This document shows, piece after piece, positions 1 through 44,842 of a stretch of DNA of 44,842 nucleotides. The DNA is from Deltaproteobacteria bacterium (GTDB taxonomy: Bacteria; Desulfobacterota; GWC2-55-46; DRQE01). Where the stretch lies: assembly GCA_024278765.1 (NCBI GenBank), contig JAJRSM010000015.1, positions 1 to 44,842 of the forward strand. Reading direction: 5' to 3'. Every line of letters begins with the position of its first letter. The stretch's first letter is position 1. A program made the position numbers and the translations under genes. Under the pieces are notes generated by a model. It saw only the letters and a program-made list of their open reading frames with translations. It did no database searches and had not been told where the DNA came from.

Positions 1-76
1 CAGAAATATTATCGCAACGCCGCATGCGCTCCAGAGCCATCTGCTTGAACGCTTTGGAATATCGTTTATTTGCCAC
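1..76 (-). CDS. IS3-like transposase OrfA, N-terminal fragment
   Basis: Only the first 25 codons lie in the window; the gene runs off the left edge. The start is GTG at 76, eight bases after a perfect AGGAGG (85-90). The translation opens MANKRYSKAFKQMALERM and continues RRCDNIS, the typical opening of the helix-turn-helix OrfA of IS3-family elements, where a basic start is followed by a DNA-binding helix. OrfA and OrfB of such elements normally make a fused transposase by frameshifting, but none of that can be seen here. The element end probably lies between about 110 and 150. The family call rests on a short stretch of sequence. Confidence 0.65.
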   Translation of the reverse strand, partial: MANKRYSKAFKQMALERMRRCDNIS

Positions 77-91
77 TTGTAACACCTCCTC

Positions 92-109
92 AGTGTGACA
101 AGTGTGACA
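92..109. repeat. Two tandem copies of a 9-base repeat
   Basis: AGTGTGACA occurs twice back to back, directly upstream of the transposase ribosome-binding site. It may be a transposase or regulator binding site inside the element end. Confidence 0.6.
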
Positions 110-164
110 TATTTTACTGTCTCAAAATAGGGGGGCACTCCGGTTTTTTATGACTACCGAATGG

Positions 165-845
165 CTAGAGTATAATGGTCTGCAACTCAGAAATAGAATC
201 AATAATATGGATACAACCCTGCCCGTCGAGTCCTTCTCTGCCTCTAAAACCATAGGCCGCACCGATCACGCTGACCTCTGCGCCAAGGGCGGCTTCGCAG
301 TCTATAGAACTATCGCCGACCATGACAGAGTCCTCCGGCTCTACCTTGACCCGCTCCATTACCTCAAAAAGGGGGTCTGGATGTGGCTTTCTGTTTTTAA
401 GAGAGTCACCGCCCAGAACGACCGAAAAGTACCTGGCAAGCCCGAGTTCCCTTAAGACAATCTCAGTAAAACCTATAGGTTTATTGGTAATTATAGCCAT
501 CTTCTTATCAAGACTGCTCAGGTAATCAAGCGTATCGATTGCACCCGGGTAAGGCCTGGTCTTTGCCGTAAGATTTTCGCGGTAATAGCCAAGAAAGATC
601 TTACGCGACCTAGTCAAAAGATCTTCAAAATCCCTACGCACATCCTCCCCGGCACCAGCCCGATAAGGCGGAAGCAGTCTTTCCAGAAGAAAGCGCACTC
701 CCCAGCCTATTCGCGCCTTTATATCTTCCTCGCTCATCTGTGGCAGACCGAGTTCAAGTAGCGTCTTATTTGCCGCCGTGGCGATATCATCACTTGAGTC
801 GATCAAGGTCCCGTCAAGATCAAAGATAATAAGCTCTGGATTCAT
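165..845 (-). CDS. gph: HAD hydrolase, phosphoglycolate phosphatase-like
   Basis: A HAD-superfamily phosphatase of 226 residues, the usual size for Gph, which clears 2-phosphoglycolate. Motif I is FDLDGTLID with the nucleophile at Asp9 and acid/base at Asp11. Motif II is in AIITNKP, the motif III Lys is in NRKPHPDP, and motif IV is VGDSSIDCEAA. A helical cap follows motif I, as in the Gph/PGMB subfamily. I chose the ATG at 845, 11 bases after GGAG; a GTG four codons upstream would overlap that GGAG. The gene stands alone, tail to the insertion sequence and divergent from the MEMO gene. The exact substrate is inferred; pyrophosphatase (PpaX-like) or sugar-phosphatase activity is also possible. 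Confidence 0.75.
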   Translation of the reverse strand: MNPELIIFDLDGTLIDSSDDIATAANKTLLELGLPQMSEEDIKARIGWGVRFLLERLLPPYRAGAGEDVRRDFEDLLTRSRKIFLGYYRENLTAKTRPYPGAIDTLDYLSSLDKKMAIITNKPIGFTEIVLRELGLARYFSVVLGGDSLKNRKPHPDPLFEVMERVKVEPEDSVMVGDSSIDCEAALGAEVSVIGAAYGFRGREGLDGQGCIHIIDSISELQTIIL

Positions 846-930
846 AGTACCTCTCACTCCTTTTTTATACGAAATACTGCAAATATGTGTACATAAAAAC
901 TGGACATAAAGGGCCGTACCTGCTAAACTT

Positions 931-1010
931 TCTGTTCTGTCATTTTTTAATATTTAAATAGTACTCCATAGCACTACAGCATCTAAAAAAATAAAATAAT
1001 TTAGAACAGA
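931..1010. repeat. Inverted repeat in divergent intergenic region
   Basis: TCTGTTCT (931-938) and AGAACAGA (1003-1010) are perfect inverted copies 64 bases apart in the AT-rich space between the divergent HAD and MEMO genes. A second small hairpin, ACAATA/TATTGT, lies at 1041-1057 just before the MEMO ribosome-binding site. They could be operator half-sites or a transcript hairpin; no known regulator matches. Confidence 0.35.
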
Positions 1011-1080
1011 TGGGGCGATAGCCCGTTTATATCTGATACCACAATAGCCGATATTGTACAATGGGAAGGGTGGAAAAACA

Positions 1081-1908
1081 ATGTCAACGAGAAAAGCCTA
1101 TGTCGCCGGCCAGTTCTATCCGGCAGATCCAGATAAACTGTCAGGCCTCGTCACCGAGTACCTGCGCGGCGTACCTTCTTCATCAAAGGCCGGCTCAGAT
1201 GCGCCTGCGGCTCTTGCCCTGATGGCCCCGCACGCAGGATACGTATACTCAGGCACTGTTGCAGGCACTGCGTACTCTGCGGTAAAGATCCCCGAGACCA
1301 TCGTTCTTATCGGCCCAAACCACACAGGGCGCGGTGCTAGTGCTGCGATCTCCAGCGTAGATGCGTGGCAAAGCCCGCTTGGTAAAATAACCATAGACCA
1401 GCAACTTGCTGCATTAATAAAAGGCGCAAGCCCGCTCTTTACCTTTGACGATATAGCACACAATAGCGAACACTCTCTTGAGGTTCAACTACCATTTATC
1501 CAGTTCCTGAACCCCGCGACGTCCATCGTCCCGATCACCATCAGCACCTGCGATATAGAAGAATGCACAGAGCTTGGCACGGCACTGGCCCGTGCCATCA
1601 AGGACTATGGCAAAGAGGTACTTATTGTTATAAGCAGCGATATGAACCACTACGAAAGTGACCGCGTCACCAGAGAAAAAGACCAAATGGCCATTGCCCT
1701 TTGTCTGCATCTGGATAGCGCAGCATTGATTGATCTTTGCCAGAAGCGCGGCATCTCAATGTGCGGCGTCACCCCGATGGCAATTGGGATGATAGCCGCC
1801 AAAGAGCTCGGCGCAGAGAGCTCGGTCCTTACCGGCTACTCGACCTCTGGCGAGGTAAGTCACGATACGGAACAGGTTGTAGGATACGCAGGTATTATGA
1901 TAAGGTAA
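1081..1908 (+). CDS. amrB: MEMO-family protein (AmmeMemoRadiSam system protein B)
   Basis: A 275-residue member of the MEMO1 family. Family signatures in order are YVAGQFYPAD near the start, APHAGYVYSG, IGPNHTG, EHSLEVQLPF, SSDMNHY and CGVTPMA. The His residues in the APHAGY, HS and NHY motifs match the metal-site residues of class III dioxygenase-like folds, in which MEMO1 sits. In many bacteria and archaea the gene pairs with AMMECR1-domain and radical-SAM genes (AmmeMemoRadiSam); neither lies in this window, so it is an orphan here. The biochemical role is not established. The start is the ATG at 1081 behind GGGAAGGGTGG; an upstream TTG at 1054 lacks such a site. Confidence 0.85.
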   Translation: MSTRKAYVAGQFYPADPDKLSGLVTEYLRGVPSSSKAGSDAPAALALMAPHAGYVYSGTVAGTAYSAVKIPETIVLIGPNHTGRGASAAISSVDAWQSPLGKITIDQQLAALIKGASPLFTFDDIAHNSEHSLEVQLPFIQFLNPATSIVPITISTCDIEECTELGTALARAIKDYGKEVLIVISSDMNHYESDRVTREKDQMAIALCLHLDSAALIDLCQKRGISMCGVTPMAIGMIAAKELGAESSVLTGYSTSGEVSHDTEQVVGYAGIMIR

Positions 1909-1997
1909 ATTGCTTTATACCTTTGGTCCTGGGTAGGTATTAACACCCCCCCCCTCGGACTGCCCGCAAAATAATACCAGAAGGAGTATTCCTCATA

Positions 1998-3410
1998 ATG
2001 ACTGTACGCACACGCTTTGCACCCAGCCCCACAGGCTTTCTCCATATCGGAGGGGTCAGGACCGCCCTCTTTAACTACTTATTCGCCCGCCGTAACGGCG
2101 GTGAGTTCATCCTCAGGATCGAAGACACCGACCGCGCCAGATCGACCGAGGAAAGCATCGATGCCATAATGGACGGCCTGCAGTGGCTTGGCCTTGACCA
2201 TGATGGCGAGCCAATATATCAGAGTAAACGCTTTGATATCTATAAAGAACACGCAGAAAAACTAATCGAAAAAGGGCTCGCCTATCGCTGCTGGTGCACC
2301 CCTGATGAGCTGCAAGAAAGACGCGAAGCTGCCCTCAAAGCAGGTCGCGCGCCCCGTTATGATAAGCGCTGCAAGGCCATAACCGACGGCCCGGACAAGC
2401 CCTATGCCGTAAGGTTTAAAGTACCCGAGGGCAAAACAACCTTCAATGACCTGATAAAAGGCTCGATCAGCATTGAGCACGAGGAGATAGAAGACCTCGT
2501 TATACTCAGAAGCGACGGCACGACGACCTACAACCTGTGCGTAGTAGTAGACGACGCAACGCAGGGGATAACCCATATAATCCGTGGCGATGACCATATA
2601 AACAACACCCCAAAGCAGATTCTGCTCTACCGGGCCCTTGGCTACCCGGTCCCTGAGTTCGCGCATCTACCGATGATTCTCGGCTCTGATAAAAGCAGGC
2701 TAAGCAAAAGGCACGGAGCTACCTCGGTTACGGCCTACCGTGATATGGGGTATTTGCCAGAGGCCGTTATAAATTATCTAGCTCGCCTGGGCTGGTCCTG
2801 CGGAGATCAGGAGATCTTTTCAATAGCCGAGCTGGTCGAGAAGTTTACGCTTGAGAGCGTTGGCAAATCAGCAGGGGTCTTTAACCCGGAAAAACTCATC
2901 TGGCTCAACCACCACTATATAAAAGAAGCCAATATCGAAGAGCTTAAACCATTATTTCTAAAGCATCTGAAAGAGCTTGGCATTGATGCCACAGCGGATG
3001 AGCGGGTCTCGACCATTATGCAGACCGGTCAGGAGAAGGCCCAGACAATGGTTATGATGGCCACCGATGCCCTCTTCTATTTTACCGACACTGTCACATA
3101 CGACGAAAAAGCAAAGAAGAAATTCTTGACCCCGGAAAAGCTCACGCCAATCACCATGCTTACCGAGCGGCTCGAAGCCCTTGAGGCATTTACGCTCGAG
3201 GCCGTTGAGCAGGCCTTTAACTCGGTCCTTGATGAGTGCGAGCTAAAGCTTGGCAAGCTCGCCCAGCCCGTACGCGTAGCCCTGACTGGGACCAAGATAA
3301 GTCCCGGCATCTTTGAGACAATAACAGCTATGGGAAAAGAACGGACAATAAAAAGACTAAACAACGCAATCGCAACCATGAAAGAGACAACTGAGAAAGA
3401 GAATATCTAA
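1998..3410 (+). CDS. gltX: Glutamyl-tRNA synthetase
   Basis: Class I aminoacyl-tRNA synthetase that charges tRNA-Glu, and in many bacteria also mischarges tRNA-Gln for later amidation. At 470 residues it is full length. The HIGH signature appears as PSPTGFLHIGG (residues 10-19), the KMSKS-type loop as RLSKR (234-238), and a zinc motif CWC (98-100) with YxxxC (121-125) is intact. The C-terminal anticodon-binding region ends with the usual KISPGIFE-type segment. The start ATG follows AAGGAG by about 11 bases. It is in the same direction as, but 89 bases after, the MEMO gene; the gap carries a run of nine C residues (1946-1954). Confidence 0.97.
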   Translation: MTVRTRFAPSPTGFLHIGGVRTALFNYLFARRNGGEFILRIEDTDRARSTEESIDAIMDGLQWLGLDHDGEPIYQSKRFDIYKEHAEKLIEKGLAYRCWCTPDELQERREAALKAGRAPRYDKRCKAITDGPDKPYAVRFKVPEGKTTFNDLIKGSISIEHEEIEDLVILRSDGTTTYNLCVVVDDATQGITHIIRGDDHINNTPKQILLYRALGYPVPEFAHLPMILGSDKSRLSKRHGATSVTAYRDMGYLPEAVINYLARLGWSCGDQEIFSIAELVEKFTLESVGKSAGVFNPEKLIWLNHHYIKEANIEELKPLFLKHLKELGIDATADERVSTIMQTGQEKAQTMVMMATDALFYFTDTVTYDEKAKKKFLTPEKLTPITMLTERLEALEAFTLEAVEQAFNSVLDECELKLGKLAQPVRVALTGTKISPGIFETITAMGKERTIKRLNNAIATMKETTEKENI

Positions 3411-3494
3411 CATAAGACAGAGCCGATGCAGCCGGCGGTCATTAATCATAAATAAACAGATGTAATCGCAGGTTTAGCATCGACTCCAAAATCC

Positions 3495-3523
3495 TTGACA
3501 TAAGGGTTTATATGGGCTACAAA
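3495..3523 (+). promoter_or_regulatory. Sigma70-type promoter for pycAB
   Basis: TTGACA (3495-3500), a 17-base spacer, then TACAAA (3518-3523). Transcription would start near 3530, giving a leader of about 80 bases before pycA. Confidence 0.5.
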
Positions 3524-3562
3524 GTCCTTTACGCTGGAAATTAGCGTCCTGCTTTTTGGGGC

Positions 3563-3592
3563 CGTCGCAGAGGTCTGTCAAAGACCTCCGAC
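3563..3592 (+). other. Hairpin in the pycA leader
   Basis: GTCG-ca-GAGGTCT pairs with AGACCTC-CGAC around the loop GTCAA. It ends 19 bases before the pycA ATG and next to its weak ribosome-binding site, so it could affect translation. A smaller hairpin, ACGCT/AGCGT, followed by a T5 run lies just upstream (about 3530-3560). Confidence 0.4.
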
Positions 3593-3611
3593 ACAAAGGG
3601 AAAACTCAAAT

Positions 3612-5030
3612 ATGTTTAAGAAAATACTGGTAGCAAACAGGGGCGAGATAGCCTCTCGCGTAATCAGGGCATGCAAAGAACTCAACATCCGCACCGTTGC
3701 GATATTCTCCGAGCAGGATGCGACCGCCCTATTTGTTAAAAAAGCCGATGAGTCCTATCTGGTCGGCCCAGGTGCTCTAGAAGGATACCTGAACCCATAC
3801 CGCATTGTAGATCTAGCTAAAAAAATCGGTGTCGATGCCATCCATCCGGGCTACGGCTTTTTATCGGAGAATGCCAAGTTCGCCAAGCTCTGTGAGAGGC
3901 GCGGCATTACCTTTATAGGCCCTTCAAGCAAGGCCATCTCGGATATGGGTAATAAGATCACGGCACGCGCGAAGATGATAGAGGCCGGCATACCTGTGCT
4001 TCCGGGCTCTGATGGCCCGGTCGATAGCCTGAAAGATGCCAAAAAAACCGCCAAAGAGATGGGCTACCCGATTATGGTAAAGGCCTCGGGCGGAGGCGGA
4101 GGCAGAGGCCTTCGCGTAGCCTTAAATGCCGGTGAGCTTGAAAATGCCTATGAAAGTGCAAGGACTGAGACAAAAGCCGCCTTTGGCGAGAGCGAGGTCT
4201 TCCTTGAAAAATATATTGAAAGACCACGCCACATCGAGTTTCAGATACTAGCCGATAATAGCGGCAAGACTATACATCTTGGTGAGCGCGACTGCTCTAT
4301 CCAACGCCGCCATCAAAAACTGATTGAGATAGCACCTTCGCTTATTTTGGACGACAAGTTACGTGCCGAGATGGGAGCCGTTGCCGTTGCCGCGGCAAAG
4401 GCCGTGGACTACACAAATGCAGGGACCGTTGAGTTCCTCATGGATAAAGACAAAAACTACTACTTCCTTGAGATGAATACACGTATTCAGGTCGAACATC
4501 CCGTTACCGAAGAAGTGACCGGCATTGATCTGGTTCGCAAGCAGATAGAAATAGCCTACGGCATGCCGCTTGGAATAGATCAGGAAGATGTACGTATCTT
4601 CGGATTCGCCATGCAGTGCAGAATAAATGCCGAAGATCCAAAAAACAGCTTTGCACCGTGTTCGGGAAAGGTCACGTCATATTATTCCCCTGGCGGCATC
4701 GGTGTGCGCATCGACGGTACAATATACCGTGACTTTACGATATCTCCTTACTACGATTCTCTGATTGTCAAGCTCATAGTAACGGGCTCGACATGGAACG
4801 AGACGGTCAGCCGTATGCGCCGCTCCCTTGATGAGTTCGTTATACGCGGAGTAAAAACTACAATCCCATACCTAAGTAATATAATGAATGAAAGCGACTT
4901 TAAAGACGGCAACTTTGATACCAGCTATATAGACCGCAAACCAGAGCTGCTCCAGTACTATGAGTTCGGAGAGCAGGCCGATATAATCGCAGCGATTTCA
5001 GCGGCCATCGCCGCTGACTATGGATTCTAG
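3612..5030 (+). CDS. pycA: Pyruvate carboxylase subunit A (biotin carboxylase)
   Basis: ATP-grasp biotin carboxylase of 472 residues that carboxylates the biotin carried on PycB. It opens with the family signature KILVANRGEIASRVIRA. Next come HPGYGFLSEN, the glycine-rich ATP loop GGGGRGLR, EKYIERPRHIEFQ, RDCSIQRRHQK and the catalytic NTRIQVEHPVTE. A stand-alone chain of this size could serve acetyl-CoA carboxylase (AccC) as well. The pycA assignment rests on the next gene, 35 bases downstream, which carries the pyruvate-specific carboxyltransferase and the biotinyl domain. Two-chain pyruvate carboxylases of this sort are known from methanogens and several bacterial lineages; they refill the oxaloacetate pool. 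Confidence 0.88.
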   Translation: MFKKILVANRGEIASRVIRACKELNIRTVAIFSEQDATALFVKKADESYLVGPGALEGYLNPYRIVDLAKKIGVDAIHPGYGFLSENAKFAKLCERRGITFIGPSSKAISDMGNKITARAKMIEAGIPVLPGSDGPVDSLKDAKKTAKEMGYPIMVKASGGGGGRGLRVALNAGELENAYESARTETKAAFGESEVFLEKYIERPRHIEFQILADNSGKTIHLGERDCSIQRRHQKLIEIAPSLILDDKLRAEMGAVAVAAAKAVDYTNAGTVEFLMDKDKNYYFLEMNTRIQVEHPVTEEVTGIDLVRKQIEIAYGMPLGIDQEDVRIFGFAMQCRINAEDPKNSFAPCSGKVTSYYSPGGIGVRIDGTIYRDFTISPYYDSLIVKLIVTGSTWNETVSRMRRSLDEFVIRGVKTTIPYLSNIMNESDFKDGNFDTSYIDRKPELLQYYEFGEQADIIAAISAAIAADYGF

Positions 5031-5065
5031 AAACCACCAGTCCTAGACTGACGGAGGATATAAAT

Positions 5066-6994
5066 TTGAATACTGAAAAAGATAAGAAGATTAAAGAGCC
5101 CAAAAAACCTGCACAGTGCAAGCCAGCCAAGAAGCTTAAGCACACAGGTGCTCAGATAACAGATACCATACTTCGGGACGCACACCAATCGATCCTCGCC
5201 ACACGCATGAGGACCATTGACATGCTGGAGGTAACAGAGCTACTCGATAAGGTCGGCTACTGGAGCCTTGAGGTCTGGGGCGGAGCGACATTCGACACTT
5301 GCCTACGCTTTTTAAAAGAAGACCCATGGGAGAGGCTACGCACTCTTCGTAAGGCCCTTCCTAATACGCGCCTGCAGATGCTACTGCGTGGTCAGAATCT
5401 AGTCGGCTACCGTCACTACGCCGATGACGTAGTAAAGGCCTTTGTGAAAAAATCCGCTGAAAACGGCATGGACGTCTTCAGGATCTTCGATGCCCTAAAT
5501 GATGTAAGAAACCTCAAGGTCGCGATTAAGGCCGTGAAAAAGGCCAAAAAGACCGTTGAAGGGACTATCTGCTATACCGTAAGCCCTGTTCACACACACG
5601 ATGGCTTTGTGGATATGGCGATGGAGCTTGCCGATCTTGGCTCAGACATTATATGCGTAAAAGATATGGCAGGGCTACTAACCCCGCAAAACGCCTTTGA
5701 TTTGGTAACAAAACTTAAAGATAAAGTCGGGCTGCCAATACACATTCACTCTCACGACTCAGCAGGTCTTGCCTCTATGAGCTACCTCAAGGCAATCGAG
5801 GCTGGAGCCGATATCGTTGATACAGCTATCTCATCGATCAGCTCTGGCTCGGCCCAGCCGCCGACCGAGAGCCTTGTAGCGGCCCTGCAGGGCACGCCCT
5901 ATGATACAGGGCTAGACCTCTCACTACTTGATGAGATAGCCGCACGCATGCGCATTATAAGAAAAAAATACGCAAGGTTTGAGAGCGCATTTACCGGAAT
6001 CAACCCGAAGACTCTGGTTGCTCAGGTGCCGGGCGGGATGATATCAAATCTAGCGCAACAGTTAAGCGAGCAGAACGCACTGGATAGGATGGACGAGGTC
6101 TTTGACGAACTGCCAAAAGTCAGAAAAGACATGGGATATCCCCCGCTGGTTACTCCAAGCAGCCAGATCGTCGGCACTCAAGCCACACTTAACGTCCTCT
6201 CTGGTGAACGCTATAAGGTAATCACCAGCGAGACCCGCAATTACTTTAAAGGACTCTACGGCCAAGCCCCGGGTAAGATCGACGCAAAGGCCAAGAAACT
6301 TGCAATAGGTAAAGAAAAACCAATTACATGCAGACCGGCCGACCTCATAGAGCCTGAGCTTAAGAAGATGGCCAAAGAGCTTACAGAGCTTAACAAAGGC
6401 AATACCGACAACAGGGAAGACCTTCTAAGCTACACGCTCTTCCCTGCCGTTGCCGCCGAGTTCTTTGAGCAACGCGAGAAAGGCACGCTCACGCCAGAAC
6501 CACTTGAGGTAGACTCTGGTGACAACGGCAATGGCGCAGGCCAGTCACGCCACCTGGCACCGAGCGAGTTTAACATTACCGTTCACGGCGAGACCTACAG
6601 GGTAAAGATCGCAGGGGCCGGCCACAAGAGCGAGGGCAAACGCCCGTTCTTTATCAAGATCGACAACCGTCTGGAAGAGGTCATAGTCGAGAGCCTGACA
6701 GAGGTCATACCAACGACCGCCGGCGTTATTGAGGGCGAGAGCATTCCACAGTCCATCCGTCATCAACCCTCTAAGGAAGGGGACGTCACAACACCAGTTC
6801 CCGGCAAGGTCACATCACTGAAGGTCTCTGTTGGCGACAGTGTCAACGAAGGAGATACCGTCCTTACGGTCGAGGCCATGAAGATGGAGAACGAAGTACA
6901 TTCACCTGTAAGCGGCACTGTAGAGCGCATACTGGTCAAGGTCGGCGATGACGTCAACCCGGACGAGACCCTCATGGAGATCGCCAATAAATAA
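5066..6994 (+). CDS. pycB: Pyruvate carboxylase subunit B
   Basis: Carboxyltransferase chain that moves CO2 from biotin to pyruvate to make oxaloacetate. Residues about 30-300 form the HMGL-like TIM barrel, starting ITDTILRDAHQS, with the metal-binding HIHSHDSAG. A conserved carboxylase domain follows to about 470. A biotinyl domain at about 570-642 carries EAMKMEN with the biotinylated Lys606. The first 25-30 residues are Lys/Pro-rich and not part of the fold. The start is TTG at 5066, eight bases after GGAGG; no ATG fits. The same architecture is found in the alpha subunit of sodium-pumping oxaloacetate decarboxylase, but the adjacent biotin carboxylase and the absence of beta/gamma subunits favour PycB. 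Confidence 0.88.
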   Translation: MNTEKDKKIKEPKKPAQCKPAKKLKHTGAQITDTILRDAHQSILATRMRTIDMLEVTELLDKVGYWSLEVWGGATFDTCLRFLKEDPWERLRTLRKALPNTRLQMLLRGQNLVGYRHYADDVVKAFVKKSAENGMDVFRIFDALNDVRNLKVAIKAVKKAKKTVEGTICYTVSPVHTHDGFVDMAMELADLGSDIICVKDMAGLLTPQNAFDLVTKLKDKVGLPIHIHSHDSAGLASMSYLKAIEAGADIVDTAISSISSGSAQPPTESLVAALQGTPYDTGLDLSLLDEIAARMRIIRKKYARFESAFTGINPKTLVAQVPGGMISNLAQQLSEQNALDRMDEVFDELPKVRKDMGYPPLVTPSSQIVGTQATLNVLSGERYKVITSETRNYFKGLYGQAPGKIDAKAKKLAIGKEKPITCRPADLIEPELKKMAKELTELNKGNTDNREDLLSYTLFPAVAAEFFEQREKGTLTPEPLEVDSGDNGNGAGQSRHLAPSEFNITVHGETYRVKIAGAGHKSEGKRPFFIKIDNRLEEVIVESLTEVIPTTAGVIEGESIPQSIRHQPSKEGDVTTPVPGKVTSLKVSVGDSVNEGDTVLTVEAMKMENEVHSPVSGTVERILVKVGDDVNPDETLMEIANK

Positions 6995-7038
6995 AACCCC
7001 TGAAACTCACCCCTTAAGATAATAGATCAAAGGACGTT

Positions 7039-7920
7039 ATGCAGGTACTAATAAAGGTCCTAACAGTTGTAGCCCCGGTCTTTGCAATAATAGGCCTGGG
7101 CTATATCTTTGCCTGCTTCAAAAAAATCAGCCTCAAGCCGCTCGTTGATATCCTTCTCTACCTGACGATTCCGGCCCTTGTCATAACCTCGCTAACGGAA
7201 ACGCAGATAGTCCCTAGCGAGCTATTTCTTATTACAGTTACGGCCTGCGGCGTAGTACTTGGCACAGGGTTTCTGGCCTTTATATATCTAAAGGTAACGG
7301 GCAAGCGCGACGGGCGCGGCCTCTACCTTACTACGATGTTCATGAACTGCGCCAATATCCCCTTCCCTATAGCACTCCTTGCGTTCGGCGCGGAAGGGCT
7401 TGCCATAACCGTTCTCTACTACGTCGCCATCAGCATACTGGTCTATACGCTCGGCATCTATATAGTAAAAGGCAAGGGAGGGCTTACCGAGGTCTTTAAG
7501 CTACCTCTGATATACGCAACCGTACTAGGGCTTGGCCTTAACTTCACGGGTATAGAGCTGCCCTCGGTCTTTATGACAACAATGGAGATGCTAGGCGTTG
7601 CGACCATCCCGCTTATGCAGATTAGTCTCGGGTATCAGCTGCGTCATACAAAGATAACGCACCTGCGGGACTCGGTCGCCGCCTCTATTATACGTATAGG
7701 AGGCGGCCTATTAATAGCCTACCTACTGGTCACTCTACTTGGCATAGAAGATCTCCCTCGCCAGATTATAATACTTACTTCCGCTATGCCCTCAGCCATG
7801 ATAACATTCGTCATGAGCTACCGCTATAATGTTCAAAGCGAAGAGGTCGCCGGCACTGTGGCTATAAGTACTATTATCAGCATCATAACAATACCGGTCA
7901 TACTTTATTTTATTCTCTAA
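7039..7920 (+). CDS. AEC-family permease
   Basis: Integral membrane protein of 293 residues, hydrophobic throughout, with about ten predicted membrane segments and the length usual for the auxin efflux carrier (AEC) family. It begins VLTVVAPVFAIIGLGYI and contains MNCANIPFPIALLAFG in the middle and TSAMPSAMITFVMSYRYN near the end, both typical of the family. Bacterial members export or exchange organic acids such as malate; the neighbouring pycAB and dicarboxylate symporter fit an organic-acid role, which is inference. It starts 44 bases after pycB, behind AAAGGAC, and ends 15 bases before the next transporter gene, so pycAB and the two permeases may be one transcript. Confidence 0.8.
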   Translation: MQVLIKVLTVVAPVFAIIGLGYIFACFKKISLKPLVDILLYLTIPALVITSLTETQIVPSELFLITVTACGVVLGTGFLAFIYLKVTGKRDGRGLYLTTMFMNCANIPFPIALLAFGAEGLAITVLYYVAISILVYTLGIYIVKGKGGLTEVFKLPLIYATVLGLGLNFTGIELPSVFMTTMEMLGVATIPLMQISLGYQLRHTKITHLRDSVAASIIRIGGGLLIAYLLVTLLGIEDLPRQIIILTSAMPSAMITFVMSYRYNVQSEEVAGTVAISTIISIITIPVILYFIL

Positions 7921-7935
7921 TCAACACAAGGCTAT

Positions 7936-9492
7936 ATGGGAAAGAAAGGCAGACATTTCATCCTTGTCGGGCTTCTGATCGCTCTAGTGCTCGGCACACT
8001 GCTTGGCACAATGCGGGGGGCGTCCATGCACGACGCCACAAAGGCGCACGACGCCGTTGCCAGTGCCGCTGCGGAGCGACGAAGCTTTGACTACGAAGTC
8101 CTAGCCCCTGCTAGACTAGACTACGAAAAAGAAAAACTCCAGCAAGATACACTCATCAAGGCTGGCTTTGACGAGCGTATCCTCGCCGAATCAGAGATAG
8201 AACTTACCATTGCAAGAGCCCGAATTGAAGACGCAGAAAGCACCTCTGATAAATACAAAGAAATAGAAGCCGAGGCTCGCAAGGCTTACGAACCGCACTC
8301 GGGCTGGTACTCGGCCTACAGTATTATAAAGTTCTCTGGCAAGCTATTTCTAAACCTCTTAAATATGCTCGTAATCCCACTCGTTGCCGTTAGTATTATG
8401 ACCGGCATCCTCTCACTCGGAGATATCAGGCATGTCGGGCGCACAGGGCTGCGCACGATTACATACTACCTAATTACCACGGCCATAGCGGTCTGTATCG
8501 GAATAATCCTTGTCAACATCATAGGGCCCGGCACCGGGATGGAAGAGTCCTCGACTATCGCCGGCAGAGTTCGTGGCAAAGAGGCCGTAGGTATCCTCGA
8601 TACCATACTGCGAGTCTTTGTAAATACCGAGAGCCCCGGAAAAGGGGCATTCCCCAAGAACATAATCGCAGCTATGGGCGAGATGAATGTGCTGGGGGTC
8701 ATAACCTTTAGCCTTATCTTTGGTGCGGCCCTTACGACCGTCGGTGAAAAAGGGCGCGTAGTCGTAAACTTTATCGTAGGGCTAAATGAAGTAATCCTAA
8801 AGATGGTCCACTGGGTCTTACTGCTGCTGCCAATCGGTGTCTTTGGCCTGATTGTCTCAAGGCTCGCCGAAGTAGGCGGAGGCACTGCCGTCTGGGTCGA
8901 GCTATCAAGGCTTGCTTGGTACTCGATCACCGTAGTAGCTGCACTTGGTATCCATGCCGTCATCGTAATACCGCTTATTTTATTTATCTTTGCAAAGAAA
9001 AACCCGCTGCATTACCTGAAAAACCTCGCCCCGGCACTCTTAACGGCATTTTCTACGGCAAGCTCTTCGGCCACACTGCCAACTACCATCGAGTGCGTTG
9101 AAAAACGAGGAGGCGTCTCAAGGCGTTCAGCGTCTTTTGTCCTGCCAATCGGAGCGACCATAAATATGGACGGCACGGCCCTATACGAGGCCGTCGCAGT
9201 TATATTTATCGCGCAGGTCTACGGCGTGCCAATGGATATGACGATGCTGATTATAATCTTCCTAACGGCAACACTTGCGGCAATCGGGGCCGCCGGAATA
9301 CCAGAGGCAGGGCTTGTTACAATGGTAGTCGTCCTTAATGCCACAGGTCTACCGCTGGAGGGCATAGCACTGCTGCTATCGATAGACTGGCTACTCGACC
9401 GGTGCAGGACAACAGTAAATGTCTGGGGCGACGCGGCAGGGGCCGCGGTAATAGACCGTTACGAAAAAGATGGAAAGTACGAGGTTGCTTAG
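7936..9492 (+). CDS. Sodium/proton:dicarboxylate (or amino acid) symporter
   Basis: DAACS/SDF family carrier, 518 residues, about 90 longer than usual. The core motifs are intact: the serine-rich hairpin STASSSATLPTT, the unwound helix with NMDGTALYEA, hairpin 2 with GIPEAGLVTM, and the C-terminal DWLLDRCRTTVNVWGDA. These residues bind substrate and sodium in the family. The extra length lies between membrane segment 1 (about 7-30) and segment 2 (about 115-140): a charged, Glu/Ala/Lys-rich, probably helical insert of about 85 residues expected outside the cytoplasm. Substrate (C4-dicarboxylate, glutamate or aspartate) cannot be told from sequence alone. No strong ribosome-binding site precedes the ATG. 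Confidence 0.87.
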   Translation: MGKKGRHFILVGLLIALVLGTLLGTMRGASMHDATKAHDAVASAAAERRSFDYEVLAPARLDYEKEKLQQDTLIKAGFDERILAESEIELTIARARIEDAESTSDKYKEIEAEARKAYEPHSGWYSAYSIIKFSGKLFLNLLNMLVIPLVAVSIMTGILSLGDIRHVGRTGLRTITYYLITTAIAVCIGIILVNIIGPGTGMEESSTIAGRVRGKEAVGILDTILRVFVNTESPGKGAFPKNIIAAMGEMNVLGVITFSLIFGAALTTVGEKGRVVVNFIVGLNEVILKMVHWVLLLLPIGVFGLIVSRLAEVGGGTAVWVELSRLAWYSITVVAALGIHAVIVIPLILFIFAKKNPLHYLKNLAPALLTAFSTASSSATLPTTIECVEKRGGVSRRSASFVLPIGATINMDGTALYEAVAVIFIAQVYGVPMDMTMLIIIFLTATLAAIGAAGIPEAGLVTMVVVLNATGLPLEGIALLLSIDWLLDRCRTTVNVWGDAAGAAVIDRYEKDGKYEVA

Positions 9493-9592
9493 AGAGGAAA
9501 ATAAGCCCTTATGTATCTACCTATTTAGCGACGCGGCAGGGGCCGCTAATATAGGCCGATATAAGAAAAATGGAAAGTACGAAGTTACTTAG
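9427..9592 (+). repeat. Diverged duplicate of the symporter 3' end
   Basis: The last 66 bases of the symporter gene (9427-9492, including the TAG) recur at 9527-9592, exactly 100 bases on. The second copy still reads SDAAGAANIGRYKKNGKYEVT plus TAG against GDAAGAAVIDRYEKDGKYEVA plus TAG in the gene. The 34 bases between the copies are unrelated to what follows copy two. Confidence 0.85.
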
Positions 9593-9640
9593 AAATGCAG
9601 TGCTCTTTAAAGGCAAGGCCTGACTTTACAAACCTACAGA

Positions 9641-10117
9641 TCAATCCTTCTTATAGAGATGCTTATAGATACTGATAAAGCGTCGTTGTTCATTCATTAA
9701 GAGCCTGAAGGGTATCCCTTCGGTCAGAAATAAAACGACAGCGGATGGTACGACCCTCAAGACCTTGCCTTTAACATAGCAGATCTCACCTGTCTTAAAG
9801 ATAAACTTACCGCTAATCTCCTGATCATCTTTAAACGGACTGTCGTCATCCGGCATTCTAAGCCTGATGCCACGCTCGCTGGCATCAGCGACCTCATACT
9901 TAATATCATCTATTTTAAGGAAAGGAACTTCGGCTATAGGAAAAATGACCCTGAAAAACTCCCTCTCCTTTACCCATTTATTGCCCTCACCACCTTGGAA
10001 AATGGACTTCTCCAGGTCCATCCTTTCCTGCTCATCCTTGCCATCTACAAAGCCCTCTGCCTCTTGCAAGCCAGTGGCCTCATCATTATCTAGAACCTGC
10101 TTTTTCTTATCTGCCAT
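9641..10117 (-). CDS. PilZ-domain protein, probable c-di-GMP effector
   Basis: Soluble protein of 158 residues. An acidic, probably disordered N-terminus (1-45) leads into a PilZ domain at about 50-150. Both cyclic di-GMP contact motifs are present: RxxxR as EREFFRV (Arg52-Arg56 region) and D/NxSxxG as DASERG. The rest of the beta-barrel is not close to any named subfamily. Start: ATG at 10117, seven bases after GGAGA. It sits 83 bases downstream of selD on the same strand, and about 5.6 kb from a GGDEF protein that could supply the ligand (inference). Target process unknown. Confidence 0.7.
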   Translation of the reverse strand: MADKKKQVLDNDEATGLQEAEGFVDGKDEQERMDLEKSIFQGGEGNKWVKEREFFRVIFPIAEVPFLKIDDIKYEVADASERGIRLRMPDDDSPFKDDQEISGKFIFKTGEICYVKGKVLRVVPSAVVLFLTEGIPFRLLMNEQRRFISIYKHLYKKD

Positions 10118-10200
10118 TTAAAAGTCTCCCTGAATTCTCCATAATAACCAGCTAACCAACACAAGATGCTGCACCTAGGAAAAGCAGGTGAAGATAAAAA

Positions 10201-11244
10201 TTAAAAAACCTCTACAACAAACTCCCTTCTATCGACGACCTCTCCGACCGTAAAACCAGATACGCCCTTTGTCGCCATCAAGCTCAAAAGCCTCTCGGCC
10301 TTTTCCTTTGCTACTGCAATAAGCAACCCACCTGAGGTCTGCGGATCAAAGAGAAGCATACGCATGGCATCTTCTACATCCTCAGAAAAACTTACCCTAT
10401 CGCCAAGAAAGACCTTGTTGGACTCAATGGCACGTGGCCTGTTTTTTTTCTTCATCACAAACTTGTCTGCATCTTCAAAAATCCTTACATCCTTTGAATA
10501 GATCCTTACCGTAAGCTCTGCGCCCTCGGCCATCTCTGAGGCATGGCCGAGCAACCCGAAACCTGTAACATCAGTACAGGCATTTACACCAATCTCTACC
10601 ATAGCCCCAGAGGCAGCCCTATTAAGCTCCCTCATAGCCGCAAAGACCAGCGGCGGCTCTTCCTTGAGTTTACCTGATTTTATCGCACTCGTTATAACAC
10701 CTATCCCTATCGGCTTGGTCAGGATAAGGATATCACCTGCCTTTGCGGAACTATTCTTGATAACCTTATCAGGGGCGACCTTACCGGTTATAGAAAGACC
10801 ATACTTAATTTCTTTATCCTCAATCGAGTGGCCTCCAGCGATAACAATTCCTGCCTCTTTTAGTTTATCAATACTGCCCTTCATAATCGTCGCGAGAATA
10901 TCCAGATCAAGCCCCTTAGGAAAACAAACCATCGCGGTTGCGAATAAAGGCTTTGCCCCCATGGCATAGATATCACTTAAAGCATTGGCAGCCGTTATAA
11001 CACCAAAGTCATAGGGGTCATCTACCATCGGTGGAAAAAAATCAAGGGTAGAGACGACGGCTATATCATCACTCAGGCGATATACCGCAGCGTCGTCGGC
11101 ACTCTCGTTACCAACAATAAGGTTTTTATCTTCAATCTTTGGCAGCTGATGCAGAACCTGCATCAAGGAGTCGGCCTCCATCTTAGCTGCTCAGCCAGCG
11201 CAGCTGGCGTAACTCGTAAGCTTTACCTTCTTTCCCTGATTCAA
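10201..11244 (-). CDS. selD: Selenide, water dikinase, itself a selenoprotein (in-frame UGA)
   Basis: SelD makes selenophosphate from selenide and ATP, the selenium donor for tRNA-Sec. A plain ATG start at 11181 would remove the catalytic loop. Reading upstream gives a TTG start at 11244, five bases after AGGAGAG, and the sequence MNQGKKVKLTSYASCAGUAAKM, where U is the TGA at 11193-11191. This aligns with E. coli LTQYSHGAGCGCK, so UGA falls at the catalytic Cys17 position (Sec18 here) and the essential Lys follows as Lys21. The product is 347 residues, normal for SelD. Downstream motifs include NESADDAAVY, TLDFFPP, GGHSIED, DVTGFGLLGHA and DPQTSGGLL. selB lies just upstream on the same strand. 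A SECIS-like hairpin follows the UGA (see separate entry). Confidence 0.93.
11142..11193 (-). promoter_or_regulatory. UGA (Sec) codon and SECIS-like hairpin of selD
   Basis: On the minus strand the TGA (11193-11191) is followed at once by GCAGCT (11190-11185), which pairs with AGCTGC (11147-11142). The top of the structure is a perfect seven-base stem, GATGCAG/CTGCATC, closing on GTT, so the apex reads AGGTTCT and exposes the GGU expected of bacterial SECIS loops. A 20-base one-sided insert lies between the stems and can itself form GGAG/CTCC. The apical loop starts 33 bases after the UGA, within the range accepted for bacterial SECIS elements. Confidence 0.75.
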
Positions 11245-11372
11245 AGAAACTCTCCTGTAATCAAATATATAGCAACTAAAACTCTTGATATAATAGACCA
11301 AGAAAACCAAAAAAACAAGGTCTGTATCCCTATAAAATCTAGCGGTATTACCCCGGCCTCAAACCACGTCCC

Positions 11373-13316
11373 CTACCGCAAGACCCTTTCATCGCCCTTC
11401 CTAAGCGTTATCCGCTCCTTATCAAAATAATCCAAAATCTCTATCGCTAGCCTTCTACCGCAACCAAGCAGGTCTCGCATATCAGCGACCTTTATAGAGC
11501 CGTGCGCCGTTATATGGCCCTCCAAGAGATCTCTGGCACTACCAAGAGCCGCACCCCCAAGATAGACCTTGTCTTTGAGCTTTACACCATCACCTCGCTC
11601 TAGAATAGCTTCGATAGCACAATCTATTTCTTTATTATCAAAGGGCAATTTCTTCATCTCAGCCATAGCAGCACTCTTCATGCCTGCTGTAAAAAAGACC
11701 ATAAGGGCCGTATCCAGTTCTTTCGCCGACCCCGTAAGCTCGACGCGGTATCCGGGCAGAGCTATAAAAAGTCCGCTTCGCCTAAGCAACCCTCTGCCTA
11801 TCATATCCGGGATAAGGCCGTCATCAAGCAGACCGTCTACTATCGCCAGCGGTGGTCCGTGCCCAATAAGCTCTTTTACAGCCTTCTTACAGTTCTCAGG
11901 CCTCATGCCGGTCTCAGCAGAGTGACCGACGTGATAGGCCGCTACGACCTCTAGCAGGGCCTCCTCTATTATCAAGACGTCCGCGGTAACAACAATATTA
12001 TCCTTAAAAAGACCGATCTCATCCGAGCCCTCGATAAGGGACGAAAGACCGCTGGCCTCAAGGTTAAGAATCGCCGCAAGCTGCGTACGTTGCAAAAAAT
12101 ATCCGCTCCTACGTACCATCTGAATTATCTGCGGGATTAGATCGCCAGCATCAAGGGCCGCGAGATCAAGGCCTTTAAGCTGCGGGGTAAGTGCCTGCGA
12201 AGGATACGTCATAAGCACTCGCCCGCCACCAACGGTTCGGCGCAGTGCCGGGTCACGCAGGATAAAGGCATCTCCCCTCAGTACCAGCAGCGGCCTCGAA
12301 AGATGCAGCCTTCCGTATAACCTACCGACATTATCATTAACAGGGCTGGCAACTAGTCTGGCAGAATCTGCACCGCCCTTGATCTGGAAGGTAATGTCAC
12401 GCTGGCTGGCCTGATGATATAGTTTAAGTCGAGCCCTGTCTTTTATAATGGCCTTGGCACTAGAGGCGAGTTCTACGACACAATCAAACTTTGTTACTGC
12501 TGTGCCAGAGAACTCTGCTGATACAAGGACCGAGCCACGTGCTATCTCGTTGTGAGAAAGGCCAGTTAGATTGACCGCAGCCCTTTGTCCGCGCGCGGCT
12601 GCCTCTACTTTTTTGTCATGGCTCTCAATGCCGCGAACTCTGAGGTTTGTGGATTGACACTTACCTCCATCAAAGAGAGCCAACTCCGCCCCGAGCTTAA
12701 TGCTCCCTGATACGACCGTGCCAGTTACGACGGCCCCGTGGCCTTTGACCGAGAAGACCCTATCTACCGGCAACCTCAAAAGACCACCGCTCTTGGGTGC
12801 AGGGGCTATTGCAAGCTCGTTATTTAAAACATCTTTCAGGGCATCTATGCCCTGCTGCTTATGGACCGAGACCTCAACTATCAGAGCACCTTCAAGGCTC
12901 GTGCCCTTTATAAGTCCTTCTATCTCTTTACGTACCTGGGCGATCCTCACTGCCGTTGCCAGATCTATCTTGGTTATAACAAAGACCGCGCGACGTACCC
13001 CCAGCAGATGCAGGATATCCAGATGCTCACGGCTCTGCGGCATAATGCCATCATCTGCTGCCACGCAGAAAAGGGCCAGATCAATACTGCTGACCCCCGA
13101 TAGCATAGCTCTAATAAAACGCTCGTGCCCCGGGACGTCAATAAAGGCCAAAGTATCGCCGCTGGGTGCTGCACAGTAGGCAAAACCGAGCTCTATCGAG
13201 AGCCCTCGCTTTTTTTCTTCGGCAAGCCGGTCAGTATCCATCCCGGTCAGAGCACCGATCAGAGCGGTCTTACCGTGATCAACATGGCCTGCCGTGCCTA
13301 TTATATAGTATCTCAT
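11373..13316 (-). CDS. selB: Selenocysteine-specific elongation factor SelB
   Basis: GTPase of 647 residues that brings Sec-tRNA to UGA codons next to a SECIS hairpin. G1 is GHVDHGKT (10-17), G3 is DVPGHERF, and G4 is TKID. The EF-Tu-like domains II and III follow, starting near LRLPVDRVFSVKGHG. The C-terminal third carries the winged-helix repeats that bind the SECIS RNA, ending in GCGRRLAIEILDYFDKERIT. The length is right for bacterial SelB. It precedes selD by 128 bases on the same strand and is divergent from the hydrogenase genes. No selA or selC lies in the window. Start ATG at 13316 fits the invariant N-terminus; the ribosome-binding site is weak. Confidence 0.95.
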   Translation of the reverse strand: MRYYIIGTAGHVDHGKTALIGALTGMDTDRLAEEKKRGLSIELGFAYCAAPSGDTLAFIDVPGHERFIRAMLSGVSSIDLALFCVAADDGIMPQSREHLDILHLLGVRRAVFVITKIDLATAVRIAQVRKEIEGLIKGTSLEGALIVEVSVHKQQGIDALKDVLNNELAIAPAPKSGGLLRLPVDRVFSVKGHGAVVTGTVVSGSIKLGAELALFDGGKCQSTNLRVRGIESHDKKVEAAARGQRAAVNLTGLSHNEIARGSVLVSAEFSGTAVTKFDCVVELASSAKAIIKDRARLKLYHQASQRDITFQIKGGADSARLVASPVNDNVGRLYGRLHLSRPLLVLRGDAFILRDPALRRTVGGGRVLMTYPSQALTPQLKGLDLAALDAGDLIPQIIQMVRRSGYFLQRTQLAAILNLEASGLSSLIEGSDEIGLFKDNIVVTADVLIIEEALLEVVAAYHVGHSAETGMRPENCKKAVKELIGHGPPLAIVDGLLDDGLIPDMIGRGLLRRSGLFIALPGYRVELTGSAKELDTALMVFFTAGMKSAAMAEMKKLPFDNKEIDCAIEAILERGDGVKLKDKVYLGGAALGSARDLLEGHITAHGSIKVADMRDLLGCGRRLAIEILDYFDKERITLRKGDERVLR

Positions 13317-13436
13317 CTACTCTCTAAAACCCCACATCAGCTCTAAAACAACCTTAATAAGATAACTGAATTTCAAAGGTATTTAAAGAGGTATCTGAAA
13401 GTTTACAATGCGCCCTTATTCTGTTAGAGTTTTAAT

Positions 13437-14255
13437 ATGAAGACTTCTTCGCAGAGACCAAGCGTTACTTTCTTCTCCTTTACAAGTTGTGAAGGCTGCC
13501 AGCTGGTTGTCCTAAACGCAGCCGAAACCTTCCCTACACTCCTTAAACACCTAAAGATAGTTAACTTCAGAGAGGCGATGGATCCGACAAGTGACCAGTA
13601 CGATATCGCATTTGTAGAGGGCAGCATAAGCACAAGGACAGAGCTGAGAAAGATAAAAGACATTCGTGCCAATGCGGATCTCGTCATAGCCCTCGGCGCA
13701 TGCGCCGCTATCGGCGGTATAAACTGCTTGCAAGACGCAGAGAAACCAATATCCATTAAAAAGGCCCGTGAACTGGTCTATGGCAAAGACGCAGGCAAGC
13801 ACAGACTTTTAAAAGGTACTATCAAGGCAAGGCCGGTCAATCAGGTCATAGAGATAGACCACTACCTGCACGGATGCCCAATCAGCGCAGAAGAACTGCT
13901 GACAACCCTTACAGATCTAATGATAGGACGCAGGCCAACGGTCGTAAATCACCCGGTCTGCACCGACTGTAAGATGGCCGGTAATATCTGCGTATTTGAA
14001 AAAGAAAGGCCGGCACACGCGCCCCCTATGCTCTGCAACGGTCCGGTAACACGCGGCGGATGCCGGGCAATATGCATAACCTACGGCGAGACCTGCTGGG
14101 GTTGTCGGGGCTACGTGGACAACCCGAATATAGCGGAACATATTAAAACACTTTTAGACCACGGCCTCACGGTAAAAGAGGCCAAAGCGACACTTACCCT
14201 ATACAAGGGCTATGAAGAATTAAAAAACAAAACAGGTAGACCTGAAAATGCATAA
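13437..14255 (+). CDS. NiFe hydrogenase small subunit (group 3-like)
   Basis: Electron-transfer subunit of 272 residues. The proximal 4Fe-4S cluster ligands are all present: CEGCQ near residue 20, GACAAIGG in the middle and HGCPIS at about 145. The C-terminal half holds further cysteines in CTDCK, LCNGPVTRGGCRAIC and CWGCRG, the pattern of soluble group 3 enzymes (sulfhydrogenase delta or F420-nonreducing types), for additional Fe-S clusters. There is no Tat signal, so the enzyme should be cytoplasmic. It overlaps the large-subunit gene by eight bases. No diaphorase or beta/gamma subunit gene lies on either side, so the electron partner is unknown. The exact subgroup is not decided here. Confidence 0.88.
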   Translation: MKTSSQRPSVTFFSFTSCEGCQLVVLNAAETFPTLLKHLKIVNFREAMDPTSDQYDIAFVEGSISTRTELRKIKDIRANADLVIALGACAAIGGINCLQDAEKPISIKKARELVYGKDAGKHRLLKGTIKARPVNQVIEIDHYLHGCPISAEELLTTLTDLMIGRRPTVVNHPVCTDCKMAGNICVFEKERPAHAPPMLCNGPVTRGGCRAICITYGETCWGCRGYVDNPNIAEHIKTLLDHGLTVKEAKATLTLYKGYEELKNKTGRPENA

Positions 14256-15558
14256 AAACCACTCCATAAAAGTAGACGGCCTTACGCGCGTCGAGGGCCA
14301 CGGAAATATCGTTGTAAACATAAAAAAAGGCCGCGTCGAAGAGCTTCGCCTTGAAATAATAGAAAGCCCCCGGTTTTTTGAGGTTATGCTAAAGGGCCGC
14401 CACTACAGTGAGGCGCACCACATAATGTCTCGGATCTGCGGGATCTGTGCGGTCAGCCATACCTCGGCCTCGGTCAAGGCCGTAGAAGACGCAATGGGGA
14501 TAAGGATATCAAGGCAGACCCGACTCTTGCGAGAGCTCGCCCTCTGCGGCGAGACTATCCAGAGCCATATCCTGCACCTCTACTTTATGGTCCTGCCCGA
14601 CCTGCTAGGGCAGGGCTCGCTCCTGCCGCTGCTAGAGTCTGATCCAAAGACAGCAAAGGTCGGACTCTCGATAAAAAAGACAGCAGGCGAGATATGCAGG
14701 GTCATCGGAGGTCGTCTTGTTCACCCGATAGCAATCATCCCTGGCGGGATGGCGCACCTGCCAAAGATCAAAGAACTCAAGACCTTAAGAAAAGACCTCA
14801 AGGCGAGCTTTGGCCAGCTTGATCAGGCCCTCGAACTCTTCTCTGGTTTTTCTATCCCTGACTTTCCAGAATCAAATGACAAGCTCACAGCTAAGAAGGA
14901 ATTTATCTCTCTTCGCACTACTCGTGACTACCCCATCTACCACGGTGAGCCTTATTCCAGCCTAAGCGGTCCGCTTACAATCAAGCGTTATTCAAGGAAG
15001 ATCATCGAAACTACAATCAAACATTCTACGGCAAAGCATGCCCGCACCAAGAGGGGCAGCTTTATGGTCGGCGCACTGGCACGTATAAATAATAACCACA
15101 GAAGGCTTCTTCCAAAGGCCCGTGCTGCCGTAAAAAAAGCAGACTTTACCGTGCCCAGCACCAACCCGTTCCTGAACAATACAGCGCAACTAATAGAATG
15201 CTTTCACCTGACCGAGCGGACCATAAAACTCATAGACCAGATCACAGAGAAAGGCATTACCCGAGAATCACCAAAAAAACCCACAAAGTACGGGCGCGGC
15301 ACCGGGATCGTAGAAGCACCGCGCGGCATTTTGTATCACAGGTATACCATTAGCCGTACGGGCAAGATCATAAGTGCTAACTGCATGATCCCTACGGCAA
15401 AAAACCTCGGCCAGATAGAGAAGGATTTAAGGGCCTACGTGCCGACGATCATTGATCTAAAGAAAGAAGAGATCAGGGCTCGTATCGAACAGATGGTACG
15501 CGCCTTTGACCCTTGCATCTCGTGTTCTTCGCATATTATGAAGGTCTCCTTTAAATAA
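14248..15558 (+). CDS. NiFe hydrogenase large subunit (group 3-like)
   Basis: Catalytic subunit of 436 residues that carries the NiFe(CN)2CO centre. The N-terminal nickel motif is SRICGICAVSH (residues about 53-63) and the C-terminal one is DPCISCSSH near the end. All four ligands are Cys; there is no UGA at the position where some enzymes use selenocysteine. Seven residues (IMKVSFK) follow the His, a plausible short peptide for a maturation endopeptidase. Early residues include DGLTRVEGHGNI, the family start motif. The gene overlaps the small subunit, indicating translational coupling. Maturation genes (hyp) are not in the window. Confidence 0.93.
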   Translation: MHKNHSIKVDGLTRVEGHGNIVVNIKKGRVEELRLEIIESPRFFEVMLKGRHYSEAHHIMSRICGICAVSHTSASVKAVEDAMGIRISRQTRLLRELALCGETIQSHILHLYFMVLPDLLGQGSLLPLLESDPKTAKVGLSIKKTAGEICRVIGGRLVHPIAIIPGGMAHLPKIKELKTLRKDLKASFGQLDQALELFSGFSIPDFPESNDKLTAKKEFISLRTTRDYPIYHGEPYSSLSGPLTIKRYSRKIIETTIKHSTAKHARTKRGSFMVGALARINNNHRRLLPKARAAVKKADFTVPSTNPFLNNTAQLIECFHLTERTIKLIDQITEKGITRESPKKPTKYGRGTGIVEAPRGILYHRYTISRTGKIISANCMIPTAKNLGQIEKDLRAYVPTIIDLKKEEIRARIEQMVRAFDPCISCSSHIMKVSFK

Positions 15559-15695
15559 GGCTGAAGGAGAAAAGAAACCCCCAGAAATACTTAAGGTTTT
15601 TGTAAATATAGACGATTAAAATATATTCAGCTGCCAGAGATTTAGAAGCACTATCCTTATCAAAATTTCCGTATTATCAGAGGAGCAGAACCAAC

Positions 15696-16820
15696 GTGCG
15701 CATCACAGTAGTGAAAAAAGCCCTTATCAGCCGCGTCCTTGAACGGAAACAACGCAGTGGTCAGGCAAGCGGTGAGGTAGACCTGGAAGAGATGCTCAAG
15801 AGCATCCTTAAGTGGGCCAATGAGTTCGTCCCCTCCAAATCCGGCTCAATACTGCTGGACGACCCGGTCTTGGATTACAAACTTAAAAAGCCAGGCAAGC
15901 TCTACTTCATGGCATGCTTTGGTACGGGATCTGCATCCTTAACCGGTTCGTTCCTGAATATTGAGGACGGAATAGCCGGTAAGACCTATCGCACAGGACG
16001 CGCCAATATGTGCACGGACGCATCAAAGAGCAAGACATTCTTCAGCGAGATAGACCGCAAGATCCAGCACCGCACCCAATCCATGGTCTGCGTGCCCATC
16101 AACATTCAAGGCACAACCATCGGCGTACTCGAGCTTATCAACAGGGTCGATAAACCAAACTATTCACCAAAAGACCTAACACTCCTTAAGATCTTCGCCG
16201 GCTATACATCAACACTCATACAGAACTCACTTGACGCAAAACGCTTCAGTGAACTCTCTGTCAGAGACAACCTTACAGGACTATACAACGACAGGTACTT
16301 CTTTCAGCGCCTCTCAAAAGAGCTTGGCAAGAGTGCCAGAACCGGCAAGGATATAAGCCTCATATTCATGGATCTCGACAACTTCAAAGAGATAAACGAC
16401 TCGCACGGACATATGGCTGGAAGCCAGTTGTTGACTGAGGTTGGAAAAATAGTTCAAGAGCTTGTAGACAACGCGCCCTATGACATAGTACCATTAAGGT
16501 ACGGCGGTGACGAGTTTACACTCATCATGCCACAGACAGACGTACAGTTCGCAACTCTATTTGCCGAGTCCTTAAGAAATACGATTAAAGACCATACGTT
16601 CCTCGCTAGGAACGTCCCGGGCCGGGCCGGAGCATTAAAGATAAAAGGGGTTATCACGGCAAGCCTCGGGGTCGCATCGCTCAATAAAAACGTTAGTAAA
16701 CGTCTCAAAAAACGAAACACCATAAGAGAAGCACTTATTAAAGCCGCGGATACGGCCATGTATAAATCCAAAAATACAGGCAAGAACAAGGTAACGGTTG
16801 CTCCAAAGGTATCGGACTAA
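15696..16820 (+). CDS. GAF-GGDEF protein, probable diguanylate cyclase
   Basis: Cytoplasmic protein of 374 residues: a GAF sensor domain (about 28-190, with VCVPINIQGTTIGVLELINR) and a GGDEF domain (about 205-365). The active-site motif is RYGGDEF, which is canonical, and DLTGLYNDRYF and FMDLDNFKEIND are present, so it should make cyclic di-GMP from GTP. The RxxD inhibitory site expected five residues before GGDEF is absent (PYDI there), so feedback inhibition is unlikely. Start: GTG at 15696 after AGAGGAG. No membrane segment. It lies 137 bases after the hydrogenase large subunit, and its ligand is unknown. Confidence 0.85.
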   Translation: MRITVVKKALISRVLERKQRSGQASGEVDLEEMLKSILKWANEFVPSKSGSILLDDPVLDYKLKKPGKLYFMACFGTGSASLTGSFLNIEDGIAGKTYRTGRANMCTDASKSKTFFSEIDRKIQHRTQSMVCVPINIQGTTIGVLELINRVDKPNYSPKDLTLLKIFAGYTSTLIQNSLDAKRFSELSVRDNLTGLYNDRYFFQRLSKELGKSARTGKDISLIFMDLDNFKEINDSHGHMAGSQLLTEVGKIVQELVDNAPYDIVPLRYGGDEFTLIMPQTDVQFATLFAESLRNTIKDHTFLARNVPGRAGALKIKGVITASLGVASLNKNVSKRLKKRNTIREALIKAADTAMYKSKNTGKNKVTVAPKVSD

Positions 16821-16876
16821 GCCCACCTGAATCCTAGCAATAAATCAAATAAATTATTAAGGAGTTCTAAACAGAG

Positions 16877-17680
16877 ATGAAAACCATACGAAGCTGCGCA
16901 GTACTAGTGGCATTACTCATATTTATATTTACCGCCGCCCCGGCCAATGCACAAGATCAGATAGAGCCCAATGACTTCGCAAAGGCCGTTGAGCTTGGCA
17001 GCAAAGGAAACTTTAAAAAAGCCAATAAATTCTTAAATAAATCTCGCAAAGGACATCCTCTATTTGCCCCGGCTGCTCATCTCTTGCAGATAACCAGCGA
17101 TCTCTCTAGTAAAAAGATCAGCCAAGAGACGGCCAAACATATATTTAAAGGCGTAATGTTTGGCACAAACAACTCTTTAGAGAAATCAATAAAAGAATTA
17201 GACCTAGCCGTTAAGTCGTCACCCGAGTACTCGGACGCCTATGCGCTTCGTGCCATGATACGCTCTTTGCAGAACGACTTGGATGGCGCGACCTCTGATC
17301 TATACAAGGCAGTCAAGCTTGAGCCAGACAACTTCATGGCCTACTACCTGCGCGGCAGTCTGTATGCCAGCAAAAACATATTCACTCACGCTCTGAGCGA
17401 TCTGGACAAAGCAATCGAGCTGAATCCCGAGATGGCCGCAGCCTATAATAACAGAGCAGGCCTTCACTACGGCAAAGGAGAGTTTGATCTGGCAATAGTC
17501 GATCTGACCCATGCGCTTGAACTTGCACCCAAGACCGCTTCTTTATATGAGATGAGGGGCTTTCTCTACGCAGTACGCCTCAATGATAATGAAAGGGGTT
17601 GCCAAGACCTCAAAAAGGCCTGCGATCTTGGCGGCTGCAACTCACTGGAAATGGCAAAGAAAAGAAAGATCTGCAAATAG
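16877..17680 (+). CDS. Secreted TPR protein
   Basis: Protein of 267 residues with a Sec signal peptide (hydrophobic 8-20, likely cut after PANA near residue 25). Residues 95-250 hold at least four tetratricopeptide repeats, seen as spaced units such as AYALRAMIRSLQNDLDGATSD, AYYLRGSLYASKNIFTHALSD and AYNNRAGLHYGKGEFDLAIVD. The C-terminus has Cys residues in RGCQDLKKACDLGGC, as in Sel1/TPR mixtures. A periplasmic scaffolding role is likely; partner unknown. Ribosome-binding site AAGGAG precedes the ATG. A strong terminator follows at 17708. Confidence 0.8.
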   Translation: MKTIRSCAVLVALLIFIFTAAPANAQDQIEPNDFAKAVELGSKGNFKKANKFLNKSRKGHPLFAPAAHLLQITSDLSSKKISQETAKHIFKGVMFGTNNSLEKSIKELDLAVKSSPEYSDAYALRAMIRSLQNDLDGATSDLYKAVKLEPDNFMAYYLRGSLYASKNIFTHALSDLDKAIELNPEMAAAYNNRAGLHYGKGEFDLAIVDLTHALELAPKTASLYEMRGFLYAVRLNDNERGCQDLKKACDLGGCNSLEMAKKRKICK

Positions 17681-17707
17681 CCCATTTTAAATAAATTTTG
17701 AAATCAA

Positions 17708-17746
17708 AAAAGGCGTTGCACCACCACAGGTGATGCAACGCCTTTT
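17708..17746. terminator. Bidirectional rho-independent terminator
   Basis: AAAAGGCGTTGCA pairs with TGCAACGCCTTTT. The A run on the left and T run on the right let it work for both converging genes (TPR gene and aminotransferase). Confidence 0.9.
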
Positions 17747-17764
17747 ATTTTAACTAAAAACCCT

Positions 17765-18904
17765 CTATTTTTTATAAAACTCAGCTATCGTATCTACTAC
17801 ATACTTTATATCACTCTTCTTAAGCTCTGAATAAACAGGCAACGCTAAACTGTAGCGCGCAGCCCTCTCGGAGACCGGCATATCACCACGCTTATACCCC
17901 AAATATTTAAAACAATCCTGAAGATGCAGAGGCAACGGATAATAAATACCAGAACCTATGCCATTCGCTGTGAGGTGCTTGCGCAAAGCATTTCTGTTCT
18001 TGGCCATAATAACATACTGGTTATAGATCAGACGGCCTTCAGGATCCGAGGCATGCGGCGTAACCTTAGCAACGTGGCCTGCGAGGCCTGCCTTCTCAAA
18101 TAATTCTCTATAGAGTACGCCATTCTGTATACGCTGATCTGTCCACTTATCCAGACGCCTAAGTTTTATTCTCAACACCGCTGCCTGCAGTTCATCGAGC
18201 CTAGAGTTTATACCAATAATAGGATGATGATAAGTGCGTGAACCACCGTGCAGATGCAACATACTGAGCTTGTCGGCGAGCCTCTTACTATTGGTCGTAA
18301 CCATACCGCCATCACCAAAGCCGCCAAGGTTCTTGGTAGGATAAAAAGAAAAACAACCGATATTGCCGATAGCACCGACCCGCTTGCCTTTATATTCCGT
18401 GCCGATTGCCTGCGCAGCGTCCTCGATAACCGGGATGCCTTTCTTTGCGGCAAGTTTTTTTATAGCATTCATATTGGCAGCACGTCCAAAAAGATGCACA
18501 GGCATTATGGCCTTGACCTTTCCGGCCTTGTCTTTTTTAAGAACAGCTTCGATGCCATTTGGATCTATATTAAAGGTATCCGGCTCAATATCGACAAAGA
18601 CCGGCTCGGCACCGAGCCTTGCGATGGAACCAGCCGTTGAGAAAAAGGTATAAGGCGTTGTTACAACCTTATCGCCCGGACCGATATTATAGGCCATAAG
18701 GGCAAGCAAGATCGCATCACTACCAGAGGCTACCCCTATACCGTACTTAGCACCGCAGTACGCAGCGATCTCTTTTTCCAACTCCCGGACGTTTTCCCCG
18801 AGGACAAAACTCTGATTAGAACATATCTTCTTTATCTCTTTTAAAACATCTTTTTCAATCTCTTTATACTGCTGGCTAAGACTCAATAGCTGGACCTTCT
18901 TCAA
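17765..18904 (-). CDS. DegT/DnrJ/EryC1/StrS sugar aminotransferase
   Basis: PLP-dependent aminotransferase of 379 residues that acts on keto sugars joined to nucleotides. The PLP-binding Lys is Lys191 in SFYPTKNLGG; the Asp that holds the pyridine ring is in VIEDAAQA, and GVASGSDAI binds the phosphate. This sequence is close to the WbpE/WlbC type, which makes amino sugars for O-antigen or capsule, but the substrate cannot be fixed without sugar-pathway neighbours, and none are present. The start is TTG at 18904, six bases after GGAGGAG. Single gene between two terminators. Confidence 0.87.
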   Translation of the reverse strand: MKKVQLLSLSQQYKEIEKDVLKEIKKICSNQSFVLGENVRELEKEIAAYCGAKYGIGVASGSDAILLALMAYNIGPGDKVVTTPYTFFSTAGSIARLGAEPVFVDIEPDTFNIDPNGIEAVLKKDKAGKVKAIMPVHLFGRAANMNAIKKLAAKKGIPVIEDAAQAIGTEYKGKRVGAIGNIGCFSFYPTKNLGGFGDGGMVTTNSKRLADKLSMLHLHGGSRTYHHPIIGINSRLDELQAAVLRIKLRRLDKWTDQRIQNGVLYRELFEKAGLAGHVAKVTPHASDPEGRLIYNQYVIMAKNRNALRKHLTANGIGSGIYYPLPLHLQDCFKYLGYKRGDMPVSERAARYSLALPVYSELKKSDIKYVVDTIAEFYKK

Positions 18905-18978
18905 CTCTATACTCCTCCGTAATTAAAAAAACTAATTTATAAAAAATATCTAAACTAACAGCCAGCCGCAGCAACTGA

Positions 18979-19017
18979 AATAACCAGAGACGGCCAGTCA
19001 GGCCGTCTCTGGTTATT
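18979..19017 (-). terminator. Terminator-like hairpin after nusB
   Basis: A perfect 17-base stem (AATAACCAGAGACGGCC and its complement) around a five-base loop. The T run on the minus strand is short and broken, so termination may be partial. It separates the rib-nusB operon from the aminotransferase gene. Confidence 0.7.
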
Positions 19018-19104
19018 AAACTTTTAAAAGATACTGGACTTAAAAAAACACCATTATAATGCTACATAATAAAAAAAACCAGAGCCAGCATCGCAAGATA
19101 AAAA

Positions 19105-19542
19105 CTAGCCCGCGCTTTGCCCCTCACCGCTCTTTTCACGGGCAAGCTTATCTAAAATGCCATTTACAAAGGCACTTGATTCTTCCGTACCAAATCTCTT
19201 TGCAAGCTCTACGGCCTCGTCGATTACCACCTTAAAAGGAATCTCATCGGGACTACTAAGCTCATGGGCCGCTAGCCGAAGGACGTTACGGTCAACGACC
19301 GTCATCCTACCGACGCTCCAGTTATTCGAGAAGAGCTCTATCATCTTATCCAACTCGTCTTGCCGTTCGGTTATAGCATAAAAGAGTGTTTTAAAATACG
19401 CGTAGGCCGCTCCAGTAAGCTCCTCACCGTCGTCTTCACCACGAGCGACTCTTTCGGCACAGTCGTCACGGGCAGCCCCTGTCACATCCATCTGATAGAG
19501 GGCCTGCAATACAGCCTCTCTGGCTTTTGATCTACTTCTCAT
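19105..19542 (-). CDS. nusB: Transcription antitermination factor NusB
   Basis: RNA-binding protein of 145 residues that joins NusE (S10) on boxA to keep RNA polymerase elongating through rRNA operons. It opens with the family motif SRSKAREAVLQALYQMDVTG, has DRNVLRLAAHELS in the middle and ends with IDEAVELAKRFGTEESSAFVNGILD-type sequence. An all-helical fold is expected. It is the last gene of the nrdR-rib-nusB run and starts 22 bases after ribH. This order (ribH then nusB) is common across bacteria. Confidence 0.95.
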   Translation of the reverse strand: MRSRSKAREAVLQALYQMDVTGAARDDCAERVARGEDDGEELTGAAYAYFKTLFYAITERQDELDKMIELFSNNWSVGRMTVVDRNVLRLAAHELSSPDEIPFKVVIDEAVELAKRFGTEESSAFVNGILDKLAREKSGEGQSAG

Positions 19543-19564
19543 TAAACCTCGTTTAGCTTTTTTT

Positions 19565-20032
19565 CTAACCTATTGTCTTTAATAGATTTGCCATCTCAAT
19601 GGCGGTAAGGGCAGCGTCACTTCCCTTATTGCCGCTCTTGGCCCCGGCCCGCTCTATTGCTTGCTCAAGGGTATCAGAGGTAATTATCCCGAAACCAACA
19701 GGGATGCCGTACTTAGCAGCAGCCCTCGCTACCCCCTTTGATGCCTCACCGGCGACGTAATCAAAGTGCGGAGTAGAGCCCCTGATAACAGCCCCTACAC
19801 AGACTATTGCGTCATATTTTTTCTTGGCGGCAAGTGCGCCCACGGCAAGCGGAATCTCAAAAGCACCTGGGACCTTTACCACATCAATATCCTTATCATC
19901 AGCACCGCTCCTAACCAGCGTATCGATTGCGCCGCTTAAGAGTTTCTCACCTATAAAGTCATTGAACCTTCCGGCAACTATTGCGACCTTCAGTCCCTTG
20001 GCCGAGAGGTTGCCTTCATATACATTAGCCAT
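19565..20032 (-). CDS. ribH: 6,7-dimethyl-8-ribityllumazine synthase
   Basis: Lumazine synthase of 155 residues; condenses the RibB and RibD products to lumazine, the next-to-last step of riboflavin synthesis. Signatures: [14 protein letters not shown] near the start, [32 protein letters not shown] with the catalytic His, and [12 protein letters not shown]. Usually forms pentamers or 60-mer shells. It lies 40 bases downstream of ribBA in the operon. Confidence 0.97.
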
Positions 20033-20072
20033 CTTGCCTCCTAAAAGATTAACAGAGCGATACCGCTCTTCT

Positions 20073-21296
20073 TTAACAGGTTCCCTGCTTATCTACCTTT
20101 GTCAGTATATGCCCCATCTTCTCTTTCTTTACACGAAGATACTCGACGTTGTTTGGCCCCGGCACGGTCTCTATCGGTACTCTTTCAACGAGCTCCAAAC
20201 CATAGCCCTCAAGCCCCTTAATCTTACGAGGGTTATTGGTCATAAGCCGCATCTTATGCACCCCGAGATCAACGAGTATCTGCGCACCCATTCCGTAGTC
20301 GCGCAGATCGGCCTTAAAACCCAGTATCCTATTGGCCTCGACCGTATCGTGCCCTTCATCCTGCAAGGCATAGGCGCGCAACTTATTGGCAAGCCCGATG
20401 CCACGCCCTTCCTGATGCATATAAAGGATAATACCACTACCCTCTTGCGCTATCATCTTCATAGCACCCTGCAATTGCTCACCACAGTCGCACCGAACTG
20501 AACCCAGCGCATCTCCTGTCAGGCACTCTGAATGCACCCGCACAAGCACCGGCTTATCAGGGTCGATCTCGCCCTTAACTAGAGCGAGATGCTCATGGGT
20601 ATCAACGTCATTTTCATAGGCTATGGCCTTAAAGACACCTGCAAACTTAGTAGGTACGACAGCCTCTGCCGCGCGTGTTACCAGACGGTCGCGCTTTAAC
20701 CTGTACTCAATGATATCTGCTATGGTAACGATCTTAAAATCAAATTCCTTTGCAATCACCTCAAGCTCTGGCATTCTCGCCATCGTTCCGTCATCGTTCA
20801 TTATCTCACATATAACGCCCGCACTTTTAAGGCCCGCGAGCCTTGCCAGATCAACCGAGCCCTCGGTCTGCCCTGTCCTTACCAGCACACCGCCGTCCTT
20901 TGCCCTGAGCGGAAAAATATGACCTGGCCTTGCAAGATCCTCTGGCACAGCACAGTCTTTGATGGCATCCAGAATCGTTACTGCCCTATCACTGGCGGAT
21001 ATTCCGGTCGATATCCCCTTTGCAGCATCGATTGATACGGTAAAGGCCGTTGTGTACATAGACGTATTGTCATCGACCATATGGTGCAAACCCAGCTTAT
21101 CGGCATAGGCTTCGGTGAGGGTCAGGCAGATAAGGCCACGCCCGTACTTGGCCATAAAATTTATCAACTCGGGCGTTACAAGCTCTGCGGCCATGCAGAA
21201 GTCGCCCTCGTTTTCACGGTCCTCGTCATCGACTAGGATCACCATCTTACCCTGTCTTATATCCTCTAATGCTGCTTCTATTCTCTCTATTGACAT
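20073..21296 (-). CDS. ribBA: Bifunctional DHBP synthase / GTP cyclohydrolase II
   Basis: Fusion of 407 residues. Residues 1-200 are RibB (makes dihydroxybutanone phosphate from ribulose 5-phosphate), with [12 protein letters not shown] as acidic metal loop and [13 protein letters not shown]. Residues 205-400 are RibA (opens GTP), with [21 protein letters not shown] supplying the three zinc Cys, and [13 protein letters not shown]. RibB and RibA active-site residues look intact, so both halves should be active; some RibBA proteins have a dead RibA half, not so here. 14 bases after ribE. Confidence 0.96.
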
Positions 21297-21310
21297 ACCT
21301 ACTCTCCCCC

Positions 21311-22000
21311 TTATTCTCCCTTTAGAAAACCATGCTCCGCTAAAAAGCCTGCTGTGATATTACCTTCCCTCTTTGTCGCGCCCTGATCTTCATCTTTTGC
21401 CAGACGCATAAAACGCTCTACGTATTTACCGATTATATCTGTCTCTATATTTACTGCACCACCCGTGCTCAAAGTCTGCAATGTAGTATTTTCTATCGTA
21501 TGCGGAATGACCGCCACCCGAAAGCCCTTCTCTGTCAGAGCAGCGACCGTAAGACTTATCCCGTCTACCGTGACCGAACCCTTATGAACAAGAAGCCGCT
21601 GGAACTCCGGATCAATCTTAAACTCCAGTTCTTGGCCCGTGCCCCTTTGAACCCTACCAACCAAAGCCCCTCTACAATCAATATGGCCGGTTACGATATG
21701 GCCGCCCATAGAACTGCACGGCGTTAATGCTCGCTCCAGATTTACTCTATCACCAGAGGCGAGTGCGCCCAGGTTAGTATGGCTGAAGGTCTCATCACTT
21801 ACGTCGGCTACGAAATCACCACTGCCCAGCCGAGTTATCGTCAGGCAGACCCCGTTTACCGCAATACTATCGCCAAGGGCTGGTTCAGCCTGCAAAGTAG
21901 CATCGCTAGCGAACTGAGTTTTAATAGATATTTTACCAGATATACCGATTTTTTCAATAGATTTCACGATACCAATGCATTCTATAATACCTGTAAACAT
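21311..22000 (-). CDS. ribE: Riboflavin synthase, alpha subunit
   Basis: Dismutates two lumazines to riboflavin. 229 residues with the two tandem lumazine-binding repeats expected (first starting [10 protein letters not shown], second near [13 protein letters not shown]). The start is the ATG at 22000, eight bases after AGAGGGG and overlapping the ribD stop by one base (TGATG), which suggests coupled translation; an in-frame GTG three codons earlier is less likely because homologues start MFTG. The last 25 residues are charged and extend past the usual end. Confidence 0.95.
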
Positions 22001-23130
22001 CAGAAACACCCCTCTACGAGTACGTCCGTACCAAGCGTCTTTACCTTTATCGTCTTAAATCTAAGTGCGCTATCCATATTATTTACCCCAAGCGTTGCTA
22101 CAGACGGCACGCCATCTGCGCCAATTATAATAGGTGCTGTAAACCACAGAACCTTATCAACATGACCGCCCTTTAGAAGCCCTGCCGCCAGACCCCCGCC
22201 GCCCTCGACCAATAAATCAGTCACACCACGCTCGCCAAGTTTTTTTAAAACCGCCTTCAAGCTCAACCCGGCCTTTGTCTCAGCGACCCGCAAGACCTCT
22301 ACGCCTTTAGCCTTTAATATTTCTGCCTTCTTATGTGAAGCTTTTTTACCTGTAAAAACAAAAGTACTAACCCTTTGTTGGACTTTATAAAGATTTGCAC
22401 TAGCTGGCAATCTAAGTGCCGAATCCAGGACCACCCTCACAGAGTCTCTACCGCCCTTTACCCCTCTTGTCGTTAGCCATGGATTATCAGCCAGGGCAGT
22501 ACCAGAGCCGACCATTACACAATCAACGATATTGCGCAACTCATGGACGTAACTGCGAGACTCCTTCGATGTTATCCAACTGGAATCGCCGCCATTAGAG
22601 GCGATTCGTCCGTCTAGGCTTGTTGCTAGCTTTAAGGTCACGTACGGCAGCCCCGTGACGATATGCTTATTATATGCAGCATTCAGGGCCGTGCACTCGG
22701 CCTTTAATATACCTGTTACGACCTCTATCCCGGCCCTTCTCAGTCTCCTGACCCCGCGCCCCCGGACCTTGGGATTAGGATCACCCGCCCCGGTAAAGAC
22801 GCGCCTGATTCCGGCCTCTATTATAGCACCTGTGCACGGCGGGGTCCTGCCAAAGGTCATGCAAGGCTCTAGCGTTACGTACAGGTCAGCGCCCTTTATA
22901 CTGCCTTTGGTGGCAAGAACGGCATTATCGATGGCAACAACCTCAGCGTGGGCTAACCCCGCGCAGGCGTGATAACCTCGTCCTATTATACGTCCTTTCT
23001 TGGTGCCGGGCCTGACAACAACCGCCCCTACCATAGGGTTAGGGGAGGTACGCCCGAGCCCCTTTGCGGCTAAGGTCAAGGCCTTACGCATATAGGTCTC
23101 ATCTATTTTTCTGTTATCTACTGAGGGCAC
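22000..23130 (-). CDS. ribD: Bifunctional riboflavin deaminase/reductase
   Basis: Two-step enzyme of riboflavin synthesis, 376 residues. The deaminase half (about 12-155) has SPNPMVGAVVV, the zinc motif HAEVVAI and EPCMTFGRTPPCTGA. The reductase half (about 160-376) has TLKLATSLDGRIA and LLVEGGGGLAAGLL. The start is placed at the GTG at 23130, six bases after AGAGGA. An ATG at 23217 would overlap nrdR by 26 bases and add 29 residues that look unlike RibD. Confidence 0.93.
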   Translation of the reverse strand: MPSVDNRKIDETYMRKALTLAAKGLGRTSPNPMVGAVVVRPGTKKGRIIGRGYHACAGLAHAEVVAIDNAVLATKGSIKGADLYVTLEPCMTFGRTPPCTGAIIEAGIRRVFTGAGDPNPKVRGRGVRRLRRAGIEVVTGILKAECTALNAAYNKHIVTGLPYVTLKLATSLDGRIASNGGDSSWITSKESRSYVHELRNIVDCVMVGSGTALADNPWLTTRGVKGGRDSVRVVLDSALRLPASANLYKVQQRVSTFVFTGKKASHKKAEILKAKGVEVLRVAETKAGLSLKAVLKKLGERGVTDLLVEGGGGLAAGLLKGGHVDKVLWFTAPIIIGADGVPSVATLGVNNMDSALRFKTIKVKTLGTDVLVEGCF

Positions 23131-23191
23131 GGCTTGTCCTCTACGGCGAAATCGGTAGGCCGGAACTAGTAGGCCATAACCTGGATTTGAT

Positions 23192-23659
23192 CTAACGGGT
23201 TTTCTTCTTGATATCAATCAGTTCGGTTAGCTCACTCATAAACTCTTTTATATCTCTAAAGTCTCTATAGACAGAGGCAAAGCGTACATAGGCGACCTCA
23301 TCGAGGGCTCGCAGTTCATCCATAACGGCCTCTCCTATCAGGCGGCTCTCTACCTCTTTTTCGCCGAGCCCAGCGAGCTTTGTCTCTATCCTGTCGATTG
23401 CACGGTCGATATCATCGCTGCTAACAGGCCTTTTTTCACAGGCCTTCTTAAGCCCGGTCATTATCTTATCCCGGTCATAGACTACACGCATACCGTCTTT
23501 TTTAACGACAAGCGGCATCATCTCTTCGACACGCTCATAACTTGTAAAGCGTTTACTGCACTGCAAGCACTCGCGCCGCCGCCTCGTAACCGAGCCGTCC
23601 TGCGAAAGCCTTGAGTCAATAACCTTATCTTCGAGATGTGAACAGAAAGGACACTTCAT
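23192..23659 (-). CDS. nrdR: Transcriptional repressor NrdR
   Basis: Represses ribonucleotide reductase genes when dATP is high. 155 residues: a zinc ribbon with CPFC (3-6) and CLQC (31-34), followed by an ATP-cone (about 46-136) containing [14 protein letters not shown] and [11 protein letters not shown]. The start is fixed by the invariant MKCPFC. No ribosome-binding site precedes the ATG (the eight bases before it are all A, T or C) and a promoter-like pair suggests a leaderless message. First gene of the riboflavin-nusB operon, as in many bacteria. Confidence 0.96.
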
Positions 23660-23665
23660 AAAGAA

Positions 23666-23694
23666 AATATACAGGATAATGCAATGAAAAACAA
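23666..23694 (-). promoter_or_regulatory. Possible promoter of the nrdR-rib-nusB operon
   Basis: On the minus strand TTGTTT (23694-23689), a 17-base spacer and TATATT (23671-23666). The start point would fall at or within a base or two of the nrdR ATG. Confidence 0.35.
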
Positions 23695-23731
23695 GGGATT
23701 AAAGCTCTCACCTAGACTCTCAGGCAGGCTA

Positions 23732-24661
23732 TTACTCAGACCCTGCACTAGAGTTTTGCTCCGCGCATGATTGCCTTTTAAAAAGACGCCCAAGGTCATC
23801 AAGCAGGGTATAGGCGACAGGGACGACAAAGAGGGTCAGAAGTGTCGAAACAAAGAGCCCACCTATTACGGCAATCGCCATAGGGGCACGGGATTCACTG
23901 CCCGGCCCGACCCCGATAGCCGTTGGCAACACCCCGAGCATTGTCGATAAGGCCGCCATAACAATAGGGCGCAGCCTGGACAGGGCCAGCAAGAAGGACG
24001 GCCTCCCTTACACCCAACCCTCTGGCCCTGAGCGTATCAGTATAGTCAACTAGTAAAATCGAGTTCTTTGTGACCAGCCCTACAAGCAGCGTTATACCGG
24101 TCAGGCTATATACATTGATCGTATTACCCGTAAAACAGAGCGCACCGAGTGCGCCGACTATACTAAGGGGCAGGGCGATCATAACGGTAGATGGATGAAT
24201 CAAACTCTCAAACTGCGCTGCCAGCACCATATAGGTAATAAGCTATGGCCAGACCAAAGACCATAACCATGCTTACAAAGGACTCTTTAAACTGCTCGGC
24301 ACGTCCGCTAAGTGTTGTCGTATAGCCCTCTGGCAGGACCTCCTCTGCGATCACCGCAATATCATCCAAGCCCAAGCCCTATAGCAGCAAAATAGCTCCT
24401 TATCTCCGGCATACCAGAAAGGACATCTTCATTGAGTTTTAGTTTTTCATTGGTATATTCAATGGAAGATCCGACCGGCGTCTGGAAACTAACCATAAAA
24501 GCAGAGGCGTCTTCAGCAGGCATAAATTCTTTACCAAGCCCCTACCACGCAAAGATACTAGAGGCAAAAACTTATAACGCCAAAAACAATAATGGAGATC
24601 ATCGTCATCAGGGTAAGGACCGGTCTTCTTATCGCTACCACAGGTAATATCATCTTTATCT
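23732..24661 (-). pseudogene. RND efflux pump, degraded remnant
   Basis: About 930 bases remain of a gene that is normally about 3.1 kb. The 5' end reads MILPVVAIRRPVLTLMTM with the first membrane helix, then hits TAG. Next comes KEFMPAEDASAF, which belongs after about 500 further residues, so a large internal deletion joins the two. Reading then shifts at least three times (near 24378, 24240 and 23985). Fragments such as LITYMVLAAQFESLIHP, GLVTKNSILLVDYTDTLRARG, and RLRPIVMAALSTMLGVLP in three frames are clear RND helices (the last four membrane segments). The adaptor gene directly upstream (5 bases away) is intact. No functional pump can be made. Confidence 0.9.
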
Positions 24662-24666
24662 AACCT

Positions 24667-25884
24667 TTAATTCTGCGTTCCTGTTTTACGCTCACCAACG
24701 ATGACCCGCACGCTTGCGCCGTCGTCCAGATCATAAGCACCTTCTATCACTACCAGCTCACCTGTCTTTAACCCGCTACTTATTACAGCCATTGCCCCAC
24801 GTCGTTCTAAAAGGTCAACGCTTCTCATCTCTACTTTGCCACCAGCCTCTACAAAGACTATGGTCTCGTCGTTGCGAGTAAGTACGCCGCCTTCGGGGAC
24901 TAGAAACAAACCTTTTTTAATGCCGGTAACAATCGTAACCTCAGCAAAAAGCCCGGGGCGAAGTTCTTTCTTCTGGTTTTTTATCCGTGCCTTTATCTCA
25001 AAACTACGGTTCTTTGGATCTACCTCAGGGCTGATGAAATATATAAGCCCGCTATAGATCTTGTCTTCTCCAGTAGTGCCAACCGTAAGCGTTACCTCTT
25101 GGCCCGGCCTTAACCTTCCTAGAAACCGCTCGGGGATGGTCGCAAAGACCTTTAACGAACCCATATCAATTAGGCGAAAGAGCCTGTCGCCTTCCTGTAC
25201 GTAGCTGCCTACAGAGACGTAACGCTTGGATATAGTCCCTGAAAACGGCGCACGAATGCGTGAGTCCGCAAGCTCGCGGGCCTTTAAAAGCAGCTCTGCC
25301 TTTGCTGCTGCCAGAGCAGAGGTCAGAGCATCACGCCTGGACAGGGCCGAGTCATAGTCCTCTTGGCTGACCGTGCCCTCGCGCAAAAGCCCACTTTTGC
25401 GAACGAGATCTTTCTCTGCAAAGGCAAGCTCCGCACCCCTCTGATCAAGCTCTGCGCCGGCCCGGTCTCTCTCCAGAACGAATTTTTCTTCATCTAAAAC
25501 AACCAGAGCTTGGTCGCGCGCGACCTCGTCGCCTTCGTCAACAAAAAGCCCGGTGAGTTTTGCCGAGACCTCGGCACTTACCATAACCTCTTCATTGGGC
25601 TCAAGCGTGCCGACGGCAATAATGCTAAGCGGCAGGTCCACACTCTTGACCGCAACCGTGCGCACCTTAAAACCCGGAGCTGGGCTCTTGGATTTATCTG
25701 CGCCTTTCTCGCCAGAGCTTGCCTGCCCGATCTGGCTATTCTGACTAGTCTGGCTGGGCTGACTATCCTGACTAGTCTGGCTGGGCTGGCTACTTACGGC
25801 GATATCTTTTTCTTTCTCTCCTTTGCAGCCGTAACCAAACCCAACTACAACAACAATCAATGCAACCAATAATATCTTTTTCAT
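24667..25884 (-). CDS. RND efflux adaptor (membrane fusion) lipoprotein
   Basis: Periplasmic adaptor of 405 residues. Lipoprotein signal MKKILLVALIVVVVGFGYGC with lipidated Cys20. A Ser/Gln-rich low-complexity linker (about 31-57) made of repeated SQPSQTSQ follows, then the biotinyl-lipoyl half (VMVSAEVSAKLTGLFVDEGD), a coiled-coil hairpin (about 150-205), the second lipoyl half (SRIRAPFSGTISKRYVSVG) and a beta-barrel. All domains and the reading frame are intact. Start ATG at 25884 follows AAGGAGAC. Its cognate pump, immediately downstream, is destroyed, so the protein must either work with another pump or be on the way to loss. Confidence 0.88.
   Translation of the reverse strand: MKKILLVALIVVVVGFGYGCKGEKEKDIAVSSQPSQTSQDSQPSQTSQNSQIGQASSGEKGADKSKSPAPGFKVRTVAVKSVDLPLSIIAVGTLEPNEEVMVSAEVSAKLTGLFVDEGDEVARDQALVVLDEEKFVLERDRAGAELDQRGAELAFAEKDLVRKSGLLREGTVSQEDYDSALSRRDALTSALAAAKAELLLKARELADSRIRAPFSGTISKRYVSVGSYVQEGDRLFRLIDMGSLKVFATIPERFLGRLRPGQEVTLTVGTTGEDKIYSGLIYFISPEVDPKNRSFEIKARIKNQKKELRPGLFAEVTIVTGIKKGLFLVPEGGVLTRNDETIVFVEAGGKVEMRSVDLLERRGAMAVISSGLKTGELVVIEGAYDLDDGASVRVIVGERKTGTQN
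25741..25793. repeat. 27-base direct repeat in the adaptor gene
   Basis: Two copies of a 27-base unit, identical for at least their first 20 bases, encode the SQPSQTSQ linker repeats. Slippage-prone coding repeat. Confidence 0.7.
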
Positions 25885-25988
25885 AAAGTCTCCTTACATA
25901 ATTAAATACCACCGCGCAAAGAACCCCAAAGCAAATCCAGAAGATCTTGGCCTAAAGAACCTTAAAAGAAAATATTTTAGAGCTGCCA

Positions 25989-26726
25989 TCATCCGCCATG
26001 AGTCGCGCCCTGCTTTATCATCCCGGTGAGGTAGAGACCAACAAAGCTCTCTACCACATGCTCGCTAGATCTGTGGAAGACCTTTTTAAAATCGTATATC
26101 TCCTGCATTACGCAGTAATTACTTATCATTCCCATAAAGCCCCTAGCTGCCAACTCGGAATCGATCTGCCTGAAAGTACCTTCTTTTATCAGAAGATCTA
26201 TTCTTCTAACAAGGTAATCCGTGATCTCGCTGCATTTAGACTCAAAAAATATCTCAGAGAACCTATCACCTTCCAAGGCACTGTACATAAGCAGACGCGC
26301 AAATGATATATCTTCTTCATACATTGAGATAAAGAATCTGATTAACTCAGCGAATATTTCTACCCCGTCCTTTTCTTCAAGTCTGCTGATAAGAATAAGC
26401 GAGCCTGTCTCATCATTGCAGCACCTGTCGATGATCGCCTCAAAGAGGGCCTACTTACCAGAGAAGTGCTTATATATAGTTGCCTCACTTACACCGACCT
26501 CTCTGGCTATCTCCTTAGTGGTCGTCCCCCTACTACTAAAGCCCTTATCCGAGAAGAGCCTGCTTTCCGCAGCGACTATCTGCTCGCGTAGTTCTATACC
26601 CTTCATACGTGATTTGCCGTTTATGCCCGGACGGGTAATGCCCGGATGGGCCACGCCAGGATGGGCCACGCCCGAATGGGCTTTTTTTGAAGCACTGGAG
26701 TCTATTTTTTTCGCTCTGGCTGCCAT
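25989..26726 (-). pseudogene. TetR-family repressor gene with an amber stop
   Basis: A single 246-codon frame, open except for TAG at 26453-26451 (codon 92). Upstream of it lies a normal TetR DNA-binding domain: REQIVAAESRLFSDKGF, then TTTKEIAREVGVSEATIYKHFSGK. Directly after the stop the frame continues ALFEAIIDRC, so TAG replaces the Glu codon of the usual K-E-ALF sequence (GAG to TAG, one base). The C-terminal ligand domain after that is uninterrupted. An odd N-terminal 35-residue extension has HPGVAHPGI-type repeats. The gene precedes the adaptor and ruined pump on the same strand, so it was probably their local repressor. A 91-residue product lacking the dimer domain would not repress normally. 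Confidence 0.88.
26626..26685. repeat. Four 15-base tandem repeats in the tetR N-terminus
   Basis: Units of 15 bases (consensus CCCGGATGGGCCACG) at 26626, 26641, 26656 and 26671; the middle two differ at one base and the outer units are more diverged. On the coding strand they give repeated H-P-G-V-A. Confidence 0.75.
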
Positions 26727-26767
26727 AGCCTCATACCCCTAAAAGAAATAGCTTACTATTATCTACA

Positions 26768-26787
26768 AAGTAAGCATTTACTTACTT
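26768..26787. promoter_or_regulatory. Probable TetR operator
   Basis: AAGTAAG-CATTTA-CTTACTT, a perfect seven-base inverted repeat, 41 bases upstream of the tetR start and between two divergent genes. Form and place fit a TetR-family operator; a further half-site, CTTACT, lies at about 26752. Confidence 0.65.
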
Positions 26788-26872
26788 AAGAAAGATTAAT
26801 TATATATCGTGACAAAAAACATGTCAATTGCACAGGGCATTGACTGAAAATAAAATATCACAAACAGAACCT

Positions 26873-26901
26873 TTGACAAATGTCTCAATACAAACTAATA
26901 T
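26873..26901 (+). promoter_or_regulatory. Strong sigma70 promoter before the ferritin-like/receiver pair
   Basis: TTGACA (26873-26878), 17-base spacer, TAATAT (26896-26901). Start near 26908, about 38 bases before the ATG. Confidence 0.8.
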
Positions 26902-26945
26902 ATACATAAGTCATAGATCACTTGCTATTAATGGAGCTAGGGACC

Positions 26946-27830
26946 ATGCGCAAAGCCATAGAATGGCTCATCCATATGGAAGAGGAATCAGGTCAGGTCT
27001 ATAATGAGGCCGCGAAACTATTTAAAGATGATTCTGAGTTTTGCAAGTTACTGAATGGTCTTTCTAAAGACGAAAATCAGCACTACCGGCTCTTATTAAA
27101 GGCCCAACAACATTTAGAGAGTAATGCGGCAATCTCGCTGGAGCCGGCCTACATGTCCTTGGATGATAAAACCAAGAAGAAGATTAAAAAACCTCTAATT
27201 GATTTTATAAAGGCTATAAACAAAGGCAAGCTCTCTAGAGCTGAGGTTCTCGAACATATCGTAAAGATAGAATACTCAGAGTGGAACGACCTCTTCGCCT
27301 ATATTCTGGGCTCTATGAAGGACACCACCAAGGACTTCATAGATATTGCGACCAATATCCAACAGCACCGGCGTCGCATTGAACGCTTCCTGGAGAACAA
27401 TATCGAACACGCTGAGTTTCTCAAGGCAATCAAACCACTACCGACTCTGTGGAATGAACGGATACTTATCATCGAAAGTAGCGATGTAGTTGCAAATATG
27501 CTATCGACAATATTAAACAAAGAAGGCTCTATAGATATAGTCACCGACGGTAACACAGCACTTAAAAAGATCAGCCATACATTCTACGCAGCAATAATAA
27601 GTGCCGTAGATCTACCAAAGCTAGACGGGATAGAGCTATACAAGCAGGCCCTTAAAAAATTCCCTGATATAAGAAAACGCTTTATCTTCTTTACCAGCAA
27701 TAAAGGCCACATATCTTTCTTTAAAAAGTGCGGAGTTAAATACCTCATAAAACCTACTCCCATAAATGAGATAAGAGGTTCGGTAATTAGTGCCTTGGAG
27801 ACCTCCTACTTAGGACTTAAAAAATCTTAA
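26946..27830 (+). CDS. Ferritin-like helical domain fused to a degenerate receiver domain
   Basis: A 294-residue protein with no named family that I recognise. Residues 1-160 are helical and rubrerythrin-like: EEESGQVYNEA in helix 1, the ExxH pair Glu43/His46 in KDENQHYR, Glu109/Glu112 in helix 3, but helix 4 has Ile138 where the Glu of its ExxH (with His141) should be. Residues 170-290 are a receiver domain in which the acidic pocket is ESSD and the phospho-acceptor Asp is Ala220 (IISAVDLPKLDG), while Thr250 and Lys269 remain. So it cannot be phosphorylated in the normal way. The ATG at 26946 has GGAG nine bases upstream; a TTG at 26922 is less likely. A paralogue follows 85 bases on. Confidence 0.75.
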   Translation: MRKAIEWLIHMEEESGQVYNEAAKLFKDDSEFCKLLNGLSKDENQHYRLLLKAQQHLESNAAISLEPAYMSLDDKTKKKIKKPLIDFIKAINKGKLSRAEVLEHIVKIEYSEWNDLFAYILGSMKDTTKDFIDIATNIQQHRRRIERFLENNIEHAEFLKAIKPLPTLWNERILIIESSDVVANMLSTILNKEGSIDIVTDGNTALKKISHTFYAAIISAVDLPKLDGIELYKQALKKFPDIRKRFIFFTSNKGHISFFKKCGVKYLIKPTPINEIRGSVISALETSYLGLKKS

Positions 27831-27915
27831 GCTCTCCCTGAAAAAAACTAAATTAATACAGACGCAGCACAGCCACTACATGCGGTTATAATAGCAATTA
27901 AAGACAACCCTCAAC

Positions 27916-28788
27916 ATGGATCTTATGAAGACACTACTTAAGCAACTGATAAAAATAGATGAACTGACAGGTGACTTCTACGGTCAGGCAATCAACGAAA
28001 AACAAAAAAACTACGATACCAATGCGCTATTTGCCGGCCTGCAAAGAAGCAGACTAAAGAGCAAATGGATACTACTTAGCGCAATCAAGGAGCTGCCCGC
28101 AACTATGCCGGCTCTCCTTGACCCTGCCCGCGTAGAAGAACTCAAAGAAGAATGCTGCGCAGTATTTAACAAGATCACTGTTCTTGCAGGCCACTGCTCC
28201 CCGAATGCAAAAGAACTATTGGAGGTTACGTTAGAGATAGAGCTGACTCGACCCGGCAAACTATACTCAGAGGCCATAGATGCTTTAAGAAGAAACTCAC
28301 GCACCTTTATCACGCTTGCTGCCACCACACAGTGGCGCAGACGCCTGCTCCAGTCCTATATAAAACACAGATACGAATATACCAGCCATCTTGAGCTCTT
28401 TGAAAAACTACCACGTGTATGGACGGAAAACCTGCTGATCGCCGACGACTCGATAGCTACAACCACGCTTCTGGCCGATACACTGTCATGCGAAGGCTCT
28501 GTTCATACCGCTGGCAACGGGATATCGGCCCTGCGTAAATTAGAGAAAAAATACTTTGCAGCTATCATATCCGACGTATCTATGCCGCTTATGGGCGGCG
28601 TTGATTTTGACAGGTCTGCCGAAAGAAAGTACCCTGGGATAAGACGACGCTTTATCTTCTTCACCGATACGGCATCAATGAATGATATTGATTTCTTCAA
28701 GATCAATAAGATAAACTACCTGCCAAAACCCTCTTCACTAAAAAACATAAGAGAGGCCGTCTTAAAGGTAATGGGCGGTACCATATAG
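27916..28788 (+). CDS. Ferritin-like helical domain fused to an intact receiver domain
   Basis: Paralogue of the preceding gene, 290 residues, same domain order. The helical half aligns from Met4 (KTLLKQLIKIDELTGDFY against RKAIEWLIHMEEESGQVY) but the ExxH is gone: RSRLKSK replaces KDENQHY, and no other ExxH is present, so no diiron site is expected. The receiver half is complete: IADDS acidic pair (Asp177/178), phospho-acceptor Asp220 in IISDVSMP, Thr250 and Lys271. A histidine kinase should be able to phosphorylate it; none is in the window. No output domain follows the receiver, so the helical domain is the likely output or partner surface. The ATG at 27916 or 27925 could be the start; neither has a strong ribosome-binding site. 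Confidence 0.75.
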   Translation: MDLMKTLLKQLIKIDELTGDFYGQAINEKQKNYDTNALFAGLQRSRLKSKWILLSAIKELPATMPALLDPARVEELKEECCAVFNKITVLAGHCSPNAKELLEVTLEIELTRPGKLYSEAIDALRRNSRTFITLAATTQWRRRLLQSYIKHRYEYTSHLELFEKLPRVWTENLLIADDSIATTTLLADTLSCEGSVHTAGNGISALRKLEKKYFAAIISDVSMPLMGGVDFDRSAERKYPGIRRRFIFFTDTASMNDIDFFKINKINYLPKPSSLKNIREAVLKVMGGTI

Positions 28789-28847
28789 CAGGACTGCGCA
28801 ATAGTCCCCGCCCCACAAACTAAAACCACATAATATTCAAAAACCCA

Positions 28848-28876
28848 TTGACATATTGCAGTGATGAATGTTAATA
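28848..28876 (+). promoter_or_regulatory. tRNA-Ala promoter
   Basis: TTGACA (28848-28853), then TTAATA at 28871 (17-base spacer) or TAATAC one base later. Start about five bases before the tRNA. Confidence 0.65.
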
Positions 28877-28888
28877 CTATTAAGTTCC

Positions 28889-28964
28889 GGGGCTATAGCT
28901 CAGCTGGGAGAGCGCTTGACTGGCAGTCAAGAGGTCAGGGGTTCGATCCCCCTTAGCTCCACCA
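28889..28964 (+). tRNA. tRNA-Ala (anticodon GGC)
   Basis: A complete 76-base cloverleaf with the CCA end encoded. The acceptor GGGGCTA pairs with TAGCTCC (one G-U), D stem GCTC/GAGC, anticodon stem CTTGA/TCAAG with loop CTGGCAG (anticodon GGC, reads GCC), T stem AGGGG/CCCCT with TTCGATC loop. Own promoter and terminator, single-gene unit. Confidence 0.98.
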
Positions 28965-28982
28965 AATTTACCTAACAATATC

Positions 28983-29011
28983 AAGGGGGTAGCTTAAGAG
29001 CTATCCCCTTT
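28983..29011 (+). terminator. Terminator after tRNA-Ala
   Basis: AAGGGGGTAGCT pairs with AGCTATCCCCTT (one G-U) around TAAG, followed by a short T-rich tail. Confidence 0.8.
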
Positions 29012-29471
29012 AATTGTGTCCCCAACTAATCCTGTGCAAAATCTAAGGCCCTTACCGCGAAACTTACAATATAGCCCCCTACGACACTCCATCACAGACT
29101 GAGAGTTTTGACAAATCTTGGAAGAAAATGCGCCAGCCTATAGCCTTTGAAAGCAGCATGGATTTTCTCCAAGCAACTGTTTTTTATTTTCTTGCGGCAC
29201 CGATACGCCTTGAAAAATATTTGCACTTATAGTTGTGATAATAAAGATATAAAAAAAATAGAGTTTAAACAAAGTAACTGTTGCAATTTTGCATAAAGTC
29301 GTATACTTTTATTAGAAGGTACAGTTACTTGTATTTATGGTAAAGTACTGCAATTAATATTATCAGCAATATAACATCTAAGTCCTTTTACAGAGCCCTT
29401 CCAGGCAACCCTAAATCACCCTGGACGGAGTACATTAATACTTAACCTAAAAAGACGGGAGGAGCTAAGAA
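29012..29471. other. 460-base intergenic region before the UspA-like gene
   Basis: No convincing gene. It is AT-rich. An imperfect hairpin, GGA(A)GAAAAT with ATTTTCTCC, lies at 29120-29170, followed by a T-rich stretch. A clean inverted repeat lies at 29272-29330 (next entry). Confidence 0.5.
29272..29330. promoter_or_regulatory. Inverted repeat around a -10-like box, upstream of uspA-like gene
   Basis: AAGTAACTGT (29272-29281) and ACAGTTACTT (29321-29330) are perfect ten-base inverted copies 39 bases apart. Between them lie TTGCAA and, 15 bases on, TATACT. The spacing of the half-sites (about five helical turns centre to centre) would suit a dimer-pair or looping regulator. No known family consensus matches. 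Confidence 0.45.
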
Positions 29472-29897
29472 ATGAAGGTAATGTTCTGTCATGATGGTGA
29501 AGAAATGGGGCAGAAAGCCTTAGAAACGGCGGTTGATTTTTTTAAGCCACACAAAGCCGACATGATCATACTATGCGTAAATAACGATGTCGCAGATGCC
29601 AGTATGGAGGTCGACTGCATCACAGAAGAATTCCAGAAAGAACACAAAGCAAACATAGACAAGTCAGCACAATGGGTCGCAGAGCACGGAATGGATGTCG
29701 ATGTTATTATGGCTACAGGCGACCCGAGGGAGATGGTAATAGCTGCTATTGAAAAGAAAAATCCGGATGTCGTAGTAATCGCCAGAAGAAAAAAGAGTGC
29801 GAGAGAGAGTGCCTTTCGTAAGAGTCTTAGCGCGTACCTCGTAAAGAATGCAGCATGTAATCTGTTTATAATGGGACCAGAGAGCTATAGCGACTAA
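29472..29897 (+). CDS. UspA-family universal stress protein, ATP motif lost
   Basis: 141-residue single USP domain with the Rossmann-like start MKVMFCHDGEEMGQKAL. The usual ATP signature, Gly-2x-Gly-9x-Gly-Ser, is replaced near residues 104-118: the glycines are Ala, Lys and Lys (ARRKKSARESAFRKS), so ATP binding is doubtful and it belongs with the non-ATP-binding type. The end NAACNLFIMGPE matches the family. Strong ribosome-binding site GGGAGGA before the ATG and a strong terminator behind; a one-gene unit. Likely stress or signal role, not defined further. Confidence 0.82.
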   Translation: MKVMFCHDGEEMGQKALETAVDFFKPHKADMIILCVNNDVADASMEVDCITEEFQKEHKANIDKSAQWVAEHGMDVDVIMATGDPREMVIAAIEKKNPDVVVIARRKKSARESAFRKSLSAYLVKNAACNLFIMGPESYSD

Positions 29898-29940
29898 ATA
29901 AGCACATACTATTAGAAAAAAAATAAAGAACTAATAACCA

Positions 29941-29973
29941 ATGGGGTTGCGCACCAGGCGCAACCCCATTTTC
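29941..29973 (+). terminator. Strong terminator after the uspA-like gene
   Basis: ATGGGGTTGCGC pairs perfectly with GCGCAACCCCAT around ACCAG, followed by TTTCTATT. Confidence 0.92.
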
Positions 29974-30043
29974 TATTATCCCATAAATAAGCCCGGCAAT
30001 ACTCACCCATCGTGCCTGAAACGTACTGGTCTAAGGCAATGCT

Positions 30044-30652
30044 TCAAACTGCCTTATCCGAGCCCCCTTTAATATGCTCCTTGGTCGCTATCATAACAGG
30101 GATTGACTTTAAGACCTCTTCAATATGTTTTATGGCGACCTCCGCACCCCTGAGATCCTCCTTATCCAAGACGTCCTTGCCAAGAGCTGCACCCACAGTC
30201 TGCAACTGACGCTCTGTACCATTACAGGCCTCTTTAATAACCTTCATAATCTCTTTCAAGGCCGTAAGCTCATCTGCGCTCGTAAGCACGATGGCCCGCT
30301 CTATCTTCTGCACAAGCTTCTTGTCGTCTATTGGTTTTGTTATAAAATCAGCTCCACCTGCCTGAATAAACTCGACCGCACTATCAGGCACCCCCTCGGT
30401 CGTCATCATAATAACCGGCAGGTACGGATATCTGGCACGGACTGCGCGAAAAAACTCGAGACCACTCATCTCCGGCATAATCAGATCCGTAATAACTATA
30501 TCAAAACAATCATGCTCCAGAACCAGCAGAGCTGCATCACCACCTTCGGCTGCCTGGACCATATAGCCTGCGCGACGCAACATCTGCTCGACCATAACCA
30601 GCATTGTCTTTTGGTCATCGACCACTAAGACCTTAATAACAGAATCAACCAT
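30044..30652 (-). CDS. Response regulator with helical C-terminus, no DNA-binding domain
   Basis: 202 residues: an intact receiver domain (about 7-122) with VVDDQ acidic pair, phospho-acceptor Asp in IVITDLIMPEMSG, Thr in MMTTEG and Lys in FITKPID. The remaining 80 residues are helical and highly charged, with no helix-turn-helix or enzymatic motif. It resembles chemotaxis-type or diffusible regulators (CheY-like). No kinase gene lies nearby. It converges on the uspA-like gene. The C-terminal tail does not match a family I recognise. Confidence 0.82.
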   Translation of the reverse strand: MVDSVIKVLVVDDQKTMLVMVEQMLRRAGYMVQAAEGGDAALLVLEHDCFDIVITDLIMPEMSGLEFFRAVRARYPYLPVIMMTTEGVPDSAVEFIQAGGADFITKPIDDKKLVQKIERAIVLTSADELTALKEIMKVIKEACNGTERQLQTVGAALGKDVLDKEDLRGAEVAIKHIEEVLKSIPVMIATKEHIKGGSDKAV

Positions 30653-30891
30653 TTATTCACCCCACATAATACCTCAATTAACCTGACAAAAGATAAATAC
30701 ACACCCTACTTAAAAATATAACAGATTATTTTCAAATATCTTGTTTTAGATGAAAAAAAATGGTATTTTTATAGCGAGTCATCACAAAGCACTGTCGGTA
30801 TTTTTTACACTATTTAACATCATTCGACGACTTCATGTGAAAATCCAACAAAAACAAATACTTAGATTGCACACAAACTATGGCACAGTAA

Positions 30892-30920
30892 TTGCATTGT
30901 TTTAGTGTAGTACGTATAAA
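30892..30920 (+). promoter_or_regulatory. Promoter for the DUF559 gene
   Basis: TTGCAT (30892-30897), 17-base spacer, TATAAA (30915-30920). It would give a leader of about 168 bases. Confidence 0.6.
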
Positions 30921-30934
30921 CACTATAGGGACTA

Positions 30935-31019
30935 GGTAAAATCAAGGCACACTCCGGCAGATCAGATGATTTGTGGAAGTTTTTACCGGCAAATACAAAT
31001 TAAAGAGGCAGTTTTTACC
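30935..31019 (+). other. Leader with mutually exclusive pairings
   Basis: GGTAAAA (30935-30941) can pair with either of two TTTTACC copies (30981-30987 and 31013-31019). A third pairing, between GAGG...TTTTT and AAAAACCTC downstream, competes with the second. It could be chance in AT-rich sequence. Confidence 0.3.
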
Positions 31020-31094
31020 CACTTCGGCACCAACAAAAACCTCCTTAAAATATTTTATCCTTATTAAACAGGCACTTATACAAGGTGAGGATTT

Positions 31095-31664
31095 ATGGCA
31101 TACTTTTTGCAACATACTGATTATAAGAACCATACTTCTAGCACCGAGGGACACCCTGCGACTATGCAACTTATTAGAGGCAAAGACAGAGAGGCCGACC
31201 AGGCCCTAACCACCGAGGCGCATCTGCTTTTATGGAGATACCTGAGGCTCTTGGAGCTTCGTGGCATAACCTTCATAAGACACGCCTCAATCGGCGGCCA
31301 TTACGTTGACTTCCTTAATATGGAAAAGGGAGTGGTAATGGAGGTTGATGTAGGACGCGGCAGAAAAACAGATAAACTCGAACAAGAGAGAAAAGACCGC
31401 TGGCTTGCAAAGCAGGGTTTTAAGGTATTGCGCTTTACTGAAGAAGAGATAATTACAGACATGAATATAGTGCTTGACATGATGTGGGAGAGTTTTATCG
31501 ATGACTCACATACGCATTATCCAGATGAACTAGCTACAAATGACGAGACAAACGCTCTTGCCGATAACAAGCTTAATGAATCCACCACCGAATTCACGAG
31601 CGAGATCACCCTTACTAAAGCAGACGAGGCAATCTCGATATCAGGACGGCACAAACCCAATTAG
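31095..31664 (+). CDS. DUF559-domain protein, PD-(D/E)XK nuclease-like
   Basis: 189 residues. The DUF559 core runs from about 30 to 130: TTEAHLLLWRYLR, GITFIRHASIGGHYVDF, VVMEVDVGRG and KQGFKVLRFTEEEI. This fold is related to VSR-type and PD-(D/E)XK endonucleases, and the likely metal ligands (the Asp in YVDF and the Glu/Asp in EVDV) are kept; activity is not proved. The last 55 residues are polar, Thr/Asp/Asn-rich and probably unstructured. Ribosome-binding site GGTGAGGA before the ATG. DUF559 proteins often sit in variable DNA as stand-alone genes, as here. Confidence 0.75.
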   Translation: MAYFLQHTDYKNHTSSTEGHPATMQLIRGKDREADQALTTEAHLLLWRYLRLLELRGITFIRHASIGGHYVDFLNMEKGVVMEVDVGRGRKTDKLEQERKDRWLAKQGFKVLRFTEEEIITDMNIVLDMMWESFIDDSHTHYPDELATNDETNALADNKLNESTTEFTSEITLTKADEAISISGRHKPN

Positions 31665-31828
31665 GCCATCTATAGACACACCGCACTACCACGTGCTGAG
31701 ACCGCAGGAGCCGCCTTTACCTTTTAAACAACCGACCAACACACATACAAAAAACATCCTTATAAAAAACCTATCCACCTAAAGGTCAAGTGCCGTTCGA
31801 TTAAATATTCAGTCAAGGCCGCCCGACC

Positions 31829-33235
31829 TTAACCGACCGGCGAGAAGTCAAAGGTATATGTTATAGGAAAGTCCTCGGCACTTCTGAGCTTATTGAACTT
31901 CCAGTGGTAGATCTTCCTGAGTATTCTGTCTACGACCTCTTCAGAGGCTAGCGTCGTAGCCACCAGGGCTACGTCCTTGACCTTACCCTCAGGCGTTATA
32001 ACAAAGCTTACCTTAACATTACCCTTAAGGCTCTGGTTCTTTCTAAGGGCACTGTTGTAAATATACTTAAGCCCTCCGACATAAGAGCGTACTCTTTTAT
32101 AGACATCGGCTTCGTCTCTGGAACGTAGCGCACTTAGATCACGAGCCTGCTCGGATTTAACGCCGCGCCCTCTTCCGTCATCTGTGCCAAAGTTTGACCG
32201 GCCGGCAATACCCGACTCGCGTTGCTCGCCGACCAGAGCACCAATATTCTTCCCCATAGAGCCCGGGCCTTTAATCTCTTTATCAACTACCGCAAGACGC
32301 GTCTGTCCGACACTTCTAGCGACCGAGGTCACGGCCTCGCGTCCTTTCATCCTACTACTCTGTTTCAGCTTGGTGCTATCTATATCACGGATTATATCGT
32401 CGGCAGTGTCTATCGCAATTACCGGGCGGCTCTTGGCCATAATAACGCCAACAAGTCCCCGCTTCCTAACGCTTCTGCGCACGGGCTTCTTAACAACGAC
32501 CTTTTTTATGGTCTTTTCCTTGGTAACCTTCTTGGTCTTTTTCTCTTTTACTGGCTCTGCCTTTTTCTCTTCTATCGTTGTCGGGCCGCCACCTCTGACG
32601 GCCATAACCTTCTTCTTTGCGGGTGACTCTAGTATAAGCCTCGCAAAGCGCGGGGCCATCTGCTTGATGATCTCAGCCGGAGGTGGTTTCTTTATCTCTA
32701 CCCTATCGAGTATCGTAACGATTGCGAAGTGCAAGATGGCACTGGCTATCAGCACCATCAGGAAAGAATAATCATCACGCGAGATCCAGGACCTTTTTAG
32801 TGCGGCATCGACAGGGACGGCACTACTAATATCGGCCGGGTCACCGGCAAAGGCCCTCATCCCCATCTCAAGCGTAATATTGCCGATAATTGCCGTGCAA
32901 TCCTTACCAGCAGGTATCTTTATCTGAAAGACTCCGCGTTTTTTCTTTAAGATTCCGAGCTCGTCAAGGGCTGTGATTGACAAAGACTTGCCATCGACCG
33001 TAACGGTTGCGTCCTGGATACCGTCAGGCAGGCGCAGCAGATGATCGCGCCCGAAACGCTTTAAAATAACAAAGCCCTTACTCCCTTTGCCCCCCTCACT
33101 AGAAAACCCGGGCTGCTCCGAGACGATATCGCAGTCGTAAGAGCTACCGACTACAACGCCTCCGCGCCCCGGCAAGAGCTCTTTGCTGCGTTGGCCCTCA
33201 TGATGGACACGGACTGTAAATACCTTTTTACTCAC
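31829..33235 (-). CDS. FHA-like / AgmX-PglI (TonB-like) energy transducer
   Basis: Last gene of the envelope operon, 468 residues. The N-terminus (1-125) looks like a forkhead-associated domain (GRGGVVVGSSYDCDIV), then one membrane helix at about 163-183 (FLMVLIASAILHFAIVTIL). Residues 190-270 are Lys/Pro-rich, as in TonB linkers, and the C-terminal 90 residues are the AgmX/PglI TonB-like domain (KNQSLKGNVKVSFVITPEGK and WKFNKLRSAEDFPITYTFDF). So it should connect a cytoplasmic phosphothreonine-type sensor to the outer membrane side, powered by ExbB/ExbD. The start overlaps the upstream exbD by eight bases. Relatives occur in gliding machines of Myxococcus, but the function here is unknown. 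Confidence 0.78.
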   Translation of the reverse strand: MSKKVFTVRVHHEGQRSKELLPGRGGVVVGSSYDCDIVSEQPGFSSEGGKGSKGFVILKRFGRDHLLRLPDGIQDATVTVDGKSLSITALDELGILKKKRGVFQIKIPAGKDCTAIIGNITLEMGMRAFAGDPADISSAVPVDAALKRSWISRDDYSFLMVLIASAILHFAIVTILDRVEIKKPPPAEIIKQMAPRFARLILESPAKKKVMAVRGGGPTTIEEKKAEPVKEKKTKKVTKEKTIKKVVVKKPVRRSVRKRGLVGVIMAKSRPVIAIDTADDIIRDIDSTKLKQSSRMKGREAVTSVARSVGQTRLAVVDKEIKGPGSMGKNIGALVGEQRESGIAGRSNFGTDDGRGRGVKSEQARDLSALRSRDEADVYKRVRSYVGGLKYIYNSALRKNQSLKGNVKVSFVITPEGKVKDVALVATTLASEEVVDRILRKIYHWKFNKLRSAEDFPITYTFDFSPVG

Positions 33236-33722
33236 CTTTGGTCACCGCCAGCGATATACCGTTATAACCGGCTTGGCCCGAGGTATACATAACCTTTTCA
33301 AGTAACCTGAAAGAAATACGCTTATCACCCTGGATAACTATAAGCCCCGTAAAGTTAAGTGCCTTATTGCTCTTTGCTATAAATTCAGTGCGCTTTGCTA
33401 TTTCATTTAATTTTTCATAGAGCGGCTCGACCAGCATGCCTTTACTGGCGACTGCGTCCTTCACGCTTATTACCTTCTCGCCCTCTACTATAATATCCTC
33501 TGGCGTCACCTGCAAAAGCAGACTGCTTCTGGTAATCTCGGTAGAGGTCGAGACCGGCAGAATAAGCTTAGAGTCTATCGACATGATATCGCCCTCTGCC
33601 GAATAACTCTTTAAGAGAAATAATAAAATAATAGTAAAGACGTCCATCAGGGCCGTAAGCGATAGGGTCGCTACGACCAAGCGGTTACGACGACGTCTTT
33701 TTCTAGATGGATGGCGAGCCAT
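33228..33722 (-). CDS. ExbD/TolR-like protein 2, catalytic Asp present
   Basis: 164 residues: a basic cytoplasmic start, one membrane helix at about 20-37 and a periplasmic domain. The helix keeps the proton-carrying Asp at residue 26 (LTALMDVFTIILLFLL). The periplasmic half ends KRISFRLLEKVMYTSGQAGY, as in ExbD. It starts three bases after the first exbD stop and overlaps the next gene, so all are made together. Together with the ExbB homologue it should form a proton-driven motor. Confidence 0.85.
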   Translation of the reverse strand: MARHPSRKRRRRNRLVVATLSLTALMDVFTIILLFLLKSYSAEGDIMSIDSKLILPVSTSTEITRSSLLLQVTPEDIIVEGEKVISVKDAVASKGMLVEPLYEKLNEIAKRTEFIAKSNKALNFTGLIVIQGDKRISFRLLEKVMYTSGQAGYNGISLAVTKGE

Positions 33723-33725
33723 AGT

Positions 33726-34220
33726 CTATCTATTCTCCCCGAGCGAGACCAGTGGAAAGAGTACGCGCCGGGTTGTCTTGCCGCTGCGCGAGACCTCTGC
33801 CTCTCTGGTGACGTCCATGACCTTAACCACAGACTCATATGAAAACGACGGATTAAAAAGTATCGCGACCTCCTGGACTCGCGGATGCCTGTCCTTTAGC
33901 TTCTGAAGCATAGCCGATAACCGCTCGTAGTTGAGCTTACCGTTTTTTCTGCGGATAACTATGCCCTTACCAATACCGTCCAAGACAAAGCCTCTCTTAA
34001 GGACCTTTACGGTCAGGTAGCCATGGTCCTGCTTCTTTGAGCTTGCACTTATCACTGCGTCCTGCTGCGCCAGAAAGATCTCGATCATAGAGGTCTTGGC
34101 AAAGACAGCCGTAAGCAATAGAAACGGAATGATGATGACAAAGACATTCATAAGCGGAATTATATTAAGTTCCGTCCCTTGCCCGTGGTTATGAGATCTT
34201 CTGCTGGGCCTATACGCCAC
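33726..34220 (-). CDS. ExbD/TolR-like protein 1, Asp replaced by Asn
   Basis: 164 residues, same layout as its neighbour. The helix motif reads LNIIPLMNVFVIII: Asn25 (codon AAT at 34148-34146) stands at the position of the essential Asp (Asp25 in E. coli ExbD). The rest of the domain is intact. It overlaps exbB by 11 bases. The gene is clean with no frame damage, so the change is probably kept by selection. It may pair with ExbD 2 as a heterodimer, or play a structural role. Confidence 0.85.
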   Translation of the reverse strand: MAYRPSRRSHNHGQGTELNIIPLMNVFVIIIPFLLLTAVFAKTSMIEIFLAQQDAVISASSKKQDHGYLTVKVLKRGFVLDGIGKGIVIRRKNGKLNYERLSAMLQKLKDRHPRVQEVAILFNPSFSYESVVKVMDVTREAEVSRSGKTTRRVLFPLVSLGENR

Positions 34221-34839
34221 TTTTACCTCTGCTTAAAAGATTGACGAGCTTTACGGAGAACTCATCTATCTCGTCTATGATTTTCTGCGATGTGGCCTGC
34301 AGGATCGTATACATAATCAACATCGGAATGGCCACGACAAGCCCCGAGGCCGTCGAATAAAGCGCTATAGAGATACCCTTTGCCAGCAGGGCCGCCTTCT
34401 GCGAAGGATCGGCTACGGCTATGGCCGAGAATGCCTGAATAAGACCCTGAATAGTACCGAGCAGCCCCAGAAGCGTTGCGACATTAGCGAGCGTTGAGAG
34501 ATAAGCAACACGCTTATCTACCGATGGAATGACCTCAAGAGCGGCCTCATCTATTGCGTTCTGAATATCTTTTGCGCTACCGCTGCTGGCCTCAAGCCCG
34601 TAGTTCATTATCTTCATCAAGGGTACGGTATTGTTCGAGCAGATCGTCTTTGCACCCTCAATATCATTATCTCTAATAAAACCAGATACCTTCTTCCACA
34701 AGACCTTGCCATCGACGTTATATTTATAGAGCAGAAAGATTGCCCGCTCCACTATAATGGCGAGTCCTATGACAGAGACCGCAAGAATGAATTTTACAAA
34801 TATCCCGCCGTCCTTAAAAAATGCCGCTACCGTTTCCAT
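34210..34839 (-). CDS. MotA/TolQ/ExbB proton-channel protein
   Basis: 209 residues with three membrane helices: about 14-34, 115-135 and 155-180. The second and third carry the family residues GLLGTIQGLIQAF and ALYSTASGLVVAIP, whose Thr residues line the ion path. A long cytoplasmic domain lies between helices 1 and 2. It forms the pentameric stator into which ExbD helices insert. Six bases after the preceding small gene. Confidence 0.92.
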   Translation of the reverse strand: METVAAFFKDGGIFVKFILAVSVIGLAIIVERAIFLLYKYNVDGKVLWKKVSGFIRDNDIEGAKTICSNNTVPLMKIMNYGLEASSGSAKDIQNAIDEAALEVIPSVDKRVAYLSTLANVATLLGLLGTIQGLIQAFSAIAVADPSQKAALLAKGISIALYSTASGLVVAIPMLIMYTILQATSQKIIDEIDEFSVKLVNLLSRGKSGV

Positions 34840-34845
34840 TAAAGA

Positions 34846-35139
34846 TTATCCTCCTTTATGTAAGGGCTGAGCCCATTGCTTGATCAACTTATCCGGATAT
34901 ACAGGCCTTAGTATATCGTCCTTAAAACTCTTATTCAAGAAACCTCCGCGCCAAAGTCTGCTTCTTGGGACGATAAAGAGGACGCGAGGCTTCTCGACCG
35001 AGCCTTCAATCCTTATTACCCTAGAAACAACATTTGGCTCGTGCCTGAGTTTACTGCTGCTACGGGCAAGTACGACGGAACTTGCCGCAAAGACAACCAG
35101 CAAAGCCACTATAGATACTAATATTAGTTGTCTCTTCAT
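34846..35139 (-). CDS. Small membrane or secreted protein, unknown
   Basis: 97 residues starting MKRQLILVSIVALLVVFA, a single hydrophobic helix or signal anchor, then a basic periplasmic tail of about 70 residues (VEKPRVLFIVPRSRLWRGGF, FKDDILRPVYPDKLIK). I recognise no family. It overlaps the upstream TPR lipoprotein gene by four bases (ATGA) and lies six bases before exbB, so it is part of the machine. A similar small gene is often found at this place in deltaproteobacterial TPR-exbBD clusters, to my memory. Confidence 0.65.
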   Translation of the reverse strand: MKRQLILVSIVALLVVFAASSVVLARSSSKLRHEPNVVSRVIRIEGSVEKPRVLFIVPRSRLWRGGFLNKSFKDDILRPVYPDKLIKQWAQPLHKGG

Positions 35140-36239
35140 TGGCTGCCACCTGGGCCCGTGGTGCTGCTGCCCGTGGTGCTACCACTGCCTGTGGTGCGAC
35201 CACCAAGGCGAGCTATTCTAGAGCGCACTACATCGGCCCATAGAGTCACCTCACCTGCGTTGTCTTCGCCGACTATTCCTATATAGCCGACGTAGTTTTG
35301 CAAGGCTCGCGCCATATCACCCAGATATAGTTCATAGATCACGCCCATATTTTTATAGAGACGAGCGTCGCCGGGTCGCTCGGCCTTTAACTGGCCAAAG
35401 GTCTCGAGAGCCTCGTTATACCTATTGAGCTTTACTAGGACCGAGGCCTTTGTATAGCGCACCAGATAGTCTTCGCGCCCGGCTGCTATGGTTTTCTCTA
35501 TACGCTCCAGGGCCTCATCATATTGCTCTGTCTGGTATAAGATCAAGGTCATATTGTAATTAAAGACCGGCTTGCTGGATAGCTCCGTCAGATCGGCTCG
35601 CCTAATTAGCTTTTCGGCCTTATTCAGCTGCCCGGAGCGCATGTAGGTGCTGGCAGCATTCATCATTACAAGAGACGAGCTCCGGGCAAGAGACGAGCTC
35701 TTGAGATCCAGCGCACTCTTAAAGAAGTCCATTGCCTTTTCCTGATTACCCATGGATTCATATAGCGTGCCAAGCGCATTATATAGCAAACGAGGAGATC
35801 CTTTATACTCCATCGCCTTGTGCAGTGATTTCTCTGCCTGCTCGAACTCGGCTCTACTCATATAAAATAGCCCCAGATGATAGTGGGCCTTCCAGTTGCC
35901 GGGCTTCAGGTAGACCTCGCGCTTGAGCCTTGAACGAGTCGTATCGTCAAAGATGCTGCCCCCTGAAATATCTCCGCTATGCGACTGCCCCGCTGTTAAC
36001 GGGTCAATACCGGCTACGCCGATCTCGATAAAGAACCTCTCTACCTTCTCTGTTGTTACGGGAGATTTCACGCGACTGCCCACCGCAGCTCCTGCGCCCG
36101 TAGCAAGGCCAGAGTCGCCACCATGAAATCCTCTCCTTGGCATGGTCGGGTTTGTGGTGGTACACCCGGCAAGGACAAGCAAGCCCGCAAAGACCATACA
36201 AAGGACTGTGAATGCCGGATTTTTTTGCGCAATCTTCAT
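35136..36239 (-). CDS. TPR lipoprotein
   Basis: 367 residues with a lipoprotein signal ending in the lipobox LAGC (Cys26). Residues about 105-320 hold six or more TPR units (NWKAHYHLGLFYMSRAEFEQA, PRLLYNALGTLYESMGNQEKA, DARLYKNMGVIYELYLGDMA). A glycine/threonine/serine-rich tail at 345-367 (TTGSGSTTGSSTTGPGGS) is low complexity. Probably faces the periplasm from the outer membrane. Its start overlaps the preceding gene by four bases. Confidence 0.82.
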   Translation of the reverse strand: MKIAQKNPAFTVLCMVFAGLLVLAGCTTTNPTMPRRGFHGGDSGLATGAGAAVGSRVKSPVTTEKVERFFIEIGVAGIDPLTAGQSHSGDISGGSIFDDTTRSRLKREVYLKPGNWKAHYHLGLFYMSRAEFEQAEKSLHKAMEYKGSPRLLYNALGTLYESMGNQEKAMDFFKSALDLKSSSLARSSSLVMMNAASTYMRSGQLNKAEKLIRRADLTELSSKPVFNYNMTLILYQTEQYDEALERIEKTIAAGREDYLVRYTKASVLVKLNRYNEALETFGQLKAERPGDARLYKNMGVIYELYLGDMARALQNYVGYIGIVGEDNAGEVTLWADVVRSRIARLGGRTTGSGSTTGSSTTGPGGSQ

Positions 36240-39200
36240 CTGGCATCCTCCTCTAGATCGTCAGATTGATCTTCATCTGGCTCAGGGTCGTTTTTAAGGA
36301 TAAAGCCGCGAACTTTGGTTGGCTCTTCCATAAAAAGAGGGCGCAGCTTGTTTGCCCCTAACACCTCATGCTGATAAAGCGGCTCTAGTCCGCGCATATC
36401 AAAGCTGCGCTTATAAAGAACCGGGCGCAGGTAGGCAAGTCTTGCGACCCCCATAAAGAGCCACTTATCATAAAGGCTCTGGACCAGTGCGGATTTAAGT
36501 GTCTTTTCATAGGCCTCGACAGAACGATCATCATAGGGATATGCCATCTCTTCCAAAAGAAACTGATACTCGACCTTCTCGTCTTTGGTCAGGCCACGTG
36601 GCCTATCGGAGTTAATGATTGAGTCTCTAAAATTCTCAAATGCGCTGCCCATACTGTAAAAAACCTGGGGCAAGACCTCCGGGGCTACCGTACTAGCCTT
36701 TGCGGCGATACGTGTATAGTCGCGAATGAGGCTTTCTATTAGCTGGGTCTTACGCTTTAGCGTCTTCTCGAAGGGATGTGTAAGACGAAGTTCTTTATAG
36801 TCCTCAAGCCTACTGGCAAGCAGCAAAAGCCGGGCCTTAATCACATACATATCATTCATTGTCTTACTATCGGTAAGCGGCTTCAGAGTGCGCAGCGCAC
36901 TGCTGCCCCGCCCAAGCTCCATCTGTAAAAAACCAAGCCGGTAAGTAAGCTCCGGGCGCAACGCCGGTACTACCCCCTTACTGCGCAGGGCACTCATTAG
37001 GGCCTTTTCCTGATCTACCGGCATCTCTGCCTTTTCATAGAGCAAGGCAGAAGCATAGTAAAGTTTAAAGGACTCGGCACTGCCCTTTGCTAACCCCGCT
37101 CCGTAGAGGTATAACCCTGCGGCCACTGCGGGCTCAAAGTCTTCTATCATCCTTCCTGCCTCAACCAGAAGCACCACAGGGGCCTTAGACAGAGTATTGT
37201 GTTTTACAATACGCATCACCGCGGCCTTAAAGACTCGAAACTCATCGACCTCGCCCTCTTCCATCTCTATACGGGCAATCATAATCAAAGAAGACTCCGC
37301 TACCTTTGATCTTTTATATGTAGCATAAGCCTCATTGAATCTATCACGGGCCGCAGTGTATTCTCCCAGATCAAGCAGGTCTTCTGCTAGCTTATACCTT
37401 ATGGCCGAGAGTTTTTCCTTATTCTCACTGCCGCCCTCTACACTCACGAGTTTTGCGTATAAGGGTTCGGCCGCCGCCAGATCCCCACCAGAGAGAGCAA
37501 AGTCCGCTGCCTTTTTATAGGCACGGGCAGCATCCTTACCCATTGCGATATCGGCAACTAGGCTACTGGCCAGTGCGTAGTTGCCTGCACGCGCATATAC
37601 ATCGGCCAACTTATAGATGACCTGTTGCAGCTTATCGGCCTTTTCAAATTTAGTGCGATAGCCGGTCAAGACCATCGCGAGCCTACGCACGATATCAGTG
37701 GTAATACGTTTATCTTTATCATAACGATAGAAGACGATCTCATAGGTAAGAAAGGCCGTATAGGCAATATCACCGGCCTTTTTAGGATCAACCTCAAGGG
37801 CTACAGCATTTTCATATTCTTGGGCGGCCTTTGAATAGTACTCCATCTCAAAGAGTGCCTCGGCCAGTGCGACCGTGACTTCTTTACGCAGCTTACCCTC
37901 TACAAAGCTCTCGTTATAGATTCTGGCGATCCTGATTATACGTGTCAAAGCGGCAGCATCTCTGCCACCACCTGTTGCGGCCTTACCAGCAGTGCGCTGA
38001 GATTCGCGAAGCAGAGTTATTATAGAATCGGCTACGAGCTTTGCCAGCTCACCACTTGCATCCGTGTCGCCTCCGACCTTAAGCGACTCCGGGTTAAATC
38101 TGGTGATAAGCAGGAACCTCATCTCTGTAGACTTCTTTTTATTATCTAAACTATCGTAAAGATGCGCCATCTGATCAAAGATAAATGGCAGCTTATCGCT
38201 AACCGGAAACTTCTCAACAAAAGACTGGTATACCTTTATGGCCTCTCTATAACGCGTCTCGGCGACCAACCTGTCGGCGAGCTTAAAATAGACCGTCGCC
38301 GAGTTATCGGTAACGCGCTGACGATTCAGAAATTCAAGGGCTTTTGTATGTTCAGCAAAACGACCAAGGCTCATAACTACGCCCGAAAGGGCTTCGTCCT
38401 GAAAACCTCCCTTCTTATACACGCCACTACGCTCAAAGGCCTTTAGAAATGACGAGGCACTATTCTCTATATCATCTAGTCTATAGTAAAGCCAGCCCAT
38501 CTTATACAAGGCCTTATCGTAAAAAACTGATTTAGGAAACTCCATAACTCGCAGGTAAGCATCCATTGCATCTATATTCCGGTAACTGTCATAATAATGC
38601 TCGCCAAGACGAAAACTCGCCTCGACAAAATAAGTACTCGTAGTATAATCCAATATAAGCTCTTCAAATGCTTGCATAGACTCCTGCTCACGGCCTTCTT
38701 CATAGAGCGCAAAGGCTATACCGTACAACAAAGCATCAGAGCCGTATCCACTCTGATAGCTCTTTCTTATCTGACGGAAGTACTGTATAAGCTTTGTATA
38801 CTCGCGCTGCGGCAGGCGAGGCTCACCTCTAAGTTTTCCTCGCCTGAATAACTTCTCTTGACGCTCGTACGCCCTCATAGCACGCCGGTATATTATCTCC
38901 TTTGCATCAAAGTAACCGTCGGTAAAACGAAGAATCGTCAGTATCATATCAACGGTTATGGCCTTATCATCGGTTGCAAAGGCCATGTAGTCCTCCCATT
39001 CCTTTATGGTAATCACCCAGGTATCAAGGGCTGGCGAAGGGGCTTTGGCACGAACAGCTGCCTGCCTTTTTACCGGCGTCGTTGTCTGACAAGAGACCGC
39101 AAACAGCGAGACGCACCCAAGCAAAAAGACTACAATAAAGGTACGTAAAGGCACGACCCTACAAGCGGCCTCAAGCGCACACACAGGTACTGCAATGCTG

Positions 39201-39256
39201 CGCCTGCACGCAGCACCCACCAATAAAACAACTGAGGTTTTATTCCTATCTCTCAT
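36236..39256 (-). CDS. Large TPR lipoprotein
   Basis: 1006 residues, TPR and TPR-like helical repeats from about 90 to 900 (SDALLYGIAFALYEEGREQES, ASFRLGEHYYDSYRNIDAMDA and others). A lipobox-like LFAVSC ends at residue 56, after a hydrophobic stretch FIVVFLLGCVSLFAVSC. The ATG at 39256 overlaps the upstream stop by one base (TAATG) but would give a signal sequence of 55 residues; a GTG at codon 35 would give a normal-length one but has no good ribosome-binding site. The tail is acidic (PEPDEDQSDDLEEDA). A scaffolding role in the machine is likely. Confidence 0.8.
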   Translation of the reverse strand: MRDRNKTSVVLLVGAACRRSIAVPVCALEAACRVVPLRTFIVVFLLGCVSLFAVSCQTTTPVKRQAAVRAKAPSPALDTWVITIKEWEDYMAFATDDKAITVDMILTILRFTDGYFDAKEIIYRRAMRAYERQEKLFRRGKLRGEPRLPQREYTKLIQYFRQIRKSYQSGYGSDALLYGIAFALYEEGREQESMQAFEELILDYTTSTYFVEASFRLGEHYYDSYRNIDAMDAYLRVMEFPKSVFYDKALYKMGWLYYRLDDIENSASSFLKAFERSGVYKKGGFQDEALSGVVMSLGRFAEHTKALEFLNRQRVTDNSATVYFKLADRLVAETRYREAIKVYQSFVEKFPVSDKLPFIFDQMAHLYDSLDNKKKSTEMRFLLITRFNPESLKVGGDTDASGELAKLVADSIITLLRESQRTAGKAATGGGRDAAALTRIIRIARIYNESFVEGKLRKEVTVALAEALFEMEYYSKAAQEYENAVALEVDPKKAGDIAYTAFLTYEIVFYRYDKDKRITTDIVRRLAMVLTGYRTKFEKADKLQQVIYKLADVYARAGNYALASSLVADIAMGKDAARAYKKAADFALSGGDLAAAEPLYAKLVSVEGGSENKEKLSAIRYKLAEDLLDLGEYTAARDRFNEAYATYKRSKVAESSLIMIARIEMEEGEVDEFRVFKAAVMRIVKHNTLSKAPVVLLVEAGRMIEDFEPAVAAGLYLYGAGLAKGSAESFKLYYASALLYEKAEMPVDQEKALMSALRSKGVVPALRPELTYRLGFLQMELGRGSSALRTLKPLTDSKTMNDMYVIKARLLLLASRLEDYKELRLTHPFEKTLKRKTQLIESLIRDYTRIAAKASTVAPEVLPQVFYSMGSAFENFRDSIINSDRPRGLTKDEKVEYQFLLEEMAYPYDDRSVEAYEKTLKSALVQSLYDKWLFMGVARLAYLRPVLYKRSFDMRGLEPLYQHEVLGANKLRPLFMEEPTKVRGFILKNDPEPDEDQSDDLEEDAR

Positions 39257-41397
39257 TAATCTACACTCTCATCCGCCATATTCTCTTCAACCGCCTTCTG
39301 CGATGATATAAGCCCTGTGATTATATGCGCTCTAAGATCAGTCAAATCGTCTTTAAAGTTCTTACCCCTGCTCTTGATCTGCTGCCTAGCTATCGTCAAG
39401 AACAGGCGGCGCATAGCAATATCTTCGGTATCAAGAAAATAGCGCAGCCTCTGATCCATCACATCCAGATGCTCAATACCAAGCTCGGCCGCATTAAGTT
39501 TGGTGACAACCATATTGCGCAGGTCCTCGATACTTCTTTCATAGGCTATAAGCTCGCCGTTTCTAACGCTCTCGATATCCAGTGCTATGGCCTCAAGACT
39601 ATCTATAATCCTGGCAAGCACCCCCTGCTTATCACTACTAAGCTCGGTACTGTCTGCCATATCCACGATAGTACAAATAAGCGAGCTCTTTACGCAATCA
39701 AGAGACTCACCGACGTCATACAAAAGAAGCCTTACGACCTCTTTCTCATTATCATTTATCTCTCTATCCTTAAGCTTTACCCAGAGCTTATAAAGCCCTG
39801 TCTCAACATCCTTGAAAAAATCCCTGTTGAGCATATTAATGCTATCTCTCGGGTCTATAGAAGGATCAACCCTTCTGTCAATATTAGTCAGTATGGTCTT
39901 TATCAGGCGGGTCTCCATATCAACCAAAGAGAAAAGGTTCTGCATCCCTGAAATAAGATTTTCCAAATATAGCCTACGCTCTGCTATCTCACTGCGCCTG
40001 GACAATATAACCTTACGCAACCTCAAGATAATAACGTATTCCTGCAAAAGGACCTTTGATATTTCATCGTCCTTAAGTATGGTAAAATACATATCCTCAC
40101 TCTTTGAAAAGACATTCGTCTTTGAAGAGACACCCGTATTTGAAAAGACACCCGTATTTACGGAGGTCTCTGTAATGTCTTTAAAAAGAAAATCCAGATA
40201 TCTGGACGGCGTAGATGAATCACTGCGTATCCTGTCAAGGCTCATACGCGCATCGGTCACCTCACCCAAAAGCTGCTTGAAAAGTCTCAGCGCATCATCA
40301 TAAAGCTCAAGCTGCATATAGCCGTAGCCGAGCATAACCTGAGCTTCCCACTCAAGCTTGCTATACGGAACCTCTGCCTTAAGTTCCTTTAGCATATCCA
40401 CGGCAGAGATAAATGTACCGTTCTTTATAAGTGCCCACGAGGTCCCTATAGCAGCCTCGCGGTAGTAAGGACTTGTCTGCGGAATATTCATAAACTCAAG
40501 GAGTGCTTCACTAAAAAGGTCTTCCTCAAAATAGACCTGGCCGAGCAACATACGTACCTTTTCTTTCAGCTCCTGCTCCATCTCTGTGCCGATGATCAGA
40601 GCCTTAAGCTCGGTCTCGGCCCCGCTCAGGTCTCCTTTATCAAAGAGTGCCTGAGCAAAGGCCACACGCGCGTAAGGATAGAGCTTACTATTGCGCTCAA
40701 CGGCGCGAAGCTCACTGACGGCCTTCGTAGAATCGCGCATGGCAAGGCTTGTTATACCCCTGAAGAAAGCAGTAGCACCGGTCTCGTCACCTCTGAGCAG
40801 TTCTTTCTTACTGATACGCATCAGGTCGCTATATAAGGCATGGGTATAGAGCTTGTCGAGAAACCAGACAGAACGAGCCACATCTTCAGAAGCAACCGGC
40901 GGCTCTTCGCCAAAAGAGTCCGGCTCTGCCACACTAGCTGCCTCACCCTTTAAGATAGATATAACCGAGGACTGGACAGAGGCCTTTACGGTCCGATCAA
41001 CAAAGGCGGCACTCTGGATAAGGAATAACTGGTACAGGTTACCTATATAGATCACCAGCTCCGGTGAGAGCTCGCTTATCAGCGTAAGGTTATCATCACC
41101 GGTATCTAGAAGGTACGAATAGGAATCTTCATCTAAAAATTTATCAAAGTTCGGATACTCTCCAGAGAAGTACTCAAAGAGAGTCGTCTTATATGGATAC
41201 TGCTCAACTAATATAAGCTCTTCCTCTGAGAGATCGTCCTCGACGGCCAGCTCTACCTGACCAGTATTATCAGAAGGTGATGCGGCAAAGGCACTAGAGC
41301 CTAGATAGGCTGTAATGCCCGGAGAGGCCGTAAAACCAAAGGCAAGGATGGTAAAGAAGAGTATAAGAGTGGTGAGCCTAAAGGCACTGCGGAGCAT
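39256..41397 (-). CDS. Secreted TPR protein
   Basis: 713 residues with a signal peptide (hydrophobic 10-25, likely cut after SSAFA near residue 38). TPR-like units lie at about 200-370 (AYARVAFAQALFDKGDLSGAE, REAAIGTSWALIKNGTFISA). Then follow a short repeated stretch of about six-residue units (NTGVFSNTGVSSKTNVF; 40108-40165) and a long helical, probably coiled-coil region to the end. A periplasmic structural part of the machine is the best guess. It lies five bases after the preceding gene. The 3' end overlaps the next gene by one base. Confidence 0.78.
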   Translation of the reverse strand: MLRSAFRLTTLILFFTILAFGFTASPGITAYLGSSAFAASPSDNTGQVELAVEDDLSEEELILVEQYPYKTTLFEYFSGEYPNFDKFLDEDSYSYLLDTGDDNLTLISELSPELVIYIGNLYQLFLIQSAAFVDRTVKASVQSSVISILKGEAASVAEPDSFGEEPPVASEDVARSVWFLDKLYTHALYSDLMRISKKELLRGDETGATAFFRGITSLAMRDSTKAVSELRAVERNSKLYPYARVAFAQALFDKGDLSGAETELKALIIGTEMEQELKEKVRMLLGQVYFEEDLFSEALLEFMNIPQTSPYYREAAIGTSWALIKNGTFISAVDMLKELKAEVPYSKLEWEAQVMLGYGYMQLELYDDALRLFKQLLGEVTDARMSLDRIRSDSSTPSRYLDFLFKDITETSVNTGVFSNTGVSSKTNVFSKSEDMYFTILKDDEISKVLLQEYVIILRLRKVILSRRSEIAERRLYLENLISGMQNLFSLVDMETRLIKTILTNIDRRVDPSIDPRDSINMLNRDFFKDVETGLYKLWVKLKDREINDNEKEVVRLLLYDVGESLDCVKSSLICTIVDMADSTELSSDKQGVLARIIDSLEAIALDIESVRNGELIAYERSIEDLRNMVVTKLNAAELGIEHLDVMDQRLRYFLDTEDIAMRRLFLTIARQQIKSRGKNFKDDLTDLRAHIITGLISSQKAVEENMADESVD

Positions 41398-41402
41398 AGC
41401 TA

Positions 41403-41954
41403 TTACCTGCCCCCTACCCCGAAGTTTCTGGGTATTAGCTCCATGCCACGCCGCCCTCTTACGAGGTTAAACTCCACGAAATGTCGCCTTGCGGCCTCTA
41501 CGTTAACAATAGTTGAGACCTCTCCCTTAACAGGCACAGAACCGGCAGCACTCCAGTAAAAAACAAGACGCAGGTTATGCAGGCCGTCACGCACCTCGCC
41601 TCGATAAAGTGATTGACGTCCGCCGGCACTTATTGCGGCATTTTCCGCCGGGGTATATATATGACTCTTTAAAAGTTTATCATTATCCGTAAGCTCTACA
41701 GAGATAAGCCTTACCCCCGTGGCCTCTTTAATTACGGTAAGATCCAGTATCGTATCAGGAAAGCCGGAGATATTCTCCCGGAGTTTCTCAAGTTCTTCGT
41801 CCAGATAGCGGTACTCTTTATCCAGACGTATTATCATATCCCTGACAGTCTTTTCACGAGCATCCACAGGGGCGAGCGTAGCAAGGACGGCCAAGACCAC
41901 GGCAACCACGGTCAGAGCCAAGAAAACACCCTTTATTTTAAAGGTAAAATTCAC
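41403..41954 (-). CDS. Inner-membrane protein with coiled coil, first gene of the envelope operon
   Basis: 183 residues from GTG at 41954, ten bases after a perfect AGGAGG. An ATG at 42041 adds 29 residues and lacks a ribosome-binding site. A signal anchor (GVFLALTVVAVVLAVLATLA, about 10-29) is followed by a helix rich in Glu, Lys and Leu (TVRDMIIRLDKEYRYLDEEL) and a beta-rich periplasmic end. I recognise no family. It likely anchors the TPR proteins at the inner membrane (inference). Confidence 0.7.
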   Translation of the reverse strand: MNFTFKIKGVFLALTVVAVVLAVLATLAPVDAREKTVRDMIIRLDKEYRYLDEELEKLRENISGFPDTILDLTVIKEATGVRLISVELTDNDKLLKSHIYTPAENAAISAGGRQSLYRGEVRDGLHNLRLVFYWSAAGSVPVKGEVSTIVNVEAARRHFVEFNLVRGRRGMELIPRNFGVGGR

Positions 41955-42067
41955 CGAAGCCAACCCTCCTGAGGCGACCAAGCGAGAAAACAACCGGATA
42001 AAAACAGCATACAAATAGGGCTGACCGCCCTCTGAAACCATTATAAATAAGCGAGATATAGTACTGT

Positions 42068-42096
42068 ATTATAAGGAAAAAGTTAAGACAAGGCAA
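42068..42096 (-). promoter_or_regulatory. Promoter of the envelope operon
   Basis: On the minus strand TTGCCT (42096-42091), 17-base spacer, perfect TATAAT (42073-42068). Start near 42061, leader about 107 bases to the GTG. A small hairpin AGGGC/GCCCT (42031-42017) followed by a T-rich stretch lies inside the leader. Confidence 0.65.
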
Positions 42097-42173
42097 GCAG
42101 TTTATAGCCTAAATGCAGAGCGACGAAAGATCGTAGCCATCATAAATAACGCAGAAAAATAAAAGAAGATGCC

Positions 42174-42202
42174 TTGACAAATAGAGTATAAAACCTTAAT
42201 AT
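42174..42202 (+). promoter_or_regulatory. lexA promoter
   Basis: TTGACA (42174-42179), 17-base spacer, TAATAT (42197-42202). Start at about 42209, inside the LexA box. Confidence 0.9.
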
Positions 42203-42203
42203 G

Positions 42204-42219
42204 GGTAACATTCGTTACC
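42204..42219. promoter_or_regulatory. LexA box (SOS operator)
   Basis: GGTAAC-ATTC-GTTACC, a perfect six-base inverted repeat around a four-base centre. It begins one base after the -10 box and 29 bases before the lexA start, so bound LexA would block its own promoter. The sequence differs from the E. coli and the Bacillus consensus, as expected for lineage-specific LexA boxes. Confidence 0.85.
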
Positions 42220-42248
42220 TTACCAAAACACCTACGACAAGGTAGATC

Positions 42249-42881
42249 ATGAACCAGCGCAGACCCACAAAGAGGCAACTCGAAGTCCTTAGATTTATCC
42301 GTGAACATATCGAGTGGCACGGCTACGCCCCGTCACTAAGAGAGATCTCGACTCATCTAGGGATTAGCGGGCCGCAAAATGCACGTAAGCATATCTATGC
42401 CCTGGAGAAAAAGGGCTATATAAAAAGAACGGAAAAGCTTGCCCGTGGCATAGAGCTTATGGGTGAGCCTGCCGAGATATCCGCCGTACCTCCGCAGAAG
42501 ATCCCGATTGTCGGTAGTGTCCGGGCGGGCCTGCCCGGCCTTGCCATTGAAGACATACAGGGCCATACATTCATAGACCCGACGATCTTTAACTGCAAAA
42601 ACTCTCACGAACACTTCCTGCTTAAGGTCGAAGGCTCAAGCATGACAGAGGCCGGTATCGACGACGGCGACTATATACTTATACGGCAGCAAAGCACAGC
42701 CCAAAACAGGGACATAGTAGTTGCCGTAGTAGATGGCGAGGCAACGGTTAAGAGGTTCTTTAAACACGGAGATTACATCCTGCTTCAACCTGAAAACAGC
42801 CTGATGAAAGCCATAACAGTAAAAGATGGCGAGTTCTCTATCGCAGGTAAGGTCATCTCGGTAATTAAAAATATAGGTTAG
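42249..42881 (+). CDS. lexA: LexA repressor
   Basis: SOS master repressor, 210 residues. Winged helix-turn-helix at 1-70 (SLREISTHLGISGPQNARKH). The self-cleavage site is Ala93-Gly94 in VRAGLPG, and the catalytic pair is Ser131 (VEGSSM) and Lys168 (EATVKRF). All are intact, so RecA-stimulated cleavage should work. It precedes a small gene by seven bases and then dinB, so the SOS box is likely to control dinB too. Confidence 0.97.
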   Translation: MNQRRPTKRQLEVLRFIREHIEWHGYAPSLREISTHLGISGPQNARKHIYALEKKGYIKRTEKLARGIELMGEPAEISAVPPQKIPIVGSVRAGLPGLAIEDIQGHTFIDPTIFNCKNSHEHFLLKVEGSSMTEAGIDDGDYILIRQQSTAQNRDIVVAVVDGEATVKRFFKHGDYILLQPENSLMKAITVKDGEFSIAGKVISVIKNIG

Positions 42882-42888
42882 CACCGAC

Positions 42889-43131
42889 GTGATAACGATA
42901 ATAGATGAAGGCATAAAGGTTATCGCAATCTTTGAGGACGATTGCCCGAGTAAAAGCCGCCCACGCCAGAGCGGTAACTCGTTTAATTACAATACGATGC
43001 AGCCCGTTAAGTTCAGGTGGCGAGGCCGCCTCTACCTGATAGACGAGACAACCTACCGGTGTCAAGCTCACTGCGTGAGGGCAAACTCCATTAGGAAATT
43101 CCGTGCTGTGCATAGTAATAAATTATATTAA
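42889..43131 (+). CDS. Small protein between lexA and dinB, DUF6504-like
   Basis: 80 residues from GTG at 42889, seven bases after lexA. Residues 38-57 read QPVKFRWRGRLYLIDETTYR, which resembles the DUF6504 core seen in small proteins beside dinB/imuB-type polymerase genes. It ends in IRKFRAVHSNKLY, about a dozen residues before homologues usually end, so it may be truncated. The match is from memory of the motif only. Function unknown; the context suggests an SOS or translesion-related role. Confidence 0.45.
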   Translation: MITIIDEGIKVIAIFEDDCPSKSRPRQSGNSFNYNTMQPVKFRWRGRLYLIDETTYRCQAHCVRANSIRKFRAVHSNKLY

Positions 43132-43292
43132 TAGACTTTGCCATGCGGCAAGCAGGAGGGCCGCAGCACAGTCCTGCACTTTTCGGTTAATACCGGGGGC
43201 TGCGCTATACGAGCTGACCTGCAATAAGCATTCCTTAAAGTGACGACTCCATAAAATCGAGGCCTAACCCTTAACCCAGGTCCCCCATACCA

Positions 43293-44555
43293 ATGAAAAA
43301 CACTTTGCAAAGAACCATCTTACATATGGATATGGATGCCTTCTTCGCCTCTGTCGAGCAGGCCGCTAACCCCGGGCTTCGAGACCGTGCCATAGCAATA
43401 GTCGGTGCGGGTAAGAGAACGGTCGTAACAACTGCATCATACGAGGCTCGTGCCCTTGGGATAAAGACCGGTATGAGCCGCTTTGAGGCCACAAAGATAT
43501 GCCCGCAGCTCACCTTTGTAATCGCAAATAACAGAAAATATACCGATACCTCTGTACGTATAATGAAGATACTGGAAGAATTCAGCCCTCTGGTCGAGCC
43601 ATGCTCGGTAGATGAGGCCTTCCTGGATATCACAGGCACAGAGAAGTGCCTTGGCAGCCCTGAGCAAATAGGACGCAACATAAAGACTCGGATAAAAGAG
43701 GGCACAGGACTTACGGCGTCTATAGGAATCGGGCCGAATAAACTCATAAGCAAACTCGCCTCGGATATAGAGAAGCCAGACGGCCTGGTCATAGTAAAAG
43801 AAGAGGACGTAGAAGCCTTACTTAAAGACCTCCCTGTAAACGAGCTCTGTGGTATCGGCAAAAAGACCACTTCGGCACTCAGTGCTCTGGGCATTCATAC
43901 CTGTGCGGATCTTGGGACTTATCCAATAGGACAACTGCGAGCACACTTTGGCATCACCGGCGAACAGCTATCCTTAATGGGGCGTGGCATTGATACCCGG
44001 CGCGTTATGACAACAGGCGAGCAAGAGCCGGTAAAGAGCCTCGGACACTCGACGACCCTGCCAAAAGACGTCTCGAACATGGAAGACCTCGCTCGCATTA
44101 TATTACAACTCTCCGAAGCAGTAGGTGCAAGAGCGCGACGATATAATCTAAATGGCAAGACCATTACAATCACAATAAGGTTTAGCGATTTTCGCACCAT
44201 TACAAGACGCAAGACAATCAGCACGCCAACACAAGACAGCCATGCCATAAGCAAGGTAGCACTGGCCCTTATGGATGCAGAAAGACTCAGCCAACCGGTA
44301 CGTCTGCTGGGAGTAAGTATCTCATCACTATCGAACTCCGACCCAGACTTAGCTCAGCACGGACAAGGCGATCTCTTTCAAGACAAAGAATCACGGATAA
44401 AAACAGACAAAAGACTAGCCGCGATGGACCGAGTCAACAGACGCTACGGCAGCGCAACCATAACGTGGGGTACGCTCTTTAAAGAGTACGACGACTCCGG
44501 CGTTATTAGCCCGGCATGGCGCCCCTCCGGCCCGCGCAAAATAGATGTAAAATAG
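43293..44555 (+). CDS. dinB: DNA polymerase IV
   Basis: Y-family translesion polymerase of 420 residues. Catalytic residues: MDMDAFFASVEQ (Asp13/Asp15-type pair) and CSVDEAFLDITG. The finger and little-finger domains follow (TASIGIGPNKLISKLASD, HSTTLPKDVSNMEDL). A beta-clamp motif QGDLF lies near the end (Gln355-Phe359 region). About 160 bases separate it from the small gene; no promoter or SOS box of its own is visible, so it may rely on lexA read-through. No clear ribosome-binding site. Confidence 0.95.
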   Translation: MKNTLQRTILHMDMDAFFASVEQAANPGLRDRAIAIVGAGKRTVVTTASYEARALGIKTGMSRFEATKICPQLTFVIANNRKYTDTSVRIMKILEEFSPLVEPCSVDEAFLDITGTEKCLGSPEQIGRNIKTRIKEGTGLTASIGIGPNKLISKLASDIEKPDGLVIVKEEDVEALLKDLPVNELCGIGKKTTSALSALGIHTCADLGTYPIGQLRAHFGITGEQLSLMGRGIDTRRVMTTGEQEPVKSLGHSTTLPKDVSNMEDLARIILQLSEAVGARARRYNLNGKTITITIRFSDFRTITRRKTISTPTQDSHAISKVALALMDAERLSQPVRLLGVSISSLSNSDPDLAQHGQGDLFQDKESRIKTDKRLAAMDRVNRRYGSATITWGTLFKEYDDSGVISPAWRPSGPRKIDVK

Positions 44556-44842
44556 TGCTCGCCGCACGGGCAAACCCATTAATAAAGCACCTTACTACGC
44601 ATAGCACTTGACTTCATAAATAATTTTGCCATGCTGACACCTGCGGTGGCACTAAATAACCCATTTGTCATGCTGAATTTAGTTCAGCATCTGTCTTTAA
44701 ATTACGCGGGTTCAATGAGGAAGTGCAACACCTGGCAGGACTGTCCTTTTGCTGGTACTCTGGGTGGTTATGGGAAAAGGATACAGGCATCTTAGCCTTA
44801 CGGAACGAGACAGGATAACGGATTTAAGGTTTCAGGGCAAGA
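44556..44842. other. 287-base end region without a gene
   Basis: No open frame is convincing. A palindromic repeat (next entry) and an unplaced AT-rich stretch are all that can be seen. Confidence 0.5.
44670..44690. repeat. Palindromic intergenic repeat
   Basis: ATGCTGAA-TTTAG-TTCAGCAT, an eight-base inverted repeat inside GTCATGCTGAATTTAGTTCA. This resembles the GTCATGCTGAAC...GTTTCAGCATC repeats that occur in many copies in a range of bacterial genomes. A single copy in this window. Confidence 0.6.

Follow-up and report, generated by a model that had tools for sequence, protein, structure and literature searches.

What does it mean when two neighbouring paralogues, of a kind that ordinarily carries a metal site and a phosphorylation site in one chain, have each kept the site that the other has lost? 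The question is raised by two adjacent genes, here called P1 and P2, on contig JAJRSM010000015.1 of a deltaproteobacterial genome (assembly GCA_024278765.1; G000 below). They lie within the window, the whole 44,842-nucleotide stretch of DNA that was analysed. Both are on the + strand, 85 bp apart, and their products are 28% identical. Their parts are as follows.

26946–27830, + strand: P1, copy 1, an ORF of 294 aa; ferritin-like domain with the full family metal-site set, followed by a pseudo-receiver
26946–27425, + strand: ferritin-like domain of P1, residues 1–160, with E12, E43, H46, E109, E112 and H141 all there (from profile score, invariant columns and AF2 helices)
27456–27809, + strand: pseudo-receiver of P1, residues 171–288, with Glu177-Ser178, Ala220, Thr250 and Lys269 (from PF00072 and AF2)
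27474–27479, + strand: Glu177-Ser178 of P1 (codons GAA AGT), replacing the receiver Asp-Asp pair
27603–27605, + strand: Ala220 of P1 (codon GCC), replacing the phospho-acceptor Asp
27916–28788, + strand: P2, copy 2, an ORF of 290 aa; metal-free helical domain followed by a complete receiver
27916–28404, + strand: helical domain of P2, residues 1–163, with predicted helices as in P1 and the metal-site residues gone except for E109
28429–28773, + strand: complete receiver of P2, residues 172–286, with the Asp-Asp pair, Asp220, Thr and Lys

A Pfam scan recognised a receiver (PF00072) at the C-terminus of P1 (E 3e-8, 34.2 bits against a cut-off of 30.2) and in P2 (E 2e-9, above the cut-off). Rubrerythrin (PF02915) was matched weakly by P1, with an E-value of 0.0067 for the whole protein and 4.5e-4 for the N-domain alone, and the 21.0 bits obtained are below the curated cut-off of 22.8; the scan found no rubrerythrin match in P2. 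AF2 models made with a 53-member alignment gave mean pLDDT values of 91.2 for P1 and 88.9 for P2, with the elements of secondary structure in the same order.

Relatives were sought with P1 in 117 related genomes and with the alignment in 63 genomes of P1's class. Full-length relatives with the same two parts were present in most of those genomes, one to several in each, and the N-domain alone, run against 395 genomes of the phylum, picked up strong members in seven that lie outside the class. With P1 alone as the query against named genomes there was one weak match, to the receiver part only. P1 and P2 belong to a lineage-specific family in which a ferritin-like four-helix domain is joined to a C-terminal receiver. 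All the parts are known domain types; no description of the fusion family or of a reciprocally degenerate pair was found in the open-licence literature searched.

The key positions were then tabulated for 70 family members, P1 and P2 included. All six metal-site residues, four Glu and two His (E12, E43, H46, E109, E112 and H141), are present in 60 of the 70, and all 11 positions (these six and five in the receiver) are intact in 49, a pattern that exceeds chance similarity. When 52 N-domains were aligned with P2 left out, E43, E109, E112 and H141 were invariant and E12, Y19 and H46 were conserved at 96–98%. Judged from these residues, the N-domain is expected to hold two irons.

Against this norm P1 has six of the six metal-site residues and a dead receiver site, with Glu-Ser for Asp-Asp and Ala220 for Asp, Thr and Lys being retained. 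Its receiver is a pseudo-receiver of the aspartate-less kind: the fold is recognised and the catalytic residues are gone. P2 has all five receiver positions, with Asp220 encoded by GAC at 28573–28575, and one of the six metal-site residues: E109 is kept, Asp stands at E12, and R, S, R and R stand at E43, H46, E112 and H141. Absence of the phospho-acceptor Asp is confined to five of the 70 members (P1, L053, L101, L103 and L104), and the combination of an intact receiver with an erased metal site was found in P2 alone. A sequencing error behind Ala220 was considered and rejected, as P1 also has the Glu-Ser substitution and three catalytic positions are changed.

The original prediction, made from the DNA letters, stands in much of its detail: the shared fusion of a ferritin-like helical domain with a receiver is supported by Pfam, PDB profile comparison and AF2, and the missing phospho-acceptor of P1, the complete receiver of P2 and the lack of an ExxH motif in P2 (R and S at positions 43 and 46) were all as described. 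For P1 it correctly listed Glu43 and His46 but gave an incomplete inventory, omitting the rest of the six-residue set and missing the loss of the acidic pair. Ile138 of P1, said to mark a lost helix 4 Glu, is not a loss: among 63 aligned members this position is I, M, V, L, S, T or F, and none has Glu.

Some other members also have altered sites. In L101, L103 and L104, from three genomes, the metal site has lost residues (A or S, L and K at E12, H46 and E112) and the receiver has G177, Glu220 and Tyr250. L053, from genome G009, combines a complete metal site with a receiver that is dead (His-Asn, Cys220, His269); its sister copy L065 has kept Asp220, Thr and Lys, making this a second instance, though a partial one, in which receiver chemistry was given up by one copy.

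The N-domain was compared with known folds. In the AF2 model of P1, helices 2–25, 30–59, 98–109 with 113–124 (broken) and 130–150 appear to fit helices A, B, C (broken) and D of a ferritin-like bundle, with one extra. The extra helix, 74–93, is in the crossover between B and C, and E109 and E112 are at the break in helix C; the six putative ligands would converge in space. A profile of the N-domain compared with the PDB matched 2fzf, designed diiron bundles and ferritins, mainly over helices A and B, with 2fzf and the designed bundles as the best of the solved structures. As in rubrerythrin and ferritin-like diiron proteins (PF02915), helix A has Glu...Tyr, helix B ExxH, helix C ExxE and helix D His, and helix C of P1 (E-Y-S-E-W-N-D-L-F) is similar to its counterpart in the rubrerythrin of the same genome (E-N-Y-E-W-T-D-M-Y). 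Unlike rubrerythrin, the family has no helix D Glu (138) and no rubredoxin domain, and it has the extra helix 74–93 and the fused receiver; in a profile–profile comparison the N-domain aligned only weakly with local rubrerythrins.

Fold searches of the PDB and a viral library gave, among the matches listed, receivers and one PhyR chain. This chain, 9by5 (Foldseek rank 45), gave the only alignment among the matches listed to span approximately the whole query, with a TM score of 0.35. PhyR likewise has an N-terminal helical domain and a C-terminal receiver, but the N-domain of the present family bears a Glu/His site and has no sigma-factor match in the Pfam scans. An N-domain of the HPt or PhyR type was rejected, because no such domain was matched in Pfam and because the Glu/His residues, being invariant, point to a metal site. 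Alternative folds such as HPt had been named in advance as a threat to the ferritin-like assignment. PF02915 is matched by 34 of the 52 family N-domains (best E-value 1.6e-7).

On these sequences the metal domain may act as a sensor or as an enzyme under phospho-control. The second possibility reverses the direction of the signal: the ferritin-like bundle would be an enzymic or iron-handling output, such as a peroxidase or ferroxidase, switched by phosphorylation of the receiver, and P2 would regulate a constitutive P1. In its favour, input is the normal role of a receiver, conservation of the metal-site residues is as strict as in an enzyme (the four invariant residues above), and PhyR provides a precedent, albeit at a low TM score, for a helical output placed N-terminal to a receiver. 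A rubredoxin domain, however, feeds electrons to rubrerythrin and the family has none, and the Glu of rubrerythrin helix D is missing in every member sampled. This reversal is considered unlikely.

It is quite possible, and is the explanation favoured here, that labour has been divided between the paralogues by subfunctionalisation, P1 being the metal-site half and P2 the phospho half, and that the two are probably read together. An alternative is that each copy has specialised independently after duplication, P1 as a diiron protein that does not depend on phosphorylation and P2 as an ordinary orphan response regulator with a new role for its helical domain, so that the two would have a common past, and perhaps a common promoter, yet separate mechanisms. 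The N-domain of P2 is the most diverged of the 70: its profile score of 38 bits is the lowest, that of P1 being 180 bits (rank 30 of 70; median 176), and on a fixed tree the branch lengths of P2 are 2.49 for the N-domain and 1.01 for the receiver, those of the two P1 domains being 0.65 and 0.68. In addition, L053 and the L105–L108 group have dropped receiver residues without a metal-dead partner. On the other hand, P1 and P2 are still adjacent and in one orientation, and each has kept exactly what the other has lost. Independent specialisation is a serious but somewhat unlikely alternative.

The two receivers score 130–132 bits (rank 58–59; family median 151). As the score of the P1 receiver is within the family range, its catalytic residues were replaced on a kept fold, with no general erosion; pLDDT in the P1 pseudo-receiver is mostly above 94. 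Degenerate relatives are also under purifying selection, with dN/dS of 0.01–0.31 in both domains for L105–L107, which have lost receiver residues, and for L101, L103 and L104, in which both sites are hit (0.13–0.31 for these three). Missing catalytic residues need not, therefore, mean a dead gene.

The surroundings of the pair bear on whether it is simply decaying and on how it arose. The flanking features are these.

23732–24653, - strand: RND pump fragments of the flanking efflux operon
24667–25884, - strand: membrane-fusion protein (MFP) of the flanking efflux operon, intact
25989–26738, - strand: TetR-family regulator gene with an in-frame stop, the upstream border of the shared locus
26873–26901, + strand: promoter-like TTGACA-17-TAATAT before P1 (consensus match only)
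28889–28964, + strand: tRNA-Ala (GGC), the downstream border of the shared locus

G000, G005, G001 and G003 belong to one family, and in all four the gene or genes of interest are flanked by a divergent TetR/TolC/MFP/RND efflux operon on one side and by tRNA-Ala(GGC) on the other. In the window this operon (23732–26738, - strand) is decaying, only the MFP gene being whole, and a TolC gene was not found within the window; the portion of the operon read in G005 looks whole. The decay of the operon makes relaxed selection possible, which counts against a division of labour.

The locus as a whole could then be eroding, with P1 and P2 turning into pseudogenes and losing their sites by neutral change. 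The TetR stop, the RND fragments and the lack of TolC in the window are in keeping with this, as is the terminal branch of P2, at 1.87 the longest in the tree. However, neither frame is interrupted over its roughly 290 codons, the metal site of P1 and the receiver site of P2 are complete, the P1 receiver keeps its fold, Thr and Lys, and the profile scores of both receivers stay in the family range, so that neutral decay is quite improbable.

Upstream of the family gene, TTGACA-type sites were also seen in the three syntenic loci of G005, G001 and G003 (as consensus matches only). The promoter-like site of the family gene is separate from the palindrome on the TetR side, so its expression need not depend on TetR. 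That palindrome, AAGTAAGCATTTACTTACTT, is of the TetR type and lies, within 26768–26827, just downstream of a perfect sigma-70 consensus on the - strand (TTGACA-17-TATAAT, 26827–26799); a longer and cleaner version, GTAATAAGTAAGCACTTACTTATTAC, is found at L072.

On the tRNA side, a universal stress protein (29472–29897) and a C-terminally extended receiver protein (30044–30652; PF00072, 9e-30) are encoded just beyond the tRNA gene, and G005 likewise has a universal-stress-like gene on this side. In G001 an integrase-like gene (L052, 5123–6292) is found beside the tRNA-Ala gene that follows the family gene, which suggests that this tRNA gene is an integration site. Across the class the neighbourhoods of family genes are diverse, with histidine kinases in some and no general theme; no histidine kinase gene adjoins the P1/P2 pair. 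In two separate groups (L059/L069/L078/L085 and L084/L092) the family gene has a gene for MsrA (peptide-methionine sulfoxide reductase) close by, a possible hint at a link with oxidative stress.

The shared locus holds a single copy in G001 and G003 and a tandem pair in G005, the copies of which are 47% identical and have both sites intact. An intact pair at the same locus makes an intact pair a likely starting state, and the complementary loss is most simply placed in the G000 lineage. Direct duplication of P1 and P2 and a one-to-one correspondence with the G005 copies could not be told apart by trees and AU tests, the branch of P2 being too long: a clade of P1 and P2 is not rejected (AU p 0.40), and the topologies compared gave AU p values of 0.07–0.40.

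A further tandem pair, in G017 at a different kind of locus, also has both sites intact in both copies. The original prediction had looked to other adjacent pairs for the same pattern, and intact copies in both had been named beforehand as the outcome that would tell against it; its claim of complementary losses is real when measured against the family norm of two intact sites but fails as a conserved two-part system. The only pair that speaks for a maintained design of adjacent complementary partners is that of G000 itself, and both other adjacent pairs found speak against it, making such a design highly improbable. The complementary pattern is a derived feature of G000. No second genome of the window's genus was found in the searches, nor a second species with a complementary pair. 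Since chance alone would put the two losses, one of each site, in opposite copies half the time, a pattern from one genome is suggestive but not proof.

Precedents exist for the separate elements of a division of labour. Pseudo-receivers have been defined and exemplified (PMC12632262, PMC4395418), and P1 resembles these aspartate-less receivers in having a PF00072 receiver without the phospho-acceptor Asp or the acidic pair; it differs from them in being fused to a diiron-type domain and in being encoded beside a paralogue whose receiver is complete and whose metal site is dead. Partnership between a pseudo-receiver and a receiver, and coincidence detection, have a precedent in BldM/WhiI, a heterodimer of two related regulators that acts independently of phosphorylation as a joint coincidence detector (PMC12632262). 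BldM and WhiI bind DNA, however, whereas P1 and P2 have no DNA-binding domain, and contact between them is hypothetical.

If labour is divided, the following mechanism is the most probable. An ordinary family member combines, in one chain, a ferritin-like (rubrerythrin-type) bundle having a four-Glu/two-His site with a putatively phosphorylatable receiver. In G000, P1 has kept the metal site together with a folded pseudo-receiver, and P2 the phospho-receiver together with a metal-free bundle. P1, binding iron, would be the half that responds to redox state, oxygen, peroxide or iron, and P2 would be phosphorylated by a histidine kinase encoded elsewhere. The two signals would be integrated on a shared target or else by direct contact in a heteromer, between the two bundles or between receiver and pseudo-receiver. 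A physical complex of P1 and P2 is plausible. It is doubtful, on the other hand, that the one-protein diiron and phospho-receiver sensor has been split into two obligate partners forming one mixed bundle/receiver complex, in which metal or oxygen state and kinase input would be read by separate subunits and the pseudo-receiver and metal-free bundle would serve as interaction modules.

The pair bears on the role of bacterial pseudo-receivers, which is an open question (PMC12632262). In at least 70 copies of the family a diiron-type domain shares a chain with a phospho-receiver, so that one molecule may read both iron or redox state and two-component signals. In the G000 pair nature has carried out a separation-of-function experiment, each copy lacking one site, and the roles of metal and phosphate could be assayed apart.
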